Notes under the pieces: model-generated
The model's database searches: none
What the model was told of the DNA's origin: nothing
The model's input: only the letters and a program-made list of their open reading frames with translations
Translations under genes and position numbers: made by a program
NCBI RefSeq assembly: GCF_030605225.1
Contig: NZ_JAUWAV010000013.1
Span: 1 to 64,000, forward strand
Direction of reading: 5' to 3'
Length of the DNA: 64,000 nt
DNA from: Geoalkalibacter sp.
GTDB lineage: Bacteria; Desulfobacterota; Desulfuromonadia; Desulfuromonadales; Geoalkalibacteraceae
In this document: positions 1-64,000 of the stretch, in pieces
Layout of the letters: each line of letters opens with the position of its first letter
Position numbering within the stretch: the stretch's first letter is position 1

Positions 1-466
1 CATCCTCAGGCCGGAAACTCTTGATGGAGGCCCAGGCTTCGATGAGCGTGCCGTCCACGCTGAAATGCTCATCCGACAAGAGCCTGGCCTTGCGGGCCTG
101 CGCCACGATCTTGGCCAGAAAAACGCGTGCCACCTCGGCATCGATCAGCCGTTCCAGATTGGTGGAAAAGCTCGAGTGGTCCCAGACCTTCTCGTCCAGG
201 GCCAGGCCCACAAACCAGCGAAACAGAATGCTGTAGTTGATCTGTGCAACGAGCAGACGATTGCTGCGGACCGAGTAGAAGGCTTGCAGCAGCAGAGCTT
301 TGAGCAGCTGCTCGGGAGGAATGGAGGGGCGTCCGGTGTGGGAATAGAGCTTTTTGGAGTCGGTGTCGAGTTCGGCCAGCGCTTTGTCAAGAGGCCAACA
401 CCGAATTTTCGGGACGTACCCCTGTTGCCCTATCCGCTTGAAATATGTGTTAGGATTACACTTCTG
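1..466 (-). pseudogene. IS5-family transposase remnant, partial
   Basis: Read on the minus strand this encodes the N-terminal and central part of an IS5-family (DUF772-type) transposase: blocks TGRPSIPPEQLL, LFRWFVGL and SDEHFSVDGTLIEAWAS lie in one frame. The C-terminal catalytic part lies beyond the left edge of the window. An in-frame TAA sits at 467-469 and no ATG, GTG or TTG codon is found between it and the conserved DKALAEL block. The residues before that block also do not look like the usual family N terminus. The copy therefore looks 5'-truncated or frameshifted. The family call is strong; the broken state is inferred from the missing start. Confidence 0.75.
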
Positions 467-481
467 TTAAATTTAAAATTA

Positions 482-1201
482 TTACATCTTTATTTGTGAG
501 TGACCCGATGATTGCGCTGCGGCGCTTGAAGCTAAATCCAAAAGGGCGAGTCTGTCCCTTTCGTCAAGTATTGACGATATGCTAGAAATCAAAAATATTG
601 TATGAGTCTTTCTTGCCCATACGCAGCCAGCATAGGCGGCCGAAAGCGACAAGAGTAAAGTGACAAGAAATTCCTTTATAGCATAAGTCATGCTATTCAC
701 AGCTGGATCACTGAAAGAATAAATAATTGCAAAATAAACTACTGTAGACAAAAACGCCATTATTAATGACTTAATTAGCTTTTTTTTGCCAAAACGATGG
801 CTACAAAACTTTATCACAAATAGTACCACAATAGCATTGAAAACCGGCGATATATACAAATCGATGGATTGAAGCCAATTTAAAACATCAACTGATTTGG
901 CAAGGTCGAAGCCTGCCAAAAAGTTATTTATGTCTTCAGTTTGCGCAGCAGCAATAATAAATCCGCCAAAAGCACCGTAAAATAAAACTAAGGCGAAAAA
1001 AAACTGAAAAAACAGAGTCAGGAAAACGCTAAACACTGCATACCAAGGCCAAGTGCTATAGAACCTTTGATTCAAGATCTCCTGTACATGCTGGGGTTTA
1101 GACTTCTTCCTCTGAAGATAATATGGTACGGCGGCCGCTAATAAAGAGAAAATCCCGGAGATCAAGGCGCCTATTAGCGTTACAATAACTTGATCAACCA
1201 T
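482..1201 (-). CDS. AT-rich multi-span membrane protein, unknown function
   Basis: A 239-residue protein. I start it at the ATG at 1201 because CGGAGT lies seven bases upstream; a longer in-frame start at 1228 has no such site. The protein has about four or five hydrophobic segments: one near the N terminus (VTLIGALISGIFSLLAAAV), two around residues 60-100, and two more in the second half. It ends in a short charged tail. Base composition is far more AT-rich than the flanking genes, and it lies directly beside a transposase remnant, so recent acquisition is likely. I do not recognise the family. Nothing nearby gives it a job. Confidence 0.7.
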   Translation of the reverse strand: MVDQVIVTLIGALISGIFSLLAAAVPYYLQRKKSKPQHVQEILNQRFYSTWPWYAVFSVFLTLFFQFFFALVLFYGAFGGFIIAAAQTEDINNFLAGFDLAKSVDVLNWLQSIDLYISPVFNAIVVLFVIKFCSHRFGKKKLIKSLIMAFLSTVVYFAIIYSFSDPAVNSMTYAIKEFLVTLLLSLSAAYAGCVWARKTHTIFLISSISSILDERDRLALLDLASSAAAQSSGHSQIKM

Positions 1202-1480
1202 TGGAATACTCCGATCTTTAACGTCCAAGGTCAGGGGCGCGGCGCGGTTTTATCACGCAGCGTCCCTTGCACCGCCGGGTTGGGCGGCAATGTCTCGATA
1301 GATCGAAGAATAGCCCGCGCTATAGCTTCTCTTTTTTTTTTTTGAAAACGGTAGACACCACCCCAGTATGACCAAATTCTTGTTCACCGCTTGCCCTTGG
1401 ACAGGGTAAAATTGCCCAATGGTTTTTTTATAAAATTTTGAACATGCTCCCCTCCCCTTGATTCTCCCTGGCTCCAGCGC

Positions 1481-4400
1481 TCAAGGGCTGATCCTGGCTG
1501 CCGGATTTCCGTAGAGCGCATAGAGCAGCCCGAGAGGATTGCCCCAGGCGTGCAGATGGCGCAAGCGCACGTCGCGCAGCGCTGCCGCAGCGCGCTTTCC
1601 TTCGAGCAGCCCATCGAGCAGGTCGCGCGAAAAATGAAAGGAAAAATTGTTCCAGACCGGCGCCTCTGTCACAAAGACGACTCTGGCCCCGGCCCGGGTC
1701 AGGGCACCGACAAAGCCGTTGTTGTTCATGGGGAACTTCCCGCGGGTGCCGGTTTCGCAGGCATTGAAGAGAACGATGGGCTGGGCCTTGAAGAAGATCG
1801 GGTTGAGCTGATCCTCGAAGACCTCGTCGGGGATGAGGTCGTCGAAGTGGCGAGGGCTGAGTAAATCCTCCTTCGAAAACTGAAAGAAGGTTCCCGCCGC
1901 GCTCTGCACCCACACGGGACCGACTCCTCCCTGCGGCCCGGGGGCCAAATCCGTTTCGCTTTTGCCATGACCGTAGGCGACGATCAGCTTGATTTCGCCG
2001 GGTTTGTTTTTTAGCTGGTCAAGAAAAGCGGCACGGGAATGGATCGGCTTAATGGCGTAGTTGAAGGCCTTACCCAGGTGCTCGGCCAGCAATTGGGCCC
2101 TGGCCGTGACCTCGTCGTGGTTTGATATCCCCTTCCAGGCTCCGAAAACGACCTCGTCCCCAGCAGGCTTTGGCAAGGAAGTATGCTGGCGCCCCTGGGC
2201 CGCATCGATCTTCTGTTGGATGCCAAGCTCATAGCGAAATCCCCAGAATTTTTCCCGATCGATCGTCCCGTCCTTGTCGGGATGGAGGAGTTGCCAGGGC
2301 GCATAGACGTCAGTGGCGCGGATGCGCACCCGCAGCGGCCGGGAGAGACCCGGCTCGGCGTTCTCGATCACCTGGAGAGCCTGGCGCAGCCCGCGGTCTC
2401 CTCGCTTGAAAAGCTGTGTGTAAAGATGGGCCCCCTCCCCTCTGAGCACCTCGAGCATTTTCTGCGAGTCTTGTTCACTGAAGTGAAGCGATGCCGCTTG
2501 CGGCGACAAAACCAAATCCGTGCCGAGAGCGGCGTAGAGGTCTCGCAGGGAGGTCTCGTTTTGGTTCACGAGGCCTCGCAGTTTCCCATAGGACTCGGCT
2601 ACGAGATCGTCCAGGTCGGCCTTGCTGAGGCCTGAGGCAAATGACCAGGATTGTCCGGACGGCGCGCCCAGGACCTCCTCCAGCCGTTTTTTGAGCCCAG
2701 GGTGGATGGGCCGTATCACCACCGGAAGCTTTCCGCCCCCTCCGGCGGCAATGTCGATCACCAGGTCGGGTACCACGATCTCACCGCCGTCAATCTCATC
2801 CAGCCGCAGCTTGACCGGGGGGCGGTAGGCCGAAAGCGCTTGCGGGCTGGGGTCGCCCACGATGGCGTCGAGGCGCAGGGTGTCGAGGTCAAAGCCGTCG
2901 GCATCGACCGTGAAAATGATCTGTCCGAGGCCGCTGTTTTTTTCCACCACCTCCGGCTGGGGCACGATTTCGAAGGTAGCGGTCTCTGAACGGCGCTGCT
3001 CGGGATCGTACACGATTCTTTGCTGCTGGTGGGTGTTGCGCTGGCAGAGCAGGCAATCCATGGTTACCGTCAGCGGCAGCGGCTTGCCCCCGGCCAGAGC
3101 GTCGAGGGCGGAACTGGGCGCCAACCCCTCAACGATGCTGCTTGGCGACTGCGGTCCGATCGAGAAGGCGAGACGAGTCGGGGTTTGGGGTTTCAGGACC
3201 AGGGGATTCGCGGACTCTCTGGGCGCGATCTCGATGTTGTAGACGGGCTCTGGCGGGATCTCAGCGTTTCGCTTAGCGAGTTCGATTCGCTCAGCGCGCT
3301 CGATAGCGATCAGAATTGGATCTTTAGCTGGGGCTGGGGCTGGTGCGCTGACTCGAAGTTTCACCGCTTCGAGGGCGAATGCCCGTTGCGGTGTCCAGGG
3401 TTGAGAGGGCCCGTAGAGACGAAACATCAGGGGCCTGAGTTCGCCTGTCTCGCCGGAGCGCACATCGCCGACCAGGGTCGGGTGAGGAAAAGAGCGCAAC
3501 TGCTGCGCCAGGCGAGCCGGATCGGATGTCCCCGTCTCCGTCATCGCCTGTGCGATCAGTTCAAAGGCGGCGATCAGGTAAATCTGCGCGAGGCTCGGAC
3601 GATCATCGACATATCGCAGGATGTCTCTGGTCAGGCGCGAGAGATTCTTCTCCCAGTCCCAGGTATTCGCGATCGAGATCGAGGGCGCAAGGACGTAGCG
3701 TTGCCACTGCCTATCCGCCAGCGCGCTCCAGAATTCGTCCCAGCGTTGCGACGAGGAAAAGGGCAGCCCCACGACGAGAATGTCCGCAGGCTGGGCCGCC
3801 AGGGCGCTCAGTACTTGCCCGGCGGGCGGCTGCTCTGCGGCAAAAACCACCAGCTGGGCTTGGCTTCGCTCGGCTGCGGCCGACAGAGCCCGAGCATCGA
3901 GCGCGGCACCCGCCTGTTTCCGGAAAACCACTTCGACCCCGCGCCGCGGCAGCAAATTGACCAGAGTCTGGGCGACGATGGCGCCGAACCGGCTGCCGTC
4001 CTCGACAATGCCGACCCGACGCCACTTGCCCCAGTCGGTGACCTTCTGGGCAGCCGCCTCCCCGACCCGGTCGGCGCCCAGCCCCAGATGGAAAACATGG
4101 GAATGGGCGAAGGTGCGCAGTTCGGGTCCGGGGACCAGGGGTGCCAGAAACAGAGGGCCCAGGTTGTGGTAGATTTCGGCGACCGCGGGCGCCACCTGCG
4201 GGCAATGGCCGATGACAACGTCGACGCGCTCGGTGCCGGAAAAAAGCTGGGCCACCTTCCTGGCCTGGTCGGGCTGGCAGCCGTCGTCGCGCGTCTCCAG
4301 GGTTACAATTCTTCCCAGCAGCCCGCCGTGTTCATTGATGACACTGACCGCAGCCTCGGCTGCCTGCTGCATCTCCTGGCCGACTGCCGCCCAGGGGCCG

Positions 4401-4534
4401 GTCAAGGGCGCGGCGAGTCCGATCCTCACCGACTGCGCAGCCGCCAAGTCTGGCCCGGCCGACCACAGGATCGCCAACCCCACCAGAAGATGACACCAAA
4501 GCCTCCCGAATCGAAACTCATTCCTGCGCCTCAT
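1481..4534 (-). CDS. Exported periplasmic-binding domain fused to CHAT protease-like domain
   Basis: A 1017-residue protein. The ATG at 4534 is preceded by GGGAGGTG at good spacing; an upstream GTG at 4564 is weaker. Residues 10-33 form a signal peptide ending in DLAAAQ. Residues about 34-395 are a type 1 periplasmic ligand-binding domain of the LivK/branched-chain amino-acid receptor kind (RIGLAAPLTGPWAAVG near its start). A linker and an unassigned beta-rich middle follow. Residues about 700-1010 form a CHAT (caspase HetF-associated) domain with the expected dyad, His856 in AYGHGK and Cys926 in FNACETG, and the usual tail GFVGALTRAGARVVFV. CHAT proteins are cysteine-protease-like and normally cytoplasmic; here the signal peptide predicts export. 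The gene follows a lipoprotein gene by 51 nt, so they probably form an operon. Ligand and proteolytic target are unknown. Confidence 0.85.
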   Translation of the reverse strand: MRRRNEFRFGRLWCHLLVGLAILWSAGPDLAAAQSVRIGLAAPLTGPWAAVGQEMQQAAEAAVSVINEHGGLLGRIVTLETRDDGCQPDQARKVAQLFSGTERVDVVIGHCPQVAPAVAEIYHNLGPLFLAPLVPGPELRTFAHSHVFHLGLGADRVGEAAAQKVTDWGKWRRVGIVEDGSRFGAIVAQTLVNLLPRRGVEVVFRKQAGAALDARALSAAAERSQAQLVVFAAEQPPAGQVLSALAAQPADILVVGLPFSSSQRWDEFWSALADRQWQRYVLAPSISIANTWDWEKNLSRLTRDILRYVDDRPSLAQIYLIAAFELIAQAMTETGTSDPARLAQQLRSFPHPTLVGDVRSGETGELRPLMFRLYGPSQPWTPQRAFALEAVKLRVSAPAPAPAKDPILIAIERAERIELAKRNAEIPPEPVYNIEIAPRESANPLVLKPQTPTRLAFSIGPQSPSSIVEGLAPSSALDALAGGKPLPLTVTMDCLLCQRNTHQQQRIVYDPEQRRSETATFEIVPQPEVVEKNSGLGQIIFTVDADGFDLDTLRLDAIVGDPSPQALSAYRPPVKLRLDEIDGGEIVVPDLVIDIAAGGGGKLPVVIRPIHPGLKKRLEEVLGAPSGQSWSFASGLSKADLDDLVAESYGKLRGLVNQNETSLRDLYAALGTDLVLSPQAASLHFSEQDSQKMLEVLRGEGAHLYTQLFKRGDRGLRQALQVIENAEPGLSRPLRVRIRATDVYAPWQLLHPDKDGTIDREKFWGFRYELGIQQKIDAAQGRQHTSLPKPAGDEVVFGAWKGISNHDEVTARAQLLAEHLGKAFNYAIKPIHSRAAFLDQLKNKPGEIKLIVAYGHGKSETDLAPGPQGGVGPVWVQSAAGTFFQFSKEDLLSPRHFDDLIPDEVFEDQLNPIFFKAQPIVLFNACETGTRGKFPMNNNGFVGALTRAGARVVFVTEAPVWNNFSFHFSRDLLDGLLEGKRAAAALRDVRLRHLHAWGNPLGLLYALYGNPAARISP

Positions 4535-4585
4535 CGGACACCTCCCGAATCGACTGACGAGCACGGTTCGGCCGCCATGGGCGGC

Positions 4586-5425
4586 CTAATCAGTTCTGGA
4601 TGCCTTGCGAAAGAGTTTTTCGATCTGTGCATCGGCCGTTTCGGGTTGGGCGGCGGAAGGCCCGAGGATCTCAAAGTTGGAACCGATCGCCACGGCGCGC
4701 CGCACGGCGAAAATGACGGGTTGCTCGATCACCAGGCGTCCGTCGCCACTGACTTCGTATTTGACGTCGGGTTCGAACTTAAGCAGCGATCCCAGGGCCG
4801 GAGTCTTGAGCTTGATGGCGGCCCCGGTGGCATCGTGGAGGGTGTAGACGCCCTTGGAAACCCGAAAGGCTTCGGTGACCAGGAAACGATTCGGCTTGGC
4901 CAACTCGTCCTGGCATACCGCGGATACCTTCGCCCGGTTGTCCGGGTCTTCGAGCCAGACTTTCATGTTGAGCAGACGAAAGGCGTCAGCGCCATGCTCC
5001 TGCACCTCGAGGCTCACCTTTTTCACTTTCGAAAAGGCCGGGCCGGCGGAAATGCCCTTGATGTTGATCAGGGCGTCCGCCCTTAGCTCACGGGCTTTGG
5101 TGAAGGAAATTTGCGGGAAAATGCTCGGTTCGGGGCGCAAGACCTCCTCGGGGAAGCGGCAGGATTCCAGATGATCGATCCAGCGGATGCCGTTGGCGTC
5201 GACCTGGATAATCGAGCCGGGGCGGTACTTGGAGTCGGGAAACGGCAGCGGCACCCACCCGCCGGCCGCTTTGAACATTTCGAGCCATTCCTGGGGAGAG
5301 TAGACCTCCGGGGCCTTTGGCGCACACCCGGCGCCACCCAGAATCAAAAGAACCAGAACGGTCATGCCCCCCACTCTGGCCGCCCACCGCACCGTGCCGA
5401 GTTTCGACTGCCATCGCTGTCCCAT
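4586..5425 (-). CDS. Predicted lipoprotein, partner of the CHAT fusion
   Basis: A 279-residue protein with a signal sequence (VGGMTVLVLLILGGAGC) ending in a lipobox whose Cys is about residue 34, so it should be anchored to a membrane lipid. GAGGAGG precedes the ATG. The mature part is mixed alpha/beta with no motif I recognise; it has isolated Cys residues and a C-terminal region rich in short beta segments. It lies 51 nt upstream of the CHAT gene in the same direction. On the minus strand a TTGACA-like sequence occurs at 5499-5504, without a convincing -10 box. I infer that the two proteins act together at the cell envelope; the sequence does not say how. Confidence 0.8.
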   Translation of the reverse strand: MGQRWQSKLGTVRWAARVGGMTVLVLLILGGAGCAPKAPEVYSPQEWLEMFKAAGGWVPLPFPDSKYRPGSIIQVDANGIRWIDHLESCRFPEEVLRPEPSIFPQISFTKARELRADALINIKGISAGPAFSKVKKVSLEVQEHGADAFRLLNMKVWLEDPDNRAKVSAVCQDELAKPNRFLVTEAFRVSKGVYTLHDATGAAIKLKTPALGSLLKFEPDVKYEVSGDGRLVIEQPVIFAVRRAVAIGSNFEILGPSAAQPETADAQIEKLFRKASRTD

Positions 5426-5613
5426 AGCGCCTCCTCTACCGCTTGAGCCATGATGAATCTGGCTTTTATTAATGAGAAACTAGCCGATCCGGAAGATTTG
5501 TCAATCAGGCGTAGGTGATTTCCCCCCCAACAATAGCAATGAGTCAGGCAGGGGGGTGGTGCGCGACTAAACCCTGCGTCTTGGACAGGATTTGGCCGCG
5601 CACCCCAAGCCAA

Positions 5614-6141
5614 TCAGGCCGTTGCGGCACTCTGCTCTGGTTCCGTTGACTCCTCCTTTTTGGCAGGGGCCTTGGGTTCGAGGGCCACCGGCGCCTTGTC
5701 CGGCTTGGCCTTTTCCTCCCGAGGCTTGGGCGCCGCGGCTTTTCTTGCCGCCACAAAATCCTTGTAGGCAGCCTCCATGTTGCGCGGGACAAAAAAGCGC
5801 GCGCGCGGATCGGGAAGCGCCTTGGCGATATCCTCGCCCAACTCCGCCATGGCCAGGCAAACCCCAGCCATGCGCCGTTCCAGCTCCTGCGCCTTGCTCT
5901 GGTCGAGGTTGCTGAAGGGACCGGCATGGGTCTTGAGCTGGGCGTAGAGGTTGTTGAGCTGAGTGGTCACCTGCACCAGGGCTTGAATCTCCGGGCATTT
6001 GGGGGTCAGGACGTGGGCGCCGCGCTCGCGCGCCGCCATGACGCGCTCCTCCATTTTGCGCTCGCGCTGCGCCGCGAATTCCTCGCGCTTTTTTTGCTCC
6101 TCGGGGGAGAGGGGTTTGGGGGTGCCTTTTTTTCCCGCCAT
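5614..6141 (-). CDS. Charged, coiled-coil-prone protein of the mobilisation operon
   Basis: A 175-residue soluble protein. AAGGAG lies eight bases before the ATG. The N-terminal 40 residues are Lys/Glu-rich and helical, the middle contains helical segments (VQVTTQLNNLYAQLK) and the last 40 residues are a low-complexity Ala/Lys/Pro/Glu tail. No enzyme motif is seen. It is the last gene of the minus-strand unit that starts with the NusA-like gene at 11465. By position it could be an accessory factor of DNA processing, but that is a guess from neighbours only. About 190 nt separate it from the lipoprotein gene; that gap holds an inverted repeat around GCGCACC and no gene. Confidence 0.65.
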   Translation of the reverse strand: MAGKKGTPKPLSPEEQKKREEFAAQRERKMEERVMAARERGAHVLTPKCPEIQALVQVTTQLNNLYAQLKTHAGPFSNLDQSKAQELERRMAGVCLAMAELGEDIAKALPDPRARFFVPRNMEAAYKDFVAARKAAAPKPREEKAKPDKAPVALEPKAPAKKEESTEPEQSAATA

Positions 6142-6159
6142 GGTCGTTTCTCCTTGGGG

Positions 6160-6921
6160 TTAGGGGTTGACGCCACTGATGCGCGCGAGGTTGCGGCGGA
6201 TTTTTCGCCGGCGCAGCACGTCGCGCAGAAACACAACGAGATAGGGGACGAAGCAGGCCACGGAGATGAAAAAGAACGCGCGCAGCCCGCTCGGTATGAT
6301 CAGGGGATGGATCTCGAAGAAGCCGTAGTAAAACGCATGCGCACGCTGGGGGCTGAACAGGGTGTCGGCCAGCTCCCAGACGTTTTTGGGAGTCGCCAGG
6401 CGCGCGATGACATAGTAGAGCAAGGCTATGAAGCAGCCTTTGCCGAACAGCGCCATGGCGCGTCCGTTGAGCAGGTAGTTGACGGCCTTGCGCGTGAGGG
6501 TGCCAATGAAATACTTGGCCAGATACAGGCACAACAGCGTGTTGAAGAGCACCATCAGGTAGGGGATGCTGTGAAAAAGCAGCGTCAGTGAGGGGTCGCC
6601 CTGGTTTTTCAGGGCAAAGGGCAGCAGATAAAACTCGACCAAGGGGAAAAACAAAAACAGCAGCAGGCCCTCGTTGAATCCGCTTTTCGCACCGATTTTC
6701 CAGTATTCAAGGCTTCCCTCGAGGGTCAAGAATTCCCCCGGAATATCCTGTTCGCGCTCGAGCACATAGTATTGCTGAATGTCGCCGATCGCCGAGAGCA
6801 ACCCCTTGGGCTTGACCCGCTGGAGTTGCTGGTTGGTCGGGATGATCTGCTCATTGGCCGTGCCTTGGGGCGCTGATGCGCGCCCGCCGGCGGCGCCGCG
6901 GCCCCCGCTGCCTGCTGCCAT
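6160..6921 (-). CDS. Four-helix inner-membrane protein beside the relaxase/coupling genes
   Basis: A 253-residue protein with a Gly/Ala-rich N terminus and four clear hydrophobic segments: about residues 85-103, 113-137, 155-172 and 208-230. It ends with a basic cytoplasmic tail (RRRKIRRNLAR). AAGGAG lies nine bases upstream of the ATG, and it begins 4 nt after the MobH-like gene. Other MobH/F-type elements often carry a small membrane gene next to traI-traD. Because the TraD-like ATPase here lacks its own transmembrane segments, this protein is a reasonable candidate for the membrane part of the coupling complex. That role is inference; I see no diagnostic motif. Confidence 0.65.
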   Translation of the reverse strand: MAAGSGGRGAAGGRASAPQGTANEQIIPTNQQLQRVKPKGLLSAIGDIQQYYVLEREQDIPGEFLTLEGSLEYWKIGAKSGFNEGLLLFLFFPLVEFYLLPFALKNQGDPSLTLLFHSIPYLMVLFNTLLCLYLAKYFIGTLTRKAVNYLLNGRAMALFGKGCFIALLYYVIARLATPKNVWELADTLFSPQRAHAFYYGFFEIHPLIIPSGLRAFFFISVACFVPYLVVFLRDVLRRRKIRRNLARISGVNP

Positions 6922-6925
6922 GTTT

Positions 6926-9097
6926 CTATTCTCCTTGGAGAAGTTCGCCCTGGGCTTTGGGGCCCTGGGGTTGAACCGCGATCACGCGCGCAACCAAGGG
7001 GTTGGCTTTCTTGCGCTGGCTCGCCTCTTTTTTCGTCGCATAGAACTCCGGGTAGAGACGAAAGGGCACCATCCAGGCCTCGCGTCGGTCGCCAGTCTGC
7101 TCGGTGAGCCATACCGGCACGCAATAGGCGTTTGGCGCCAGCAGATTGCGCAACAACCCGTTGTCCCGGAAATAACCCACCATGGCGCGCAGAATCGAAT
7201 CCTGGATCGGGCGAAACAGTGCGTCCTGGGAGGTGATCTGTTCGCTCAGCTCGTAGTCCTGGGTGTGCTTTTCGATCTGGCGGCCGGCGATGTCCTTTAG
7301 AGCCTGGACATTGAACCAGGCGGTGTGGGTGGTCAAATCGCTCACCCCCTGCCAAAACCCGCGCCCGCGATCGAGCGTCTTCTGGTCGACATCAAGGCGC
7401 AGTTGCAGCTCCCGCAACGCCTCATCGGGGCGAAACCAAGGCGAGATATCGGCCAGAGGCGATGTGAGGGGTTTGGCCTCCCCCGCGCCCTGCCCTTCCC
7501 CGCCCAGATCGAGATCAAAGACCGTGCGGGTGCCGCTGAGAAACCTTGGTTCCTCCTCGCTGCCGCTCGCGGGCGCGATCGCCTCGGGCGTTGCTTGCGA
7601 GAAACCGAGCGCCTCCCTGCTCTTCTGCCGGCAAGCTGGCGGCACCTCCTCGGACACGCCATAAAGGCTCATGCCATCGACCAAAGCGATGATCTCCTTC
7701 ATCTCCTGGGCCCCGGACTCAAACAGCTGGACCAGCTGTTCGGGCGTTTCGGGCAAAAAGGAAAGCTTCGCGCCAGGCCCCTGCCCTACCCTGCCCGGCG
7801 CGTCCTCGCGGGTGTCCTCGCTTAGGCCCGCCGGTTCGGCCTGGTTCTGGGGATCGAGAAAATAGCCGCCCTGCCTGAGGATCTCGAGCATCGCCTGGGC
7901 GCGCGTCTTGCCGATGCGCAGGCGTTCGGCGAACTCCTTGAGCTCGATGTCCGCGCAGCCGCGGGCAATGGCGATGGCATCCTCCCACTTGGCATCCTGA
8001 AGCGGCGATGCGTGCTCGTCCTGTTCCCGCATGTGCGCCAGGGAAGGTTGCTGCGGGGGGGGCTGGGAGAAATCTTTCGGGGGCTCAACCGCCGCGGGAG
8101 GACGGGGTTGCGGCTTTCCGGGCGATTGGAGGGCCTGGCGCGTCTGAAGAGAGAAAAAGCCGGGGTCGTCTTCTTCGGCGCCGGGCAGGGCGTCATCGGA
8201 ATCGCACGGCAGGGGCGCGTAGGGGTTGAGGATGCGCTCGATGGCCGGCAGCGTGACCGGAGCGATCCACTCCGGCACCGATTCGTTGCCGGCGTAGGCC
8301 TGGTATTCAAATTTGCGCGCTCCGCGATCGGCGTACTGCACCAAGGCGGCGAGCCCCTGCAGGGGCCCTGAATCGTGGTGCGAAATGACGGCCTTGAGAA
8401 TCTCCTCGCGGCTGGGCAGCTGGTCAAAGCCCTCGATGGTGCGCAAGAGATTGGCGGCGTTGACCGGGTGGACGCCGGTTGCGTAGTCCTTGCCGCCGTT
8501 GACGCTGGGCAGCTTGCCCAGGTCGTGGGCCAGTACCGCGATCAGCACGCGCGGGATCTGCCAGGTCTCCTCGCGCTCGATGAGGTGCGCCACGGCGACG
8601 CTTGCGGCATTGAGGACATGATCGAGCAGGCTGACCTGGCGCAAGACCTCGTAGGACTGCTTGCTCCACTTGGTATCATGGTCCTCGCGAAACGCGGGGT
8701 TTTTCACCACCGAAGGGCTGGGATGCTCCTTGTCGTAGCGCTCCAGGAGCTGGGCGATGATGCCGCGATGCAAAAGTTTCTTGCGGTCGAACCAGGGCGA
8801 GGTCTGGACATACTCGCGGAAAAAATCCTTGGCGTTTTCGTTCTGGATTTTGGGCCGGTAATCCTCGTGAAAGTAGCCGACGGGCTGGCGCCAGAGCTTG
8901 GCCAATTCGTCGATGCTCAGGATCTGCTTGCGCGAGGCCTCCTTTTCCTGGAGGTAGCCGGCATGGATGCCCAGTTCGCGAAGCGTCACGACAAAGTGAT
9001 CCTTCTCCTTGGCCCTGATCAGCAGCACCAGGGCGTAGAGAGCGCAGAGGCCTGAGGCGGCCAGCAGTGCGCAGGCGATGGGGTCCTCGCGCCACAT
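6926..9097 (-). CDS. traI-like: MobH-like HD-domain relaxase candidate, membrane-anchored
   Basis: A 723-residue protein from the ATG at 9097, which has AGGTG five bases upstream; a GTG at 9106 overlapping the traD stop is the alternative. A transmembrane segment (about residues 8-27) is followed by an HD metal-dependent hydrolase domain with the full ligand set: His160, His191-Asp192 in AVLAHDLGK, His210, His240-His241 in ISHHD and Asp257 in YADRGARKFE. The middle is Pro/Gln-rich, and the C-terminal 150 residues look like a winged-helix domain. MobH relaxases (R27, Rts1, SXT type) are HD-fold proteins and usually travel with F-type secretion genes, as here. The gene sits between the coupling ATPase and a membrane protein. 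The N-terminal anchor is unusual. It could instead be an HD signalling enzyme, but context favours relaxase. Confidence 0.6.
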   Translation of the reverse strand: MWREDPIACALLAASGLCALYALVLLIRAKEKDHFVVTLRELGIHAGYLQEKEASRKQILSIDELAKLWRQPVGYFHEDYRPKIQNENAKDFFREYVQTSPWFDRKKLLHRGIIAQLLERYDKEHPSPSVVKNPAFREDHDTKWSKQSYEVLRQVSLLDHVLNAASVAVAHLIEREETWQIPRVLIAVLAHDLGKLPSVNGGKDYATGVHPVNAANLLRTIEGFDQLPSREEILKAVISHHDSGPLQGLAALVQYADRGARKFEYQAYAGNESVPEWIAPVTLPAIERILNPYAPLPCDSDDALPGAEEDDPGFFSLQTRQALQSPGKPQPRPPAAVEPPKDFSQPPPQQPSLAHMREQDEHASPLQDAKWEDAIAIARGCADIELKEFAERLRIGKTRAQAMLEILRQGGYFLDPQNQAEPAGLSEDTREDAPGRVGQGPGAKLSFLPETPEQLVQLFESGAQEMKEIIALVDGMSLYGVSEEVPPACRQKSREALGFSQATPEAIAPASGSEEEPRFLSGTRTVFDLDLGGEGQGAGEAKPLTSPLADISPWFRPDEALRELQLRLDVDQKTLDRGRGFWQGVSDLTTHTAWFNVQALKDIAGRQIEKHTQDYELSEQITSQDALFRPIQDSILRAMVGYFRDNGLLRNLLAPNAYCVPVWLTEQTGDRREAWMVPFRLYPEFYATKKEASQRKKANPLVARVIAVQPQGPKAQGELLQGE

Positions 9098-9102
9098 GGG
9101 GG

Positions 9103-10611
9103 TCACCTGATCTTGCGGATGGTGTTGGGCGTGGGAAACTGCACCGCGAGCGGACAGTGCGGCACATCGTAGGTCTTGCCGCGATACACCCCGCCGAAGG
9201 TCATCAGGTAAAACTCGCGCGGCGCAAGGCTTAGGACATCGGAGGTCTTGACCATCAGATCCTCGGTTTCGCGCACACTAAAGCCGCCGCCAAAGCTTAG
9301 GATGGGGCTGAGGATTTTTCTCTCGCCCAGGTGGCGCGAGACGTAATCGGCCGTTTCGGAATCGGGCACGCGGAAGAATATCTTGGTGTTGGCGTTGTCG
9401 AGAATCGAGTAGGTTTTTTCGTGCCCGAGCACATCGGTGAGCTGGTTGATGCTCTGGTTGTAGGCGGTGATGAAGGTGTTGGAGGAACCAACCTGGGCGA
9501 TCATGTCGGGAAAGCCTGAGTGAATGCAGCTTTGCGCCTCATCGATATGCAGCGTCAGGGGCGGATGGATTTTGCCGCCGCTTGCCAGGACGCGCCCGAT
9601 GTAGCTCTGGATCATGGACAAGATAACCTTGGCCGTGGTCTGCGCGGCGCGCGCGGTCAGAAGCGCGCCCAGCTGCACGACCATGATCACCGTTTTGCCC
9701 TCCTCCAGGCGCTTCAAGAAACGATTCTCGTCGGCCTTGCCGATGATGCGCCCGACATGGCCGTTGGTGAGCTCGGAGAGCGCCACGCGCAAGGATGAGC
9801 CGACCTTGGCGAAAAAATCCGGCGGCGTGGACAAGATGCGATTGAGCATCTGCACCAGGTTTTCAATGTCCTTGGTGGGATCAAGGGAGGCCAGCTGGTC
9901 GCGCAGCTTGGTCAACCCGTTGTAGCTGACATAATTTTCCACCTCCTTGAGGTTGAACACCGGCTGCCGGTGATTGGCCACGGCCAGGGTGATCAGGCCC
10001 GTGGTGATGCCAAGGGCCATCTCGTAGGCCACGTTGTAGTAATAGGGGTCATCGCCCACCGAGACGCCCGCGGTGATGTGCGCCACCAGTTCCTCGATCA
10101 TGTAGTAGGAGGCCAGCGGATCGATGACGGCCGAGAGGTCGGGAAAGATGGGCGTGACCAGCATCAGATCGTCCTTGCGGCCGGTTTTGAGCGCCCAGTA
10201 GGCAATGGCGTTGAAGAGCTCGGGATCGCCCTTGGGGTCAAAAATCACCGTGCTGTAGCCTTTGCGGATGTCGCTGATGGCGATCTGCTCGAGCAGGCGC
10301 GATTTGCCGCTGCGCGTGGAACCAAACACCCAGGCGCCGGCGCACCGATAGCTGTCCGGGATTTCAAGGCTTAGCAGCTTTTCCTTTTTCTTGAGCTCAA
10401 CGCCCTCGCCCAGCCTGGTTTTGAGTTTCGCCAGCCGCGGCTGGGTAAAGGCGAGCCGTTTCGCCTCTTCGGCGTGGTTGCGCCGACGGGTGCGCGACTG
10501 CTTGTTGAGCGTGGCCACGCCGCGCACGCTGGCGAGGTTTTCGCGGCGAACGGCTTGCGCTGTTTCGAGTTTCTTGCGCCACTTTTGGATGATCGACCTG
10601 GCGAGGCTCAT
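9103..10611 (-). CDS. traD: TraD-like type IV coupling ATPase lacking membrane segments
   Basis: A 502-residue P-loop ATPase that should deliver the DNA-protein complex to the secretion channel. Walker A is GSTRSGKSR at about residues 97-105, followed by the typical FDPKGDPE; Walker B is LTLHIDEAQ near residue 350, and the sensor-like FITAYNQSINQL follows. Coupling proteins normally start with two transmembrane helices; here the first 80 residues are basic and helical with none. The start codon overlaps the stop of the NusA-like gene (ATGA), and the stop abuts the MobH-like gene, so the genes are translationally coupled. The family assignment is firm; the membrane anchoring must come from a partner. 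Confidence 0.9.
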   Translation of the reverse strand: MSLARSIIQKWRKKLETAQAVRRENLASVRGVATLNKQSRTRRRNHAEEAKRLAFTQPRLAKLKTRLGEGVELKKKEKLLSLEIPDSYRCAGAWVFGSTRSGKSRLLEQIAISDIRKGYSTVIFDPKGDPELFNAIAYWALKTGRKDDLMLVTPIFPDLSAVIDPLASYYMIEELVAHITAGVSVGDDPYYYNVAYEMALGITTGLITLAVANHRQPVFNLKEVENYVSYNGLTKLRDQLASLDPTKDIENLVQMLNRILSTPPDFFAKVGSSLRVALSELTNGHVGRIIGKADENRFLKRLEEGKTVIMVVQLGALLTARAAQTTAKVILSMIQSYIGRVLASGGKIHPPLTLHIDEAQSCIHSGFPDMIAQVGSSNTFITAYNQSINQLTDVLGHEKTYSILDNANTKIFFRVPDSETADYVSRHLGERKILSPILSFGGGFSVRETEDLMVKTSDVLSLAPREFYLMTFGGVYRGKTYDVPHCPLAVQFPTPNTIRKIR

Positions 10612-11465
10612 CGGCGGATCTCCTCGGTTCGTTGGGCCAGAAATTCCAGCTCGCGCGGCAGCTGCTTTTCCTTGCGCCGCCGAAACAGGCTGCGGCGCGC
10701 CTTGCGGATTTCAACGCCGTTTTTGCCAATCAGGATAAAAACATGCTCCCCCAGCTCCTTGCTGACCGCGGTAAGCGTCTGCTTGGGGATTTTGTGGGTG
10801 GTCCAGATCTCCGAGCGCTCCCCGGGTTGGCGCATGCGGCAGGTGATGCGCAAGTCCTGGGGCGCGTTTTCGAACCATTGCGCCAACAGTTGCTCGGGCA
10901 GGCGCTTGCTGGTGCGATCCAGGGTGAGACGGATGCGCGGCACCTGGCCGACCATGACCGGGGTGCAGCTGGCCAGATGGAAGTAGCGCTCCTCCCCCGG
11001 CAGGTAGCGGCCGCGCTCGTTGCGGGGCAGGTTCTGCGACGGGCAATGGCCGGTGACCAGGCCCTGCTGGGGCCCAAGGTCGAACTCGACATACAAGGAG
11101 CCATCGCGATCGATCCGTGTGACGACGCCCTGGGAAACCTTGTTGCAATGCTTGCGGATCTTTTTGACCTCGCGGACCACGCTGGCACGCTGCAGGGCGC
11201 CCTGGATGTGGCGGTGGAGGTTTTTGATGCCCGAGAGATTGGCCTCGGGAATATCGCGCCAGGTGCCGCCATTGAGCATGGAAAAGGCCAGGATGCGGAT
11301 TTCGAGGGTGCGCTCGTCGATGCGCACCTGGATGTCCTCGCCACGGTATCTGCTGCTCAGCACCTCGCTCATGGTTCGCTCGATGGTGTCGAGCACCGTG
11401 ACCGGCGGCAACCGATAGAGCGCGGCCATCTCCGCGAGGGAGGTCTTGAAATGATCCAGGTGCAT
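10608..11465 (-). CDS. NusA-like protein (NusA N-terminal, S1 and KH-like regions)
   Basis: A 285-residue protein that heads the mobilisation operon. Residues 1-65 resemble the NusA N-terminal domain that contacts RNA polymerase (DTIERTMSEVLSSRYRG). About residues 110-185 resemble the NusA S1 domain (VSQGVVTRIDRDGSLYVEFDLG), ending in the NusA-type sequence RLTLDRTSKRLPEQLL. Residues about 190-255 resemble a KH domain with GKNGVEIRKARRS. It is shorter than chromosomal NusA, which has two KH domains and about 350-500 residues. No Shine-Dalgarno is seen; instead CCCTCCCC lies directly before the ATG. I infer a role in elongation or antitermination across the long transfer operons. The similarity is by eye and moderate. 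Confidence 0.6.
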   Translation of the reverse strand: MHLDHFKTSLAEMAALYRLPPVTVLDTIERTMSEVLSSRYRGEDIQVRIDERTLEIRILAFSMLNGGTWRDIPEANLSGIKNLHRHIQGALQRASVVREVKKIRKHCNKVSQGVVTRIDRDGSLYVEFDLGPQQGLVTGHCPSQNLPRNERGRYLPGEERYFHLASCTPVMVGQVPRIRLTLDRTSKRLPEQLLAQWFENAPQDLRITCRMRQPGERSEIWTTHKIPKQTLTAVSKELGEHVFILIGKNGVEIRKARRSLFRRRKEKQLPRELEFLAQRTEEIRR

Positions 11466-11510
11466 GGGGAGGGTCAGCGATCCTTTCCGGCAACTCGGAG
11501 GTCCTAACTG

Positions 11511-11571
11511 TAAAGGACCGCGGCTCCCCCAAAATTCTTGGGAAAAGTGCGGAAAGGAAATTATTTTTTTC
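11511..11571 (-). promoter_or_regulatory. Shared transfer-operon motif, copy A
   Basis: On the minus strand this holds an A/T block (AAATAATTT), then GAATTTTGGGGGAG, then CGCGGTCCTTTA. The same arrangement occurs at 49386-49450 (minus) and 49502-49564 (plus). In all three the GGGGGAG core lies about 59-64 nt before the first start codon of an operon; here that is the NusA-like gene. I read it as a promoter or activator site; its recogniser is not known. Confidence 0.6.
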
Positions 11572-11673
11572 TAAAGCCAGCGATGGACTTGGCGGGAGTA
11601 GATTGCGGGGAAAGGTGCAAATAAGCCTCGGTTTCCCATGGTGAAACGGGGCTTAACCCCTCAAGATGAAAAC

Positions 11674-11703
11674 AAAGCCCCCCTGCTCGCACAGGGGGGC
11701 TTT
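11674..11703 (-). terminator. Rho-independent terminator after the par operon
   Basis: AAAGCCCCCCTG and CAGGGGGGCTTT form a perfect 12-bp stem around a 6-nt loop. Read on the minus strand, the stem ends in GCTTTGTTTTC. It lies 35 nt beyond the stop of the RHH gene and separates the partition operon from the mobilisation operon downstream. Confidence 0.8.
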
Positions 11704-11738
11704 GGGTCAGCTTCCAGCAGATTACAAATCAAGGCCGT

Positions 11739-12230
11739 TCAGCCGCGGCTCATCTCGCGCTCAAGAAGCCTGCGGATTTTATCCTGGGTTTTCTCAACTT
11801 TCTCGAAATAGAGCTCAAGCGCTGCAATACCCAGGGACGTTTTGTCCTGAACCTTGCCGATGCCGCCATTGGCGATGAATTTCTCAACCCGTGCGTTCAG
11901 ACTCGGCGGAATCTTGATGTAGAAGGGCTCGGTGTTCTTCTGCGCCTCTTCGGTCTGGCCCTTGCGCCGCCTTTTTCCCGACCCGGTCACCGCGGGGAGT
12001 TCCTGGGGTTCGCCGGGAGCGAAAGACTCCCAATCCTCCATTTCGTCGTCCAGCTCTATCCCCTGCTTATCAGGCGCCGCCTGGTCTTGCGCTCCAGCGG
12101 AGCGCTCCGTGTCGGGTGCGGGCTGCGGCGCCAGGGGCATGCTCAAGGCTTTTTTCCTTTTTTCCAACTGCGCCATGAGAGCGTCGTTTTTGACCTCCAG
12201 GCGCGATTCCTTTTTCTCCTGGTCGTCCAT
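11739..12230 (-). CDS. Ribbon-helix-helix-type partner of ParA (ParB/ParG analogue)
   Basis: A 163-residue protein. The first 95 residues are charged and likely disordered. The C-terminal part (FYIKIPPSLNARVEKFI, then a helix ending ALELYFEKVEK) looks like a beta strand plus helices of a ribbon-helix-helix DNA-binding fold. Its ATG shares one base with the parA stop (TGATG), which is strong evidence for co-translation. In type Ib partition systems a small RHH protein binds the centromere and stimulates ParA, and that is the likely role here. No classical ParB is seen in the window. The fold call is by pattern only. Confidence 0.65.
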   Translation of the reverse strand: MDDQEKKESRLEVKNDALMAQLEKRKKALSMPLAPQPAPDTERSAGAQDQAAPDKQGIELDDEMEDWESFAPGEPQELPAVTGSGKRRRKGQTEEAQKNTEPFYIKIPPSLNARVEKFIANGGIGKVQDKTSLGIAALELYFEKVEKTQDKIRRLLEREMSRG

Positions 12231-13114
12231 CAGTTCACCTCCTGGGCGATGATTTCCTTGGCGAGTTGGAAGTAGGCCTGGGCGGCCGGACTCTTGGGGT
12301 CGTAGTCGATGATGGATTTGCCCATGAACACCCCCTCGTTGAGGGTCGTGTTTTCCGGGATGGCGGTTTTCAGGAAGATCTCCTCGCCAAAGAGCATCTC
12401 CATGTCCAGGGTGTTGATCCGCGCCGCCTTGGTTGCGGGAATGTCCTTGCGCAACGGCACGGCCTTGGTCGACACAACCCCGTTGAGGCGCGCGGCGTCC
12501 GGGTAGTCCTCCTGGATTTCCAGAATGGAGACGAGAAACTCAGGAATCGCGCGGGTGACGTAGGGATCGCTCTGGATCCAGGGGATCAGCACCTCGGTCG
12601 AGGCGGCCAGGGAGTTGTAGACAAAGCCGCCAAGGCCCGGGGGGGTGTCGATCAGAACATAGTCGAACAAATCGAGGTAGTCCCTGAGCATTTTGAACAG
12701 GGTGCGGCGCCGCGGAGTGATCCACTCCTCCACCCGCGCCAGGGTGATGATGGAGGGGGCAAGCAGAAGATTGGGTTTGACCTCAAGCAAGACGTCCGGC
12801 AGGGCGATTTCTCCCAGGAGCACCTCGCGCATGGTCTTTTCGTCGTCAAAGGTCGGGGACTCGTCCATGCCCAGGCCGATGGTCAACGACCCCTGGGGGT
12901 CCAGGTCGATCAGAAGAACCCGACGCTGCTGGCTCGCCAGGGCAATCCCCAGGTTTTCGGTCATGGTGGTTTTGCCCACCCCACCCTTTTGCACGCCCAC
13001 GGTGATGACACGCGTGCCCTGGAAGCCGCTGCGCTGCTTGGTGACCTTGGCATAGGCCTGGCGCGCCGCCATCAGGCGCAGCTCCATGCGCTCATCCTTG
13101 CTTAACTTGGCCAT
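12230..13114 (-). CDS. parA: ParA-family partition ATPase
   Basis: A 294-residue ATPase started at the ATG at 13114, which has GGGGGAGG just upstream; the longer in-frame extension to 13180 has no such site. It contains the deviant Walker A KGGVGKTTMTENL, the A' motif LLIDLDPQGSLT and Walker B DYVLIDTPPGLG. ParA proteins form ATP-dependent patterns on the nucleoid and move plasmid copies to daughter cells. The N-terminal 45 residues before the Walker box are basic and could form a small DNA-binding region. The downstream RHH gene is translationally coupled. A 350-bp AT-rich spacer upstream may contain the promoter and centromere. Confidence 0.92.
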   Translation of the reverse strand: MAKLSKDERMELRLMAARQAYAKVTKQRSGFQGTRVITVGVQKGGVGKTTMTENLGIALASQQRRVLLIDLDPQGSLTIGLGMDESPTFDDEKTMREVLLGEIALPDVLLEVKPNLLLAPSIITLARVEEWITPRRRTLFKMLRDYLDLFDYVLIDTPPGLGGFVYNSLAASTEVLIPWIQSDPYVTRAIPEFLVSILEIQEDYPDAARLNGVVSTKAVPLRKDIPATKAARINTLDMEMLFGEEIFLKTAIPENTTLNEGVFMGKSIIDYDPKSPAAQAYFQLAKEIIAQEVN

Positions 13115-13197
13115 ATCCTCCCCCGCTTTAATTTTTTTTGTCCGTACATGCCTTGAGCAATCAAGGTTTCCATTTACCAAAAAAAAACAACTTTGTC

Positions 13198-13218
13198 AAA
13201 AAAAGTTTAGCTTTTTTT
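13198..13218. repeat. A7/T7 inverted repeat, copy 1
   Basis: Seven A residues, the spacer GTTTAGC, then seven T residues. A second copy with the same arm and spacer length lies 153 bp to the right at 13353-13373. Confidence 0.7.
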
Positions 13219-13350
13219 AAACCAAACAAAAACAAAAAAAACAAAAACATACAAAGGCAAATTTGACAAATCAAAACAAGACAAATGTTTAAATCCTAAA
13301 ATTGCCTAAAGTTTCATTTCTTTTTTTAAAGCAAAAAAAAGGGAAGCTAG

Positions 13351-13375
13351 CCAAAAAAAGTTTTGATTTTTTTGG
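13351..13375. repeat. A7/T7 inverted repeat, copy 2
   Basis: CCAAAAAAA and TTTTTTTGG form perfect 9-bp arms around the 7-nt spacer GTTTTGA. Arm type and spacer length match copy 1. The pair is a candidate binding site for the RHH partition protein or a transcriptional hairpin. Confidence 0.7.
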
Positions 13376-13464
13376 TATATTTTTTATAAAATTTGTTTTG
13401 TTTTCAGACGATTGGTGATGGCTTGCACGGATAGGCGCGGTCGGTCGGCGAGGGAGGGAAGTTT

Positions 13465-13923
13465 ATGCGGCTCAAGGAATACCGCGAGGCGAGCGCAACG
13501 AAAATCCCCCTTAAGGCCCTGCGGTTTCTGGTTCAGTGCGGGGTGCTCAGTGATCCGCTCGCCGCCGGGGATCAGGAATTTCTGGAAAGGCTCGAGCGCA
13601 TTTGGGGCAATGCCGATCTTCTTCGCGTTCAGATGGCCCCGATGGGACGGGTCCGGCGGGAGAACCTGACCCAGACGGCCGACTTGAGTGATCGCTGGCA
13701 ACGTCATCTGCAAACCACTTTTTACAATCTTGGGATTCAGGGGCGAAAAATCTCAACCCGCAAGGTTGTGCTCGAAAACGCCAACCGCTTTCCAAGTCTT
13801 GCACGGTTGCTGGGGGAAAATCCCGACTTCGTCATGGAGGAGGCCAAGCGGATTCGGCGCCGGGCGGCCGGGTTGCGGGCAAAGGCCAAGAGAAGGGTAG
13901 GGGGCGGCGGAGAAAAATGCTAA
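13465..13923 (+). CDS. Small basic protein, unknown function
   Basis: A 152-residue protein. GGGAGGGAAG lies just ahead of the ATG. The first 65 residues are helical (LKALRFLVQCGVLSDPL) and could contain a winged or HTH-like fold; the C terminus is strongly basic (RRRAAGLRAKAKRR), which fits nucleic-acid binding. It sits between the AT-rich spacer and the actin-like gene. I do not recognise a family. About 220 nt without a convincing gene follow before the next start. Confidence 0.6.
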   Translation: MRLKEYREASATKIPLKALRFLVQCGVLSDPLAAGDQEFLERLERIWGNADLLRVQMAPMGRVRRENLTQTADLSDRWQRHLQTTFYNLGIQGRKISTRKVVLENANRFPSLARLLGENPDFVMEEAKRIRRRAAGLRAKAKRRVGGGGEKC

Positions 13924-14145
13924 GGAACTCTTTTGGGCAGGTAATCGACATTTTTACCTACCAAGGAAAGAAGAAAGGTCATTTTATAACGCCCCACAAA
14001 AGACCCCCGGGGAGAGCCTTGTTCGAGAACCTCTTGGTAATGCACTTGCGCTTTATTTTGTTTGCACTTTTGTTCTTTTTTTTCGGCTCGGCCAAAAGTT
14101 TCGCCTATACTTCGCAGGATTGAGTTTTTCGGGGGAGTTACTCTG

Positions 14146-15072
14146 ATGAAGGTAGGCTTGGAGTTGGGCCGCTTGGTCATTGGCGGGACTTTAACCGGGC
14201 AGTCCTTTTGTATCGATGCGGCCGATGGGGCCAAGTGTCTTGAATCGCGCGAGGGACTGCTGTCCATCCTCGACAAAATTCCTGGGAATTTCGCCCAGCA
14301 CATGACGGGTCTTGCGCTGGCGCTGCCATCCGAGCGTATCACTCCGGCGTTGCAGGGGTGGCTCCGGGAGTGGACGGCAAGGACGCGATTGCGGGCCGAA
14401 GAGGTCGTCCTGGTCGATCTTAAGGACGCATTGCTGGAGAGCTGGGTCGCGCGCGATCGCAAAAGGCGCCATCGCGCCCATGCCGCAGGTTTGCTGGTCG
14501 GCATGGTGGATGTGGTGTTTTTTCTGGTCCAGGGGGGACGAATCGAAGCCGATTCGGTCGTGAGACTGGAAGGGGAGGGGATCGCAACGCTTCTCGCTTC
14601 AGAAGACCTTTCGTCCGATCACCTGTTGTGCGTCCTCAATCCCTTGAGCAAGCAAAGCCGTCAGCAGTGGAGCGAAATTGACGCCCAAGCAACACTCTGG
14701 GCGCAGCAATTGTGGCGCCGGATTTGCTTTCTGAGGGACTGGGTGCAGGATCCGGATTTCCCGATTTTGTTGGGCGGACCAGGAGGCCCAATTCTCAAGG
14801 AATACCTGGGGCGATCCTGTGAGTCACCCCTGTGGAGTGGTGAGAATTTCCCACTTGAAATGGCCCGTGGCGCAATTTCCAAAGCCTTTCCCCGGCGCCG
14901 CGCAGCGAAGGCAACCCCGACAAAAAGCCGCCTGATTGTCCAAATCAGGGACCAGGAAATTTTGGAGGAATTGCATTGCTTGCCCAAAAAAGTCCGGGGT
15001 AAAGTTGTCGAAAAAGCCCTTCGAAACGCTCTTCTCGGAAAAAATAGACATCGTTTTTTGGAGGGAATTTAG
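14146..15072 (+). CDS. Possible actin-like protein with a C-terminal RHH-like segment
   Basis: A 308-residue protein; GGGGGAG lies eight bases before the ATG. Features of the actin-like ATPase fold can be traced: an N-terminal strand-turn VGLELGRLVIGG (phosphate-1-like), ALALPSERI, a second strand-turn with GGRI near residue 130 (phosphate-2-like), and ILLGGPGGPILKEYL (adenosine-motif-like) near residue 215. The acidic and glycine residues of these motifs are partly missing, so activity is uncertain. The last 50 residues, after a basic linker, read RLIVQIRDQEILEEL and KVVEKALRNALL, which resembles a ribbon-helix-helix protein such as ParR. It lies between the partition and replication genes. 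A maintenance role is inferred; the fold call is tentative. Confidence 0.4.
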   Translation: MKVGLELGRLVIGGTLTGQSFCIDAADGAKCLESREGLLSILDKIPGNFAQHMTGLALALPSERITPALQGWLREWTARTRLRAEEVVLVDLKDALLESWVARDRKRRHRAHAAGLLVGMVDVVFFLVQGGRIEADSVVRLEGEGIATLLASEDLSSDHLLCVLNPLSKQSRQQWSEIDAQATLWAQQLWRRICFLRDWVQDPDFPILLGGPGGPILKEYLGRSCESPLWSGENFPLEMARGAISKAFPRRRAAKATPTKSRLIVQIRDQEILEELHCLPKKVRGKVVEKALRNALLGKNRHRFLEGI

Positions 15073-15102
15073 GCAACAAAGGATCTTTCCAGGGGGGAAA
15101 TA

Positions 15103-16236
15103 ATGGCTGGAGCAGGGGGGGAAAAGTCCAAAAAAGAGGAACGCAAAAAGCAGGAACAGCTCCACCAAAAACAGTTGGAGTTGTTTACGATCCCGGACAT
15201 TGCGGGATCGGGCTTGTCTCATACCATTGAATTTTTATCGAGCGCGCCGCGCTTTGTCAGAGGAAAAAACCTCACCCGCCCACGCAGCTATGAGGGGCGA
15301 CTCAACCTGGTGCGCACCTACGAGGATAAGATCAACCAGGTGCCTTATCGCGCCCGGGTCACCATCTCGCCGGCCATTTTGTCGGTGACGGCGCCCGAAC
15401 CCTTAAGCGATGAGCAGGGCGATGCCGGCGAGGTCTTCGTGTACCCCGGTTCGGATGTGGAAATTCTGGAAAAGATTTTCATCAAGCTGGGCACCCGCGG
15501 GCAAGGCCGGTTTTCCACGGACAATCGCGGACGGCCGGTTTTTGGCGTGCGCTTCACCATCAACCAAATCGTCAAGGAGTTGCGCGAGCTGGGCAAGAGC
15601 CGCCGTCCGGAGGAGGTTTTGCGGGCCATCGAGGTCGGGGTCAATGCCCGCGTCACCATCGAGGTGGAATCTCCGGACAAGAAGGACTGCTGGGAAATTA
15701 CCGATGGAATTTTCTCGAATTTCATCCGGGTGAAGCGAGAGCAATATGAAGATGGGGGCGAAGCGGATAAGACGTGTTTTGTGGCCTTGCATCCTTTAGT
15801 AGTCAAGTGTTTACAAGACCAGACCTTTCGCAAGTTTGATTATGCGAAAAATCTCTCCTACAAGTCCCCGTTAACCCGTTGGCTGCATGAAAAACTCTCG
15901 CACAAGTATGTCTATGCCGCCTCGGGTCTTGACTATAATTTTCGCCTGACGACTTTCCTGCAACTTTATGGGGCGCCTTTCTACCAAAGAATCGCGGATA
16001 ACCATAAGGAATTCAGGGAAGCCCTGGATGAATTAAGGGATGACGGGGTTCTTGACCGGTGGGACTATGAACTGATTCGTGATCCGCGCGACCGCCGAAG
16101 AACCGTTGATTACAAATATTCCTGCTGGGCGTCCGAAGCTTTTGTCAAACGAATCATCCTGTTCAACGTGGAAAAAAGCCAGAGAATTGAAGACTACAAA
16201 AAATTTCTCGCGCAAAACGCTCCCCAGGAACCCTAG
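15103..16236 (+). CDS. rep: Plasmid replication initiator (Rep)
   Basis: A 377-residue protein; AGGGGGGAAATA precedes the ATG. The N terminus is Lys/Glu-rich. The body has two regions that look like the paired winged-helix domains of plasmid Rep proteins, the second containing SPLTRWLHEKLSHKY, FRLTTFLQLYGAPFY and EFREALDELRDDGVL. Directly downstream lie Rep-type repeats and two perfect DnaA boxes, which is the normal arrangement for an iteron plasmid. I cannot name the incompatibility group; it resembles RepA-type initiators of large conjugative plasmids more than TrfA or pi. Such proteins bind iterons, melt the origin and repress their own gene. Confidence 0.7.
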   Translation: MAGAGGEKSKKEERKKQEQLHQKQLELFTIPDIAGSGLSHTIEFLSSAPRFVRGKNLTRPRSYEGRLNLVRTYEDKINQVPYRARVTISPAILSVTAPEPLSDEQGDAGEVFVYPGSDVEILEKIFIKLGTRGQGRFSTDNRGRPVFGVRFTINQIVKELRELGKSRRPEEVLRAIEVGVNARVTIEVESPDKKDCWEITDGIFSNFIRVKREQYEDGGEADKTCFVALHPLVVKCLQDQTFRKFDYAKNLSYKSPLTRWLHEKLSHKYVYAASGLDYNFRLTTFLQLYGAPFYQRIADNHKEFREALDELRDDGVLDRWDYELIRDPRDRRRTVDYKYSCWASEAFVKRIILFNVEKSQRIEDYKKFLAQNAPQEP

Positions 16237-16404
16237 CCCTCATTTCCAGGGACAAATACCGAGAACCCCGGCCGAAAGCGGCGCTCGGCCGTTGGGCTTG
16301 GCCGGGATGTCGGCCGGAAGCGCCAAAGGTTTTCGGAATTTCTCCCTGGTTCTTGGGTGCTTTGCGAAAAAATCCCGGGGGGCGTTGGCAGGGATGTAGC
16401 ATTT

Positions 16405-16413
16405 TGTGGATAA
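16405..16413 (-). promoter_or_regulatory. DnaA box, perfect
   Basis: TGTGGATAA, the reverse complement of the consensus DnaA box TTATCCACA. It lies immediately left of the Rep-type palindrome at 16416. Confidence 0.8.
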
Positions 16414-16415
16414 AG

Positions 16416-16436
16416 TTCAGGGAATTTGTCCCTGAA
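16416..16436. repeat. Rep-type palindrome
   Basis: TTCAGGGA, spacer ATTTG, TCCCTGAA: a perfect inverted repeat with 8-bp arms. A close copy (TTCAGGGAATTTCTCCCTG) lies at 16523-16541. These are candidate Rep-binding or autoregulation sites. Confidence 0.75.
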
Positions 16437-16495
16437 GTTAGAATTTGTGGCCACGAAAATGATCGTGAGTCGCGAGTCGAAGAATCTCTCGGCAC

Positions 16496-16504
16496 TTATC
16501 CACA
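16496..16504 (+). promoter_or_regulatory. DnaA box, perfect
   Basis: TTATCCACA, matching the consensus DnaA box exactly, 83 bp from the oppositely oriented box and between the two Rep-type palindromes. Confidence 0.8.
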
Positions 16505-16553
16505 GCCCGCAGGCCCTCAGGGTTCAGGGAATTTCTCCCTGCTTGTTTAAAGG

Positions 16554-16594
16554 TTCACGGAAAACGTCCCCCAATGTTCACGGAAAATGTCCCC
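16554..16594 (+). repeat. Two iteron-like direct repeats
   Basis: TTCACGGAAAACGTCCCC at 16554 and TTCACGGAAAATGTCCCC at 16577 differ at one base and are spaced 23 bp start to start, about two helical turns, as in iteron origins. They share the TTCA-GGAA-GTCCC pattern with the palindromes to the left. Confidence 0.75.
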
Positions 16595-16690
16595 AGAAAG
16601 CCCAACCGTTTGGAGAATTTCTTTTCACATTTCGCCGACTTCAAATTTTTGTTTGGCCCGGCAACCGGTTTTTTCAACCTTTTCAACCCT

Positions 16691-16698
16691 TGATTTTA
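16691..16698. repeat. Target-site duplication of the ISL3 element, left
   Basis: TGATTTTA directly abuts the left end of the element and is repeated exactly at 18073-18080, the 8-bp length typical of the ISL3 family. Confidence 0.9.
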
Positions 16699-18072
16699 GC
16701 CTCTTCCGCAGAATCTGTGGGTAGGGGCCGGTAAAAAATAAGAGCACTGCCCCTTCTTGGTGGTTAAGATGGTTTTTCCCGAAACTATCTAAACCAGCAC
16801 AGAGAAGAGGCAATGCTGATTAAGACTCTACTGAACAAGGTCGAACGGTTCAAGTCGTTCGTGTACGGCGCCACCCAGGTGATGCTCGTCGATGGGGTGG
16901 AAGCCTTGGTCATTGACATCGAAGCGCGGCGCAACAGCCGCCCGGCGTGCCCTCAATGTCACAAGCGCGCACCGGCGCATGATCGGCAGCCGCCGCGGCT
17001 CTTTGAATATCTGCCGATCTGGTCGTTCAAGTCCTATTTGCGTTACGCCCCGCGCCGGGTCAAATGCCCTGAGCACGGCGTCAGAGTGGAAGCGATGCCC
17101 TGGGCGTATGGCAAAGAGCGCATGAGCATTTCGTATCAAGTGTTTCTGGCCCGTTGGGCCAAGCGGCTCTCCTGGAAAGAGACCGCCACGATCTTTGAAA
17201 CCAGCTGGGACAGCGTGTTTCGTGCCGTGCAGTTTGTCGTCAACTACGGGCTGGCTCACCGCAACCTTGAAGGCGTCACCGAGATCGGCGTGGACGAAAT
17301 CGCCGTCTTTAAGGGTCATAAGTACCTGACCCTGGTCTATCAGCTCAATGCCGGCGCTAGGCGGCTTTTGTGGTGTGGCCCCGAACGCCGGGTAAAAACC
17401 TTGTTGCGCTTTTTTCGCCAGTTCGGCACAGAGTACAGCGCGCAGCTTAAATTCGTGTGCAGCGACATGTGGGCGCCCTATCTCAAGGTCATCGCCAAGA
17501 AGGCCCCTCAGGCGCTCAACATCCTGGATCGCTTCCACGTGATGCGTAAATTCAACGAGGCCATTGACGAGATTCGCCGCACCGAAGCCCGAGAATTCAA
17601 GGCCAACAAGCAGGACAATGTGTTGGAGCGCGGTCGCTGGCTGCTGCTCAAGCGACCGGAAAACCTCAGCGAGAAGCAAACGGCGCGCCTCGACGAGTTG
17701 CTCAAGCTCAACCTGCCCTCGATCAAGGCTTACCTGCTGCGCGAGGATTTCCAGCGATTTTGGGATTATCAGCGCTACGATTTCGCTGGAAAGTTTCTCG
17801 ACAACTGGGTGACCCGCACCCTGCAGACAGATCTGGAGCCGATGAAGAAGGTGGCCAAGATGCTGCGCAAGCACAAGCCGATGATTCTCAACTGGTTCAA
17901 GGCCAAGGGACGGCTTTCCAGCGGCGCCGTGGAGGGCATGAACCTCAAGGCAAAACTCACTATGAGAAAAGCCTACGGTTTCAAGACCCTCAAATGCCTG
18001 GAAATCGCCCTATATCATGAACTTGGCAAGTTGCCCGAACCTGAATATCACCACAGATTCTGCTGACGAGCC
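16699..18072 (+). mobile_element. ISL3-family insertion sequence, complete
   Basis: A 1374-bp element. Its ends at 16699-16720 and 18051-18072 are inverted repeats matching at 19 of 22 positions, with a perfect core GCAGAATCTGTGG. It is flanked by identical 8-bp duplications (TGATTTTA). It carries one intact transposase gene. Clean ends and an unbroken gene indicate a recent insertion, which separates the putative oriV from the regulator gene at 18085. Confidence 0.93.
16813..18066 (+). CDS. tnp: ISL3-family transposase
   Basis: A 417-residue transposase. The N terminus has the zinc-binding pattern CPQCHKRAPAH, followed by a helix-turn-helix region. The DDE catalytic core is visible as IGVDEIAVFKGHKY (first Asp), CSDMWAPY (second Asp) and GAVEGMNLKAK (Glu). 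Length is typical for the family. The stop codon lies inside the right terminal inverted repeat. The gene looks intact and probably active. Confidence 0.93.
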   Translation: MLIKTLLNKVERFKSFVYGATQVMLVDGVEALVIDIEARRNSRPACPQCHKRAPAHDRQPPRLFEYLPIWSFKSYLRYAPRRVKCPEHGVRVEAMPWAYGKERMSISYQVFLARWAKRLSWKETATIFETSWDSVFRAVQFVVNYGLAHRNLEGVTEIGVDEIAVFKGHKYLTLVYQLNAGARRLLWCGPERRVKTLLRFFRQFGTEYSAQLKFVCSDMWAPYLKVIAKKAPQALNILDRFHVMRKFNEAIDEIRRTEAREFKANKQDNVLERGRWLLLKRPENLSEKQTARLDELLKLNLPSIKAYLLREDFQRFWDYQRYDFAGKFLDNWVTRTLQTDLEPMKKVAKMLRKHKPMILNWFKAKGRLSSGAVEGMNLKAKLTMRKAYGFKTLKCLEIALYHELGKLPEPEYHHRFC

Positions 18073-18080
18073 TGATTTTA
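18073..18080. repeat. Target-site duplication of the ISL3 element, right
   Basis: TGATTTTA, an exact copy of the left duplication at 16691-16698. Confidence 0.9.
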
Positions 18081-18084
18081 AAAA

Positions 18085-18843
18085 CTACGCGCCCCCCTTT
18101 GCCTTGAGGCGCGATTCCACATCCTCGAGAACCATCTGCACCAGATGGCCCGGGGAGTCCTCCAGCAAAGCGAGCACCTTGCACAAAATTGGTTTTTCGC
18201 GAAGCAGGGCCAAGAGGCCCTCGGGCAATTTGCCCATCAGCAAGAGCCATTCGGAAAACACATCTCCCAGGGCCTCGCAGATTTTGCGGGCGTCCTCCAT
18301 CCTCACCGGTTCCTCCCCGCTCAAATAGCGCCGCACCAAATGCTCGTCGATCCCGGTCAGTTCGGCAAGGTTTTGTGCGCGCAAATCGCGATACAGCAGG
18401 GTTTGTTCGATGCGGATGCGCAAGGCGGTCGGCAAGATTTGCGCCTGCGGCTCTTCGGGGCGCGAGGGCATTTCCGATGGCAGAAGCTGCGTGGATTCAA
18501 ATTCGGCGGGGTTTCGCGTGTAGACCACGGCGCGCCGCAGCTTGCGCAGCAGCAGCTCCTGCTCGAAGGGATCCTGCCCGTAGGCCTTGGCGATGCGCTG
18601 CAAGTGGACATCCTCGAGGATGAAGTTTTTGTTCTCCACATGGGTGATCATGCTGCGTGTCACCCCGGCTTTTTCCGCCATTTCGCGCTGGGTTTCCTTT
18701 TTCTCCCCGAGTTCCATGCGAATTGCGCGTAACAATTCACCTATTTTTGGTGGTCTGGTAAGGGAAAAAGAATTTTTTATCGACTTTTCCGTGGTCTTTT
18801 TTTTCTGGTCTAAGTCTACGCTATTCTTGCGTATCCTTCCCAT
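18085..18843 (-). CDS. Regulator with two helix-turn-helix domains (XRE-like)
   Basis: A 252-residue protein. A basic N terminus is followed by a Cro/CI-type HTH at about residues 32-90 (TQREMAEKAGVTRSMITHVEN) and a second HTH-like unit at about 150-190 (QNLAELTGIDEHLVRRYLSG). The last 60 residues are leucine-rich and helical and may mediate oligomerisation. It is transcribed away from a small HTH gene and the main transfer operon, with a 15-bp palindrome between them. A repressor of transfer or replication is likely from this position. The ISL3 insertion lies 5 bp beyond its stop codon and leaves the gene intact. Confidence 0.8.
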   Translation of the reverse strand: MGRIRKNSVDLDQKKKTTEKSIKNSFSLTRPPKIGELLRAIRMELGEKKETQREMAEKAGVTRSMITHVENKNFILEDVHLQRIAKAYGQDPFEQELLLRKLRRAVVYTRNPAEFESTQLLPSEMPSRPEEPQAQILPTALRIRIEQTLLYRDLRAQNLAELTGIDEHLVRRYLSGEEPVRMEDARKICEALGDVFSEWLLLMGKLPEGLLALLREKPILCKVLALLEDSPGHLVQMVLEDVESRLKAKGGA

Positions 18844-18958
18844 CTAGCGCCCCCTTTTATTTGTAGAACTTCCGCCAACCTCGCCCTTTTCGGCAAATTT
18901 TAGCTTGCCCCTGCTGAGCCAAAAAGGTAATTAACGTTCACCAAAAGCAAATAAATGT

Positions 18959-18973
18959 TGTGAACTGTTCACA
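18959..18973. promoter_or_regulatory. 15-bp palindromic operator candidate
   Basis: TGTGAACTGTTCACA has perfect 7-bp arms around one central base. An extra half-site GTTCAC lies at 18935-18940. It lies between the divergent regulator gene (start 18843) and the small HTH gene (start 18995), the normal place for a Cro/CI-type operator. Confidence 0.7.
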
Positions 18974-18994
18974 TTGTTTTGGGAGGCTCTTGCA

Positions 18995-19192
18995 ATGTCC
19001 TTTATCGACCCTGATCCCGATGCCGTGGTGGCGCTGCTCTTTGACCTCCTGGAGCTTCACGGAATCGGCAAGGTTGCCACCTGGGTCGGTGTCCACGAGG
19101 ACACGGTGCGAAAGTGGTATCGCCGCGAAAACCTGCCCCGTCGGCATCATTGGTTCAAATTGACCAAGCTCGCGGAGGTTGGTGAGTCTTAA
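18995..19192 (+). CDS. Small helix-turn-helix protein
   Basis: A 65-residue protein started at the ATG with GGGAGG eight bases upstream; a start at 18974 would lie directly against the palindrome. It contains a short HTH-like unit (GIGKVATWVGVHEDTVRKWY). Size and divergent arrangement with the tandem-HTH regulator recall a Cro-like or excisionase-like partner. It precedes the sigma-like gene by about 100 nt; that gap holds GTTAT/ATAAC arms around 6 nt at 19194-19209. Confidence 0.6.
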   Translation: MSFIDPDPDAVVALLFDLLELHGIGKVATWVGVHEDTVRKWYRRENLPRRHHWFKLTKLAEVGES

Positions 19193-19289
19193 GGTTATCC
19201 GTTTATAACATAAAGTTGCCAAGCCTTCACCTGTTTTTCCAGACCCCTGGTGCTCCGTTGCGCTCATAGGCTCCCGAAAACTCTAGCAG

Positions 19290-19886
19290 ATGATTTCTTC
19301 CATGAATGTCGCGATTGCCTTTGATTACCAACATATCGAGCCTCCGCGCATTGCCCAGTCCCGGGATGTCTGCGATGCGGTGGTCTGGGTTACCGCCCAG
19401 GGGTGGGTGGAGCGGCATCTGGCCCTGGTGCGCCAGGTCGGCGGCGGTCTGGCAGCGGCGGCCTTCCCCAGCGAGGATCTGTTCCAGGAAGCGCTGCTCG
19501 TCGCCTTTGATACTCTCAGCGCCTTGTTGGCGCAAGGGGCGGTTGATCAGTTTGTCCCGCGCTTTTCCCGCAATTTTCGCCTGAGAGTGCGCACCCTGGT
19601 GCGCCGCGGCCTGTTGCTGCAAACCGAGCTGCGCGATGACTTCGATGATGTCGCTGGGTCATTGCCCAATGCCGAGGAGTCCTGGCTGGCGCAGGAGAAT
19701 CATCGTCGCCAGGAGCAAGGGATGCGCAAGGGACTGGGGCGCATGACCCGCCGCCAAGCGGCTGCCTGGCAAGTGTATTGCCAATTCCCCTGTTTGCGCG
19801 ACGCCTCGCTCCATTTGGGGCTGAGCGAAAAAAAACTCAGCGCTCTGCTCAACCGAGGCCTGACCAGGGCGCGGGGGGTGGCATGA
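19290..19886 (+). CDS. Sigma-70-like protein heading the main transfer operon
   Basis: A 198-residue protein. About residues 42-75 resemble sigma region 2 (LALVRQVGGGLAAAAFPSEDLFQEALL, read around the conserved D-L-x-Q-E). The last 45 residues resemble the region 4 helix-turn-helix (RQAAAWQVYCQF, then ASLHLGLSEKKLSALLNRG). The size fits a small ECF-like or phage-type sigma factor. No good Shine-Dalgarno is seen; an ATG at 19302 is an alternative start. Its stop overlaps the next gene (ATGA), so it belongs to the transfer operon. It is a candidate recogniser of the shared motif before three other operons. The similarity is moderate and judged by eye. Confidence 0.55.
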   Translation: MISSMNVAIAFDYQHIEPPRIAQSRDVCDAVVWVTAQGWVERHLALVRQVGGGLAAAAFPSEDLFQEALLVAFDTLSALLAQGAVDQFVPRFSRNFRLRVRTLVRRGLLLQTELRDDFDDVAGSLPNAEESWLAQENHRRQEQGMRKGLGRMTRRQAAAWQVYCQFPCLRDASLHLGLSEKKLSALLNRGLTRARGVA

Positions 19887-20485
19887 AACGGCTGGTCTTT
19901 GCCTCGGCACTACTGTGCGTGGGATCTCTGGCCTGGGCTGAAATTCAAACGGCCGAGGAACATCCCTACACCTTTTCCTCGGACGTCGTGAGCTTCCATA
20001 GCGCTCCCTTGTACCTCTATGGCCATCATGGGCAGCGCCAGCCGCTGGCAAATCCGACCCATGCCGGCGCGGGCCAGGGGTTGGCACTCGCGATTCCTTC
20101 CGGGGTTCGGGAGCTTGCGGGCCTGCGGCCATACCCGCAGGCGCTGCCCGCAAGTGGCGCGGCGATGGGTGCGGGATGTGAGGTCCCACGGATTTTTTTC
20201 GCGCTCAACAGCGCCAGGGTCGATGAACCGGCCCTGCTTCAGGTGGTGCGCGCCCTTCGTTCCTGCGGAAGTCCGGCGGTTGAGGTGCGCGGGTTTACCT
20301 GCGATTTGGGTTCCCAGGCTTACAACGATCGATTGGCTCTGCAGCGCAGCCGGGCCGTGGCTCAAGGCCTAGAGGCGCAAGGCTTTCGGGTGCTGCATGT
20401 CGCAGGCCAGGGCAAGAGCCAGTATTTGAGTACCGCGCCGCACAAGCGGGCGCAAAACCGTCGCGTGGAGGTTCAATCCCGATGA
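19883..20485 (+). CDS. Exported OmpA-domain protein
   Basis: A 200-residue protein with a signal peptide (LVFASALLCVGSLAWA). Its C-terminal 100 residues form an OmpA/Pal/MotB-type peptidoglycan-binding domain: FFALNSARVDEPALLQVV, a central VEVRGFTC, NDRLALQRSRAVAQGL and a final KRAQNRRVEV. In family members these residues bind diaminopimelate in peptidoglycan. The ATG overlaps the preceding stop and the stop overlaps the DsbC-like start, both as ATGA. I infer a wall-anchoring role for the transfer apparatus. An OmpA-like protein is not part of the canonical F set. Confidence 0.85.
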   Translation: MKRLVFASALLCVGSLAWAEIQTAEEHPYTFSSDVVSFHSAPLYLYGHHGQRQPLANPTHAGAGQGLALAIPSGVRELAGLRPYPQALPASGAAMGAGCEVPRIFFALNSARVDEPALLQVVRALRSCGSPAVEVRGFTCDLGSQAYNDRLALQRSRAVAQGLEAQGFRVLHVAGQGKSQYLSTAPHKRAQNRRVEVQSR

Positions 20486-21189
20486 AAAGATTGGTTGGTT
20501 GCGCAGCGCTCGCGCTTGCTCTTGCCGGACCATTGGCGTGCCTGGCTCAGGCCGCGGAGGATGACGTTCAGGTCGCCGAGCGGCTGCGCGCCCAGTTTCC
20601 ACGCTACAGCTTCAGCAAGGTCGAAAAAAGTCCCGTTGCGGGCATCTACACGGTGTTTGGCGAGAAAAACATCACCTATTACGCCGCTCAAACCGGGCAT
20701 CTGTTCGTCGGCAATCTCTGGTCGCCGGATGGGCAGAATCTTACCGAAATCGCCATGGCGCAGATCGCCAAGGATCTTCTGGCAACGCTTCCGCTGGACA
20801 AGGCCGTGCGGATTGGCGAGGGGCCCCACGTGGTCATCGAAGTCACGGACCCTGACTGCCCATTCTGCCGCAAGGGGTCGCAATATTTTGCCCAGCGCAA
20901 GGACGTGACCCGCTATGTCTTCTTCATGCCCTTGGCCCAGCTGCATCCCCAAGCGGAAGTCAAGTGCCGCTACATTCTCTCGGCGGACGATCCCGCCAAA
21001 GCCTACCAAGAGGTCATGGCCGGCCAATTCGACAACCGGCCGCTGCCAGATTTCAAGGACAATGATCTTCTTTCCGAGCACCTGCGGGTTGCATCCCTGC
21101 TCGGAGTTAGGGGAACGCCCAATTATTGGGCCAATGGCGTTGCCGTGTCTGGGGCGGACACCGCCAAACTCGACCAGCTGCTTCGATAG
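20482..21189 (+). CDS. dsbC-like: DsbC-type periplasmic disulfide isomerase
   Basis: A 235-residue protein with a signal peptide (about 24 residues), a DsbC/DsbG-like N-terminal dimerisation region, and a thioredoxin-like domain with the active site Cys126-Pro-Phe-Cys129 and a cis-Pro loop at GVRGTPNYW. DsbC proteins shuffle wrong disulfides in the periplasm. Elements of the SXT/IncA-C/R27 kind also carry dsbC-like genes near tra. Here the likely clients are the Cys-rich TraN, TraN-like, TraU and TraH proteins. Overlapping start and stop codons tie it to its neighbours. Confidence 0.9.
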   Translation: MKRLVGCAALALALAGPLACLAQAAEDDVQVAERLRAQFPRYSFSKVEKSPVAGIYTVFGEKNITYYAAQTGHLFVGNLWSPDGQNLTEIAMAQIAKDLLATLPLDKAVRIGEGPHVVIEVTDPDCPFCRKGSQYFAQRKDVTRYVFFMPLAQLHPQAEVKCRYILSADDPAKAYQEVMAGQFDNRPLPDFKDNDLLSEHLRVASLLGVRGTPNYWANGVAVSGADTAKLDQLLR

Positions 21190-21223
21190 CGGCGCCTTTT
21201 TTTCGTCCAAGGAGGAAACACCC

Positions 21224-21520
21224 ATGAACAAGCGACTCGTGATCCTGCTCTCCATGGTTTCTCTGCTGCTGCTCGCCGCCACCGCCATGGCCTTCAACGC
21301 TCCGGCGCAAGGCGACTTCGCCTTTGATCTCTACGACATCGCGGTCAACGATGTTCTCAAGGGCCCCATCGGCTTTGTCGGTGCGATCCTGGCGTTTGTC
21401 ACCGCGGCGGTGTTGGCCATCCGCCAGATGATCGTTCCTGCGGTCGGCACGGTGCTGGGCGGCGTGTTTTTGCTCAAGGCCGACGCCCTGATCACCGGCC
21501 TGGGCGCCCTGATCCTGTAA
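21224..21520 (+). CDS. traA: TraA-type F pilin precursor
   Basis: A 98-residue protein with AAGGAGG eight bases ahead of its ATG, the best ribosome site in the operon. A signal-like first helix (LVILLSMVSLLLLAATAMAF) is followed by a short hydrophilic stretch and two hydrophobic helices (GPIGFVGAILAFVTAAVLAI and VGTVLGGVFLLKADALI). This is the layout of F-type and VirB2 pilins, which are cut after the signal and stored in the inner membrane before assembly. It is directly followed by a strong terminator and then traL, the canonical traA-L order. Confidence 0.88.
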   Translation: MNKRLVILLSMVSLLLLAATAMAFNAPAQGDFAFDLYDIAVNDVLKGPIGFVGAILAFVTAAVLAIRQMIVPAVGTVLGGVFLLKADALITGLGALIL

Positions 21521-21527
21521 GACCTTG

Positions 21528-21570
21528 AAAAAGCCCGCCTTGCGTCCCAGACCCGTAAGGCGGGCTTTTT
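21528..21570 (+). terminator. Strong hairpin terminator between traA and traL
   Basis: AAAAAGCCCGCCTT and AAGGCGGGCTTTTT form a perfect 14-bp stem around a 15-nt loop, ending in a T run. It begins 7 nt after the pilin stop. Located inside the operon, it should attenuate read-through and raise the ratio of pilin message to the downstream tra message. Confidence 0.85.
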
Positions 21571-21582
21571 GAGGGTCTTGGA

Positions 21583-21596
21583 TAACACCGGTGTTA
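21583..21596. repeat. 14-bp perfect palindrome before traL
   Basis: TAACACCGGTGTTA lies 12 nt after the terminator stem and 36 nt before the traL start. It could be a protein-binding site for an internal promoter. Confidence 0.5.
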
Positions 21597-21632
21597 CGGC
21601 ATCACCGGCTTCAACGTTACAAGGAGATGATC

Positions 21633-21920
21633 ATGACGAACGAGAACGGCTTGTCGCGGCCCTGGCCCGCCTATTTGAGTTCTCCGTTTCAGGTTTTGTT
21701 CTGGGAAACGGATGAATTGCTCATGATCGTGATGGGTCTTGTTATTGCGCTGTTGAGCGATGCGCTTTGGACCTGGTCCTTGGTCATCATTATCCCTGTG
21801 ATCTATTGCCGCATTAAAAAGGATCGTCCCAAGGGCTATCTTTACCACCTTTTGTATTTTGCCGGATTCATAAAAATGGAAGGCTATCCGTTGTATTTCG
21901 ATAACACCTTTCAAGACTGA
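21633..21920 (+). CDS. traL: TraL, inner-membrane protein of the F-type channel
   Basis: A 95-residue protein; AAGGAG lies six bases before the chosen ATG. It has the family pattern of an aromatic N terminus (YLSSPFQVLFWETDELL), a hairpin of two hydrophobic segments and a C-terminal GYLYHLLYFAG/KMEGYPLY block. Size matches the usual 90-100 residues. TraL is the VirB3 counterpart and is needed for pilus assembly. Confidence 0.9.
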   Translation: MTNENGLSRPWPAYLSSPFQVLFWETDELLMIVMGLVIALLSDALWTWSLVIIIPVIYCRIKKDRPKGYLYHLLYFAGFIKMEGYPLYFDNTFQD

Positions 21921-21944
21921 TCCTTGCGGATCAGGGAGACACCG

Positions 21945-22502
21945 ATGAAATTCAACCTATTTGCCTCCACGGCCAGCAATCTGTTTGCCGAGAACAGGAT
22001 TCTGAAGTTGGCCCTTCTGGTCTTCTTTGTGAGCCAGGTGGTCTTGAGCTTTTTTGTCTACAGCGCGGTTCGCTACAAGGAAACCGTTCTGATTCCCTAC
22101 GATTTGTCCGAGGAGGTCTCCCTGCGCAGGGGGGTTCCGGATGAGCAATACACGCGCATGCGAATTCGCGATGTGGCCTCCCTGGCCTTGACCTATTCCC
22201 CGGCAACCGCCCGGCGACAGTTCAACGAGCTCATGTTCTTTTACGCTCCCGAGGAATATCCCTCCATGTCCAGGGTCTGGTTCGATCTGGCCTCCCAGAT
22301 TGAAGCCGCCGGGGTGAGCTCGGTGTTTGACATTCAGGATATGAGGTTCAACGAAAAAACAGGCAGCTACGAAATACACGGCCGGCGGGCTCAATATCTC
22401 GATGATCAAAAGATCAAGGAAGAGCGAAAGATCTATCTGGCCCGCTACGAATACCGCCGCGGCCGCTTTACCCTGATCTCCTTTGAGGAAAAGATCCGTT
22501 GA
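21945..22502 (+). CDS. traE: TraE, VirB5/VirB8-type inner-membrane assembly protein
   Basis: A 185-residue protein; GGGAG lies six bases before the ATG. One N-terminal transmembrane segment (KLALLVFFVSQVVLSFFVYS) precedes a periplasmic domain with the TraE-type layout, including EQYTRMRIRDVASLALTYSP. Usual family length is about 190. Family members (the VirB8 fold) organise the channel in the periplasm. Position between traL and traK is canonical. Confidence 0.9.
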   Translation: MKFNLFASTASNLFAENRILKLALLVFFVSQVVLSFFVYSAVRYKETVLIPYDLSEEVSLRRGVPDEQYTRMRIRDVASLALTYSPATARRQFNELMFFYAPEEYPSMSRVWFDLASQIEAAGVSSVFDIQDMRFNEKTGSYEIHGRRAQYLDDQKIKEERKIYLARYEYRRGRFTLISFEEKIR

Positions 22503-22570
22503 TGGGTGCGTGCCGCAGTGGTGAATCGACTCTCGCGTATCGAAACGTCCGGCTATCCAGCGGAGGACTT

Positions 22571-23368
22571 ATGCGTTTGACATTTGTTTTTATCCTTCTG
22601 GCGCTGCTTTTGATTTTGGGCCAGGGCGTGGTTTGCGCCTCAAGCGCCTATGAGGAGCCCATGCTGCTTCCTGAGGTCACCAATTACGTCATTTTATCGG
22701 CAACGGACGTCAACCGCATTTCCTGCCCCGAGCCGATCGAGGACATCATTTTTTCCTCCGAGAAGCAAATCGAGGGGCGCTTTGTCGGCAAGGACGCCTT
22801 TATCAAGTTCAAGCCGATGCAGCGCGGCGCACAGGTCATTTTTCCCGATTCCCCGGTGGAGATGTTCGTCGTATGCGCTGGGGCCGTCTATACCCTGATC
22901 GCCAAGCCCGATGCCAACCACAGCGCGCTGACCCTGCGCTTGAGCAGTCCCCGGCAGGACACGATCAAGGAGAACATCGGCCGCTTTGAGGCCATGCCCC
23001 TTGACCGTATCGCGCCGCAGCTGATCCAGGAGGCTTATCTGGGCAAGCTGCCCTCCTCCTACAGCGTTCGGCCGACCCATCGGCTCATCGATTTGTCCAA
23101 GGATCTGCTGGTGGTGGAGAAAAAGGTGGTGAGCATCGAAGGGGTAGGGCTCGAGTTGACGGAGCTCTCGGTGCGCTCCGCGGTCGATCCATCCTCCGCC
23201 CTGCAGAGTACGACCAGCCACTCTGCCCCGCAGATTCGGCTGATGGAGACCGATTTCGTCAAACCGGCGGTGGGGGAAAAAATCCTGGCGGTGGCGCTTG
23301 CCGATCAGGTTCTGCGCCCTGGAGAGGAAACCAGAGTGTTCATCGTGCGGCACAAAGGGGGGCATTGA
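22571..23368 (+). CDS. traK: TraK, secretin-like outer-membrane ring component
   Basis: A 265-residue protein. I use the ATG at 22571 with GGAGG four bases upstream rather than the longer frame from 22499. It has a signal peptide (FVFILLALLLILGQGVVCAS), then the beta-rich TraK (VirB9-like) region with NRISCPEPIEDI and GKDAFIKFKP. TraK with TraV and TraB forms the envelope-spanning core of the F channel, and all three genes are adjacent here. Confidence 0.9.
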   Translation: MRLTFVFILLALLLILGQGVVCASSAYEEPMLLPEVTNYVILSATDVNRISCPEPIEDIIFSSEKQIEGRFVGKDAFIKFKPMQRGAQVIFPDSPVEMFVVCAGAVYTLIAKPDANHSALTLRLSSPRQDTIKENIGRFEAMPLDRIAPQLIQEAYLGKLPSSYSVRPTHRLIDLSKDLLVVEKKVVSIEGVGLELTELSVRSAVDPSSALQSTTSHSAPQIRLMETDFVKPAVGEKILAVALADQVLRPGEETRVFIVRHKGGH

Positions 23369-23369
23369 G

Positions 23370-24593
23370 ATGGGATTTTTCAAGAACAAGTTCAACGCCC
23401 TCGACCCAAAGCAGAAACGAAATTTCATCCTGGTGATGGTCCTCGGGGTGATCTGCGTTGTCTCCTACAGCGCCTACACCCAAAGGCAAAAAACCGCGGC
23501 GCCCACCATCACCACCCTGGAGAAAAAAAGCCATCCGGGACTGAGTCCGGATTTGCTGGAAAACACCCTGACCCGGCAGCTGCGCGCGAGCCTCTCGCGG
23601 CAGGAACAGGAAATCGAGGCGCTTAAGATAGAAATTCAGGGGCTGCAGGCGCCGCAGCCCGCGGGGAGCGCGCCCTCCATTGCCCCGGTGCCGCCGCCAC
23701 CGCCGGCCGTAAAGAAAATCGAGAATGCCGATTTGCGGCTTCCGACCCCCGATGAAATCACCCAAACGCCGCCCGCGGGTTTTCCCCCAGCGCCCACCCA
23801 GCCCTACCTGATCCAACCCCCGGTGCGCGCGGGAATTCCTGAGCCGCCGGTGGTGGAAACCTTCATCGGCGGTATCGGCACGCTCTCCAATCCCGGGAAA
23901 AGTTCGCCCCAGGAGGCCTCGGAGAAAAAAAAAACCAAGAACACGGTCTTTCTTCCCCCGGGATTCATGGCAGCGAGGCTGCTCGTTGGCGGCGACATTT
24001 CTACCACTAAGGGCGGGGCAGGGGAGCCAGAGCCGCTGTTTCTGCGCATCCAGGCCCCTGCCGTGCTGCCCAACATGGTGCGCGCCAACCTCAAGCAGTG
24101 CTTCATCGTCGCCGAGGCCACCGGACGGCTCGACAAGGAGCGCGTGATCATCCGCACCAACACCCTCTCCTGCCTCGGACCCAAGGGCGAGAGCGTCATC
24201 AACCAGCCGATCAAGGGGTTTGTCGCCGGGGAGGATTCCAAAAACGGCCTGGCGACGCGCGTGGTTGCCAAGATGGGCGCCAATATGGCGCGCGCCTTTG
24301 TCGCCGGGGCCTTCGAGGGCGCCGGAAAGGGTTTTGCCGCAGGCGCGCAGACCCAGACCATCAGCCCCCTGACCGGCACCAGCACCACCATCATCGACTC
24401 CGACGAGCTCTCGCGCGTGGCGATGGGCCAGGGGCTGGCCACCGCCAGCGAAAGCCTCAAGGACGTTTATCTTGATCTGCTCAAGCAATCCACGCCGGTT
24501 TTGGAACTCAAGGCCGGTCGCGAGGTGGTGGTCTACATCACCGAAGGGGTGGAGCTGGAAATCAAGGACATCAAAACCGGAGGCATCCAGTGA
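23370..24593 (+). CDS. traB: TraB, VirB10-type core scaffold
   Basis: A 407-residue protein with an N-terminal transmembrane helix (FILVMVLGVICVVSYSAY), a Gln/Glu coiled coil at about 65-90, a Pro-rich linker, and a C-terminal VirB10-like beta-barrel domain (about 190-400). The domain includes NMVRANLKQCFIVAEATG and the end block VLELKAGREVVVYITEG. TraB spans both membranes. GGGG precedes the start. The stop overlaps the traV start. Confidence 0.92.
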   Translation: MGFFKNKFNALDPKQKRNFILVMVLGVICVVSYSAYTQRQKTAAPTITTLEKKSHPGLSPDLLENTLTRQLRASLSRQEQEIEALKIEIQGLQAPQPAGSAPSIAPVPPPPPAVKKIENADLRLPTPDEITQTPPAGFPPAPTQPYLIQPPVRAGIPEPPVVETFIGGIGTLSNPGKSSPQEASEKKKTKNTVFLPPGFMAARLLVGGDISTTKGGAGEPEPLFLRIQAPAVLPNMVRANLKQCFIVAEATGRLDKERVIIRTNTLSCLGPKGESVINQPIKGFVAGEDSKNGLATRVVAKMGANMARAFVAGAFEGAGKGFAAGAQTQTISPLTGTSTTIIDSDELSRVAMGQGLATASESLKDVYLDLLKQSTPVLELKAGREVVVYITEGVELEIKDIKTGGIQ

Positions 24594-25033
24594 AAAAACA
24601 TCTCCTCATTGTGCTGCTCTTACCCCTTCTGGGGGCCTGCGGGTGGCTCAACCCCTATCACGAGGATTTTGACTGCCGCGCGCGCGACGATTCCGGAAAA
24701 TGCGTCGATCCCATGACGGCCTATGCCGATGCGGTCTATCTGGAAACGCGCGACAACCTCATACCGCCATCCTCCTACATCGATTCCTTGGGCGGCGAGC
24801 CGCATGACCCCTCGGGCCGCAATCTCTACCAGGCCCGGCTCTACAAGCAGCTGGCCGAGCTGATCGCCGAGCCCCAAACCCCGGTTCTGGCGCCGCCGAA
24901 GATCCTGCGGGTGCTGATGCTGCCCTATCAGACCCGCGAAGGGGATCTGATGATGCCGCGCTATATCTTCGTCAAGGTCGATGAGGCCAAATGGGTTCTC
25001 GATGGTGGCTTGATGGAGCCCATGGATCGCTAG
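24590..25033 (+). CDS. traV: TraV lipoprotein
   Basis: A 147-residue lipoprotein. The start is GTG overlapping the traB stop as GTGA. The signal LLIVLLLPLLGAC ends in a lipobox; further Cys residues follow at the mature N terminus (FDCRARDDSGKC). The C-terminal PPKILRVLMLPYQTREGDLM block is typical of TraV. Family members (VirB7 analogues) anchor the outer-membrane ring of TraK and TraB. Confidence 0.9.
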   Translation: MKKHLLIVLLLPLLGACGWLNPYHEDFDCRARDDSGKCVDPMTAYADAVYLETRDNLIPPSSYIDSLGGEPHDPSGRNLYQARLYKQLAELIAEPQTPVLAPPKILRVLMLPYQTREGDLMMPRYIFVKVDEAKWVLDGGLMEPMDR

Positions 25034-25046
25034 GGAGGGCCAGACC

Positions 25047-27608
25047 ATGCTGTTTACCGATTTCAAATCCCTGCTGTTTGGCAAAAATGGGGGGTTGAAG
25101 CTCAAGGACCTCGACACGATGTCCAAGACCAATCCGTTCTCCGAATTTCTGCCCTTCAATTATTACGACCCCGAAACCCAGGTGTACCTGCTGCAGGATG
25201 ATGCGGTGGGGTTTCTCTGGGAGGCAACGCCGCTGGTGTTTGCGGGAGATCGGGCGCTCTGCGCCGCCGATGGCATCTATGGGGCGGGGCTGCCTGATTA
25301 TTCGGTTCTGGGTTTTCACCTGCATGCCGATTCCCATATCGATCCCTACCTTGAGGCCTTTGAAACCTGTCACCCGCGCCAACATCCCATGGTGCACGAA
25401 TGGGTCAAGAATTTTTCGCAGCATTGCAGCAAGGGGCGCTGGGGACTCGAGCAGGCGAGCTATATACCGTTTCGTAACTTTCGGCTGTTCATCAGCGCCA
25501 AGATCCCGCAGAGCAGCCCCCAGGTGCAGGGCAGCGGCTGGGAGGATCTGCGCCAGCACCTCGAGGAGACCCTCGCCGGTTGCGGTCTGCGGCCCAAACG
25601 CATGGCGCCTCCCGAGTTGCTCGATTGGATGCGCCGGCTCTTCAATGACGAGAATCCCCAAAGAAATAGCGCCTGGGACGAGAACATTCCCCTGCGTAAA
25701 CAGATCATTCGCGCGGAAACCGAAATTCGCGAACACGCCGACCATATCCATATCGGCAATAAGGTGTTTAAAGCCATCACGCCCAAGGTTTATCCGCGCT
25801 TTGTCGATCCCATCCAAACCAATGAACTCTTTGGCGGCTTCATGGGACTGGTCTCCGACCAGGACCAGATCCGCACCCCCTTTCTTTATTCGCTCAATCT
25901 GATCTGGGCGCCGCTCGCCAAGACCCTGCACGGCAAGTGCAACTTTGTTCTGCAGCAGCAAGCGGTCGGCTCGATCGCCCCGTCGTTGCAGAGAAAGCAG
26001 GCCGAGTATCTTTCGGCAACAGACAAGCTCGAAAAGGGCATCCCGTTTATCCGCGTCATGCCCATTTTCTGGATTTGGGGGAAAGATCGCAAGGAAGCGC
26101 TTGAATCCGCAAGCCGGGTGCGGCGGATCTGGGAATCGCACAACTTTCAGATGCAGGTCGATCGGGGGATTCTCAAGATATTGCTGATCGCCTCGCTGCC
26201 GTTTGGGCTCTACCCCAACAAGGGCAAGACCCTTGATAACCTGCAGCGCGACATCATTGTCGATACGCCGGCGGTGTCGCCGACCTTGCCTATTCAGGGC
26301 GATTTCCGCGGGGTCGGAGCGCCGAAAATCCTGCTCTTCGGCCGCAAAGGGCAGGTGGCGCCGCTGGACTTCTGGGCCAAGGGCGTCAATGCCCACAATG
26401 GGTTGCTGCTGGCCACCACGGGGAGCGGAAAGAGTTTCTTTTCCAACTTTCTGGTCGGTGGCGAGTATGCCGCCGGGGCGCGCATCCGCATCATGGATAT
26501 CGGATTTTCCTATAAAAAAAGCTGCGATATGTTCGGCGGGCGCATGATCGATCTGACCCCCGAGCGGCCCATGTCGCTCAATCCCTTTACCAACGTGAAA
26601 GATCCGGCCGAGGATCTCGAGGCGGTGGTGGGGTGCGCGGTGCTGATGGCTTTTGCCGCCAATCCCCAGGAGATGCCCGACACCATCGAAAACAATCTGC
26701 TGCGCGACGCGGTGCGCTATGCCTGGCAGCAACGCCAGAACCAGGCCGATTCGGGCCTGATTTACGAATACCTGGCGAACTTCGCCACGCACCACCGCCA
26801 GGTCCAAAAAACCGACTCGCGCAATCTGGCCTACTCCGAGGAGGAACTCTGCTTTACCCGGGTCTCCACCCCGGTGATGGTGGAAAAGGCCAATCATCTG
26901 GCCTACCAGATGAAGGAATTCACGCCCTGGGGGCAATATGGCCCGTATTTCTCGGGGCCATCGACGTTCAATATCCGCGATGACGAGTTCGTCGTCACCG
27001 AGCTGCAAAACATCCAGCCGATCAAGGAGCTGTACCGGGTGGTGGTCGGGCTGGTCATGAATGCCTACCTACAGGACACCTACCAGAAAAAAGATCTCAG
27101 CCAGCAGACCCTGTGCGTGTTCGACGAGGCCTGGCAATACCTCAAGGTCGGCGCCACCGACGGGGGCATCGGCAACCAGATCGCTCCGGTGCTGGAGCGC
27201 TTCGCGCGCACCTGCCGCAAGCAAAACACCGGCATTCTGGTTATCTCCCAGTCGATTCAGGACATGTACGATTTTGGCGCCTCGGGCAAGGCCATCTGGG
27301 GCAACACGCCCTTCAAGGTGTTTCTCGAGTCGCCGGATTTCGGGCGGGCCGCCAAGGAGGGTCTGCTCGAGTACGACGATTTCACCATGAGCATCCTGCG
27401 CTCGATCAAAGGGGCCAAGCCACGCTATTCCGAGCTGTTCATCGACACGCCCTTGGGCAGGGGAGCCGCGCGGCTGATGGTGGACCCCTTCACCTATTTC
27501 ATGTGCACCTCCGATGCCACGGAAAATGCGCAAATCTATCGCATGGTCGAGGCGGGACTCTCCTTTCACGAGGCGATCTATGAAATGGTGCGCAAATATC
27601 GCAGCTAG
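25047..27608 (+). CDS. traC: TraC, VirB4-type assembly ATPase
   Basis: An 853-residue cytoplasmic ATPase that powers pilus assembly. Walker A is TTGSGKSF at about residues 457-464; Walker B is CVFDEAWQYL near residue 690; the VirB4 C-terminal block KQNTGILVISQSIQDM follows. The N-terminal half has the usual TraC layout with NPFSEFLPFNYYDPETQVYL. Length matches F TraC (875). The end overlaps the next gene by 29 nt. Confidence 0.95.
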   Translation: MLFTDFKSLLFGKNGGLKLKDLDTMSKTNPFSEFLPFNYYDPETQVYLLQDDAVGFLWEATPLVFAGDRALCAADGIYGAGLPDYSVLGFHLHADSHIDPYLEAFETCHPRQHPMVHEWVKNFSQHCSKGRWGLEQASYIPFRNFRLFISAKIPQSSPQVQGSGWEDLRQHLEETLAGCGLRPKRMAPPELLDWMRRLFNDENPQRNSAWDENIPLRKQIIRAETEIREHADHIHIGNKVFKAITPKVYPRFVDPIQTNELFGGFMGLVSDQDQIRTPFLYSLNLIWAPLAKTLHGKCNFVLQQQAVGSIAPSLQRKQAEYLSATDKLEKGIPFIRVMPIFWIWGKDRKEALESASRVRRIWESHNFQMQVDRGILKILLIASLPFGLYPNKGKTLDNLQRDIIVDTPAVSPTLPIQGDFRGVGAPKILLFGRKGQVAPLDFWAKGVNAHNGLLLATTGSGKSFFSNFLVGGEYAAGARIRIMDIGFSYKKSCDMFGGRMIDLTPERPMSLNPFTNVKDPAEDLEAVVGCAVLMAFAANPQEMPDTIENNLLRDAVRYAWQQRQNQADSGLIYEYLANFATHHRQVQKTDSRNLAYSEEELCFTRVSTPVMVEKANHLAYQMKEFTPWGQYGPYFSGPSTFNIRDDEFVVTELQNIQPIKELYRVVVGLVMNAYLQDTYQKKDLSQQTLCVFDEAWQYLKVGATDGGIGNQIAPVLERFARTCRKQNTGILVISQSIQDMYDFGASGKAIWGNTPFKVFLESPDFGRAAKEGLLEYDDFTMSILRSIKGAKPRYSELFIDTPLGRGAARLMVDPFTYFMCTSDATENAQIYRMVEAGLSFHEAIYEMVRKYRS

Positions 27609-29688
27609 CCTGGTGCTGGCTTTTTGTGCCTTGGGCTTCGCCGCGGATTACCGGATTCCGCCGCCGGGCTCGAGCCCCGCGGCGCGCTACCCGTCCATGG
27701 ATCCGCCCAATGAGGGGCTGGCCCCCCTGCAAGCGCCGGAGTTTGCGCCCGCCGGCGAAGCGCCCAGCTATCCGAGTTTCAAGGACGGCGAAGCCGGGCA
27801 GGCCAAATCCTCGGCCGCTTCGGCCGGTGGTGCCGCCCGCGAGCGGTTGGGCACCCGCGCGGGTCTAAACGCCAACGCCGCCGCTCCCTTGACCAGCCAA
27901 GGAACGCCCCTGTCCACTCTCGATGGACAAGTCTCGGGGTCGGTGCAGCTCACCGGCGCCTCCAGCCAGGCCTTTTTGCGGATCTTCATTGCGCCCGGCG
28001 CCACGGGCGATATCCAGAAGCTGGTGGTCTCGCAGGATGTGGATATGGACGGCAGCGTGGATTTCAATTACACCCCGGGGTTTGCCGTCTCGGGGGTGTG
28101 CGCCAACGGCTTTGTCGGCTGCACTCCGGGAACCTGGGCGGATTGCACCTATTACGGCTGGATCGTCGAGGAGGGAAAACTCAACGTCGCACCGGTCGCC
28201 TCGGGGGTGCTGGGAGGCTGCTACTGCATCAACAACAGCTGCGGCGGTGCGAATCTGCTCTGGAACAACCTCTCCTTGGTGCTCAACGACCTGGGGGGTG
28301 GGGCGGCCGGCGCCCTGACCCGGGCCTCGCCCAGCTATCAGATCACCCAGGCCAAACTCGATCCCGGCAACATGAGTATTGAGTTTTACGGCGCGGACCT
28401 CGCGGCCGGCCGCCCCCTGGCCGATGGCCGCATCATCTCGGGCACGGTGAGCGAGACCCAGTATTACGGCCGACCCGGTCAGCCGGCGGCGATCAACCTC
28501 GATAGCAGCGCCCAGGCCGAGGCGCTGGCGCAAAAGGCCGACCCCAAAAGCCCCTATTCCATGGTGACTCAGCTGGTCGAGCGCTCCGGCACCGCGGTTT
28601 CGACCCAGAACTGCCAGCTCAATCGGCTGGTGTCGATTTCCTCGCCCACCATTTTGTGCGCCGATCCCTATCCGCCTGGAACCCTGGTCGGCGAACGCCA
28701 GGTGCACGAGTATTTCCGGGTGTATGGCTATCCCTGGTCGGGAAAGGATGACTGCCGCATCGGAAAGGACTGCGGCGGCCCGACGTCCTGTTACCTGCCC
28801 GAGCCCCATCGCTTCTGGATGTATCACTGGTTGCCCCAGGATGGCCCCGTCATGGAGGCCGCGGCGCCGCCCGAGAATACGACCCTGGTGCCCAATTTGG
28901 AATGGTGGGTTTATGCGGGATGCAGCAAGAAGGACGGAACGGATGTCGGGCATTACAGCGCTTATCAGTACTGGTTGCTGTGCACCAAGAAGCTTGATCT
29001 GATCTCGGAGGAGCTCACCAACGGCTGTGGCGCCATGGAGGCCGATCCGCAGTGCGTTTTGAACAGCGAAATCGTCGATGGCGTGACGGTGTTTCGCAAC
29101 GGCGGCTCCACCGGCCTGGTTCCGCAGCCCTCTTTGCGCAACTACACCGGGCAGTTGGGGACCTATCCGGTCACGCGCGAGTGGTGGCGCAAGGAGCGCA
29201 CCTACTCCTGCCAGAAGGAACAGGCGCCCCATGATCTCAGCGGCGCCTACGAGCGGGTCGCCGCGCTTAAGGATTCCACGGATCAGTTCGAGTTGGGCAC
29301 CACCACTCTCCATTATGCCGACCGGCGAAAGAACGCGGCCGGGGCCTGGATCGCCGATGGGGGCTCCATTACCCTCAATCCCCCCGATGCCGTCTCGAAC
29401 TGCCAGCCGATCTGCAAAACCCGCAAAGTCATCTCTAATACCGATGTGACGCTGAGTTCCACCAGCGACAAGCAGCGCTCGGGTCCGGTGGGAGGCACGC
29501 TTGATTCCAACCAGATCTGGGGGTTTTCCTACAAGCCTTGCGAGACCCAAGGCTGTCCCCTTGAGCCCGGTGAAGAGCTCATCAAGGATTGCCAGTGCTT
29601 GAGTGAATTTGCCGAAGCCACGGCCATACTGCAAACACTTAGCCAGGCGGGCAAGGATCTGATCTGTTCGGATGGCGTGCGCAAATAG
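27580..29688 (+). CDS. Large exported Cys-rich protein, TraN-like
   Basis: A 702-residue protein. I start it at the ATG at 27580, inside the end of traC, because a signal peptide (CANIAASLVLAFCALGFA) follows and GAGG lies six bases upstream. After a Pro-rich stretch comes a beta-rich region and Cys clusters such as VLGGCYCINNSCGG, CADPYPPG, KDDCRIGKDCGG and CQPICKTRK. Over 20 Cys residues suggest many disulfides. The GCYCINNSCG block and its place between traC and traN suggest a relative of the N-terminal part of some TraN proteins, so this may be one half of a split adhesin. The CDS is secure; the TraN relationship is moderate. Confidence 0.55.
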   Translation: MKWCANIAASLVLAFCALGFAADYRIPPPGSSPAARYPSMDPPNEGLAPLQAPEFAPAGEAPSYPSFKDGEAGQAKSSAASAGGAARERLGTRAGLNANAAAPLTSQGTPLSTLDGQVSGSVQLTGASSQAFLRIFIAPGATGDIQKLVVSQDVDMDGSVDFNYTPGFAVSGVCANGFVGCTPGTWADCTYYGWIVEEGKLNVAPVASGVLGGCYCINNSCGGANLLWNNLSLVLNDLGGGAAGALTRASPSYQITQAKLDPGNMSIEFYGADLAAGRPLADGRIISGTVSETQYYGRPGQPAAINLDSSAQAEALAQKADPKSPYSMVTQLVERSGTAVSTQNCQLNRLVSISSPTILCADPYPPGTLVGERQVHEYFRVYGYPWSGKDDCRIGKDCGGPTSCYLPEPHRFWMYHWLPQDGPVMEAAAPPENTTLVPNLEWWVYAGCSKKDGTDVGHYSAYQYWLLCTKKLDLISEELTNGCGAMEADPQCVLNSEIVDGVTVFRNGGSTGLVPQPSLRNYTGQLGTYPVTREWWRKERTYSCQKEQAPHDLSGAYERVAALKDSTDQFELGTTTLHYADRRKNAAGAWIADGGSITLNPPDAVSNCQPICKTRKVISNTDVTLSSTSDKQRSGPVGGTLDSNQIWGFSYKPCETQGCPLEPGEELIKDCQCLSEFAEATAILQTLSQAGKDLICSDGVRK

Positions 29689-29712
29689 GGAAGGGCAGGG
29701 GAAGGGCTGGCA

Positions 29713-32700
29713 ATGAGAAACCTGGGAATCTTGGCCGTGATTGTGGGGGTGTTGCTTCTGGCTTCAAGCGGTTTTTGTGCCTATGTCAACCCGCGCTGCC
29801 CGACGGACGATGCCCAGTTCGGCGCGCCGGCCCAAGGGATTGTCCTGGTGGTCGAGCACAATGGCCGCCCAATCCTCGCGCTGTTCGACGCGGGCACCTG
29901 GATTCTTGATACCAACACCGATGGGGTGTTCGACCCTCTCAGCGATCCGGTGTACCAGTTCGGCCAGGCGGGCGATCTGCCGGTCTTCGGGGACTTCGAC
30001 GGCAATGGACGCAAGGAGATCGGGGTGTATCGCGCCGGCCAATGGCTGCTCGACACCAACAACAGCGGCGCTTACGAGGACATGGTGGATGACCTGCGCT
30101 ACTTCGGGCAGGCCGGGGATCTGCCGGTGCCGGGGGATTTCAACGGCGATGGGCGCACGCAGCTGGCGGTGTTTCGCGACGGCACCTGGCGCATCGACAT
30201 GGACGGCGACGGGTTCTGGGATCCGCGGATCGATCTGGAGGTGACGGGCTTTGGCCAATCCGGCGACCGGCCGATCGCGGGCGATTGGAACGGGCTGGGG
30301 TTTGCCCGAATCGGGGTGTATCGCGCCGGCCAGTGGCTGCTCGATCTCAACGCCAATTACCACTGGGATGGCGCCCCGCAGGACCAGTCCTGGCAGGGTT
30401 TTGGCACCTCGGCGTCCTTCGCGCTGCCGGCGGATTGGAACGGGGATGGCCGCATTGACCCCGGCATTCGCGAGGGGGGTCGGTTTGTGCTCGATACCAC
30501 CGGAGATGGACTGTTGACGCAAGGCACCTGCGATCCAAACGAGCTGCCCCAGGGGGAATTCGATCCCAATCTGCTGCCCAGCCCGGATGATGGCTCGGGT
30601 CTGTGCGGAGCGGATCTCAACGGCGATGGCGTGGTCGCCTTGGAGGAAATGGATAACTGTGACCTGGGAATCTGCCCGATAGAGCGCGCCCAGTGCACCG
30701 GGGAAGGGGCGGGTGATCCGCTTTGTCCGCAGGCCGGAGTGCTCAATACCGAGCGCGACATGTGCCAGCTGCCCGCGGTGACCTCCTGCCCGCAGGGCTA
30801 CGTCCTTGATGGCGTGCTCGATCTCTGTTTGGCCCCTGTTCTTTGCCCGAACGGAGGGCTTTGGAATCCGCAAAAGGATCTTTGCGAAAAGCTCGTAGTT
30901 TTCGAGTGTCCCCCAGGCTACCTCCATACGTATGACGGAGGTCAGGATCTCTGCATCAAGGACGTGGATTGCGCGCCAGGCGTGCTAAATCCGCAGACCG
31001 ATCGCTGTGAGATGAGCTACACGCCCTCCTGTGAAGAGGCTGGGCCTGGCTATGTCTATTCCGACGCGCGAGATCGTTGCGAGATCCCAGCGCAGCAAAA
31101 GTGCCCGCCAGGAACTCTCTATAACGCCGCCCACAAAAAATGCATGGTGGCCGTTGTCATGCAATGTCAGACAAACCTCGGCTATTCTTTCGAGGAGGCA
31201 AGACAGCGCTGCGAATTGCGGCCTCCTTCATGCCCTGAGGGCTACACCTATAATACCGCAACAAATGCGTGCGAAAAATTTGTAGCCGCACCCGTGGAGC
31301 CCTCGGCGAATGCCACAATTGAATTCTCATGGTGGTGGTGCGATACCTGTAGCACGGAATTTTTATATACCAGGCTCCATGAAGCCGTGTTGGCCAGTGG
31401 TGGAACGGGAGGGTCCATCGTGGTTTCGCAGCCCTACCAGCAATGCTATGACTATGATTGGGGACAGGAATGCGAAACCAGGTTCAGAACTTACAAACTT
31501 TATCAATACAACGCGGGAGCGGGACATCCTATTCACATCTATCAAAATACAGCCTTCGTGGGAACGATTTCTCCCGGGGGAACTTTTGCGTTCCGATGTG
31601 AAGATAATGCCTCTGCCTGGTGCAGGTCAGGCCTCTATATTGATGGCGTTTTTCGGGCCCGAAAAGCCGGCGGAAAACCTTGGGTGTATTGGCGAACGAC
31701 CAAGGCGTGCGCAGAGCAGGTATGGGTCCCGGCCAGCAAGGATTTCCCGGGCCATTACCGTTGCGTGAACCTCAACAACAACGAAGTGACTTGTCCCGAC
31801 GGGTACAGCGAAATCATTGCCCCGGATGGATATAAGAGCTGTCTGAAGACGCAAACCGCGGCGGCGTCTTGTCCATCGGGCAGCCTCGACCCTACCCTCG
31901 ATCTTTGTCATCACACCCCCACACTGGCCTGCCCGGTTGCTGGAACCATTTATGACCAACTGATCGCGCATTGCGTTGCCGATCCTTGCCCGGGCGAATT
32001 GGACGCAAATCTTGATGTCTGCATCCAAACAAAAACCAAGAGTTGTGGGGGAATGATCTTTGATGCGGCTGCCGACCAATGCTATTTCGCCCCTGTCTGC
32101 GAACAAGGCCTCTACAGCGAGAAGGACAACCAGTGTCAAGCGGTGACCGGATATAACTGTGGCTTGATGAATTTCAATCCTGAACGGCGGCTGTGCGAGG
32201 ATTCCGGGCAGTGCGCCGAGGATGCGGCTTTCGCGGGACCCAAGGTCTTCTCGGTGTCGGAGACTCTCGATCAGTGCGTCAACCCGGCTCAGCATAAGTG
32301 CGATGGCGGCTATGCCTATCATGGTCCGCCGGTGCGGATGTGCGAGGCGATCGTGCAATGTCCGGGAGGAGGAACCTACAACCTGGCGACCAAAACCTGC
32401 GGCGGCGGGGAACCCCTCATCTGTCCGCTGGGCGATTATCCCTGCGGGGCCATCGCGCAAAGCAACGATGTGTTTCTGCGCTGCCCCGAAGGGTCGGGTT
32501 CCCAGTACAATTCGGCCAGCCGAAAATGTGAAAAGCCCGAGATCGTTTTGTCGGGCCGGGTGTTCCAGGCCGGGTTCTATGATCTCTTCATCAACCCCGC
32601 GCACCCCAACCGGCTCTACACCACTTTTTACCGCGGCGATCCCAACCGCGGAGACAACTCCTATCTCGAGTTCAACCTCGTCAACGGCCAGGTCCAAATC

Positions 32701-33594
32701 TCCAGCCGCATGTGGCAGGACCGGCGCTGGGAGGCGCAATCATCGGGCAACCGCATCAACTGGTATTACCAATCCATTTTCTGGATCAAGCGCAGCATCT
32801 TTCTGGGCGCGACGGATTTTTCCTTGGACGGCGGGGCCATCTCCATCTCCGGTCCCCGTATTGTGCGCGATTCCTACCTCGATGTGCGCCCCAACGGCAA
32901 TCGCCTCGATTTTTTCAACGTCGGTTTTGTCGGCAGCATCAGCTTTGATGTGGTTACGCGGGTGTTTGACCCTCTGACCACCCAGGAAAAATACTGCTCT
33001 CCCCATCCCTGCCAGACCGAGCTGGTCGATGAAAATTACGAGCCGGACATGGCCGCCTTCCGAAACGACGGGACCCTCGATCCAGAAACCGGCCAGTGCA
33101 TCGGTGAGATCTTTATCTTCAACGGCGCTCCCAAATACTGCCTGCGTCCCGGCGTCAAGACGAGCTTTTTCAACTGCTGCAGCTCCAATGAGGCGAACTG
33201 GCTCTTTTTCCAGAAAGTCTGCGACCAGAACTCCATCGAGACGGCCCACGCCCGCGACAACGAGGCCGCGGTCTATATCGGCGATTTCTGCAAGACCAAA
33301 TGGCCGGTGATCGGCTGCGTGCAGCGCGCCGCCATGTACTGCGTGTTCTCGGGCAAGCTCGCCAAGGAAACCCACCTGCAGGGTCGCCGGCAACTCAAGA
33401 ATTTCGCGCCCGACGGGGATTGGGGCAGTGCCGAGGCGCCCAACTGCCGAGGCTTTTCGCCGGTGGAATTTTCCGTGCTCGATTTTGGCGCCATGGATCT
33501 CTCAAGCGTTTATGGCGAGATGGTCCCGACCATCCCCATCAATACCTTGCAGCAGCGCGCCGGCGAAGCGGCCGAGCGCTTCCCGGTGCGCTAG
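29713..33594 (+). CDS. traN: Giant TraN: beta-propeller, Cys repeats and TraN C-terminal domain
   Basis: A 1293-residue exported protein, about twice the length of F TraN. After the signal peptide, residues about 45-270 hold five or so FG-GAP/VCBS-type repeats with Ca-binding DFDGNGR, DFNGDGR and DWNGDGR loops, likely a beta-propeller. Residues about 340-530 and 700-970 hold repeats of the type CP-x-GY-(8-12)-C. A roughly 150-residue insert without this pattern (about 535-690) splits them, and its DNA is richer in AT. The C terminus is typical TraN: YCVFSGKLAKE, GRRQL, WGSAEAPNCRGFSPVEFSVLDF. TraN stabilises mating pairs by binding recipient outer-membrane proteins; the extra domains probably change receptor range. 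Confidence 0.9.
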   Translation: MRNLGILAVIVGVLLLASSGFCAYVNPRCPTDDAQFGAPAQGIVLVVEHNGRPILALFDAGTWILDTNTDGVFDPLSDPVYQFGQAGDLPVFGDFDGNGRKEIGVYRAGQWLLDTNNSGAYEDMVDDLRYFGQAGDLPVPGDFNGDGRTQLAVFRDGTWRIDMDGDGFWDPRIDLEVTGFGQSGDRPIAGDWNGLGFARIGVYRAGQWLLDLNANYHWDGAPQDQSWQGFGTSASFALPADWNGDGRIDPGIREGGRFVLDTTGDGLLTQGTCDPNELPQGEFDPNLLPSPDDGSGLCGADLNGDGVVALEEMDNCDLGICPIERAQCTGEGAGDPLCPQAGVLNTERDMCQLPAVTSCPQGYVLDGVLDLCLAPVLCPNGGLWNPQKDLCEKLVVFECPPGYLHTYDGGQDLCIKDVDCAPGVLNPQTDRCEMSYTPSCEEAGPGYVYSDARDRCEIPAQQKCPPGTLYNAAHKKCMVAVVMQCQTNLGYSFEEARQRCELRPPSCPEGYTYNTATNACEKFVAAPVEPSANATIEFSWWWCDTCSTEFLYTRLHEAVLASGGTGGSIVVSQPYQQCYDYDWGQECETRFRTYKLYQYNAGAGHPIHIYQNTAFVGTISPGGTFAFRCEDNASAWCRSGLYIDGVFRARKAGGKPWVYWRTTKACAEQVWVPASKDFPGHYRCVNLNNNEVTCPDGYSEIIAPDGYKSCLKTQTAAASCPSGSLDPTLDLCHHTPTLACPVAGTIYDQLIAHCVADPCPGELDANLDVCIQTKTKSCGGMIFDAAADQCYFAPVCEQGLYSEKDNQCQAVTGYNCGLMNFNPERRLCEDSGQCAEDAAFAGPKVFSVSETLDQCVNPAQHKCDGGYAYHGPPVRMCEAIVQCPGGGTYNLATKTCGGGEPLICPLGDYPCGAIAQSNDVFLRCPEGSGSQYNSASRKCEKPEIVLSGRVFQAGFYDLFINPAHPNRLYTTFYRGDPNRGDNSYLEFNLVNGQVQISSRMWQDRRWEAQSSGNRINWYYQSIFWIKRSIFLGATDFSLDGGAISISGPRIVRDSYLDVRPNGNRLDFFNVGFVGSISFDVVTRVFDPLTTQEKYCSPHPCQTELVDENYEPDMAAFRNDGTLDPETGQCIGEIFIFNGAPKYCLRPGVKTSFFNCCSSNEANWLFFQKVCDQNSIETAHARDNEAAVYIGDFCKTKWPVIGCVQRAAMYCVFSGKLAKETHLQGRRQLKNFAPDGDWGSAEAPNCRGFSPVEFSVLDFGAMDLSSVYGEMVPTIPINTLQQRAGEAAERFPVR

Positions 33595-33608
33595 GGGAGG
33601 GGGGGGCA

Positions 33609-34265
33609 ATGCGCGCGATGCGAATCTTAGCCGCGGTGATGAGCCTGCTGATCGGCTCGAGCCCGGTGATCGAGGCGGCGGGGGTGACCAAGGATCTGGG
33701 CAGCTTCGGGCGGGTCTATGAAATCGCCGAGCCCGACATGCTCGAGGAAATTCGCGCGCGCGCCGCCCAGGTGGACTGGCAAAAGCACCTCGATCCGGCG
33801 CGGATGAAGGCGCAGGTCCAGGACTTTCAGCCCCCGGATCTTCAGCGCCTGCCCAAGGCGACGCGCACCCAGAGCTTTCTCGTCGATCCGACCTACGTGC
33901 TCGAGATGGACATCCCCGACCCGCGCGACCCCAGCGGCCGGAGCATCCTCTATCCCAAGGGCTTTGCTTTCAATCCGCTCGATTACCGGCCGATGCCCTC
34001 TATCCTGGTGATTTTGGACGGCAGCGACCCCGAGCAGATCGCCTGGTTTGAATCCACCCCCTACCGCGAGGATCTGCGCACCAAGCTGCTGCTCTGCGAC
34101 GGCAACTATTTCGCGCTCATGGAGCGGCTCAACCGCCCGGTGTATTACCTGATCGCGCCGCACGCCAAGCGGCTGCAGCTCAGGGCGGTCCCCTCGGTCG
34201 TCGTGCAGCGCGGCCAAACGCTCGAGGTCACCGAGTTTCTCGTGGGCAAGGAGAAAGCGCCATGA
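33609..34265 (+). CDS. traW: TraW, periplasmic pilus-assembly protein
   Basis: A 218-residue protein with a signal peptide, then the TraW hallmark DLGSFGRVYEIAEPDMLEEI at the mature N terminus. A central TYVLEMDIPDPRD and ILYPKGFAFNPLDY and a C-terminal VPSVVVQRGQTLEVTEF also fit the family. TraW acts with TrbC in the periplasm during pilus assembly. The stop overlaps the traU start (ATGA). Confidence 0.92.
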   Translation: MRAMRILAAVMSLLIGSSPVIEAAGVTKDLGSFGRVYEIAEPDMLEEIRARAAQVDWQKHLDPARMKAQVQDFQPPDLQRLPKATRTQSFLVDPTYVLEMDIPDPRDPSGRSILYPKGFAFNPLDYRPMPSILVILDGSDPEQIAWFESTPYREDLRTKLLLCDGNYFALMERLNRPVYYLIAPHAKRLQLRAVPSVVVQRGQTLEVTEFLVGKEKAP

Positions 34266-35266
34266 AAAACCATTTTTTCACCGCCTTGGTGCTGGCGGGG
34301 TTGATGTGTCTCGCGGCTCCCGCCGCGCAGGCCATCCCCAAAGGCAGCATGATCAACATGATCACCGATCCCGCCTGGATGGAGGTGTTCCCCTTGCGCA
34401 TCGCGGGCATCACGGTGGCAAGCGGCGATGGCTACAGCGCCCCGGATGCGGCGAGCTCTCCGATTTGTGTCTGCCCCATGCCGCCGCCCTTGTTTTTCCG
34501 CATCGGGGTGCCGGTCTCCTTCAACGAACCGGCCCGGCTGGTCGAAACGGTCAAGGACCCCTTTTACTTTCCCTCCTTTGGCTTTGATATCGGTTCCACG
34601 GGCGGCTACACCAAGGCGCTGGGCGCGGCGACCATGCACGCGGCCGAGGGCCACCAAAACAGCTTCTACCAGGGACACTGGTTTGTCTTTCCGATCTGGG
34701 GCATCCTGGGGCTTTTGACGGATTTTCTCTGCGTCGAGCAGGGCGGAATCGATCTGGCCTTTCTTACCGAGATCCTGCCCACCTGGCAGGATGACAGCCT
34801 GGCGGCGTTCTTGACTCCGGAGGTGCTGCTCTTTGCCAACCCCGTCGCGCAGATGGCGTGCGTGGCGGACTCCGTCGCCGCCAATGCCTGGCGGCCCATC
34901 GATCCGATGTTCTGGTGTATCGGCAGCTCCGGCTCGGCCTATCCCCTCAACGGCCACTTTAGTGACCACAACAATATCCAGTCGGCATTCGGCACGGCCA
35001 ATCGCCTGATCTACAACATGAGCCGGCTGCTGCTGCTCTGGGACACGGGGATGAACTGGTGCTCTCCGGTCATCACGCCGATCTGGATCAAGAGCCACTA
35101 CAAGCTGCAGCGGCTGCGCCCGACCGTGCAAAAGCGCGCCTGGCCGGTGGGGACCTCGGCCTGGATGTACCAGCATTTCGGCAACCCGCCGCTGGGCTCG
35201 GGGGTCGGTTCGGCGGATAATTTTTCCTTTCTGCTGTTTCGCAAGCGATTGTGCTGTGTACTTTGA
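34262..35266 (+). CDS. traU: TraU, periplasmic mating-pair protein
   Basis: A 334-residue protein with a signal peptide (HFFTALVLAGLMCLAAPAAQA), then the conserved TraU features: ICVCPMPPPLFFRIGVPVSF, a central VADSVAANAWRPIDPMFWC, and the C-terminal GTSAWMYQHFGNPP. Many Cys residues, as in the family. Length matches F TraU (330). It is translationally coupled to traW. Confidence 0.95.
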   Translation: MKNHFFTALVLAGLMCLAAPAAQAIPKGSMINMITDPAWMEVFPLRIAGITVASGDGYSAPDAASSPICVCPMPPPLFFRIGVPVSFNEPARLVETVKDPFYFPSFGFDIGSTGGYTKALGAATMHAAEGHQNSFYQGHWFVFPIWGILGLLTDFLCVEQGGIDLAFLTEILPTWQDDSLAAFLTPEVLLFANPVAQMACVADSVAANAWRPIDPMFWCIGSSGSAYPLNGHFSDHNNIQSAFGTANRLIYNMSRLLLLWDTGMNWCSPVITPIWIKSHYKLQRLRPTVQKRAWPVGTSAWMYQHFGNPPLGSGVGSADNFSFLLFRKRLCCVL

Positions 35267-35281
35267 GCGGGAGTTTTGTTA

Positions 35282-35533
35282 ATGAGTGTTTTCAGGACGG
35301 GCATCAGTTTGCCCACCGATGTCGTCGAGATCATCGAGCGGCATCGCCGGGCGGCCGAGGGGCAGGGCTACAAGTTCACGCTCAGTGCTTATGTCGCCGA
35401 TCTGATCCGCGAGCGCGAGCGCTTTCTGGCCGAGGCCGCCCTGCGCCCGGGTGCCAATGACCGACCGCTTGGCGCTCAGATCGCAACCAACGCAATCGAG
35501 AAGGAGGGAGAGGGTTCATGGCGGGGAAATTGA
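35282..35533 (+). CDS. Ribbon-helix-helix-type small protein inside the tra operon
   Basis: An 83-residue protein; GGGAG lies eight bases before the ATG. The sequence FRTGISLPTDVVEIIERHRR followed by FTLSAYVADLIRERERFL has the strand-helix-helix pattern of CopG/Arc-type DNA-binding proteins. It overlaps the start of the next gene by 16 nt. A DNA-binding protein in the middle of the operon could autoregulate it or act in relaxosome assembly, as TraY does in F. No target is seen. Confidence 0.6.
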   Translation: MSVFRTGISLPTDVVEIIERHRRAAEGQGYKFTLSAYVADLIRERERFLAEAALRPGANDRPLGAQIATNAIEKEGEGSWRGN

Positions 35534-37299
35534 TGGTTCTGGTTCTTGCGGCGCTTTTGTCAAGCGCCGGCGCGCTCGCGGCGCAGCCCTTGAGCTTTCG
35601 CGAGCGACTCATCGAGGCGAAGATCCGTGGGGTCACGCCGCTTGGGGATCACTACACCATGATCGGTGATGGCGCGGCCGTCTGGAATGCCTACCCCGGG
35701 TTGGCGCGCATCGGCCTGGAGATGGGCGGGGTTCCCGAGGTGCTCATCACCTCGAGCGATCCCTTCACCAAGAAAGAATCCACCGAGTGGGTGCGCATCG
35801 AGCTCTTTGAAAAAGGTGGCGAATATTTCTACTATCATCCGGTGACGGGCAAGCAGCAGCCCTTTGGCTACGGCGAGATGTATGAATTCGAGGAGGTGCG
35901 CAGAGGCATCGAGTATCCGCCCCTGGTGCGCATGCGCGGGGTCTTTGAGATGGTCGAGCGCTACATGGCCGATCCCGTTCGCCAAAGCTCCACCACCATC
36001 GCCAAGGTTACCGGGTATTTGCTGCTGTTTCACCCGCAGCGCCAGCCCTTTGTCTACGGCAACGTGTATTATCCGGCCGAGAAGCTTCTCGAGCCGCCGC
36101 CGGGCCTGGAGGATGTCAGCGAGTGGCGCTTCGTCGCGCCCGACAGCACCAAGGAAAAATTTAAAAAAGGCCTGGGCATGGCCGCCAAGGTCATGGGGCT
36201 GAGCTTCAATGATCCGGGCATCCCCGATTCTCAACGCACTGACCACTTTTACTTTGGCTACGGCGCTTTCTGCGCGCGCCAGGGGTACACGCCAACCTTT
36301 TTGCTGCGCAGCGCCTCGGGATCGCTGGAGCGGCCCTCGCCAGAACGCATCCTCGCCCAGGTGGCCTCCAACAGCGCCACGCGCGGCACCGATTTGTATC
36401 TCTCCTGCCCGTCCGAAGCGCCCTTCACCGTGGCCATCTCCACCGATGCCAAGGGCGAGGTCAAGGCCACGCGGCGCATGGGCACGACCATGGAGCAGAT
36501 CTCTGGCTGGCGCGACCCCGAGCAGCCCGATGAGCCCTGGAAAAAAGCCGCGACGACCCCCATTGCCGCAGCCGAGGTGGTGGCCGTGAGCGCTACGGCG
36601 ACACATAGCAGCCCGAGCGAGTCCCGCGCCCTGGACCAAAGCGCGCCGCAAGCGCAGCTTGCGTCCGCCGACACCCTCTCGGGCAGACTCGAGCAACTCC
36701 AGCAAGGCCAGGCCGCGGCTTCGCCCGCAGCGTCAGAGGGCATCACCACCGTCGGCAGCCTCGATGAGCTGCGCCAGGCCCTGGGCGCTCTGCAACTTGC
36801 CCAGGGCGCGGGTGTGCAGCCGCAGGCCCGGGCCGGCGCGGCTCAGCTTTCGGTGGAGGACGCCCTGGCGCTTCAGGCCGCAGCGCTTCGCTCCACCGTG
36901 CGCAAGGAAGCCGGCAGCAACTACGCAGGGCTCTATCACGGCATGTATCAGGGGTGCGATCATGTCTCGACCATCCAGAACTGGCGCGATCTCACCCCCG
37001 CCACGGCGCGCACCCCGCAGCAGGAACAGGTCATCTGGAACTATCTGGTGTGCGCCGGACAAATCGCCGAGAAGCAGCTCACGCGCTTGCCCGGCACGCG
37101 CGGGCTGCCCGACCAGGTGGGGGAATTCGCGCAGCAGGTGGCGCGCGATGCGCGCAACTACGGGGTCGCCGAGGCCTCTGTCGGCCTCTTCACGGTGCGC
37201 GGCTATGGCCTTCGTGACCAGACCGGCTGTCAGGTCGATCTGCGCTACTTCAAGGGCCTGGAGCTTTTGGCCCAGGAACTGCGCGATGGCTGCCAGTAA
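35518..37299 (+). CDS. 593-residue exported protein of the transfer operon
   Basis: A 593-residue protein with a signal peptide (LMVLVLAALLSSAGALAA). The first 290 residues are rich in beta segments and aromatic residues (EYFYYHPVTGKQQPFGYGEMYEF). A low-complexity Ala/Gln/Ser linker follows at about 355-460. The C-terminal 130 residues have conserved-looking Cys (GMYQGCDHVSTIQNW, NYLVCAGQIAEK). I do not recognise the family. It is tightly placed between traU and trbC, overlapping both neighbours, so it probably serves the periplasmic part of the apparatus. Confidence 0.7.
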   Translation: MAGKLMVLVLAALLSSAGALAAQPLSFRERLIEAKIRGVTPLGDHYTMIGDGAAVWNAYPGLARIGLEMGGVPEVLITSSDPFTKKESTEWVRIELFEKGGEYFYYHPVTGKQQPFGYGEMYEFEEVRRGIEYPPLVRMRGVFEMVERYMADPVRQSSTTIAKVTGYLLLFHPQRQPFVYGNVYYPAEKLLEPPPGLEDVSEWRFVAPDSTKEKFKKGLGMAAKVMGLSFNDPGIPDSQRTDHFYFGYGAFCARQGYTPTFLLRSASGSLERPSPERILAQVASNSATRGTDLYLSCPSEAPFTVAISTDAKGEVKATRRMGTTMEQISGWRDPEQPDEPWKKAATTPIAAAEVVAVSATATHSSPSESRALDQSAPQAQLASADTLSGRLEQLQQGQAAASPAASEGITTVGSLDELRQALGALQLAQGAGVQPQARAGAAQLSVEDALALQAAALRSTVRKEAGSNYAGLYHGMYQGCDHVSTIQNWRDLTPATARTPQQEQVIWNYLVCAGQIAEKQLTRLPGTRGLPDQVGEFAQQVARDARNYGVAEASVGLFTVRGYGLRDQTGCQVDLRYFKGLELLAQELRDGCQ

Positions 37300-38326
37300 G
37301 ACCCTGGTGCTGCTGAGTCTGCTGGCGGCGCTGTGTGCGCGGGAGGCCGGCGCGCAGGAGACTCTCCGGGGCATTGCGATCAAAACGCCGGGGCGCTGCG
37401 AGGTGTTTGATCGCTTCGAGCCGCCCAACCGGGTGCATCTCGTCACCCCCGCGAAGTGCCCCCAGCATGTCGGTTTCATCGAGGCGCGCGTACCGCTTGC
37501 GCTTGCGCAGGTGGAGATCTACCTGGATGGGGCGTATCTTTCGACCCAGGGCGTCGAGAGCTTTGGCCTGGGGGCGATTCACCAGGTGTTCGAGCGCAGC
37601 ACGGCGCTGGAGAAAAACCTTGAGGCGGCAGGCCTTGAGGCACAAAACGCGCAGGCCAAGGAGCGCGCCCGCGCGCTCGATGAGCGCATCAACACTCCCT
37701 CCTACCGGGCCAGGATCGAGGCCGAGCGCTCGCGCATCGAACGCGAGATCTTCCCCGAGCAGTTCGAGCTCTCCCGCGCGCACCAGGCGGCCGAGGCACG
37801 CGCCGAGGAGGCGGGCGCGGCACTGCTTGCGCACGATGAGCGGATTTATCTGTTTATCTCCTCCTCGATGCCCCGGCAGACGCTTGCCAACTACATCCGG
37901 GTTCTCGATAAGGTGGCCGATCCCAACGTGACCCTGGTGCTGCGCGGCCTGATCGGCGGCGCGCAGCGGATTTCGCCAACGATTGCGTTTTTTAGCACGG
38001 TGCTCGCCAAGGATCCCGCCTGCGATCCGCTCGCTGATCCGGCCAAGGGCTGCGAGGCCTATCGGGTGGGGCTGGTGGTCGATCCGCTCTTGTATCAGCG
38101 CTTTGGAGTGACGAAGGTGCCAACGCTGGTGTACGCGCGCGGCGTCGATCGGCGCGGGGGCAACCCAGAGGGCAGCGAGGGGCTGGTCGAGCAGGTAGCG
38201 CTGAGTGAATCCTGGGCGGTGTCCGGGGATGAGGCGCTTGACCGGCTGCTCGAGAGGATCAACGCCGAGGCGCAAAGCGAAACCCTGGGCGGCTACGTGG
38301 CGGCGCTGCGCCAGGGGTTTCATTGA
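37286..38326 (+). CDS. trbC: TrbC (F-type), periplasmic pilus-assembly protein
   Basis: A 346-residue protein. The ATG at 37286 overlaps the preceding gene by 14 nt and opens a signal peptide (LVLLSLLAALCAREAGA). A coiled-coil-prone helix at about 105-180 precedes the TrbC F-type domain: IYLFISSSMPRQTLANYIR, TLVLRGLIGGA, and VDPLLYQRFGVTKVPTLVY. TrbC works with TraW. A GC-rich inverted repeat follows at 38348-38370, but without a T tract. Confidence 0.88.
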   Translation: MAASKTLVLLSLLAALCAREAGAQETLRGIAIKTPGRCEVFDRFEPPNRVHLVTPAKCPQHVGFIEARVPLALAQVEIYLDGAYLSTQGVESFGLGAIHQVFERSTALEKNLEAAGLEAQNAQAKERARALDERINTPSYRARIEAERSRIEREIFPEQFELSRAHQAAEARAEEAGAALLAHDERIYLFISSSMPRQTLANYIRVLDKVADPNVTLVLRGLIGGAQRISPTIAFFSTVLAKDPACDPLADPAKGCEAYRVGLVVDPLLYQRFGVTKVPTLVYARGVDRRGGNPEGSEGLVEQVALSESWAVSGDEALDRLLERINAEAQSETLGGYVAALRQGFH

Positions 38327-38400
38327 GTGGGTATTCGCACAACCAAGGCCCCGGCCCGCCGGGGGCTTTCATTCATCCTCAGGGATAAAGGAGAGAAACG

Positions 38401-38661
38401 ATGAAGAAGCTGGCTTGTCTGCTGTTGTTGGCCGGGGCGCTCAGCGCCTCCCCGGCGCTTGCGGTTGAGAAAGATCAGGCTTTGCTGGAGGATTTCGTGG
38501 TGGTGGCCAAAACGCAAGCGGGATCAAACCATTTTGAACTGGTCTATTACCCGCAACTAAACCGAACTTGTCATTATATTTATCATCGTACCGATGGCTT
38601 GAGGGGGTTGGATTGTTGGCCCGGCAAGCCGGATGCGGCCAAGGAGGAGAAGGCCCAGTGA
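38401..38661 (+). CDS. Small exported protein
   Basis: An 86-residue protein. AAAGGAGAGAAACG precedes the ATG. It has a signal peptide (LACLLLLAGALSASPALA) and a short mature part with two Cys (TCHYIYH, LDCWPG) that may form one disulfide. Its stop overlaps the GTG of the next gene. No family is recognised; it is probably a minor periplasmic component of the transfer system. Confidence 0.65.
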   Translation: MKKLACLLLLAGALSASPALAVEKDQALLEDFVVVAKTQAGSNHFELVYYPQLNRTCHYIYHRTDGLRGLDCWPGKPDAAKEEKAQ

Positions 38662-39101
38662 GAGGGGGTGGGTGGCAAGCTCTTCTCGTCCTGAGTCTGG
38701 TGGCGGCGGGCTGTTTTTCGGGGGCGCCAGGCCTGGCGCATGCCCAGTCCCTGTTATGGCCTGAGCTTGCGCGCCTGGTGGCGCCGCTTGAGGGCGGGCA
38801 AGGGCAGGCCGCGCGCCATTTGGCCGAGCGCATGCAGGGATTTGTCCAATCGCCCCCCGGCAACCAGTCCCTGGCGCTTCAGGCGATGGGGGATGTGCAG
38901 CGCGCCATGCTCTGCCTTTACGCCGTGCAGGGGCCGGGCGCCGCGGATACCGCGCGCTCGCTCAGCCAGGCCATTATGCGCGATGAGGGCCGCGCCCGGG
39001 CCTTTGCCGCCAACCAGGCGCTCATCCTGGGCGAGGAGTTGGCCTTTGACCCCAATCCGCAAAACTGGAAGAGCTATTGCCCCTTTCGCGGGGAGCCCTG
39101 A
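38658..39101 (+). CDS. Small exported or lipoprotein, last gene of the main tra operon
   Basis: A 147-residue protein beginning with GTG (GTGA overlap), with AAGGAGG 10 bases upstream. The N terminus ALLVLSLVAAGC could be a lipobox or part of an ordinary signal peptide ending at GLAHA. The mature part is helical, with one Cys in the middle and one near the end (KSYCPF). No family is recognised. A terminator follows 26 nt later. Confidence 0.65.
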   Translation: MRGGGWQALLVLSLVAAGCFSGAPGLAHAQSLLWPELARLVAPLEGGQGQAARHLAERMQGFVQSPPGNQSLALQAMGDVQRAMLCLYAVQGPGAADTARSLSQAIMRDEGRARAFAANQALILGEELAFDPNPQNWKSYCPFRGEP

Positions 39102-39127
39102 AGCGCAAGGACCATCTGATCAGGGAC

Positions 39128-39161
39128 AAGGCGACCTCGAAGACTGGGGGTCGCCTTTTTT
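39128..39161 (+). terminator. Terminator of the main transfer operon
   Basis: AAGGCGACC and GGTCGCCTT form a 9-bp stem around a 12-nt loop, followed by a run of T. It lies 26 nt beyond the last gene of the operon. Confidence 0.85.
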
Positions 39162-39386
39162 CGTGGGCGGTGAAAAGGGCGATTTCGCAAACCTGGGTTG
39201 CGGCGCCAAAAGTAACAATAATAAATAACGTTATTAGTAGTTATTGTTCAAGGGTGCCGTACCTCGAAATCACCTCAACCTTTCAGGATACCTGCAAGGG
39301 CTTTCCCGCCGGTTCGCCATCGAGAGGTGCCCCGCTCCTCGGCGGACCGTCCGAGAGGGCAGCGGCTCTATTCCCATCCCAGTGAC
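39162..39386. other. Gene-free spacer between tra operon and toxin-antitoxin
   Basis: No gene is seen. It holds a 12-bp AT palindrome AATAACGTTATT at 39224-39235 within an AT-rich patch, otherwise nothing I can name. The toxin-antitoxin promoter follows at its right end. Confidence 0.5.
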
Positions 39387-39414
39387 TTGACTTGCGTATC
39401 CATTAGGATACAAT
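39387..39414 (+). promoter_or_regulatory. Promoter and operator of the HigBA-type toxin-antitoxin
   Basis: TTGACT, a 16-bp spacer and TACAAT form a good sigma-70 promoter. The inverted repeat GTATCCATTAGGATAC (39396-39411) overlaps spacer and -10 box, the usual place for autorepression by the antitoxin. The toxin ATG follows 6 nt after the -10 box, so the transcript would be leaderless or nearly so. Confidence 0.75.
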
Positions 39415-39420
39415 AAGGCC

Positions 39421-39723
39421 ATGTACGTTCTTCGCCAAACCGTGGAGTTCCAGAACTGGCTCGATGGCCTCAAGGATCAGCGGGCCCAAGTGCGAATCGC
39501 CGCACGGCTTCGGCTCGCCGAAGCCGGCAACCTTGGCGATTGGAAGCCCGTTGGCGGCGAGGTCTCAGAAATGCGCCTCGATTACGGACCGGGCTATCGG
39601 CTCTATTTCACACGCCGCGGCTCTTTGTTGATCATCATGCTGGCAGGGGGCGACAAGTCCACGCAAAAACGCGACATCAAACGCGCCCAACGCATGGCCG
39701 CGGAACTGGAGATCGAACCATGA
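39421..39723 (+). CDS. higB: HigB/RelE-type toxin (addiction module killer protein)
   Basis: A 100-residue protein of the RelE/ParE superfamily, in the phage Gp49-like or addiction-module-killer group: FQNWLDGLKDQRAQVRIAARL, EMRLDYGPGYRLYFTRRG and LLIIMLAGGDKSTQKRDIKRA are typical. Family toxins cut mRNA at the ribosome. The toxin gene comes first, as in higBA, and overlaps the antitoxin gene by ATGA. Confidence 0.88.
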   Translation: MYVLRQTVEFQNWLDGLKDQRAQVRIAARLRLAEAGNLGDWKPVGGEVSEMRLDYGPGYRLYFTRRGSLLIIMLAGGDKSTQKRDIKRAQRMAAELEIEP

Positions 39724-40061
39724 GCAAATCAAAAGGACCAACCACACTTATCCCCTTCGATGCGGCGCGCTACCTCAAGGACGAGGAAGCCATCGCCGAA
39801 TACATGACTGCCGTGCTTGAAACCGACGATCCCGACCTGCTTTTGCTCGCTCTTGGCGATGTGGCGCGTGCCCGAGGCATGGCGCAGGTCGCCAAGGATT
39901 CCGGGCTGGGTCGAGAAAGCCTGTACAAGGCTCTCGCCCCCGGTGCCAAGCCAAGATTCGATACCATAGTTAAGGTCGCGCGCGCCCTGGGTGTTCGGCT
40001 CAAAGCCCATCCTGTGCATGCACCTTCCGAGGTAGACAACACGCACGAGCTGAGGGGGTGA
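39720..40061 (+). CDS. higA: HigA-type antitoxin
   Basis: A 113-residue addiction-module antidote with an HTH (VARARGMAQVAKDSGLGRESLYKAL) and the family's TIVKVARALGVRLKA. It should neutralise the toxin and bind the palindrome over the promoter. It overlaps higB and should be translated from the same message. Confidence 0.88.
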   Translation: MSKSKGPTTLIPFDAARYLKDEEAIAEYMTAVLETDDPDLLLLALGDVARARGMAQVAKDSGLGRESLYKALAPGAKPRFDTIVKVARALGVRLKAHPVHAPSEVDNTHELRG

Positions 40062-40147
40062 GCGGCCTAAGTGCTTGCTCCTCGCTGAATTGACAATATC
40101 GTTCACTCAGCGACAAACTACCTAAGCGCTTTTCGCGGGAGGCCGCC

Positions 40148-40582
40148 ATGCCGAAGCAGACCAGGACCCTGGCCATAGGGGCGATCCTTGGCATGAAAAA
40201 CCTCGGGGAGTCCCCCTTGGACATGGTGCAAGCCGTGCGGCGGGGCCTGCCCTATCAGAGCCTCGCCAAGGTTGCCGAAGCGCTGGATCTTTCCACCAAT
40301 CAACTGGCCCAATATCTTCCGGTCACCGCACGCACCTTGCAGCGCTACCAGAAAGAAAAGCAGAAGCTCGACCGCGACCTCTCCGACCATCTGCTGCAGA
40401 TCGCCCGCGTGTTCGCACGCTGCCGGGAGGTCATGGAGGACGGTGATCGGGCGCGGCGCTGGTTGCAGACCCCCAGCCTTCCCTTGGGACAGGTTACACC
40501 CTTGTCCCTTCTCGACACCTTCACCGGTGTTGAGATGGTCATGGATGAACTCGGGCGCATCGAACACGGGCTTGTCGCCTGA
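40148..40582 (+). CDS. Xre/MbcA/ParS-type antitoxin
   Basis: A 144-residue protein with GGGAGG five bases before the ATG. The N-terminal half has an HTH-like region (LSTNQLAQYLPVTARTLQRYQ) and the C-terminal half the DUF2384 toxin-binding region (DRARRWLQTPSLPLGQVTPLSLLDT). In family members this antitoxin is followed by a RES-domain NAD-degrading toxin. Here the toxin gene starts at the expected place but is destroyed, so the antitoxin is an orphan and may now act only as a regulator or anti-addiction factor. Confidence 0.85.
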   Translation: MPKQTRTLAIGAILGMKNLGESPLDMVQAVRRGLPYQSLAKVAEALDLSTNQLAQYLPVTARTLQRYQKEKQKLDRDLSDHLLQIARVFARCREVMEDGDRARRWLQTPSLPLGQVTPLSLLDTFTGVEMVMDELGRIEHGLVA

Positions 40583-40684
40583 TGCGGTTGTTTCGGCATC
40601 GCGCCGGAAAAATTTACCCGTGATACCAGCGGCGAAGGCGCAATGCTCCCGCACCTGTCTGATACGCGCATGTTGAAACGCTAA
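40582..40684 (+). pseudogene. Truncated, frameshifted RES-domain toxin stub
   Basis: The ATG shares a base with the antitoxin stop (TGATG). The first codons read MRLFR, typical of RES toxins. After a one-base frame change near 40597 the sequence continues in the family pattern with KFTRDTSGEGA, but a stop comes at 40682-40684 where an intact toxin would have over 150 more residues. The convergent exonuclease-like gene ends at the same place, suggesting a junction that cut the toxin off. Confidence 0.7.
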
Positions 40685-41988
40685 AAAAGCAACAGTGCTA
40701 CCAGAAGAAGGACAACCAGAACCAGGATGATGCCGAGGGCCACAGAGAACCTCAGCCGATCCTTCGCGGCGCGCTTAGCTTCTTGCGCGGCTGAAACATG
40801 ATTGGAAATTTTGAGCGTGAGCTGCTCGATTGCGTTTTTGTCCAGGGAAATCCCGTGCCTGATCGTCCGCAAGGTTTCTCGATAGAGGCTCAGGATTGAT
40901 TGATAAGATTGCTGCATCCGCGACAATCGACTCTCTTTGACTTTGGATTTTAGAGACCCGCAAAGACGGCAAATCTCCCGGAAGATTTGGTCTTCCTTGA
41001 GCTTGCCGATGGCGGCACGGCTACTGTCTCTTATGCGAGCGGCCCGGCTGTTGATATCGTCGGTCTTGATTCTTCTGAGGATGGAGTCGGTGGAACCACC
41101 AATGGTTGCGGAAAGGCTATCGATATTGTCGGAGCGGATTCTGCGGACGGCGCAAAGTCCATGCTCATCGATTGCTTTGCAGTGGGTCTGGATAGTGTCG
41201 ATGAACGATCGGTTGATGGACTTGATTTTGTCTCCGGCTCCAGAAGGAGTGTTCCAATTCGCATCGGCGAAATCGTCAAGAAGGGTGTGTTCGTCCTGAT
41301 GACCGATTCCGGTTGCAACAAAGGCCGGAGTTGCTTGAATGGCCTCAATCGCCTCCAGGGTGTCGAAAAACTCCATGCCGGCATCGGCCTTGCCGCCCCG
41401 ATAGATAACGATCAGGTCCACGTCCCCGGGGATTTTTTCGATCTGTTGGCGAAAGGAGCCCACCAGTGCTGGATTGAATCGAAACTCAAGCATTCTTTGC
41501 GGCCTAAGGCCCGATCGATGCAGGAGATCATTGTTGATGGAGCCGCCCTGGATGGTCACCAGGGCTATTTTTTGTACGAAGGGGGGAAGGGCCTGGGTTC
41601 TTTTGGCGATGCCCAAATCGGCGCATTTTTCCCGAGTCAATCTTCGCAGCTTCTCCGCTGCGGAAATGCCATTTTCCTGGATCGACAACGGGATGATATC
41701 GAGCCCGAATTTTTTTGAGACCTTGACCTGATCGATCACTATGTCGATTCGGTTACCCTTCGCCAGTTTGTTTCCGGCCGCTACCGCGGCATTGAAAATC
41801 GTTGCAAATACCCGAAGCGAAGCGGTTATGTCACCGGACCCGGTCACCGTGATATAGTGAACTTTGCCAAGCGGGTTGATGTTTGTGACGCTGAGATTTT
41901 GCAGGGTCCAGCCGCGATAACGAAAAGCCGTATCGCAGTCTTTGCCGATCTGGTCGAAAAATTCACCTAACTCCATGGCATCGGGCAT
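40681..41988 (-). CDS. Exonuclease VII large-subunit-like protein with C-terminal membrane anchor
   Basis: A 435-residue protein. Residues about 25-100 resemble the OB-fold of XseA. Residues 125-250 match its nuclease core: VTIQGGSINNDLL (Asp154), VDLIVIYRGGKADAG (Arg197) and GIGHQDEHTLLDDFADANWN (His230). These correspond to the catalytic Asp, Arg and His of XseA; the next acidic position is DE instead of the usual xD. A long helical region (255-400) corresponds to the coiled coil that binds small subunits. The last 25 residues are a hydrophobic helix (VALGIILVLVVLLLVALLL), absent in normal XseA. It starts 2 nt after the stop of a small-subunit-like gene. A divergent, membrane-bound ExoVII is the best reading; a defence role is inferred. 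Confidence 0.7.
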   Translation of the reverse strand: MPDAMELGEFFDQIGKDCDTAFRYRGWTLQNLSVTNINPLGKVHYITVTGSGDITASLRVFATIFNAAVAAGNKLAKGNRIDIVIDQVKVSKKFGLDIIPLSIQENGISAAEKLRRLTREKCADLGIAKRTQALPPFVQKIALVTIQGGSINNDLLHRSGLRPQRMLEFRFNPALVGSFRQQIEKIPGDVDLIVIYRGGKADAGMEFFDTLEAIEAIQATPAFVATGIGHQDEHTLLDDFADANWNTPSGAGDKIKSINRSFIDTIQTHCKAIDEHGLCAVRRIRSDNIDSLSATIGGSTDSILRRIKTDDINSRAARIRDSSRAAIGKLKEDQIFREICRLCGSLKSKVKESRLSRMQQSYQSILSLYRETLRTIRHGISLDKNAIEQLTLKISNHVSAAQEAKRAAKDRLRFSVALGIILVLVVLLLVALLLF

Positions 41989-41990
41989 GA

Positions 41991-42179
41991 TCAGTTCACA
42001 GGGCCGATTATCTCATCAATGTACTTGATGAGATGATTGTGAATCTCTTCGGCCTCATTTTTTAGCTCGACAACCCTTTGCAGGCTGATTTCACTAGAAG
42101 GCTTTTTGTTCTCGGACTCAAGGATCTCGGCGATTTCAGCCAATCTGGTTCGTTTCTGGTCAAACTCCTGGGGATTCAT
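41991..42179 (-). CDS. Exonuclease VII small-subunit-like protein
   Basis: A 62-residue protein from the ATG at 42179 with AAAGG six bases upstream. It is a helical hairpin of the XseB kind: FDQKRTRLAEIAEILESENK, then SLQRVVELKNEAEEIHNHL. In exonuclease VII several small subunits coat the coiled coil of the large one. The two genes are adjacent and coupled here, whereas chromosomal xseA and xseB are often apart. Small helical proteins are easy to misassign, but the partner supports the call. Confidence 0.6.
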   Translation of the reverse strand: MNPQEFDQKRTRLAEIAEILESENKKPSSEISLQRVVELKNEAEEIHNHLIKYIDEIIGPVN

Positions 42180-42539
42180 TGTCGACCTTTCTCGTTTTTT
42201 TGCATTGCTGTGGCTGGTGATTTTCAGCAATGACAGGTTGAACTTTCAGAATAATATGGAATGTCGCCAAGTTAGCCATGGCGCGCCCAATCTGTCAATC
42301 AGGAGATGGCTCTGCCTCGCGACAGACAGAATTTCCGCCAAAGGTGATGACCAAGCGTGCTGGGAACCAGCCAAAGAGCTTATGCGGGACAGGGTGGGGG
42401 TGTCCTGAGTGTTTTTTTCTTGACAGCGACCTTTGGAGGCGTAGTCTATTGTTCAATGGGACGGGTGCTTGCGCGGCAACAAGCTTTAGGCCCGCTCTTT
42501 GCGGCAAAGCCTCTGGGGGGCTGGAAAGGAGGGACGGTC
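42180..42539. other. Divergent spacer, 360 bp
   Basis: I see no convincing gene. It should hold the promoters of the exonuclease VII-like pair (minus) and of the small membrane protein (plus). A TTGACA at 42420-42425 has only a weak TAGTCT 16 bp downstream. Confidence 0.45.
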
Positions 42540-42764
42540 GTGGAATTTATTAAAGCTATGTTTGGTTTGCTGATTGGTTTTGTTCTTCCTGGTTATCTGA
42601 TTGTCAAATTTTGTGGATGGCTGGCAAAAAATGACAAGTCTTATCAGGAAGAACTGAAGAGAAGGCAAGAACATCTGGACAATTGCCCCTGCTGCCGGTA
42701 TGGACGTGGGAGCAGCAGCAGCGGGCCATACAATCCGCCGCAAAACTTGACATTCTTGGATTGA
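42540..42764 (+). CDS. Small membrane protein with Cys motif
   Basis: A 74-residue protein. I chose the GTG at 42540 because GGAGGG lies six bases upstream; a frame extending further left has no such site. One strong transmembrane helix (MFGLLIGFVLPGYLIVKFCGWL) is followed by a charged helix and a CPCC motif near the C terminus. It is convergent with traG, with a terminator between. Function unknown; an entry-exclusion-type role is possible from its place but not shown. Confidence 0.55.
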   Translation: MEFIKAMFGLLIGFVLPGYLIVKFCGWLAKNDKSYQEELKRRQEHLDNCPCCRYGRGSSSSGPYNPPQNLTFLD

Positions 42765-42767
42765 AAC

Positions 42768-42803
42768 AGGGCGGGATTCGACATTCTCGCCCTCTCTCTT
42801 TTT
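42768..42803 (+). terminator. Terminator between convergent genes
   Basis: AGGGCGGGA and TCTCGCCCT form a 9-bp stem (one G-T pair) around an 8-nt loop, followed by CTCTCTTTTT. It can end the small membrane-protein gene on the plus strand. Confidence 0.65.
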
Positions 42804-45800
42804 ATGGGTCTTTTTTCTGAGATGATTTCGGTGGCGCTTCTGATTCCAATTCCCCTGCGTTTGGCCAGTGTGTATCCGAGGGTCTGAAGGTGGATTTCGG
42901 AGAATAAGGGCTCTGGGGGTTGTCTAATGATTCGCGCAATAGCGAGATTCTTTCCTCACGCCCTTCTTTCCCGCCGCCTGTTGCGATATTTATAAGATTT
43001 TCTGTAATTCTCCCTCCGGCATTGTAAACTCCCCTTGCCTCCGCACCTGCATTTTGCAGGAATGCGTAGCCCTTGCTGGTGTTGTCCTTACGCTCGGTGA
43101 ACTCCTCGCCTTTTGCTTGGCGGTCTTGCTCAAGGCGTTGCCTTCCCGCACCGATCGTGGCTTCTTGATCCCTTCCGACCTGATTTGCAAGTTGCTCAAA
43201 GCTCGGCGCTAGGCCCGTGTTGACCGGCGCCGGCTCTGATCCTGGGGCAACTCCATTGGCGGCCGCTCGACGGCGGACCTCTTCAGCCGCACGCGCATGT
43301 GCGTCTTCGGGAGGTCTAATTGCTGCGGGAATGTTGTTGAGGTGTTGGGTAACATTGTTCGTTAAGCCACTGCCCTCATTTTGAATTCTTTGGCCGACTT
43401 CTCCTCCGAGAATTCTTTGGGCCTGTATTTCAGCAAAATCATTGGCGGCCGTCCGCATGGCACCTCTGGCTTCTTCGCCTCCGGGCCCTGCGGTGCCGGC
43501 TCTTTGCAAAAGCTCGTGCGTGCCATTGACGCCATATCGATCATAAAGGAACTGTTGGAGTGCCGGGGCAAGATTTTCATTGAGAAATGCCTGGTTGCCC
43601 CGAGCCGTTTCAAGGTTATTGCGCATGGTTTTTTCTCGCGACCAGGCGTTGTTGTATGCTGATGCGGATTGCTGGGTCCGGTTCAGAGTCGCCTGATAGC
43701 CGTCCCCGTATTGCTGGCCCGTCCCGTTTTTATCTACGAAATTGGAATTGCGCGTATTCTCCATGGCCGCCCGTTCGCTATCGACGATGCTGGTTGCGGC
43801 GCCATAATCTTCGCTGTTCAGGTTCTGAGCGACTCTTGCTACCTTGTCTCGATCAATGACTGACATATCATATCTGCCGCTCATATCAGCACTAATCCCA
43901 GCGCCAGAGATTTTACCTGCAAGCCACCCAAAAAAACCTTTTTCTGAATCAAATTTTATTCCAGCCCCAATTCCGCCCGTAAGTTGACTGCTAAGGAATC
44001 GCGCCTCTTCTGCGTTAAGATTGTCCACCGATTGCAGTTTATTCACGAGGCTTTCTCTTCCCTCCGACGCTTTCTGGAAGTAATGAGAAAGCCTTGTCCC
44101 CTCCGAATCGCCTCTTTCCTTTGCGGAGTTTACAGCCGTTTGTGTTTGTTCGTATTGACTTTGGAGGGCAGTGATTCCCTCGCTGACCTCCTGTCTCGCT
44201 GCCTCGGTTTGCTTGTTCGCGTCGATCAATTGATCGCTGGCTTTAGCGAGGGTGGTCTCGCCTGTACCAGTCGAGAAGGGACCCAGATTGGACACCCCTG
44301 CGGTCACTATGGGGCTGCCGGTGGTTCCTCCTGTCTTAAATCCGTGGCTGTTATCCAAGGAGGAGTTGGCAAACCCATCGCCCCCCGGTACCACATTTCC
44401 CGAAAAGTGCCCATTTTCGGTGGCTACGCCGAAACCCAGGTTGCTATCGTGGGCAAGCTGCGGCATTGAAATGCCCAGGGCATTGGCAATCTTCTTCGAT
44501 GCCAAAAAACCTTGGGTATTTTTGGTGCGATTCCATTCATCGGCCCCTGCCATGTCCTCAAAGGAATTGCTGTTCACCCAATTGTCAAAGCCCGCTGAGT
44601 TAATCAAGGAGCCCAAGCTCCCGGCGCGCCCTTCGGGTGTTGCAAGCGCCCCGGATTGCACGCCCGCGCCCTGCACCGCGCCCATGAGGTTAGAGGCCAT
44701 GCCGCTGAGAAATTGGCCTCCGACACGCACCAGCATCATGGTGATGAAGCCTGCGAGCATGATGCCCGCCGAGCGCACCATGCCGAACATAGAGAGAATC
44801 TTGGCCTCGTAGCTGGGAAAGTTGAGAATGGTCTGCACACCGAGCCCCGCCTGGCTGGCCTCCTTCATGACCTGGAGATAGTAGTAGCCCGCGCCCGAGG
44901 TGATCACCGCATCGGTAATGCCCCAGGCGGTCAGAAACACGAACAGCCCGAATATGGTGCTGAGCGCGCGGCCCACCAGGGGCGTTGGCACAAACAGCGT
45001 CAGAAAGGGGATGATGGCAATCGCCACCGCGGTGATCACCGCCTTGAGGATCGGCACCCATTCCTGGGCGGCAATGAACGCACCCGTGCCGCCGGTTGCG
45101 AGCTTGCGGCTTGATTCCATCGACATGGCCACCGCCGGATCGCCTTCCTTGATCACCTGGAACAGCGCATTGGCCACCAGGCTCTGACGGGCGACGTCGA
45201 TGTGGTTGCGGCCCGCCACGAGCATGGGGCCCTGGACCACGGCGTCGACCTGGGAGGTGTATTTGAGCCGCTGCTGAAGATCGTTGCCGTCAAGCCCGAA
45301 GAAGCCCGCGGCTGCCACCAGCGCGCTCTCGAAGGTGGCCGGATTGGAGAGCTGGGGGTTGAGATCCTCATCCCAGGCCTGGGAGCAGGTCTTGAGAAAA
45401 CCGCCCGGATGGGCGGCCGAATAGACCGGGGTGAAGACCGCGGGGTGAAAGGCCTTGGCGAGCTCCGGCCGCGCGTCGCTTGAGGTGAGAAGGGCCTCCA
45501 TGCTCAGCGTCGTTCCGGGCCGGGTCATCTCAAACATCACGCACTCGCGCAGATAAGCGGAGAGTGTGGCTTTGAGGTTGGTGTTGCCGCCGGTGCTCTG
45601 CAGCAGGCGGCTGAGGGCCGAGAGGCTGTTGCCGCCCGCGATCTGGTCGATTTTCATGTTGGGGGGATTGGCCATATCGAGAATATCAATAAAGCCGCGC
45701 TCGATGCGATTGGTGGCAAAGGCGGTGTAGGCGATGCCCACCGGACAATCGGCCACGACATCGAACTGGTTGGTGTGGGCATCATAGACGATGACGTCGG

Positions 45801-46119
45801 CGGTTTTGGTGAACAGCGCCCACCACAGCCCGACCCCGAGAAGGATCGGCAGAACGAAGGCGACCGGGTTGGCCCGGGCGCCGGTGACGCTTTGCACGAA
45901 ATAGCCGACGCCTCCCACGACGATGCCGATGATCAAGGCCAGGCCGGCCAACTGCACATAGGCGCTGGCGGCGAAAATCAGCGAGATCTTGCGAAAGGCG
46001 TCACTGAGGGGTTTAAACCCGTCGAAGGTGTAGTATTCGACGGTGCCCGGCGCCGCCAGGGCGGCCCCCGTCCAGACCAGCAGCACCAGCAGAAAAAGAC
46101 AAAGGGTTTTGATCCGCAT
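42802..46119 (-). CDS. traG: TraG, inner-membrane mating-pair stabilisation protein
   Basis: An 1105-residue protein. I use the second ATG, 10 bases after GGGGAG; the first lies too close to that site. The N-terminal 500 residues contain the TraG membrane region (VEYYTFDGFKPLSDAFRKI, several hydrophobic segments at 30-110 and 350-470). The C-terminal 550 residues are soluble, Gln/Asn/Ala-rich and coiled-coil-prone. In F, the N part works in pilus assembly and the C part in mating-pair stabilisation and recognition by entry exclusion. The DNA for the C-terminal part (about 42802-44500) is visibly more AT-rich than the N-terminal part. It is the last gene of the minus-strand operon. Confidence 0.9.
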   Translation of the reverse strand: MRIKTLCLFLLVLLVWTGAALAAPGTVEYYTFDGFKPLSDAFRKISLIFAASAYVQLAGLALIIGIVVGGVGYFVQSVTGARANPVAFVLPILLGVGLWWALFTKTADVIVYDAHTNQFDVVADCPVGIAYTAFATNRIERGFIDILDMANPPNMKIDQIAGGNSLSALSRLLQSTGGNTNLKATLSAYLRECVMFEMTRPGTTLSMEALLTSSDARPELAKAFHPAVFTPVYSAAHPGGFLKTCSQAWDEDLNPQLSNPATFESALVAAAGFFGLDGNDLQQRLKYTSQVDAVVQGPMLVAGRNHIDVARQSLVANALFQVIKEGDPAVAMSMESSRKLATGGTGAFIAAQEWVPILKAVITAVAIAIIPFLTLFVPTPLVGRALSTIFGLFVFLTAWGITDAVITSGAGYYYLQVMKEASQAGLGVQTILNFPSYEAKILSMFGMVRSAGIMLAGFITMMLVRVGGQFLSGMASNLMGAVQGAGVQSGALATPEGRAGSLGSLINSAGFDNWVNSNSFEDMAGADEWNRTKNTQGFLASKKIANALGISMPQLAHDSNLGFGVATENGHFSGNVVPGGDGFANSSLDNSHGFKTGGTTGSPIVTAGVSNLGPFSTGTGETTLAKASDQLIDANKQTEAARQEVSEGITALQSQYEQTQTAVNSAKERGDSEGTRLSHYFQKASEGRESLVNKLQSVDNLNAEEARFLSSQLTGGIGAGIKFDSEKGFFGWLAGKISGAGISADMSGRYDMSVIDRDKVARVAQNLNSEDYGAATSIVDSERAAMENTRNSNFVDKNGTGQQYGDGYQATLNRTQQSASAYNNAWSREKTMRNNLETARGNQAFLNENLAPALQQFLYDRYGVNGTHELLQRAGTAGPGGEEARGAMRTAANDFAEIQAQRILGGEVGQRIQNEGSGLTNNVTQHLNNIPAAIRPPEDAHARAAEEVRRRAAANGVAPGSEPAPVNTGLAPSFEQLANQVGRDQEATIGAGRQRLEQDRQAKGEEFTERKDNTSKGYAFLQNAGAEARGVYNAGGRITENLINIATGGGKEGREERISLLRESLDNPQSPYSPKSTFRPSDTHWPNAGELESEAPPKSSQKKDP

Positions 46120-46143
46120 GAAAATCATTCTCCCCCAAGAAAT

Positions 46144-47598
46144 CTAGCGCAGCCGCTGCGCCAGGGCGTTGCTGTAGCGCCGGGTGAGCTCGCGCTCGAT
46201 CTGCTCGTTGGTCGTGCGAAAGACGTTTAAGAAATCAAAGGTCGCCTGGGCCTGCTGCATCGATTGGGTGTAGCTTAGCCCCATGAGCTGCTGGGCGCGC
46301 TCGATGCGCCGCTGCACATCCTTGAGCCCCTTGAGGATGTCATCGCCGATCTGGGCGATCTGGCAGGTGGCTGCTTCTCGATCAGTATCAGCCCCCTGGC
46401 CCGCCGAGAACAGGGTGAGGCCCTTGTTCGACAAGTGGTCGATGCGGTTGTAGAAATCGGCCATCAGGCGCATGGCCATGGCGCGGGCCACCAGATCGGC
46501 CATCTGCGCGGTCACGGCACCTTCCTGGCCGCTGGCGACCGCGGTCTTCATGGCCGAGTAAATGGGAATGGGGCTGTTTTCCACAAAGGTGAGGACCTCC
46601 TGTCCCATGTTGGCGAGGGCGCCCTTGTTGCGCACGTTGCTGCCGACGACTTGCAGCACGCGGGCCGCATAATCGATGAAGTCGGCGTTGGCATCGGGAA
46701 TCACCCCGCATTGCAGGTCGGAGGCGCGCCGCGCGAAAATCCGCCCGTCGAGAAAGGCTTCGACATCATTGGCATTGTTCTCCGGGCAGGGTTCAACGAG
46801 AGTGGTCTTGAAGCCGTCCTCGGAGGAGCCGACGAGGACATCGCCGATGATGCCGCGCATCAGATCGGTGTGGTCGACAGGGATCGCCATGTTCTGGCCA
46901 AGCAGGCCCAGGATCAGGCCGCCGTTGTAGTTGCCGAGAAAGGTTCGGCGGATTTCCTCGGAGCAGCCCTGCACGGTTTTTTCGACATCGGCGCCGCGGA
47001 TGTTGTCGTTGGCTTGCGCCTTGCGAAAAAACTGATGGAGAAACTCAATCTCCCCGAGCTTGGTCTGGGCGGTGGAGACGGCGGTCCCGATTTTCTGATC
47101 GATGTTCTTGCCAAAGCTCTCCGCCGATTTGTCCAGCCCGGTGAGCGCGAGCAGTTGCCGGGAGCCCTCGCACTCGTTGAGCAGCATGCCGTTGAGGATG
47201 TTGATGATGTTCTCGAACTTGCCGACCGAACTCGAGAGCTGCTGGGTCATGGCGTTAAGGGCCAGATCAAAGGCGATGGCCGGCGCGTTCATGATCATCA
47301 TCTGCATCTTGTCGACCAGATAATCAAAGCCAAGAAAGCTAAAGCCGCCGAGAAAGGCATCCACGCCGCCGCAGCCCACCGAGAGCCGCGGCCGCTGAAA
47401 GGTGATGGGGTAGTCGCTGGTGGAGGGCCAGCGCGCGCTGTAGCTGCCGCCGAAGAGGTAGTTTCTTTTTTGCCCCTCGAAGTAGCCGCCGCCCTGGGAG
47501 GTGGTGGCCGAGATCCAGTCGTCGAGCATGCCGGCCTGCAGGGGGGCCGAAAAAGTCAGAATGCCGATCAGCACGAGGGCAAGAATTTTTGCGAACAT
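46144..47598 (-). CDS. traH: TraH, pilus-assembly protein
   Basis: A 484-residue protein with a signal peptide (ILALVLIGILTFSAPLQA), then TraH features: GGSYSARWP, RLSVGCGGVDAFLGGFSFLG, and helical segments around ALNAMTQQLSS. Length is close to F TraH (458). GGAG lies seven bases before the ATG. It follows traF and precedes traG, the canonical order. Confidence 0.93.
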   Translation of the reverse strand: MFAKILALVLIGILTFSAPLQAGMLDDWISATTSQGGGYFEGQKRNYLFGGSYSARWPSTSDYPITFQRPRLSVGCGGVDAFLGGFSFLGFDYLVDKMQMMIMNAPAIAFDLALNAMTQQLSSSVGKFENIINILNGMLLNECEGSRQLLALTGLDKSAESFGKNIDQKIGTAVSTAQTKLGEIEFLHQFFRKAQANDNIRGADVEKTVQGCSEEIRRTFLGNYNGGLILGLLGQNMAIPVDHTDLMRGIIGDVLVGSSEDGFKTTLVEPCPENNANDVEAFLDGRIFARRASDLQCGVIPDANADFIDYAARVLQVVGSNVRNKGALANMGQEVLTFVENSPIPIYSAMKTAVASGQEGAVTAQMADLVARAMAMRLMADFYNRIDHLSNKGLTLFSAGQGADTDREAATCQIAQIGDDILKGLKDVQRRIERAQQLMGLSYTQSMQQAQATFDFLNVFRTTNEQIERELTRRYSNALAQRLR

Positions 47599-47615
47599 GG
47601 GGATTCTCCGTGGCG

Positions 47616-48476
47616 CTAGGGGCGACGCATGGGTTGGCCGGCATCAAGGGCGCTGCCCCGCTGGAATTCATAGAGCGAGTAGTCGCTGGGGTCGAGGCCT
47701 CCGCCAAGAAGGCGCATGCCGCGATAAATGTTCTGCTCGATCTGGGCGAGGGAGATCACGCCCACCGCCACGGGAAAAGGACGCGAGACCTCCTGGTTGA
47801 CCAGCAGGATGGTCGGGGTGGTCTCGATGTCAAAGCGCGCCGCCAGTCCCGGCTCGGCGTCGATATCCACGGCTTTGATTTCCCAGCGGTACTTGTTGGT
47901 GAAGGCCTGAAGAATCTCGGCCTGGGGCGTGCAGTAGCCGCAGCCGCGGCTGTAGAAAAACAGCAGCCCGTGGGTTTGGCGCCCCTCGTGGATCGCCGTC
48001 TCGATGTCGCCGAATTGCTGCTGGTAGAGGGCTTTGCGTCCCGGGGCGGCGAGCGGCGAATCCTTGAGGTAGTTGAATTCGGGGTTGGTCTGGGCCACAT
48101 AGGCCGCGACGTTGGCAAACTGCACGGATTTGCGCCGGGAGATGTCCTGCATGCGGTACCAGTCCTTGACGTTTGGTTCCGAGGGGTGCTGGACCGCGGC
48201 GTTGAGCGTGTTGGTGTAGATTTCCTGAAACCGCTCGGGGTGAAGGCTCCAGAGCTCCTCCAGGGAAAAATCGCGCGCGGTGGGTTTGGCGGCCAAGGCC
48301 TCGGGCTCCTGGGGCGCCTCGGGTTGCTCCTCGATGGGCGGATCCTGATACCAGAACCAGCCCTCCTTGCTGCGATCCCACCAGGTCTCTCGCTTGCCGG
48401 CGGCGAGGGGCTCGGCAAACGCGGCCGGCGCGCACAACAGCGCCGCCAGGGCCAGGCTAAAAAAGAGGCGTGACAT
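47616..48476 (-). CDS. traF: TraF, thioredoxin-like periplasmic assembly protein
   Basis: A 286-residue protein with a signal peptide (LFFSLALAALLCAPAAFA) and the TraF N-terminal block GWFWYQDPP. The C-terminal thioredoxin-like domain has Cys179-Gly-Tyr-Cys182 (LLFFYSRGCGYC) and cis-Pro in FDIETTPTILLV. Many TraF proteins have lost the Cys pair; this one keeps it, so redox activity is likely. It overlaps the preceding peptidase gene by 20 nt. Confidence 0.93.
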   Translation of the reverse strand: MSRLFFSLALAALLCAPAAFAEPLAAGKRETWWDRSKEGWFWYQDPPIEEQPEAPQEPEALAAKPTARDFSLEELWSLHPERFQEIYTNTLNAAVQHPSEPNVKDWYRMQDISRRKSVQFANVAAYVAQTNPEFNYLKDSPLAAPGRKALYQQQFGDIETAIHEGRQTHGLLFFYSRGCGYCTPQAEILQAFTNKYRWEIKAVDIDAEPGLAARFDIETTPTILLVNQEVSRPFPVAVGVISLAQIEQNIYRGMRLLGGGLDPSDYSLYEFQRGSALDAGQPMRRP

Positions 48477-49014
48477 GGATCTCGAACTCCTCGTAGCGGA
48501 TCAGGCCGTAGTATTTCGAATCCCAGGCGCGCGGATGCTCGCCCACCATGAAGAAATGCCCCGCCGGAATCACCCCTTGAAAATTCGTGGGCTCCAGGGC
48601 CTGGCCCTGGGAGTCCTCGCGCAGGGCTTCTCCGAGCCAGTTGGCTCCGCAGTAGAAGCTGCCGCGGTCCATGCGGATGGCCTGGCCGGGCAGGCAGCCG
48701 ATCGATTTGACCATGAGGTTCGGCTGCGCGTCGTCGGTCCAGGGATGCGTCCGGCGGTAGGCAAGGTAGCTGCCGATCTTGAGGGCGCCGGCCTCGGGCA
48801 CCGCGCCGCGCAGCCAGATGCGGTAGGGCAGCGAGGCGCTGGTGGTGATCAGCAGCTTCTCGGGCCCCCAGAAGGCCACCGGCGAGAGCACCGCGATCAG
48901 CGCCCAGGCCCACCAGGGGTAGCGCCGGCGCGGCCGGGCGCCGAAAAGCCGTGCCCGCGGGCGCGGGCGCGCCAAGCGCGCCCCCTCGGCGTCAGGGCTG
49001 GATTTCGTTTCCAT
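48457..49014 (-). CDS. trhF-like: S26-family signal peptidase (TrhF/TraF-RP4 type)
   Basis: A 185-residue protein with one transmembrane helix (WWAWALIAVLSPVAFWG), then the S26 catalytic pair: Ser61 in SASLPYRIW and Lys103 in LMVKSIGCLPG, and the late block IPAGHFFMVGEHPRAWDSKYYG. Such peptidases occur in F-like systems of the R27/SXT type and in RP4, where they process or cyclise pilin. It lies between trbI and traF with overlapping ends. Substrate is presumably the TraA pilin. Confidence 0.85.
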   Translation of the reverse strand: METKSSPDAEGARLARPRPRARLFGARPRRRYPWWAWALIAVLSPVAFWGPEKLLITTSASLPYRIWLRGAVPEAGALKIGSYLAYRRTHPWTDDAQPNLMVKSIGCLPGQAIRMDRGSFYCGANWLGEALREDSQGQALEPTNFQGVIPAGHFFMVGEHPRAWDSKYYGLIRYEEFEIHVTPLF

Positions 49015-49336
49015 GGTTCAACACCACCTCCTTGAGAAACACCACCGTGCCCGGCGGCTGGTGAGAGATTCGTTGCTCGAGCAGATCGAAGCGCTGCCGC
49101 ATCTGCTCCTCGGAGATTTCGCCGCGCAGGCTCTTCTCCCGCAAATCCTCGATGAAGGAGCGAACATCCACCGTCACCACCTTCACGGCGAACTGATCGT
49201 GATAAATCTTGACGGCGCCCGCGGCGCTGAGTGCACTGACCAGCAGCGAAAGCATCAGCGCGCCAACCCAGGATATGCCGGCGCCGGGGACGGCTTTCGG
49301 GGTCTGGGACGCGCTGGGGGGCGTTTCTTCACTCAC
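48992..49336 (-). CDS. trbI: TrbI (F-type)
   Basis: A 114-residue protein beginning with GTG, which has AAGGAG seven bases upstream. An N-terminal segment with one transmembrane helix (ALMLSLLVSALSAAGAVKI) is followed by a periplasmic helix-rich part (VVTVDVRSFIEDLREK, FDLLEQRISHQPPGTVVFLK), the TrbI F-type layout. F TrbI (128 residues) affects pilus retraction. It is the first gene of the trbI-trhF-traF-traH-traG unit and lies 64 nt after motif copy C. Confidence 0.8.
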   Translation of the reverse strand: MSEETPPSASQTPKAVPGAGISWVGALMLSLLVSALSAAGAVKIYHDQFAVKVVTVDVRSFIEDLREKSLRGEISEEQMRQRFDLLEQRISHQPPGTVVFLKEVVLNHGNEIQP

Positions 49337-49385
49337 GGCAAGTCTCCTTTTTGACCAAGCAAGAATTTGTTCGCACCTCTCATTT

Positions 49386-49450
49386 TTAAAAGACCGCTCC
49401 TCCCCCAAAAATTTCCTCCGCAAAAAATTATTTTTTCCCAACCGGATATT
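49386..49450 (-). promoter_or_regulatory. Shared transfer-operon motif, copy C
   Basis: On the minus strand: AAAAAATAATTTTTTGCGG, then AAATTTTTGGGGGAGG, then CGGTCTTTTA. It precedes the GTG of trbI by about 50-64 nt. It is a near copy of the motifs at 11511-11571 and 49502-49564. Confidence 0.65.
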
Positions 49451-49501
49451 TCCTCGCTCGGGTCCCGGGCGAGTTCTCCCCGCGGTTATCTGCCGCGCCA
49501 T

Positions 49502-49564
49502 GAGCGCAAAATAATTTTTGCGCCTGGCTTTTTTTGAAAATTTTGGGGGAGGCCCCGCCCTTTA
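49502..49564 (+). promoter_or_regulatory. Shared transfer-operon motif, copy B
   Basis: Plus strand: GCAAAATAATTTTTGCGC, then AAAATTTTGGGGGAGG, then CCGCCCTTTA. It precedes the ATG of the lytic transglycosylase by about 48-61 nt. Copies B and C face away from each other in the divergent region and together form a long imperfect inverted repeat. Confidence 0.65.
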
Positions 49565-49611
49565 GAGAGTAGAGGCGGATTTTCTCAAGCAAGGGAGCAG
49601 CAGCGGATTCA

Positions 49612-50055
49612 ATGGCGCGGGCGATCGTGACTCTTTGGTTGATGGGATTTTGGGTGCCGGCGGTGCTGGCCCAGGATTATTGCTTTGAGCAGGCGGCGGC
49701 GGAGTACCAGGTGCCGGCGCATTGGCTCTGGGCCATTGCCAAGGTGGAGAGCGCCTTTGATCCGGCGGCGACCAACACCAACACCAACGGCAGTGTCGAT
49801 TTCGGGGTCATGCAGATCAACAGCTGGTGGGTGAAAAAGATCGGCGAGCAGGGCTGGGCGCAACTGGGCGATCCCTGCACCAACATTCGCATGGGTGCCT
49901 ACGTGCTGGCTGATTGTCTCAAGCGCTTCGGCCGAAATTGGCAGGGCATCGGCTGCTACAACGCGGTCACCCCGAGCAAGCAGCTGGTCTACGCCAAGAA
50001 AGTGATCCCCATCATCCTCGCCCTGGAGAGCTCGCATGCGCTGGGGAAACCATAA
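49612..50055 (+). CDS. Lytic transglycosylase (VirB1-like)
   Basis: A 147-residue exported SLT-domain enzyme. A signal peptide (IVTLWLMGFWVPAVLA) precedes the catalytic Glu46 in AIAKVESAFDP, the family block FGVMQINSWW, and ALGDPCTNI/GCYNAVTP near the end. It should cut peptidoglycan to let the secretion channel pass. It is the first gene of the plus-strand operon behind motif copy B and overlaps the next gene by 20 nt. Confidence 0.92.
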   Translation: MARAIVTLWLMGFWVPAVLAQDYCFEQAAAEYQVPAHWLWAIAKVESAFDPAATNTNTNGSVDFGVMQINSWWVKKIGEQGWAQLGDPCTNIRMGAYVLADCLKRFGRNWQGIGCYNAVTPSKQLVYAKKVIPIILALESSHALGKP

Positions 50056-50539
50056 GGCCACCACCGCCCTATTGGTCTACGCCGGCACGGGGGATCTCAC
50101 CCTGACCACGGTGGCCACCCTGGGCGCGGTGGTGCCCGACGCCGCGGAGTTTGCCCTGTGCGGACTCTCGCCGCACCGCGGCCTGGGGCATTGGCCCTAT
50201 CCCTACCTGGTTCTTGCGGGCGCCTGTTATTGGGCGTGGCTGCACGGCGGCACTTTGTTGCTGCTCTACCTGGCGTTTTTCCTGGTGGGGGCCTTGATCC
50301 ATCTTCTCGAGGATGCGCTCTCACCGGGCGGCATTCCGTGGGGCAGGCCTCTCGGGCCGCGCCGCGGGCTGGGGCTCTATGTGCCTTTCGCGCCCAGCGA
50401 GTTTTTTCTGGCACTTGGCCTTCTGGTGGCGGCCGCCGGGGTGATCTGGGTCAGCGGGTATGCCGCGATCCCCTATCTGGCCGGGGAGATCGAGCGCTTT
50501 TTGGTGGTGGCGGAGTATTTCGGCCGCAAAATTCTTTGA
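50036..50539 (+). CDS. DUF457/YdjM-like membrane protein
   Basis: A 167-residue protein with three or four hydrophobic segments and His/Asp motifs at membrane edges: MRWGNHKATT, a central VVPDAAEF, SPHRGLGHWP and ALIHLLEDALSPGGIPW. This is the pattern of membrane-bound predicted metal-dependent hydrolases (YdjM/DUF457). Substrate unknown. It overlaps the transglycosylase gene, so it belongs to the same operon. Confidence 0.75.
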   Translation: MRWGNHKATTALLVYAGTGDLTLTTVATLGAVVPDAAEFALCGLSPHRGLGHWPYPYLVLAGACYWAWLHGGTLLLLYLAFFLVGALIHLLEDALSPGGIPWGRPLGPRRGLGLYVPFAPSEFFLALGLLVAAAGVIWVSGYAAIPYLAGEIERFLVVAEYFGRKIL

Positions 50540-50560
50540 CCTATAAGGAACCTTGTTCAG

Positions 50561-50965
50561 ATGCGAAAAATGCCCGACAAGCCGACCAAGGTGGTCGCCC
50601 TGCGGCGGCCGAGCCCGTTTGAAAAAATCCGCAACGACCTTTTCGCCCTTGAGGACGCCGCCGAGATGCTGGCCTTCATCCAGCGCGAAATCCCGCGCGC
50701 GGTGGAGGTTTTGCGCACCACCACCATTAAATGTGACTTGAGTTACGACGGTCTGCGCCAGTATTTCGTGCTCTATCTCTGCACGACGCCCAACGCGCCT
50801 GGCATGCCGATGGTGTTTCGCGGGGTGTGCGCCAAATCGCTCATGGTGGCCGCCGCCGAGCGGCTCTGTCGCATGGTGGCACCCCCCCAGAGGCAGTATG
50901 TGCCCATCGAGGGAATCGAGCCGCGCTATGTCCCCAAAATGCCGGTTTTCGAAAAAAAACCCTGA
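50561..50965 (+). CDS. Small protein of unknown function
   Basis: A 134-residue soluble protein. Its N-terminal half is basic and helical (FEKIRNDLFALEDAAEMLAFI), followed by a beta-rich part (YFVLYLCTTPNAPGMPMVFRG). I do not recognise a family. It is placed 21 nt after the DUF457-like gene and 23 nt before topoisomerase III, so it is co-transcribed. Confidence 0.65.
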   Translation: MRKMPDKPTKVVALRRPSPFEKIRNDLFALEDAAEMLAFIQREIPRAVEVLRTTTIKCDLSYDGLRQYFVLYLCTTPNAPGMPMVFRGVCAKSLMVAAAERLCRMVAPPQRQYVPIEGIEPRYVPKMPVFEKKP

Positions 50966-50988
50966 TTTCGGCCCGCAGGTGGCGCTTC

Positions 50989-53900
50989 ATGGACAAGGCC
51001 CTCATCCTCACCGAGAAAAGAAACGTGGCGCTTGATTTTCGCAACGCCCTGGAGCCGGCCGCCGTGCCCGGGGAGTTTCACATCGAGGGCGAGCGCTATC
51101 TGATCTTTTGGGCCAAGGGGCATCTGGTCACACTCTGCGAGCCGCAAGACTACGATCGGCGACTGGAAAAATGGGATCTCTCCCTTCTGCCGATTTTGCC
51201 CGAGCACTACCAATTTCGCGTGATCGCCGGCGAGGAGCCGCGCCTTGAGGCCTTAAGCCGGCTGCTGCGGCGTGCCGATGTCGGCCGGGTGATTCTTGCC
51301 ACCGATCCGGGGCGCGAGGGCGAAGTCATCGGGCGGCTGATTCTGGAGCACGCCGCAAACCAAAAACCGCTCTATCGCTTCTGGACCTCGCAGGCGCTGA
51401 GCGTCGACGGGGTGCTTGAGGGCATGCGGCGCTTGCGTCCCATTCATGAATTCAACGCGCTCAACGAGGCGGGGCTGGCCCGGCTGATGGCCGATTGGCT
51501 GGTGGGCATCAATGGCACCCGGGCGCTGACCGCGCGGGCGGCGCACGCGAGCTTTACCTGGCCGCTCGGGCGGGTCAAGGCGCCGGTGGTGCGCATGATC
51601 GCCCAGCGTCAGCAGGCCATCGAGAGCTTTGAGCCAGAGCCCTTCTGGAATCTGCGCGCGCGCTTTCTGGTGGATGAAACCCTGGGCTACGCCGGGTCCT
51701 GGATCGGATCAAGCGGGCGTGAGGAACAGATCGCGTTTCTGCCGGAAAACGAGCAGGAGCAGGCCCTGCAGCTCGAACAGGGGGTGAGCCTGGAGCGGCT
51801 CGAGGAAAACACCCGCATCTTTGATCGCTTCGCGGCCCACCGCGCCATCAACCGCGCCTGTGCCTACGGGCTGCGTCTGGAGAAGCGCAAGAGCGGCCAG
51901 CGGTTTTTCCCGCGCGAGAATAGCCAGGGCGAGCCGGTGCGGGGCCTGGTCAAGGACGTGTTGTCCGAGCACAAGCAAATCCCCGCGCCGCAGCTGTTTC
52001 ATTCCGCCGCGCTGCTCGAGCAGGCCTACCACCACTTCGGCTTTCCGGTGGAGAAGACCGAGTGCTTGGCGCAGCGGCTCTACCAGCACTACAAGCTCAT
52101 CTCCTACCCCCGCACTGCCAGCCGGGTGCTGCCGCAAAACGCCGTGGACCAGGTGCTGTTGGTCCTGCGCCTGCTGCGGGAGGACGGCCTGGTCTTTAAC
52201 CCTGCGCTCGTGCGGGTGGATGCCGGCCAAGCGCGGCTTTTCAACGACAAGGAGATCATCGAGGGCCACCACGCGATCATTCCGACCGGGGTGCGGCCCA
52301 AGGATCTCAGCCGCGATGAAGCAAGGCTCTACGATCTGATCGCGCGGCACTTTCTGGCCGCCTTTCATCCCCCCTTCGTCTATCGCTCCCTGCAGGTGTT
52401 GACCGAGGTGGGCGGCGAGATTTTCTCCTCGCGCAAGAGCGCCTTGATTGAGGCGGGCTGGAAAGGGTTTTTGCAGCATCAATGGAAGCCGGCCGGGGAA
52501 AAGGAGGCTCTTGAGACGCTCAAGAAAGGCGCGTCGGTCTCGCTGGTTTTCCTGGTCCTGACCCAGGGCGCGACCAGCCCGCCGCCACCCTACAACGACG
52601 CCACCCTGATTCACGACATGACGCACGTGGCCAAGTTTGTCGATGATCCGGAGCTCAAAAAAGTGCTGCGGCGCTGCGCGGGCATCGGCACCGCGGCAAC
52701 CCAGGGGCGCATCCTCAAGGAGATCGTCGATGCCGGCTATGTGATGCGGCGCGCCAAGGGCCGCGGACTCTCCCTCGAGCCCAAGGGGCGCGCCCTGGCC
52801 GAGGTGCTGGCGGAACAAGACCTGCTGGACCCCGGTACCACGGGGCTCTGGGAGGCGCGCCTGGAGCGCATCGCGCGCGAGGAAGGCGGCAGTCGCCAGG
52901 CGTTTTTGGCCGAGGTGCGCGACTTTGTGGTGCGCATGGTCGATGGGATTCGCACCATCCCCCAGGCGCGGCTCGATACGGCGAGGATCATCGGCCCCTG
53001 CCCGCAGTGCGGGGATCAGGTGGTGGAGCGGGCGCGCAGCTTTTGCTGCCGCGCTAGCTCCGGGTGCCGGTTCATCTTCTGGAAGGATCGGCTCGCCAAG
53101 CTCGGCAAGCCAAGCATTACGGCAGAAGAGATGCACAAGCTGCTTGCCGGAGGCGTGATCCTTCTCTCCAAGCTCAAGGGCGCAAAAACCCGCGTGTTCG
53201 ATACGAGGGGGTGTCTCACCAAGGGCGAACACGGCTGGACGATCCGGTTTCTCAAGGAAGATGAGCAGCCCCAACCCTGGCCGCGAAGCGCTCCCCAACC
53301 GCTGGGCGGCGCGCCCGCGCCCGAGGCTTTCGCCGCAAGTTCGGGCGCGCAAGTCCCGGCGGCAATCGAGCAGGCAGGCCAAGTCCTTGCGATTGCGCGG
53401 GAGAGCAGGGTGGGCGAGGGCGCGCGCGATTGCTGGTGCTGCGATCTGCCCGAGCCGTCAGCCGTGCAGCGCCCAGGAGCTTGCGACCCCGAAGTGTTCG
53501 CGCTTGCCAGCCACTTTCTGGTGGCGCGGCTTGAGGAGCATACCCGCCGCGACTGCTCGGGGTTGCTTGCCCCCTTGGCCGCCCGACTGGCGCAGCGCGA
53601 TCACGAGGGAAGCTCCTTGCGCGATTTTCTGGACCAACAGGGCGAGCTTGCGGCGGCCGGGTCCTGGCCGCAAGCGTTTTTCCGGCCGCAAGCGGTGCTG
53701 GAGGCGGCCCACCGCAGGCTCTGTGGGGCGTGGCTTGCGCGCCACGGCTTGCAAGCGCGCATTGAAGAAGGCCAGAGCGCGAGGTTTTGGAGCGCGGGGG
53801 GCTACCAGGAGGCGACAGTGATTTCAAGCCTGCCCGAGGCGGGTCTCTATCGCCTGGCCTGCCCGCAAAATCAGGACCAGGCGCGCCTACTTCCCTGGGA

Positions 53901-54000
53901 AGAGGTCTTTTGCCCGCTCTGTGGGCGCTCCGGAATCGCGCAAACTCCGCAAGCATCAGGAAAGGAGCAGAGGCTATGGCACAGCGCACGCGCAGTTTGA
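50989..54000 (+). CDS. topB: Type IA topoisomerase (TopB/TraE-RP4 type) with long C-terminal extension
   Basis: A 1003-residue protein. The Toprim domain begins at MDKALILTEKRNVALDF and contains ATDPGREGEVIGRLI. The catalytic Tyr373 lies in YKLISYPRTASRVLP; the block GHHAIIPTGV and a Cys zinc region (CPQCGDQVVERARSFCC) follow. Plasmid topoisomerase III enzymes help decatenate or process transferred DNA. The last 260 residues are a low-complexity, Ala/Gln-rich extension with Cys pairs (CWCC, CPLCGRSG) not usual in TopB. Frame and start fit AGGTGG upstream. The end overlaps the next gene by 25 nt. Confidence 0.9.
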   Translation: MDKALILTEKRNVALDFRNALEPAAVPGEFHIEGERYLIFWAKGHLVTLCEPQDYDRRLEKWDLSLLPILPEHYQFRVIAGEEPRLEALSRLLRRADVGRVILATDPGREGEVIGRLILEHAANQKPLYRFWTSQALSVDGVLEGMRRLRPIHEFNALNEAGLARLMADWLVGINGTRALTARAAHASFTWPLGRVKAPVVRMIAQRQQAIESFEPEPFWNLRARFLVDETLGYAGSWIGSSGREEQIAFLPENEQEQALQLEQGVSLERLEENTRIFDRFAAHRAINRACAYGLRLEKRKSGQRFFPRENSQGEPVRGLVKDVLSEHKQIPAPQLFHSAALLEQAYHHFGFPVEKTECLAQRLYQHYKLISYPRTASRVLPQNAVDQVLLVLRLLREDGLVFNPALVRVDAGQARLFNDKEIIEGHHAIIPTGVRPKDLSRDEARLYDLIARHFLAAFHPPFVYRSLQVLTEVGGEIFSSRKSALIEAGWKGFLQHQWKPAGEKEALETLKKGASVSLVFLVLTQGATSPPPPYNDATLIHDMTHVAKFVDDPELKKVLRRCAGIGTAATQGRILKEIVDAGYVMRRAKGRGLSLEPKGRALAEVLAEQDLLDPGTTGLWEARLERIAREEGGSRQAFLAEVRDFVVRMVDGIRTIPQARLDTARIIGPCPQCGDQVVERARSFCCRASSGCRFIFWKDRLAKLGKPSITAEEMHKLLAGGVILLSKLKGAKTRVFDTRGCLTKGEHGWTIRFLKEDEQPQPWPRSAPQPLGGAPAPEAFAASSGAQVPAAIEQAGQVLAIARESRVGEGARDCWCCDLPEPSAVQRPGACDPEVFALASHFLVARLEEHTRRDCSGLLAPLAARLAQRDHEGSSLRDFLDQQGELAAAGSWPQAFFRPQAVLEAAHRRLCGAWLARHGLQARIEEGQSARFWSAGGYQEATVISSLPEAGLYRLACPQNQDQARLLPWEEVFCPLCGRSGIAQTPQASGKEQRLWHSARAV

Positions 54001-54308
54001 AACGGATGGCGATGGACGGGCTGGGGGTGAGCCTTGCGTTTCTCGATCTCTGGATCGAGTATTTTCTGGCCTTTCTCAGGATCTTTTTCCTGGTCACCTT
54101 TTTTTGCCTGGCGCTTGGGTATTTTGAGGGCCTGCCGCAAATCATCGAGTGGTTCGGCAACCCGCAGGCACTGGCGCAGCACGCGGGCGCGCAGCGCTTC
54201 TTGGTGATGGTGCTGACCCTAAGTGGCGCGATTCTGGGGATCAAGTTGGTGCTGCGCCGAAGATTGTTTTATCCGGGGGGTGTCCCCCAAGGAAAAAAAG
54301 CTCTTTAA
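53976..54308 (+). CDS. Small two-helix membrane protein
   Basis: A 110-residue protein; AAAGGAG lies eight bases before the ATG. Two hydrophobic segments (YFLAFLRIFFLVTFFCLALGYF and FLVMVLTLSGAILGIKLVL) flank a short loop. The N terminus is basic. No family is recognised; it overlaps the topoisomerase gene and likely belongs to the same transcript. Confidence 0.65.
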   Translation: MAQRTRSLKRMAMDGLGVSLAFLDLWIEYFLAFLRIFFLVTFFCLALGYFEGLPQIIEWFGNPQALAQHAGAQRFLVMVLTLSGAILGIKLVLRRRLFYPGGVPQGKKAL

Positions 54309-54333
54309 CGAATGCGATAGGGGGATGGGACGG

Positions 54334-55338
54334 ATGAGGCTTGCACTGACTGCAATGTTGGTTTGGATGGGCTTTTGGATCTCTGTGGCACAGGCCGCCG
54401 AATACCGCAACGAGTTCACGGCGGGATACCGCAAGGACAAGCTGGTGTTCACGATCGCCGGCGACAGCTCGGGATCAAGGCCCAATGTGCTGAGCGAACT
54501 GGAATGGAAGACTGACGCCTTTTACCTCGCGGGCGATCTCTGGATGCTCTGGCCTCGGGATCGTGGTCCAAAGCGCCCCAACGAACCGGCCGGTCGCTAC
54601 GAGAAATCCCTGGCGCCGGCGTTGAGGCTCTGGGGCGGCTATGGCTTTGTCTTCAGCGGCGATAATCAGGATTCGGACTTTTTCGCCGACAATCGGCAGA
54701 TGGAGTTCTCGCGTTCCAACAATTCGAGCGACAACGGCTCGGTGTGGGATATCCAGGGCGCCATCGGCATGGAATTCGCCCGGCGCACCAAGAACAACGT
54801 GCGCGCTTCCCTAACCCCGTATCTGGGCTACAGCTATCACGCGCAAAACTTTCAGATCACCGACGGCAACCAGACCATCGCCACCGAGGACTTCACCCCG
54901 CCGCCGGGACCTTTTCCGGGGTTGAACAGCCGCTATGAAACCGAGTGGTACGGACCGCTGGTGGGGCTGCATCTGCTCTATGTGATGGAGGATAACCAAA
55001 GCCGGCCCCGGCTCGCCTTGTGGGGGGATGCAACCTATCATTTCATGTCGAGCTACAAGGCCGAGGGGCGCTGGAACCTGCGGAGCGATTTCGCGCAAGA
55101 CCCCTCCTTTCGCCACCTCGCCGACGGCGGCGGGTGGAAGCTTGCCGGCGGTTTTCTCTACAACACCTCCCTGCGCAGTTCCTGGGGCCTGGATGCTTTC
55201 TACACCAGCTGGCTGGCCGACGAGGACGGCGTGGCGCGCGTCTTCTTCAGCGATGGCATTGTGGTCGACACGCGGCTCAATGAGGCCGACTGGGACGCCT
55301 GGATGATCGGGCTGCGCTATTCCTACAAATTCTATTGA
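54334..55338 (+). CDS. Omptin-like outer-membrane beta-barrel
   Basis: A 334-residue exported protein. The signal peptide (LTAMLVWMGFWISVAQAA) is followed by alternating amphipathic strands, a start block NVLSELEWKTDAFYLAGD, a mid block SLTPYLGYSYHAQNF and a C-terminal aromatic YSYKFY, as in outer-membrane barrels. The pattern SELEWK plus long loops with Asp/Ser clusters resembles omptin-fold proteins. The catalytic His/Asp pair of omptins is not evident, so protease activity is doubtful. It ends the operon; a GC-rich hairpin at 55350-55373 follows without a T tract. It may remodel the cell surface during mating. Confidence 0.65.
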   Translation: MRLALTAMLVWMGFWISVAQAAEYRNEFTAGYRKDKLVFTIAGDSSGSRPNVLSELEWKTDAFYLAGDLWMLWPRDRGPKRPNEPAGRYEKSLAPALRLWGGYGFVFSGDNQDSDFFADNRQMEFSRSNNSSDNGSVWDIQGAIGMEFARRTKNNVRASLTPYLGYSYHAQNFQITDGNQTIATEDFTPPPGPFPGLNSRYETEWYGPLVGLHLLYVMEDNQSRPRLALWGDATYHFMSSYKAEGRWNLRSDFAQDPSFRHLADGGGWKLAGGFLYNTSLRSSWGLDAFYTSWLADEDGVARVFFSDGIVVDTRLNEADWDAWMIGLRYSYKFY

Positions 55339-55446
55339 GTCTTAGATAACCCGCCTCCCGTTCACGGGGCGGGATGAAAGTGATGGTCGTGAGTACCTTG
55401 CCTGGTGGCGCCAGTGAACAAATTGCGCGTGTGGGCAGGCACCGGT

Positions 55447-55689
55447 TTAGGGGTCGTTTTTTGTGTCGGAGCCCGCAATGGGCGTTTTGGGTGGAACCAC
55501 GCGAATGGTGTTAACGGGATGCTTGGATAAGTCCCTGGTTCTGCGGCTCGGCAAAGAGATGCGGGACAGAACCGTCGGATCGGCGTAGATTTCATCGAGA
55601 GCGGCAAGAACATCTGCCTTCTTGATCGTGGTCGGGATTTCCGGATCAAGAACCTTGCGCATTTTTTTTGTCTGGGTTATGACTGACAT
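55447..55689 (-). CDS. Small protein of unknown function
   Basis: An 80-residue soluble protein with a strong ribosome site (GGGAGGGGAGAGG) before the ATG. It is charged, with a helix TIKKADVLAALDEIY in the middle. No family recognised. It stands alone between two plus-strand genes. Confidence 0.55.
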   Translation of the reverse strand: MSVITQTKKMRKVLDPEIPTTIKKADVLAALDEIYADPTVLSRISLPSRRTRDLSKHPVNTIRVVPPKTPIAGSDTKNDP

Positions 55690-55834
55690 AGCCTCTCCCC
55701 TCCCTGCAAGGAGCCAGTTTCATAAGCATTTAACAGCTCCTACGATAATTGCAATTGAAATTTTAATAAGCCAGGATTCCATCTCCAGATTATCAATTCA
55801 AAAAAGATAAAATTTTTTTTGTAAAGGTACCAAA

Positions 55835-56434
55835 GTGCGAAAAAAAAGAGTCGGAATAATCATTTTTATTATGATCTGCTTTATTCCTGCGCCTTTTGTG
55901 CACGCCATCTCATTCGACATCTGGCATACAGGGATGTCTCGTCAAGAAATTCTGAATGTCGCCATGCACAAAAACCTTCCCCTGGCCAAAGGTGGATTAA
56001 TTCATTCAAGCAAAGAATTTAATCCGCGTCTAGTGTCAGGAAATGTGGCAAATTATTACTATAGAACAGTTCTTTTTGAAAATCTATCTGAGATAATTCT
56101 TTTGATTTCTCCTGAAAAATCAAATTATCAACAAACCCTTTATGAAATTGAAGTAAGGTTTATTGAAAACGAGAAAAACAAAGGCTTGTTTCCCTATGTT
56201 TTGAAGGTTCTTGAAGAGCGTTATGGTCAACCGAAAATAGAAAATAAAATTTTCTTAAAAAATAGAATTTGGCGGCCTGATGCTGATTCGGAGGTTCGTC
56301 TTATTAGCAATGACCTTACAATTCGAATCAAATACACTGATCTTAAAATTAAAAAATTTGCCGAAGAACTTTCCAGGTCAACATATGAATTGCCAAAAAC
56401 TCCAGGAGAGCACAAGGATGCAGGAAAGTTTTAG
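55835..56434 (+). CDS. AT-rich exported protein, unknown function
   Basis: A 199-residue protein with a signal peptide (VGIIIFIMICFIPAPFVHA). The mature part is mixed alpha/beta with a charged, Lys/Glu-rich second half (KVLEERYGQPKIENKIFLK). Its DNA is much richer in AT than the tra genes on the left or the nuclease gene on the right, which suggests separate acquisition. The promoter region to the left is also AT-rich. No family is recognised. Confidence 0.65.
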   Translation: MRKKRVGIIIFIMICFIPAPFVHAISFDIWHTGMSRQEILNVAMHKNLPLAKGGLIHSSKEFNPRLVSGNVANYYYRTVLFENLSEIILLISPEKSNYQQTLYEIEVRFIENEKNKGLFPYVLKVLEERYGQPKIENKIFLKNRIWRPDADSEVRLISNDLTIRIKYTDLKIKKFAEELSRSTYELPKTPGEHKDAGKF

Positions 56435-56701
56435 CCTAATTATCGTGGAGTATGATCGCCGCACTCATCCAAATAATCGGCGGACGTGCGTATGACAAAT
56501 GAGGCAATCGCCGACGTTCGAAACGTGCCTGCGCATGAGATCATGAGAGCAGTTCAGGCTAACCTTCAAGGCTTGCTGCGCTGATTCAGGAATGTCCGCG
56601 GCAGCATTCCTGGGGGGTAGGGAAGAGCGAGGGAGCGTCTCCCTTTAGAATCATGAACGTCTCACGCCGACATCGTTCTTCTTACCGAAGGCAAAAGGAA
56701 A
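56435..56701. other. Spacer with a 30-codon reading frame
   Basis: A short frame at 56492-56584 (start MTNEAIADVRNVP) has no ribosome site I trust and may be a fragment. Otherwise I see only a G-rich run at 56613-56640 and no clear promoter for the nuclease gene that follows. Confidence 0.4.
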
Positions 56702-57757
56702 ATGGCTCGAAAAAGGACTAGCCCCTTCGAAGACCTGGTCGAGGTTGCCAGCAAGCTCCCGTGGTGGGCTTGCCTTTCCCTCGCCGCCGTCAGCTTCGCA
56801 GTGCTTCACGTGGTCGCTTCGCGGCCGCCAATGCCTGTGGCCGGGCCGGAGCAAATCGGCGAGGCGGCGGCGAGGGGCCTGGTTGCGACGATGGCGATGT
56901 TTGGCAAATACATTCTTGCCTTCGCCTTTTCGCTTGCTGCGCTAATCTCCGCCATCAACTCACTTCGGCAGAAGAAGCTGTACCAGCGGGTCGAAGCGCG
57001 CAAGGGCACCCAAGCCCTGAACGAGATGGGTTGGGAGGACTTTGAACGGCTCGTTTCCGAGTATTACCGGCGCTCTGGGTTCCAGGTCGCCCGGGAGGGA
57101 GGACGCGGCCCCGACGGCGGCATTGACCTGACCTTACGCAAAGACAAGGAGACTTATCTGGTCCAGTGCAAGCAGTGGAAGGCCTACAAGGTCGGCGTGA
57201 AGCCGGTTCGGGAGTTTTACGGAGTGATGGCCTCGCGGGGGGCCGCCGGGGGATACTTTGTCACCTCGGGTGAGTACACCGAAGAGGCGAAGGGTTTCGT
57301 CCGGGGGACGAATCTCGAACTTGTCGATGGGCGCAAGCTCCGCGAGATGATCGACGCTGCACGCACGCCGTCTTTGTCCGTGGAGAGGCGCAAGGAGGTC
57401 GCTGTAGCCCGACCCGCGACCCCATCTCCCGCCTGCCCGAAATGTGGCGCGGAGATGGCGAGGCGGATCGCTCGCCGAGGCGCCCAGACGGGGAGGGAGT
57501 TCTGGGGATGTTCGAGGTTCCCTAAGTGTAACGGCGCACGCCAGATCGAGGATCAAGGCGAGAAGGAACCGGCTCCTTTGTCGGATCCCCCAACACCCGA
57601 TGCCCCAACTCAGTCAATGCCAACGACGAAGCCATGCCCCCGGTGCAATGAGGAGATGCGGCTCCGTCAGTTCCAGAGTGGTTCCCGGAGCGGCCAGTAT
57701 TTCTACGGATGCACCACCTGCAAGAAAGGGTGGCCCGCAGATCACCATTCCTCATAA
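56702..57757 (+). CDS. Membrane-anchored Mrr-type restriction endonuclease with two zinc ribbons
   Basis: A 351-residue protein. Two transmembrane helices lie at about residues 22-40 and 60-85. The nuclease domain (about 105-220) begins MGWEDFERLVSEYYRRSGF, the Mrr_cat signature, with the active-site pattern GPDGGIDLTL, then YLVQCKQWK (D...QxK). Two Cys4 zinc ribbons of the topoisomerase type follow: CPKCGAEM...FWGCSRFPKC and CPRCNEEM...FYGCTTC. Family members cut modified or foreign DNA. The membrane anchor suggests action on DNA entering the cell. It is a single gene without a visible partner. Confidence 0.85.
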   Translation: MARKRTSPFEDLVEVASKLPWWACLSLAAVSFAVLHVVASRPPMPVAGPEQIGEAAARGLVATMAMFGKYILAFAFSLAALISAINSLRQKKLYQRVEARKGTQALNEMGWEDFERLVSEYYRRSGFQVAREGGRGPDGGIDLTLRKDKETYLVQCKQWKAYKVGVKPVREFYGVMASRGAAGGYFVTSGEYTEEAKGFVRGTNLELVDGRKLREMIDAARTPSLSVERRKEVAVARPATPSPACPKCGAEMARRIARRGAQTGREFWGCSRFPKCNGARQIEDQGEKEPAPLSDPPTPDAPTQSMPTTKPCPRCNEEMRLRQFQSGSRSGQYFYGCTTCKKGWPADHHSS

Positions 57758-57781
57758 GGTCTGTTCTTCCCAACAGGATCT

Positions 57782-57812
57782 GAACCACCCCATACCTAAA
57801 GGTAGGGGGTTC
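57782..57812 (-). repeat. Right-end hairpin of the IS200/IS605 element
   Basis: Imperfect stem of GAACC, CCC and TACC with GGTA, GGG and GGTTC around a TAAA loop. It overlaps the end of tnpB, the position of TnpB-associated guide RNA 3' ends in related elements; a transcript here is inferred only. Confidence 0.7.
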
Positions 57813-59319
57813 TGAAAGCGGATCCATCGGGGTTTCCCGGCTCTCGCGTTGCCGCTACAGCATCCGGGCTGTGGTCGATGGCGGGCTTTCTTCGGCAGGC
57901 GACCCGCTCTGACGGTTTCACCGTGGGCAAGGCTTTCGCCTTCCCGCTCGCAGGTTGAGGACGGCACCATCGCGCCTGCCGCAGCAGCGGTTCCGCAGCC
58001 GCCCACATCTCTCGGATGTGGGATGGATGGTGCCGGTTGTCGATGACGCACCGAGCCAAAAAGGCCGAGTAGATGTCTCGTTGCACGATGGCGCTTTCGT
58101 CGCCGAGAAGATGCCAGCGCTCAGACAACGGCTTTTTGCGATATTGCCCGGTGGGGTGGTCGTACTGGGACATTTTCAACGCCCGGGTGTTCAGATCGCG
58201 CACTTCGCCGCCGGCACTCTCAGCCTTGCGACGAAGGATTTGCATGAACAGGCCCGGCGCTTTGACCTTGACGCTTCGGCCGAAGCGTCTCTGGAACGCT
58301 CTGTAGGAAAGGGTTTCGCTTTGAACGACGGTGCCGTGCGACAAGATCGCGTTCGCAAGCTCGCCGTGGCTGCGCTTGCGCTCGGAGGCGAGGCGGCGTT
58401 CGGCCTCGGCGATCCGGGTTTTGAGATTGCGGTATCTGGCAGAAAAGACGCTCTGGCGAGTTCCTTTCTTCCAGGTCCCGTCCGGGCCAAAGCAGTGAGG
58501 GTTGGTGGCGCGGCGGGAGCGATCAAGCGCCCGTTGCAGACGGCGCACCTCCTGCCACGGCTGCGTGATCGTCGGGCAGAAGCCGACCAGGGCGGCGGCG
58601 CCTTCTGCCACAATCGCCACGCAGGACGGGCCGACGTCGAGCCCGACCGTTCCCGCTGCGATCTCGTGTTTGCGCGGAGAAGTCCCCGCCTGAAGAAGCT
58701 GGATATACCAGCGGCGTCGTCCGCGCAGGTTTCTCCAGACAAGACGGCAGAGCTTGGTCTTTCGGGCAAGAGCCTCCTGCTGCCAGCGGTCTTTGCCTTC
58801 GGCAGCGAGCTGCGCCGCCAGGATCAGACCGTTCCACTCGAGGCAGCCGGTTGCGGCTTTCCAGCGGATTCCGGCGGCGTTGCTCTTGGCCTCAATCGAG
58901 TGCAAAGGGCGGTTTTTGCCCTTGAAGCGGGGCTTGCCCCGCAAGCCGAAGCCGAACGCTTCGACCGCGGCGAAGGCCCGCTCGGAGACTTTCTGCGTCT
59001 CGTGCGCCCCGAGCCGCCCTTTCCATCCGGCGGCGTTCTTGCACTCAGTCCCGAACGAAGAGAGAGCCGGGCTGGTGAAGCCGTAGTCGGCTCCGAGCTT
59101 GCGAAACGCCGCCGCGCGCTCTTTTTTGTCCTTGAGCGCTCGCGCCTTGTGCCACGCCCGCGCCTCGCGCATGAGACGCTGGCGACGCAGCGCCTCGCCG
59201 AGCACGGCGTTGTAGAGCCGCCGCGCCGCCTCGAAGCGACCGAGCAGGATACGCTCCTGCCCCGGCGCAACCGCCAGCGGGAGTTCGAGCACGAAACTTG
59301 GGGTGGTGGATCGCTTCAT
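57796..59319 (-). CDS. tnpB: TnpB-family RuvC nuclease, apparently lacking the zinc ribbon
   Basis: A 507-residue protein. The RuvC-like residues are seen: Asp in VGLDVGPSCVAIV, Glu in VVQSETLSYRAFQRR, and a late Asp in QRDIYSAFLARCV. Between the last two, normal TnpB proteins have a four-Cys zinc ribbon; here that stretch (about residues 400-425) has no Cys. The C terminus extends about 70 residues beyond the last catalytic residue. TnpB proteins are RNA-guided nucleases that help the element persist. The start overlaps the tnpA stop (TGATG). Confidence 0.85.
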   Translation of the reverse strand: MKRSTTPSFVLELPLAVAPGQERILLGRFEAARRLYNAVLGEALRRQRLMREARAWHKARALKDKKERAAAFRKLGADYGFTSPALSSFGTECKNAAGWKGRLGAHETQKVSERAFAAVEAFGFGLRGKPRFKGKNRPLHSIEAKSNAAGIRWKAATGCLEWNGLILAAQLAAEGKDRWQQEALARKTKLCRLVWRNLRGRRRWYIQLLQAGTSPRKHEIAAGTVGLDVGPSCVAIVAEGAAALVGFCPTITQPWQEVRRLQRALDRSRRATNPHCFGPDGTWKKGTRQSVFSARYRNLKTRIAEAERRLASERKRSHGELANAILSHGTVVQSETLSYRAFQRRFGRSVKVKAPGLFMQILRRKAESAGGEVRDLNTRALKMSQYDHPTGQYRKKPLSERWHLLGDESAIVQRDIYSAFLARCVIDNRHHPSHIREMWAAAEPLLRQARWCRPQPASGKAKALPTVKPSERVACRRKPAIDHSPDAVAATREPGNPDGSAFRTPYL

Positions 59320-59726
59320 CAGACGCTCTTTTGCTGTTCGATATACTGCTTGATCACTTCGAGCGGTGCGCCTCCGACCGTGGAGACGAAATAGCTATTG
59401 GTCCAAAGAGACGGCAGGCGCGTTCGGCACCAGCGAAACTCCTGGCGCAGGATTCGGGAGGAGCGCCCCTTGATCCGCTTGATCACATTGTGAATGCCGA
59501 ACTGCGGATCCACCTCCACCTGGAGGTGGACAGAATCCGGCATAATTTCGAGCTCCAGAATTTCGCTGGATGTTTCTCTGCATACCTCCTGTATAATTCC
59601 CCTGAGCCGGACATCGGCACCGTCCACCAAAACGTCCCGGCGGTACTTCGGACACCAGACGACGTGGTATTTGCAAGAGTAGACGATATTGCTGTTCGTC
59701 TTGTATGTGATCTTGTATTCAGCCAT
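59319..59726 (-). CDS. tnpA: IS200-type Y1 transposase with altered HUH motif
   Basis: A 135-residue HUH-superfamily transposase: YKYHVVW-like start (SCKYHVVWCPKYRRDVL), the metal-site region EIMPDSVHLQVEV, and the catalytic Tyr in EVIKQYIEQQ. The usual motif is H-x-H (PDHVHL); here the first His is Ser. This should weaken or abolish metal binding unless the subfamily tolerates it. Length is normal. Confidence 0.88.
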   Translation of the reverse strand: MAEYKITYKTNSNIVYSCKYHVVWCPKYRRDVLVDGADVRLRGIIQEVCRETSSEILELEIMPDSVHLQVEVDPQFGIHNVIKRIKGRSSRILRQEFRWCRTRLPSLWTNSYFVSTVGGAPLEVIKQYIEQQKSV

Positions 59727-59818
59727 AGAGATATTATATAGAGTGCAACAAGATAATCAATGCCAAAACCGCTTGCTTTTCCTCATGCCTGAAGTCAGGG
59801 GCTTGCGCTCGCATTTGC

Positions 59819-59971
59819 GGTCAAAATGAGAACGGAACGCCCGCTACGGTGGATGATCTTGTCCGCTGGCGCAAAAACGAGGCAGTCCTCAGCTTTGAAA
59901 TCCGCAAAGACCACCGGGGGCGAGATATTGCGATGAGTGTTTCGCGGCCCTCTGAAACTATCAGTCCCTAA
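59819..59971 (+). pseudogene. C-terminal gene fragment beside the IS element
   Basis: A frame without start codon reads from the IS edge to a TAA at 59969-59971 (about 50 codons, including TVDDLVRWRKNEAVLSFEIR). It looks like the end of a gene cut by the insertion. A sequence CTTGACATCCTCCCCC at 60033-60048 resembles the outer end of another IS200/IS605-type copy. Confidence 0.4.
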
Positions 59972-60111
59972 GGCCGCGAGGACAGTTTTGCGGCACCGCC
60001 GCGAGGGTTTCCAGTAAAGGATCTTGTGTTCTTGACATCCTCCCCCGTCGGGCCTGATGGTAAGGCCTCATCCCATGGCCGAAATGCGCCCAGATTTTTT
60101 CGGAGAAGTCG

Positions 60112-61593
60112 ATGCTTCAAGCCTGGTCCCGTTGCTTGCTGCTGTTGCTTGTGTTTTTACCTCTGGTGGCCGCGCCGGCCGCAGCTGCCGGCCTGCAGGA
60201 CCTGCTCGACCCCCTGCTGGCCGCCCACCCCGGCAAGACCGGTGCCTATGTGCTCGACAAGGGCGAGGAGTCGCTGCTTGCCCGGGCCTGGCTTGCCGAC
60301 CAGGCCGAGCGCAGCATCGAGGTGCAGTATTTCATCTGGAGCTCCGACAATATCGGGACCCTGGCCACCGAAAGCTTGCTGCGGGCGGCGGAGCGGGGAG
60401 TCCGGGTGCGGGTTCTGGTGGACGATCTTCTGATCGATGCTCCGGATGAATTTTTGCTGGCCTTGGCCGCCCATCCCCATATCGACATCCGCATCTACAA
60501 CCCCCTGCACCAGGTCGGAACCTCGAAGAAGCAGCGGTTGTGGAACGTCTTCAGCAATTTCCGCGGCGTCAATCAGCGGATGCACGACAAGACCTTCATC
60601 GTCGATGGACTGGTGGCCATCACCGGTGGCCGCAACATGGCCGACGAGTATTACGACTACGATCAGCAGTACAACTTTCGCGACCGCGACCTGCTGCTGC
60701 TCGGCCCGGCGGCCGCAGAGATGCTCGGCAGCTTCGAGCAGTTCTGGGACAGCGAGTTGGCCAAGCCGGTGCAAACCCTGCTCGCCGATTCGCGCCGCCG
60801 GCCCGACGGGACGCGGATCCAGGCGATCTATCGGGACCTGCACCAGTATGCAGCCAACCAGGAGAACTTTGCTCCCGAGGTGCGCCAGGCCTTGAGCGAT
60901 CTGCCGCAGAAATTCGCCCAATTGGTAGCGGGCCTGGTCTGGGAGCCGGTGCGCTTCATCAGCGATGTTCCCGGCAAGAACTCCGGAGACCAGGGTTTGC
61001 GGGGAGGCGGCCGGACCACCTCCGAGTTGGCGGCGGCGCTACGAGAGGCCCGGCGCCAGGTGACCATCCAGTCCCCCTACCTGGTGCTGCCGGAAGGGGG
61101 GCTTGAGCTGTTCGGCGAACTGGTGCGGCGCGGCGTCCGGGTGCGGATTCACACCAATTCCCTGCTCTCCACCGACAACCTGGCGGCCTTTAGCGGCTAC
61201 AGCAAGCAGCGGCGAGACCTGCTGCGAGCCGGCATCGAGGTTTACGAATTCAAGCCCAACCCGCTCATCCAGAGGGAATTGATCGAGCGCTACGCTCGGC
61301 TGCAGAAGAGCGCCCCGATCTTTGCCATTCACGCCAAGACCCTGGTCATCGACGGTGAAGAGCTCTATATCGGCACCTTCAACCTCGACCCCCGCTCAGC
61401 CCATCTCAACACCGAGGTCGGGGTGATCATCGCCAATAGGCAGCTGGCCGGGCAGGTGGAAGCCCAGATCGAGCGCGAAATGCATCCCGACAACAGCTGG
61501 AATGCCACCGAGCACCCCGACCGATTCGCGCCGCTGTGGAAACGGCTCAAACTCGAAGGGTTCAAGCTGTTGCCTTTAGACAATATCCTGTGA
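60112..61593 (+). CDS. Phospholipase D-family protein (cardiolipin synthase-like), exported
   Basis: A 493-residue protein with an N-terminal signal or anchor (LLLLLVFLPLVAAPAAAAG) and two HKD motifs: His158 in MHDKTFIVDGLVAITGGRN, and His407 in IHAKTLVIDGEELYIGTFN. The paired motifs define the PLD superfamily; the layout fits periplasmic cardiolipin synthase-like enzymes (YmdC/ClsC type) that move phosphatidyl groups. Length is typical. A terminator follows, so it is monocistronic. Confidence 0.88.
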   Translation: MLQAWSRCLLLLLVFLPLVAAPAAAAGLQDLLDPLLAAHPGKTGAYVLDKGEESLLARAWLADQAERSIEVQYFIWSSDNIGTLATESLLRAAERGVRVRVLVDDLLIDAPDEFLLALAAHPHIDIRIYNPLHQVGTSKKQRLWNVFSNFRGVNQRMHDKTFIVDGLVAITGGRNMADEYYDYDQQYNFRDRDLLLLGPAAAEMLGSFEQFWDSELAKPVQTLLADSRRRPDGTRIQAIYRDLHQYAANQENFAPEVRQALSDLPQKFAQLVAGLVWEPVRFISDVPGKNSGDQGLRGGGRTTSELAAALREARRQVTIQSPYLVLPEGGLELFGELVRRGVRVRIHTNSLLSTDNLAAFSGYSKQRRDLLRAGIEVYEFKPNPLIQRELIERYARLQKSAPIFAIHAKTLVIDGEELYIGTFNLDPRSAHLNTEVGVIIANRQLAGQVEAQIEREMHPDNSWNATEHPDRFAPLWKRLKLEGFKLLPLDNIL

Positions 61594-61623
61594 CCGACAA
61601 ATAATGCTTATTGGATATGCAAA

Positions 61624-61668
61624 AAATGAGCATCGATCCTGACGTGGATTGGTGCTCATTTCGTTTTT
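61624..61668 (+). terminator. Terminator after the phospholipase D-like gene
   Basis: AAATGAGCA and TGCTCATTT form a perfect 9-bp stem around a 20-nt loop, followed by CGTTTTTT. It begins 30 nt after the stop codon. Confidence 0.8.
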
Positions 61669-61772
61669 TCTTGAAATTTCGCCGACATGGAGCGGATGCT
61701 CCGGGCGGGTGGCGCTGGCATGGCCTCTGCAATTACCGCGGATAACCACCCAACGCCTGGAGGTTTCTACCC

Positions 61773-62822
61773 ATGTCCCTGCCCGCAACCAAAACCCTCA
61801 ACCCCTGCCTGGGCCCTGCCGGCATCGACCGGAACCGGGTGCTTGATATGCACTGCCATGTGGCCGGCATCGGCGCCGGCGGCAGCGGCGCCTTTATCTC
61901 CGAGCGACTGCGCCGTAGCTGGAAATACCAGGTTTACCTGCGCGCCTTTGGCGTCAGCGAGAAGGCTCTGCGCCAGGATGGGGATGGCCTGGTGGTGGCA
62001 CGAATCGCTCAGCGCCTGGCCGCGTCCAGTCAGGTGGGGGAGGCGGTGGTGCTTGCACTGGACGGGGTGGTCGGAGCCGACGGCGAACTCGATCCCCGCC
62101 GCACCGAGACCTACATCCCCAACGATTTTCTGGCCCGGGAAGCGGCCCGACATCCGAATCTGCACTTTGGCGCCAGCGTCAACCCCAAGCGCAGGGATGC
62201 CCTGGCTCGTCTGGAGCGGGTCAAGGCCGATGGCGCCCTACTGGTCAAATGGCTGCCGGCCATTCAGCTCATCGACCCGGCCGATGTGGCCCTGACCTCC
62301 TTTTATCGAAAACTGGTGGAACTCGATCTGCCGCTGCTGACCCATGCCGGGCACGAGCGCTCCTTCACCGCCGCCGCCAATCACCTGGGCGATCCCTGCC
62401 GGCTGCATCTGCCGCTGCGCCTGGGGGTGCGGGTGATCGTTGCCCACGCCGCCACCAGCGGCCGCAACCAGGGGCAGGACAACCTGCGGCGGCTACTGCC
62501 GCTGTTTGCCGCCCACCCCAATCTCTATGCGGACATCTCCTCGCTGACCCAGGCCAACAAGCTGCGCTTCCTGCCCCGGGTGCTAAAAGCCGGCATCGAC
62601 CCGGCGCGGCTGCTCTACGGTACGGATTTTCCCCTGATCGGCACCGGCCTGACCTCGCCGCTGTTTTCCGCCCTGCGCCTGCCCCCACGGCAGACGCTGG
62701 CGCTGCTCGGGGTGGCCAACCCCTGGGACCAGGACGTGCGGCTGAAGCTGGCCCACGGGGTGCCCCCGGAGATCTTCACCAACGCCCGTCAACTGCTGCT
62801 GCCTTGCGCGAGGACCCTATGA
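61773..62822 (+). CDS. Amidohydrolase-family (TIM-barrel) metal-dependent hydrolase
   Basis: A 349-residue protein of the amidohydrolase-2 type. His27-x-His29 in VLDMHCHVAG, a Lys in ALLVKWLP, His in LLTHAGHE, His in VIVAHAATSG and Asp in LLYGTDFPLIG are the expected metal-site residues. Such enzymes hydrolyse or decarboxylate small molecules; the substrate is not evident. The stop overlaps the transporter start (ATGA), so the two are co-transcribed and may handle the same or a linked lipid-related compound. Confidence 0.8.
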   Translation: MSLPATKTLNPCLGPAGIDRNRVLDMHCHVAGIGAGGSGAFISERLRRSWKYQVYLRAFGVSEKALRQDGDGLVVARIAQRLAASSQVGEAVVLALDGVVGADGELDPRRTETYIPNDFLAREAARHPNLHFGASVNPKRRDALARLERVKADGALLVKWLPAIQLIDPADVALTSFYRKLVELDLPLLTHAGHERSFTAAANHLGDPCRLHLPLRLGVRVIVAHAATSGRNQGQDNLRRLLPLFAAHPNLYADISSLTQANKLRFLPRVLKAGIDPARLLYGTDFPLIGTGLTSPLFSALRLPPRQTLALLGVANPWDQDVRLKLAHGVPPEIFTNARQLLLPCARTL

Positions 62823-64000
62823 ATACCACCGCAACCGCCCTGCCCAGACCCTTTGCCTGGCTCAACCTGACGCAGTTTTTCGGCGCCCTCAACGACAACC
62901 TGCTCAAGCTGCTGATCATTTTTTTCCTGATCGGCCTGCAAGGACCCGAACAGGCCGCCGCCATCGCCGCCAAGGCCGGTGCCGTGTTCGTCATTCCCTT
63001 TCTGCTGTTTGCTCCCTTGGCCGGGATTCTGGCCGACCGGTTGAGCAAGAGCCGCATCATCCTGGCCATGAAAGGGGCCGAGCTGCTCATCGCCCTGGGG
63101 GCGGTGGCCGCTTTCGCCCTGGCCAGCCCCGCCGGGCTTTATGGAACCCTGTTCCTGATGGCGGTGCAGAGCGCTCTGTTCGGCCCGGCCAAGTACGGCG
63201 TGGTGCCCGAACTGGTCGAGCGCCGCCAGCTCTCGCGTGCCAACAGTCTGCTCGAGACCCTGACCTATCTGGCGATCATCCTTGGTTGCGCCCTGGCGCC
63301 GCTGCTTGTGCAGGCGACCGGCTCCAACTACCGGCTGGCGGCCGGCGCCTGCATCCTGGTGGCCCTGGCCGGCCTGGGTGCGGGGCGCAAGATTGTCCAA
63401 ACACCGGCGGCTGCAGCGGGTGTCGCCGCCCAGGCCCCCCTGCGCCAACAGCTGCGCGAAACCTTGAGCGAGCTGCGACAGGACGGCTACCTGATGCTGG
63501 CGATCCTCGGGTCGGCCTATTTCATGTTTTTCGGCGCCTTCGCCCAGATCAATCTGATCCCCCTGGGGATGCAGGAGCTGGGACTGACCCAGGAGCAAAG
63601 CGGTTACCTGTTCCTGGTTGCGGCCCTGGGCATCGGTGCCGGTTCGCTGCTGGCCGGGCGGCTGTCGGGCCGCAACGTGGAGTTCGGCGTCGTTCCCATC
63701 GGCGCCTTCGGCCTGGCTTTTAGTGCCGGGGCCTGTTACTGGCTGGCCGGGCACCTGGTGCCTTTGCTGGGCGCGATCTTTCTGCTCGGGCTAAGTGCCG
63801 GCCTGTTCCTGGTGCCGCTGCACGCCTTCGTCCAGTTTCGGGCTCCTCGCGAAAGGCTGGGGCGGATCCTGGCGGCGGGCAGCTTCCTGAGCTGGTGCGG
63901 GGTGCTGCTCGCCTCGGCGCTGGCCTGGCTGCTGAGCGGCCCCCTGGGGCTCTCGGCGGTGCAGGCGCTGCTCGCGCTGGGGCTACTCACCGTCGGCCTG
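62819..64000 (+). CDS. MFS transporter, LplT-like, partial at window edge
   Basis: At least 394 residues, open at the right edge. It starts with the ATG overlapping the amidohydrolase stop. The N terminus FAWLNLTQFFGALNDNLLKLL and the loop FAPLAGILADRLSKSRII are typical of the LplT/lysophospholipid-transporter branch of the major facilitator superfamily, as is SALFGPAKYGVVPELV. About ten membrane helices are visible before the edge. In related genomes such transporters adjoin acyltransferase or acyl-ACP synthetase genes, which would lie beyond the window. Confidence 0.85.
   Translation, partial: MNTTATALPRPFAWLNLTQFFGALNDNLLKLLIIFFLIGLQGPEQAAAIAAKAGAVFVIPFLLFAPLAGILADRLSKSRIILAMKGAELLIALGAVAAFALASPAGLYGTLFLMAVQSALFGPAKYGVVPELVERRQLSRANSLLETLTYLAIILGCALAPLLVQATGSNYRLAAGACILVALAGLGAGRKIVQTPAAAAGVAAQAPLRQQLRETLSELRQDGYLMLAILGSAYFMFFGAFAQINLIPLGMQELGLTQEQSGYLFLVAALGIGAGSLLAGRLSGRNVEFGVVPIGAFGLAFSAGACYWLAGHLVPLLGAIFLLGLSAGLFLVPLHAFVQFRAPRERLGRILAAGSFLSWCGVLLASALAWLLSGPLGLSAVQALLALGLLTVGL

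Follow-up and report, generated by a model that had tools for sequence, protein, structure and literature searches.

Introduction

To our knowledge, the known bacterial gasdermins (bGSDMs) are regarded as acting from inside the cytoplasm. Johnson et al. (2022) reportedly described a bGSDM with an adjacent caspase-like protease. In bGSDM systems the gasdermin lies beside a caspase-like protease and ends in a short tail with a Leu-Gly site (PMC9079055; accessible portion of PMC9612521). That portion of PMC9612521 counts CHAT among the caspase-like proteases, names the cue that activates bGSDM proteases as a major open question, and raises as a further question the part of gasdermins in conflicts between mobile elements.

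Here we describe a gene pair in a 64,000-nt stretch of Geoalkalibacter sp. DNA (hereafter the window) in which, as in the bGSDM systems, a gasdermin-like protein of similar size adjoins a caspase-like protease (Table 1). We read the pair as an extracytoplasmic bacterial gasdermin-protease system on an F-type conjugative element, in which a sensor-controlled protease would free a pore, and we consider the case for and against this reading to be evenly balanced.

Results

A gene pair beside conjugation genes

The two genes adjoin on the (-) strand, with the protease ATG 51 nt past the lipoprotein stop codon, and positions 5426-5613 were examined for a sigma-70-like site, of which none was found. 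A gasdermin-like ORF was sought in the regions of four plasmids that carry a related TraD (L054-L057), again with none found. We therefore rejected the possibility that the pair belongs to a conserved plasmid backbone, and on the best reading it is accessory cargo of an F-type conjugative element, situated by that element's coupling-protein genes. A membrane-protein ORF at 482-1228 had no match in the plasmid collection at E<=0.1.

Table 1. Features of the gene pair and its surroundings, in window coordinates
Feature	Position	Strand	Basis
Gene for putatively exported protease with binding-protein and CHAT domains, 1017 aa (ATG start)	1481..4534	(-)	ORF, Pfam domains, alignment
Predicted signal peptide of protease, residues 1-33, predicted cut Ala33 / Gln34	4436..4534	(-)	Inspection, hydropathy
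Peripla_BP_6 (LivK-type) domain, residues 35-364 (ATG numbering)	3443..4432	(-)	Pfam; best solved relative 2lbp
CHAT domain, residues 755-995 (ATG numbering)	1550..2272	(-)	Pfam
Predicted catalytic His856	1967..1969	(-)	Alignment
Predicted catalytic Cys926	1757..1759	(-)	Alignment
7-bp inverted repeat, 3-nt loop, overlapping last base of gasdermin stop codon	4570..4586	(.)	Read from sequence
Gasdermin-like lipoprotein gene, 279 aa	4586..5425	(-)	ORF; PADLOC bGSDM; NCBIfam prok_gasdermin; profile test
Lipoprotein signal peptide, residues 1-33	5327..5425	(-)	Charged n-region, hydrophobic core, lipobox-like GGAGC
Lipobox Cys34, predicted lipidation site, mature residue 1	5324..5326	(-)	Pattern match
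bGSDM-model match, lipoprotein residues 48-242	4700..5284	(-)	Profile search
Predicted C-terminal inhibitory peptide, residues 255-279, after predicted cut Leu254-Gly255	4589..4663	(-)	By analogy with PMC9079055 and the accessible portion of PMC9612521
Context: HD-domain protein and TraD-like coupling protein of conjugative element, upstream of pair	6926..10611	(-)	Domain/family matches

A putatively exported protease and its binding domain

The protease ORF was called mechanically from GTG 4564, which gives 1027 aa, and the alternative ATG 4534 gives 1017 aa. This ATG is preceded by a strong Shine-Dalgarno-like GGGAGGTG, and its numbering yields His856 and Cys926. The N-terminus (MRRRNEFRFGR, then LWCHLLVGLAIL, then ...LAAA followed by Q) looks by inspection like a Sec signal peptide, includes a 12-mer of hydropathy 2.29 at residue 12, and leads directly into a binding domain from an exported family. 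These features bear out the signal peptide proposed in a first-pass annotation of the locus. The LivK-type binding domain that it proposed is equally clear (Peripla_BP_6, E 3.8e-34, 119.3 bits, above the Pfam gathering score of 31.7), as is the CHAT domain (E 2.3e-8, 34.3 bits, above the gathering score of 24) with His856 and Cys926 intact under the same residue numbering. The dyad also holds in homologues, with the His and Cys conserved in all three other CHAT domains aligned. A catalytic Cys in the periplasm must escape oxidation to stay reduced, which counts against our best reading.

The binding domain resembles the LivK/LivJ branched-chain amino-acid binding proteins in its sequence (2lbp, E 1e-20) and in the family cysteine pair, retained as C86 and C111 (Cys in 16 of 21 aligned related genes at each position), but it differs from them in its cleft residues and in being fused to a protease. 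Positions 112, 135, 237 and 261, which we take to be ligand-contacting cleft residues, are Ser/Thr, Thr, Glu and Asp in the relatives, 19 to 21 of the 21 agreeing there, and are replaced by Pro, Pro, Pro and Ser in the protein described here. Given this loss of near-invariant cleft residues, an amino acid is an unlikely ligand, and we rejected a plain leucine sensor as the reading of this domain. We infer that a ligand triggers the CHAT protease.

The gasdermin-like lipoprotein

The partner protein begins with a charged n-region followed by a hydrophobic core, whose best 12-mer scores 2.73, and by GGAGC, which ends in Cys34 and fits what we take to be the lipobox pattern. This agrees with its earlier description as an envelope lipoprotein. 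The first-pass architecture of an exported sensor-protease paired with such a lipoprotein is thus upheld by the sequence; what it missed is the likeness of the lipoprotein to gasdermins.

This likeness was seen with the PADLOC bGSDM model (E 5.3e-8) and with NCBIfam prok_gasdermin (E 7.8e-7, 29.1 bits, under the curated cut-off of 100), two matches that are not independent, both models being derived from bGSDMs. No Pfam family was assigned to the lipoprotein, and a phmmer search with it matched no solved structure. Alone, it did not match canonical bGSDM profiles significantly (5.5% and 2.6% in two tests). A profile that combined it with G411, a distant relative that matches the bGSDM model at E 7e-9 and the lipoprotein itself at E 2e-6, scored 49.2 against five canonical bGSDMs (probability 90%, E 1.4e-6), compared with 21.0 for the best of 300 column shuffles and 15.5 for the reversed profile. 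Among the relatives, only G411 has a signal-like start; its lipobox is noncanonical, and it has an extra C-terminal region and no CHAT or protease neighbour.

Other tests were less favourable. In a test with 2000 shuffles, a five-sequence canonical bGSDM HMM gave three shuffles at E 0.37 to 0.69 among the matches listed, and the lipoprotein was absent among these matches. A small canonical HMM matched an antisense ORF at E 0.00045, so weak matches can mislead. When the two-row profile was searched against PDB sequences, two FtsH sequences ranked above gasdermins. Single-sequence AlphaFold models reached a mean pLDDT of 41.8 (lipoprotein) and 36.7, both unusable, and Foldseek with this unusable lipoprotein model returned no gasdermin among the 50 matches listed. 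The lipoprotein is most likely a gasdermin relative, which would make it an obvious substrate for the protease and an output for the pair.

Two residue-level features are relevant to this assignment. Within the final 40 residues, Leu254-Gly255 is the sole Leu-Gly or Arg-Gly; it lies 25 residues from the C-terminus, a position that resembles that of a known gasdermin cleavage site. Cys34 aligns with the N-terminal Cys in four of five canonical bGSDMs, in an alignment whose rows were trimmed to begin at that Cys. Neither a lipobox nor a hydrophobic N-terminus is present in any of the five canonical bGSDMs compared, whereas the lipoprotein has both.

Searches for relatives

No second complete gasdermin/protease pair, and no second full-length protease homologue, was found in viral contigs, genome contigs or the plasmid collection. 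Scans of the viral contigs with the gasdermin, the 633-aa C-terminal part of the protease, alignments A2 and A3, and canonical bGSDMs gave pattern matches of which none was confirmed, and none of the 157 stretches found in the genome contigs with the gasdermin was confirmed; the single-sequence patterns in these scans were exact 8-residue words, which detect none but close relatives. With a degenerate motif, one viral stretch and 10 genome stretches were matched, and the ORFs translated from the latter were all unlike gasdermins. In the plasmid collection, the gasdermin parts of the lipoprotein and of G411 had no match at E<=1. The full protease matched 427 records, none covering 80%, with all of the 40 matches listed in the binding domain, and its C-terminal part matched four Agrobacterium records (E 0.3).

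Several candidates were judged to be chance matches. G706 (E 0.008) is antisense to another ORF, and G326 is by sequence a glyceraldehyde-3-phosphate dehydrogenase. G623 (E 0.007) spans 49 codons, includes a stop and lies opposite an ATP-synthase-epsilon-like ORF, and G564 (E 0.0069) is a 48-codon frame containing three stops.

Discussion

Export signals on the two proteins suggest that sensing and action may take place in the envelope rather than in the cytoplasm. The gasdermin would be produced as a lipoprotein, its short C-terminal tail keeping it inactive in the envelope, and the CHAT protease would be exported to the periplasm with its N-terminal binding-protein domain serving as the sensor. 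On meeting its cue, which is probably no amino acid (candidates are a peptide, a fragment of the envelope, or a component of an incoming phage or mating apparatus), the sensor would activate CHAT and the gasdermin would be cut near Leu254-Gly255. The released pore domain could then assemble in the envelope and permeabilise it, such that the cell is arrested or killed. We infer the cutting of the gasdermin by the protease, as well as the cut site, the trigger, the membrane attacked and the benefit. A bolder version, which we regard as doubtful, is a periplasmic 'pyroptosis' in which the element-encoded sensor-protease and lipoprotein gasdermin detect a rival mating apparatus or phage mid-envelope and form a pore from outside the cytoplasm.

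If the gasdermin score instead reflected chance or shared composition, the partner would be an unrelated envelope lipoprotein and the CHAT protein would process some other envelope substrate. This is improbable given that residues 48-242 are matched by models from two libraries (both bGSDM-derived and not independent), that the two-row profile stands clear of its shuffle and reversal controls, that G411 has the same model match, and that a caspase-like protease gene adjoins. Nonetheless, the score under the NCBIfam cut-off, the lack of a Pfam match, the unusable structure model with no gasdermin among the Foldseek matches listed, and the antisense ORF found by the small canonical HMM all favour it.

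The adjoining mating genes would also suit an antagonism weapon, where the lipoprotein gasdermin, once displayed or shed, forms pores in neighbours or recipients and the protease licenses it, as C11 proteases do CDC-like proteins (CDCLs). CDCLs are extracytoplasmic, protease-activated and antibacterial, and fusions of bGSDM-like with Ig-like domains that lack an operon protease are on record (both from the accessible portion of PMC11952106). G411, with its signal-like start, extra C-terminal region and absence of a protease neighbour, could belong to this group. However, a lipoprotein anchor would tether the gasdermin to its producer, no surface or secretion features besides the signal peptides were seen, and there is no recognisable immunity gene, and thus we find such a weapon rather improbable. 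Conjugative elements are well known for exclusion, and exclusion lipoproteins exist. Since the TraD and HD-protein genes lie upstream of the pair on the same strand, the lipoprotein of the pair might bar redundant mating while the protease adjusts the lipoprotein or the mating apparatus on a signal, with neither pore nor death. We consider this decidedly improbable in light of the gasdermin profile match of both the lipoprotein and G411, and of the regions by related TraD in L054-L057 that hold no gasdermin-like ORF.

The sensor is apparently fused to the protease, and ligands of its domain family can be screened in solution; therefore trigger, cleavage and pore could be tested with two proteins. 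If our reading of an envelope gasdermin-protease system is true, gasdermins would be extended both to the envelope and to mobile-element conflicts.

Known systems share parts of this arrangement. The G408 CHAT protein keeps the His and Cys seen here, but it lacks a binding-protein domain and an evident signal peptide, and its gene has patatin and lipoprotein genes as neighbours. CHAT proteins of Agrobacterium Ti plasmids (L036, L062) have weak similarity (E 0.3) and no binding-protein domain, and lie, in the one record inspected, among TIR, other CHAT and caspase-family genes. CDCLs with C11 proteases also combine an extracytoplasmic giant-pore former with activation by a clan CD type protease, but they are another pore family by sequence and act as two-component toxins that hit other cells (accessible portion of PMC11952106). 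At the one canonical bGSDM locus examined, a clan CD (C11) protease gene follows directly, the same gene logic as in the pair described here. In its sequence the lipoprotein resembles bGSDM systems by a short C-terminal tail with Leu-Gly and by a Cys near the predicted mature start. The pair differs in that each of its proteins has an export signal, a feature that all five canonical bGSDMs compared lack, in the periplasmic-binding-protein sensor fused to the protease, and in the remoteness of the sequence match. Furthermore, most canonical bGSDMs have a palmitoylated Cys, whereas Cys34 lies in a lipobox, and its lipid would therefore come from the lipoprotein pathway rather than as a palmitoyl thioester.

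Gene pair and start sites

Two adjacent minus-strand genes encode a gasdermin-like protein and its likely protease; judged from sequence, both products carry export signals and the protease is fused to a binding-protein sensor. The first-pass annotation had described an exported CHAT protease-like protein with a ligand-binding domain; its observation as a whole is real, and the locus exceeds what was recognized then. The lipoprotein that it placed beside the protease is indeed present, but the gasdermin-like identity of this partner was missed; NCBIfam and PADLOC models match it. The claim made for the pair is limited by remote homology and by the single instance of the full pair.

Features of the pair and of the surrounding DNA in the window
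Feature	Positions	Strand	Basis or location
Lipoprotein-like protein, 279 aa	5425-4586	-	ORF
Protease, 1017 aa from ATG	4534-1481	-	ORF; Pfam domains Peripla_BP_6 and CHAT
Inverted repeat	4570-4586		between the two genes
Membrane protein, 248 aa	482-1228	-	ORF immediately 3' of protease
Two proteins, 175 and 253 aa		-	ORFs upstream of pair
HD-domain protein	6926-9106	-	upstream of pair
TraD-like coupling protein	9103-10611	-	upstream of pair
Protein adjoining TraD	10608-11465	-	weak NusA_N and S1 matches
ParA	12230-13180	-	upstream of pair
Pom family match	54223-55338	+	on conjugative element

The protease ORF was first given a GTG start at 4564. The ATG at 4534, which sits behind GGGAGGTG and lies 51 nt past the lipoprotein-gene stop, is the better start, and the His856/Cys926 numbering of the first-pass annotation is recovered from it. 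The binding and CHAT domains do share one protein, each exceeding its Pfam gathering score. The inverted repeat (7 bp with a 3-nt loop) starts on the final base of the gasdermin stop codon and could play a role in the ratio of the pair's expression. No sigma-70-like site was found ahead of the lipoprotein gene. GC content is 60-66% over the pair, 57-66% in genes up to 12.5 kb and 43-46% in the window's first 1.5 kb. The 248-aa ORF lies in such low-GC DNA (about 43-46%), with no Pfam family above cut-off and no match in the plasmid collection; it might protect the producer or bear no relation to the pair.

Homology of the lipoprotein to bacterial gasdermins

No Pfam family matches the lipoprotein at E<=1. 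The NCBIfam prok_gasdermin model matches residues 56-240 (E 7.8e-7, 29.1 bits against a cut-off of 100) and the PADLOC model for bacterial gasdermins (bGSDMs), which are pore-forming cell-death proteins, matches residues 48-242 (E 5.3e-8). Both span most of the mature protein (34-279), and they are not independent matches because both models derive from bGSDMs. A protein from genome G411, listed at 506 aa and 482 aa long if begun at a later ATG of our choice, resembles the lipoprotein (E 2e-6, 20% over 192 aa) and also matches the PADLOC model (E 7e-9). Aligned as a two-row profile, the two score 49.2 against five canonical bGSDMs (probability 90%, E 1.4e-6, 186 columns), compared with 21.0 for the best of 300 column shuffles and 15.5 for the reversed profile; against four canonical bGSDMs the values are 88% and E 3.4e-6.

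Alone, the window lipoprotein is not significant against canonical bGSDM profiles (5.5% and 2.6%). An HMM from the five canonical proteins finds the G411 protein (E 0.00097) but not the lipoprotein, and it assigns E 0.00045 to an antisense ORF. Among PDB sequences, the two-row profile has seven matches at E<=10, with two FtsH entries at the top (0.001 and 0.0071), bacterial gasdermins in the next four places (0.034, 0.043, 0.3 and 0.34) and an unrelated regulator last. A single-sequence structure model gave no usable fold. We consider the lipoprotein very probably homologous to bGSDMs, a claim of homology and not of fold.

Export signals, sensor domain and predicted cut site

Each of the five canonical bGSDMs lacks both the lipobox pattern and the hydrophobic N-terminus (top 12-mer 1.34) that the window lipoprotein shows (2.73; GGAGC). 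The G411 protein has a hydrophobic N-terminus (2.88), but with Thr before its Cys it departs from the strict lipobox pattern. In E. coli, Ala at +2 sends a lipoprotein to the outer membrane, and by that rule the window protein, with Ala at +2, would be sorted there. Its Cys171 is identical in G411 and its Cys89 lies a few columns off a G411 Cys pair, a pattern that would allow a disulfide. Both C86 and C111 are retained in the binding domain; at each of these positions 16 of 21 related genes have Cys (22 loci tried, 21 yielding a match).

Within the binding domain, Pro replaces Ser/Thr found in all 21 related genes at position 112, Thr found in 19 of 21 at position 135 and Glu found in 19 of 21 at position 237. 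Position 261 is Ser where 19 of 21 have Asp, in a column made less sure by a 3-residue insertion just ahead. We take several of these positions to be ligand contacts in the branched-chain amino-acid binding proteins LivJ/LivK; the changes at such near-invariant residues argue for a sensor whose scaffold is preserved and whose amino-acid site is gone.

In a seven-sequence alignment, lipobox Cys34 occupies the column of the N-terminal Cys of four of five canonical bGSDMs (Leu in G244), with the window and G411 rows trimmed to start at their own Cys, which biases the alignment toward this match. In known bGSDM systems the N-terminal Cys carries palmitoyl (PMC9079055). A P-x3-[FY]-x-P element is found in the window protein, in G411 and in four canonical proteins; the fifth has Ile. 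Leu254-Gly255 is the sole Leu-Gly or Arg-Gly within the final 40 residues, with 25 residues behind it. According to PMC9612521, known bGSDMs are cleaved behind a Leu or Arg that lies roughly 20 residues short of the C-terminus, in one case with an essential Leu and a neighbouring Gly. Because chance occurrence is not rare in such a stretch (rough estimate 0.2), the putative Leu254-Gly255 cut site is a prediction rather than evidence.

A conjugative element carries the pair

The pair is cargo of a conjugative element that elsewhere encodes TraB, TraC, TraN, TraU, TraH, TraF, TraG, DsbC and topoisomerase III. The plasmids nearest by TraD are from Desulfosarcina, Geobacter, Nitrosophilus, Pelobacter, Campylobacter and Aliarcobacter (best seven matches 35.7-44.1% over 81-82%), and from these matches the host is probably a member of the Thermodesulfobacteriota. 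The 253-aa membrane protein matches three plasmids of this kind and is therefore probably element backbone. In three of four plasmid regions (L054-L057) an HD protein is annotated next to TraD. Gasdermin, CHAT and binding protein are absent from the annotation of these four, whose gene tables are incomplete with many genes hypothetical, and the two-row HMM matches none of their ORFs at E<=1. The 76.4-kb contig ends in chromosomal-looking genes and umuC/umuD-like ORFs (named by inspection), so the element may be integrated in the chromosome; neither the window nor the remaining stretch past it showed a tRNA. The NusA_N and S1 RNA-binding matches of the plasmid-borne protein adjoining TraD are below Pfam cut-offs. 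At E 3.4e-45, another protein of the element matches the Pom family (Protochlamydia outer membrane protein).

Rarity and relatives

The genome draws overlap, and counts from different draws are not additive. Of 195 relatives, 168 gave a match to the protease; among the matches listed, the window itself is the sole one at full length, the others covering the binding domain only. The protease C-terminal part has three further matches in 395 genomes, all partial, that in G408 being nearest. In a draw of 395 genomes from the phylum, the PADLOC bGSDM model matches seven: four canonical bGSDMs (E<=2.2e-53), G411 (1.4e-8), the window's own genome (1.8e-6) and a fragment (0.0069). It matches one of 136 genomes of the order (the own genome), two of 277 of the class (the own genome and G623) and two of 148 from the class to which G408 belongs (the canonical G691 at 2.6e-32, and G706); we judged the G623 and G706 matches to be chance. 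The two-row profile finds G411 alone in 46 genomes of its class, and in 395 genomes G411 plus one GAPDH, also judged chance.

The product of the G411 gene (L038:5433-6953) begins with a signal-like segment, resembles gasdermins in its N-terminal part and continues for about 240 more residues without a Pfam family; the gene adjoins uvrB/uvrC-like genes, with no neighbouring protease. In G408 (L036:8301-17162), a 1084-aa CHAT protein has a patatin-like phospholipase and an ORF resembling a lipoprotein in its neighbourhood. It shares the motif NPLGLxYxLYG with the C-terminal part of the window protease, and a signal peptide is not evident; this is possibly another envelope-linked CHAT locus.

Comparison with known systems

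In literature on bacterial gasdermins or CHAT with export, operon or plasmid, we found no exported gasdermin-protease pair; exported gasdermins may have been noted before. PMC9612521 counts CHAT among the caspase-like partners of bGSDMs and poses bGSDM use in other conflicts as a question. PMC11952106 describes CDC-like proteins switched on by C11 proteases, and bGSDM-like domains that are joined to Ig-like domains and have no protease in their operon; the G411 protein is possibly one of these gasdermin domains fused to another domain. In one canonical bGSDM region (L039), none of the four ORFs tested is a protease. In another (L040), a C11 protease gene comes directly after the bGSDM gene and its product is without a signal peptide (by inspection), making this couple the intracellular counterpart of the window pair.
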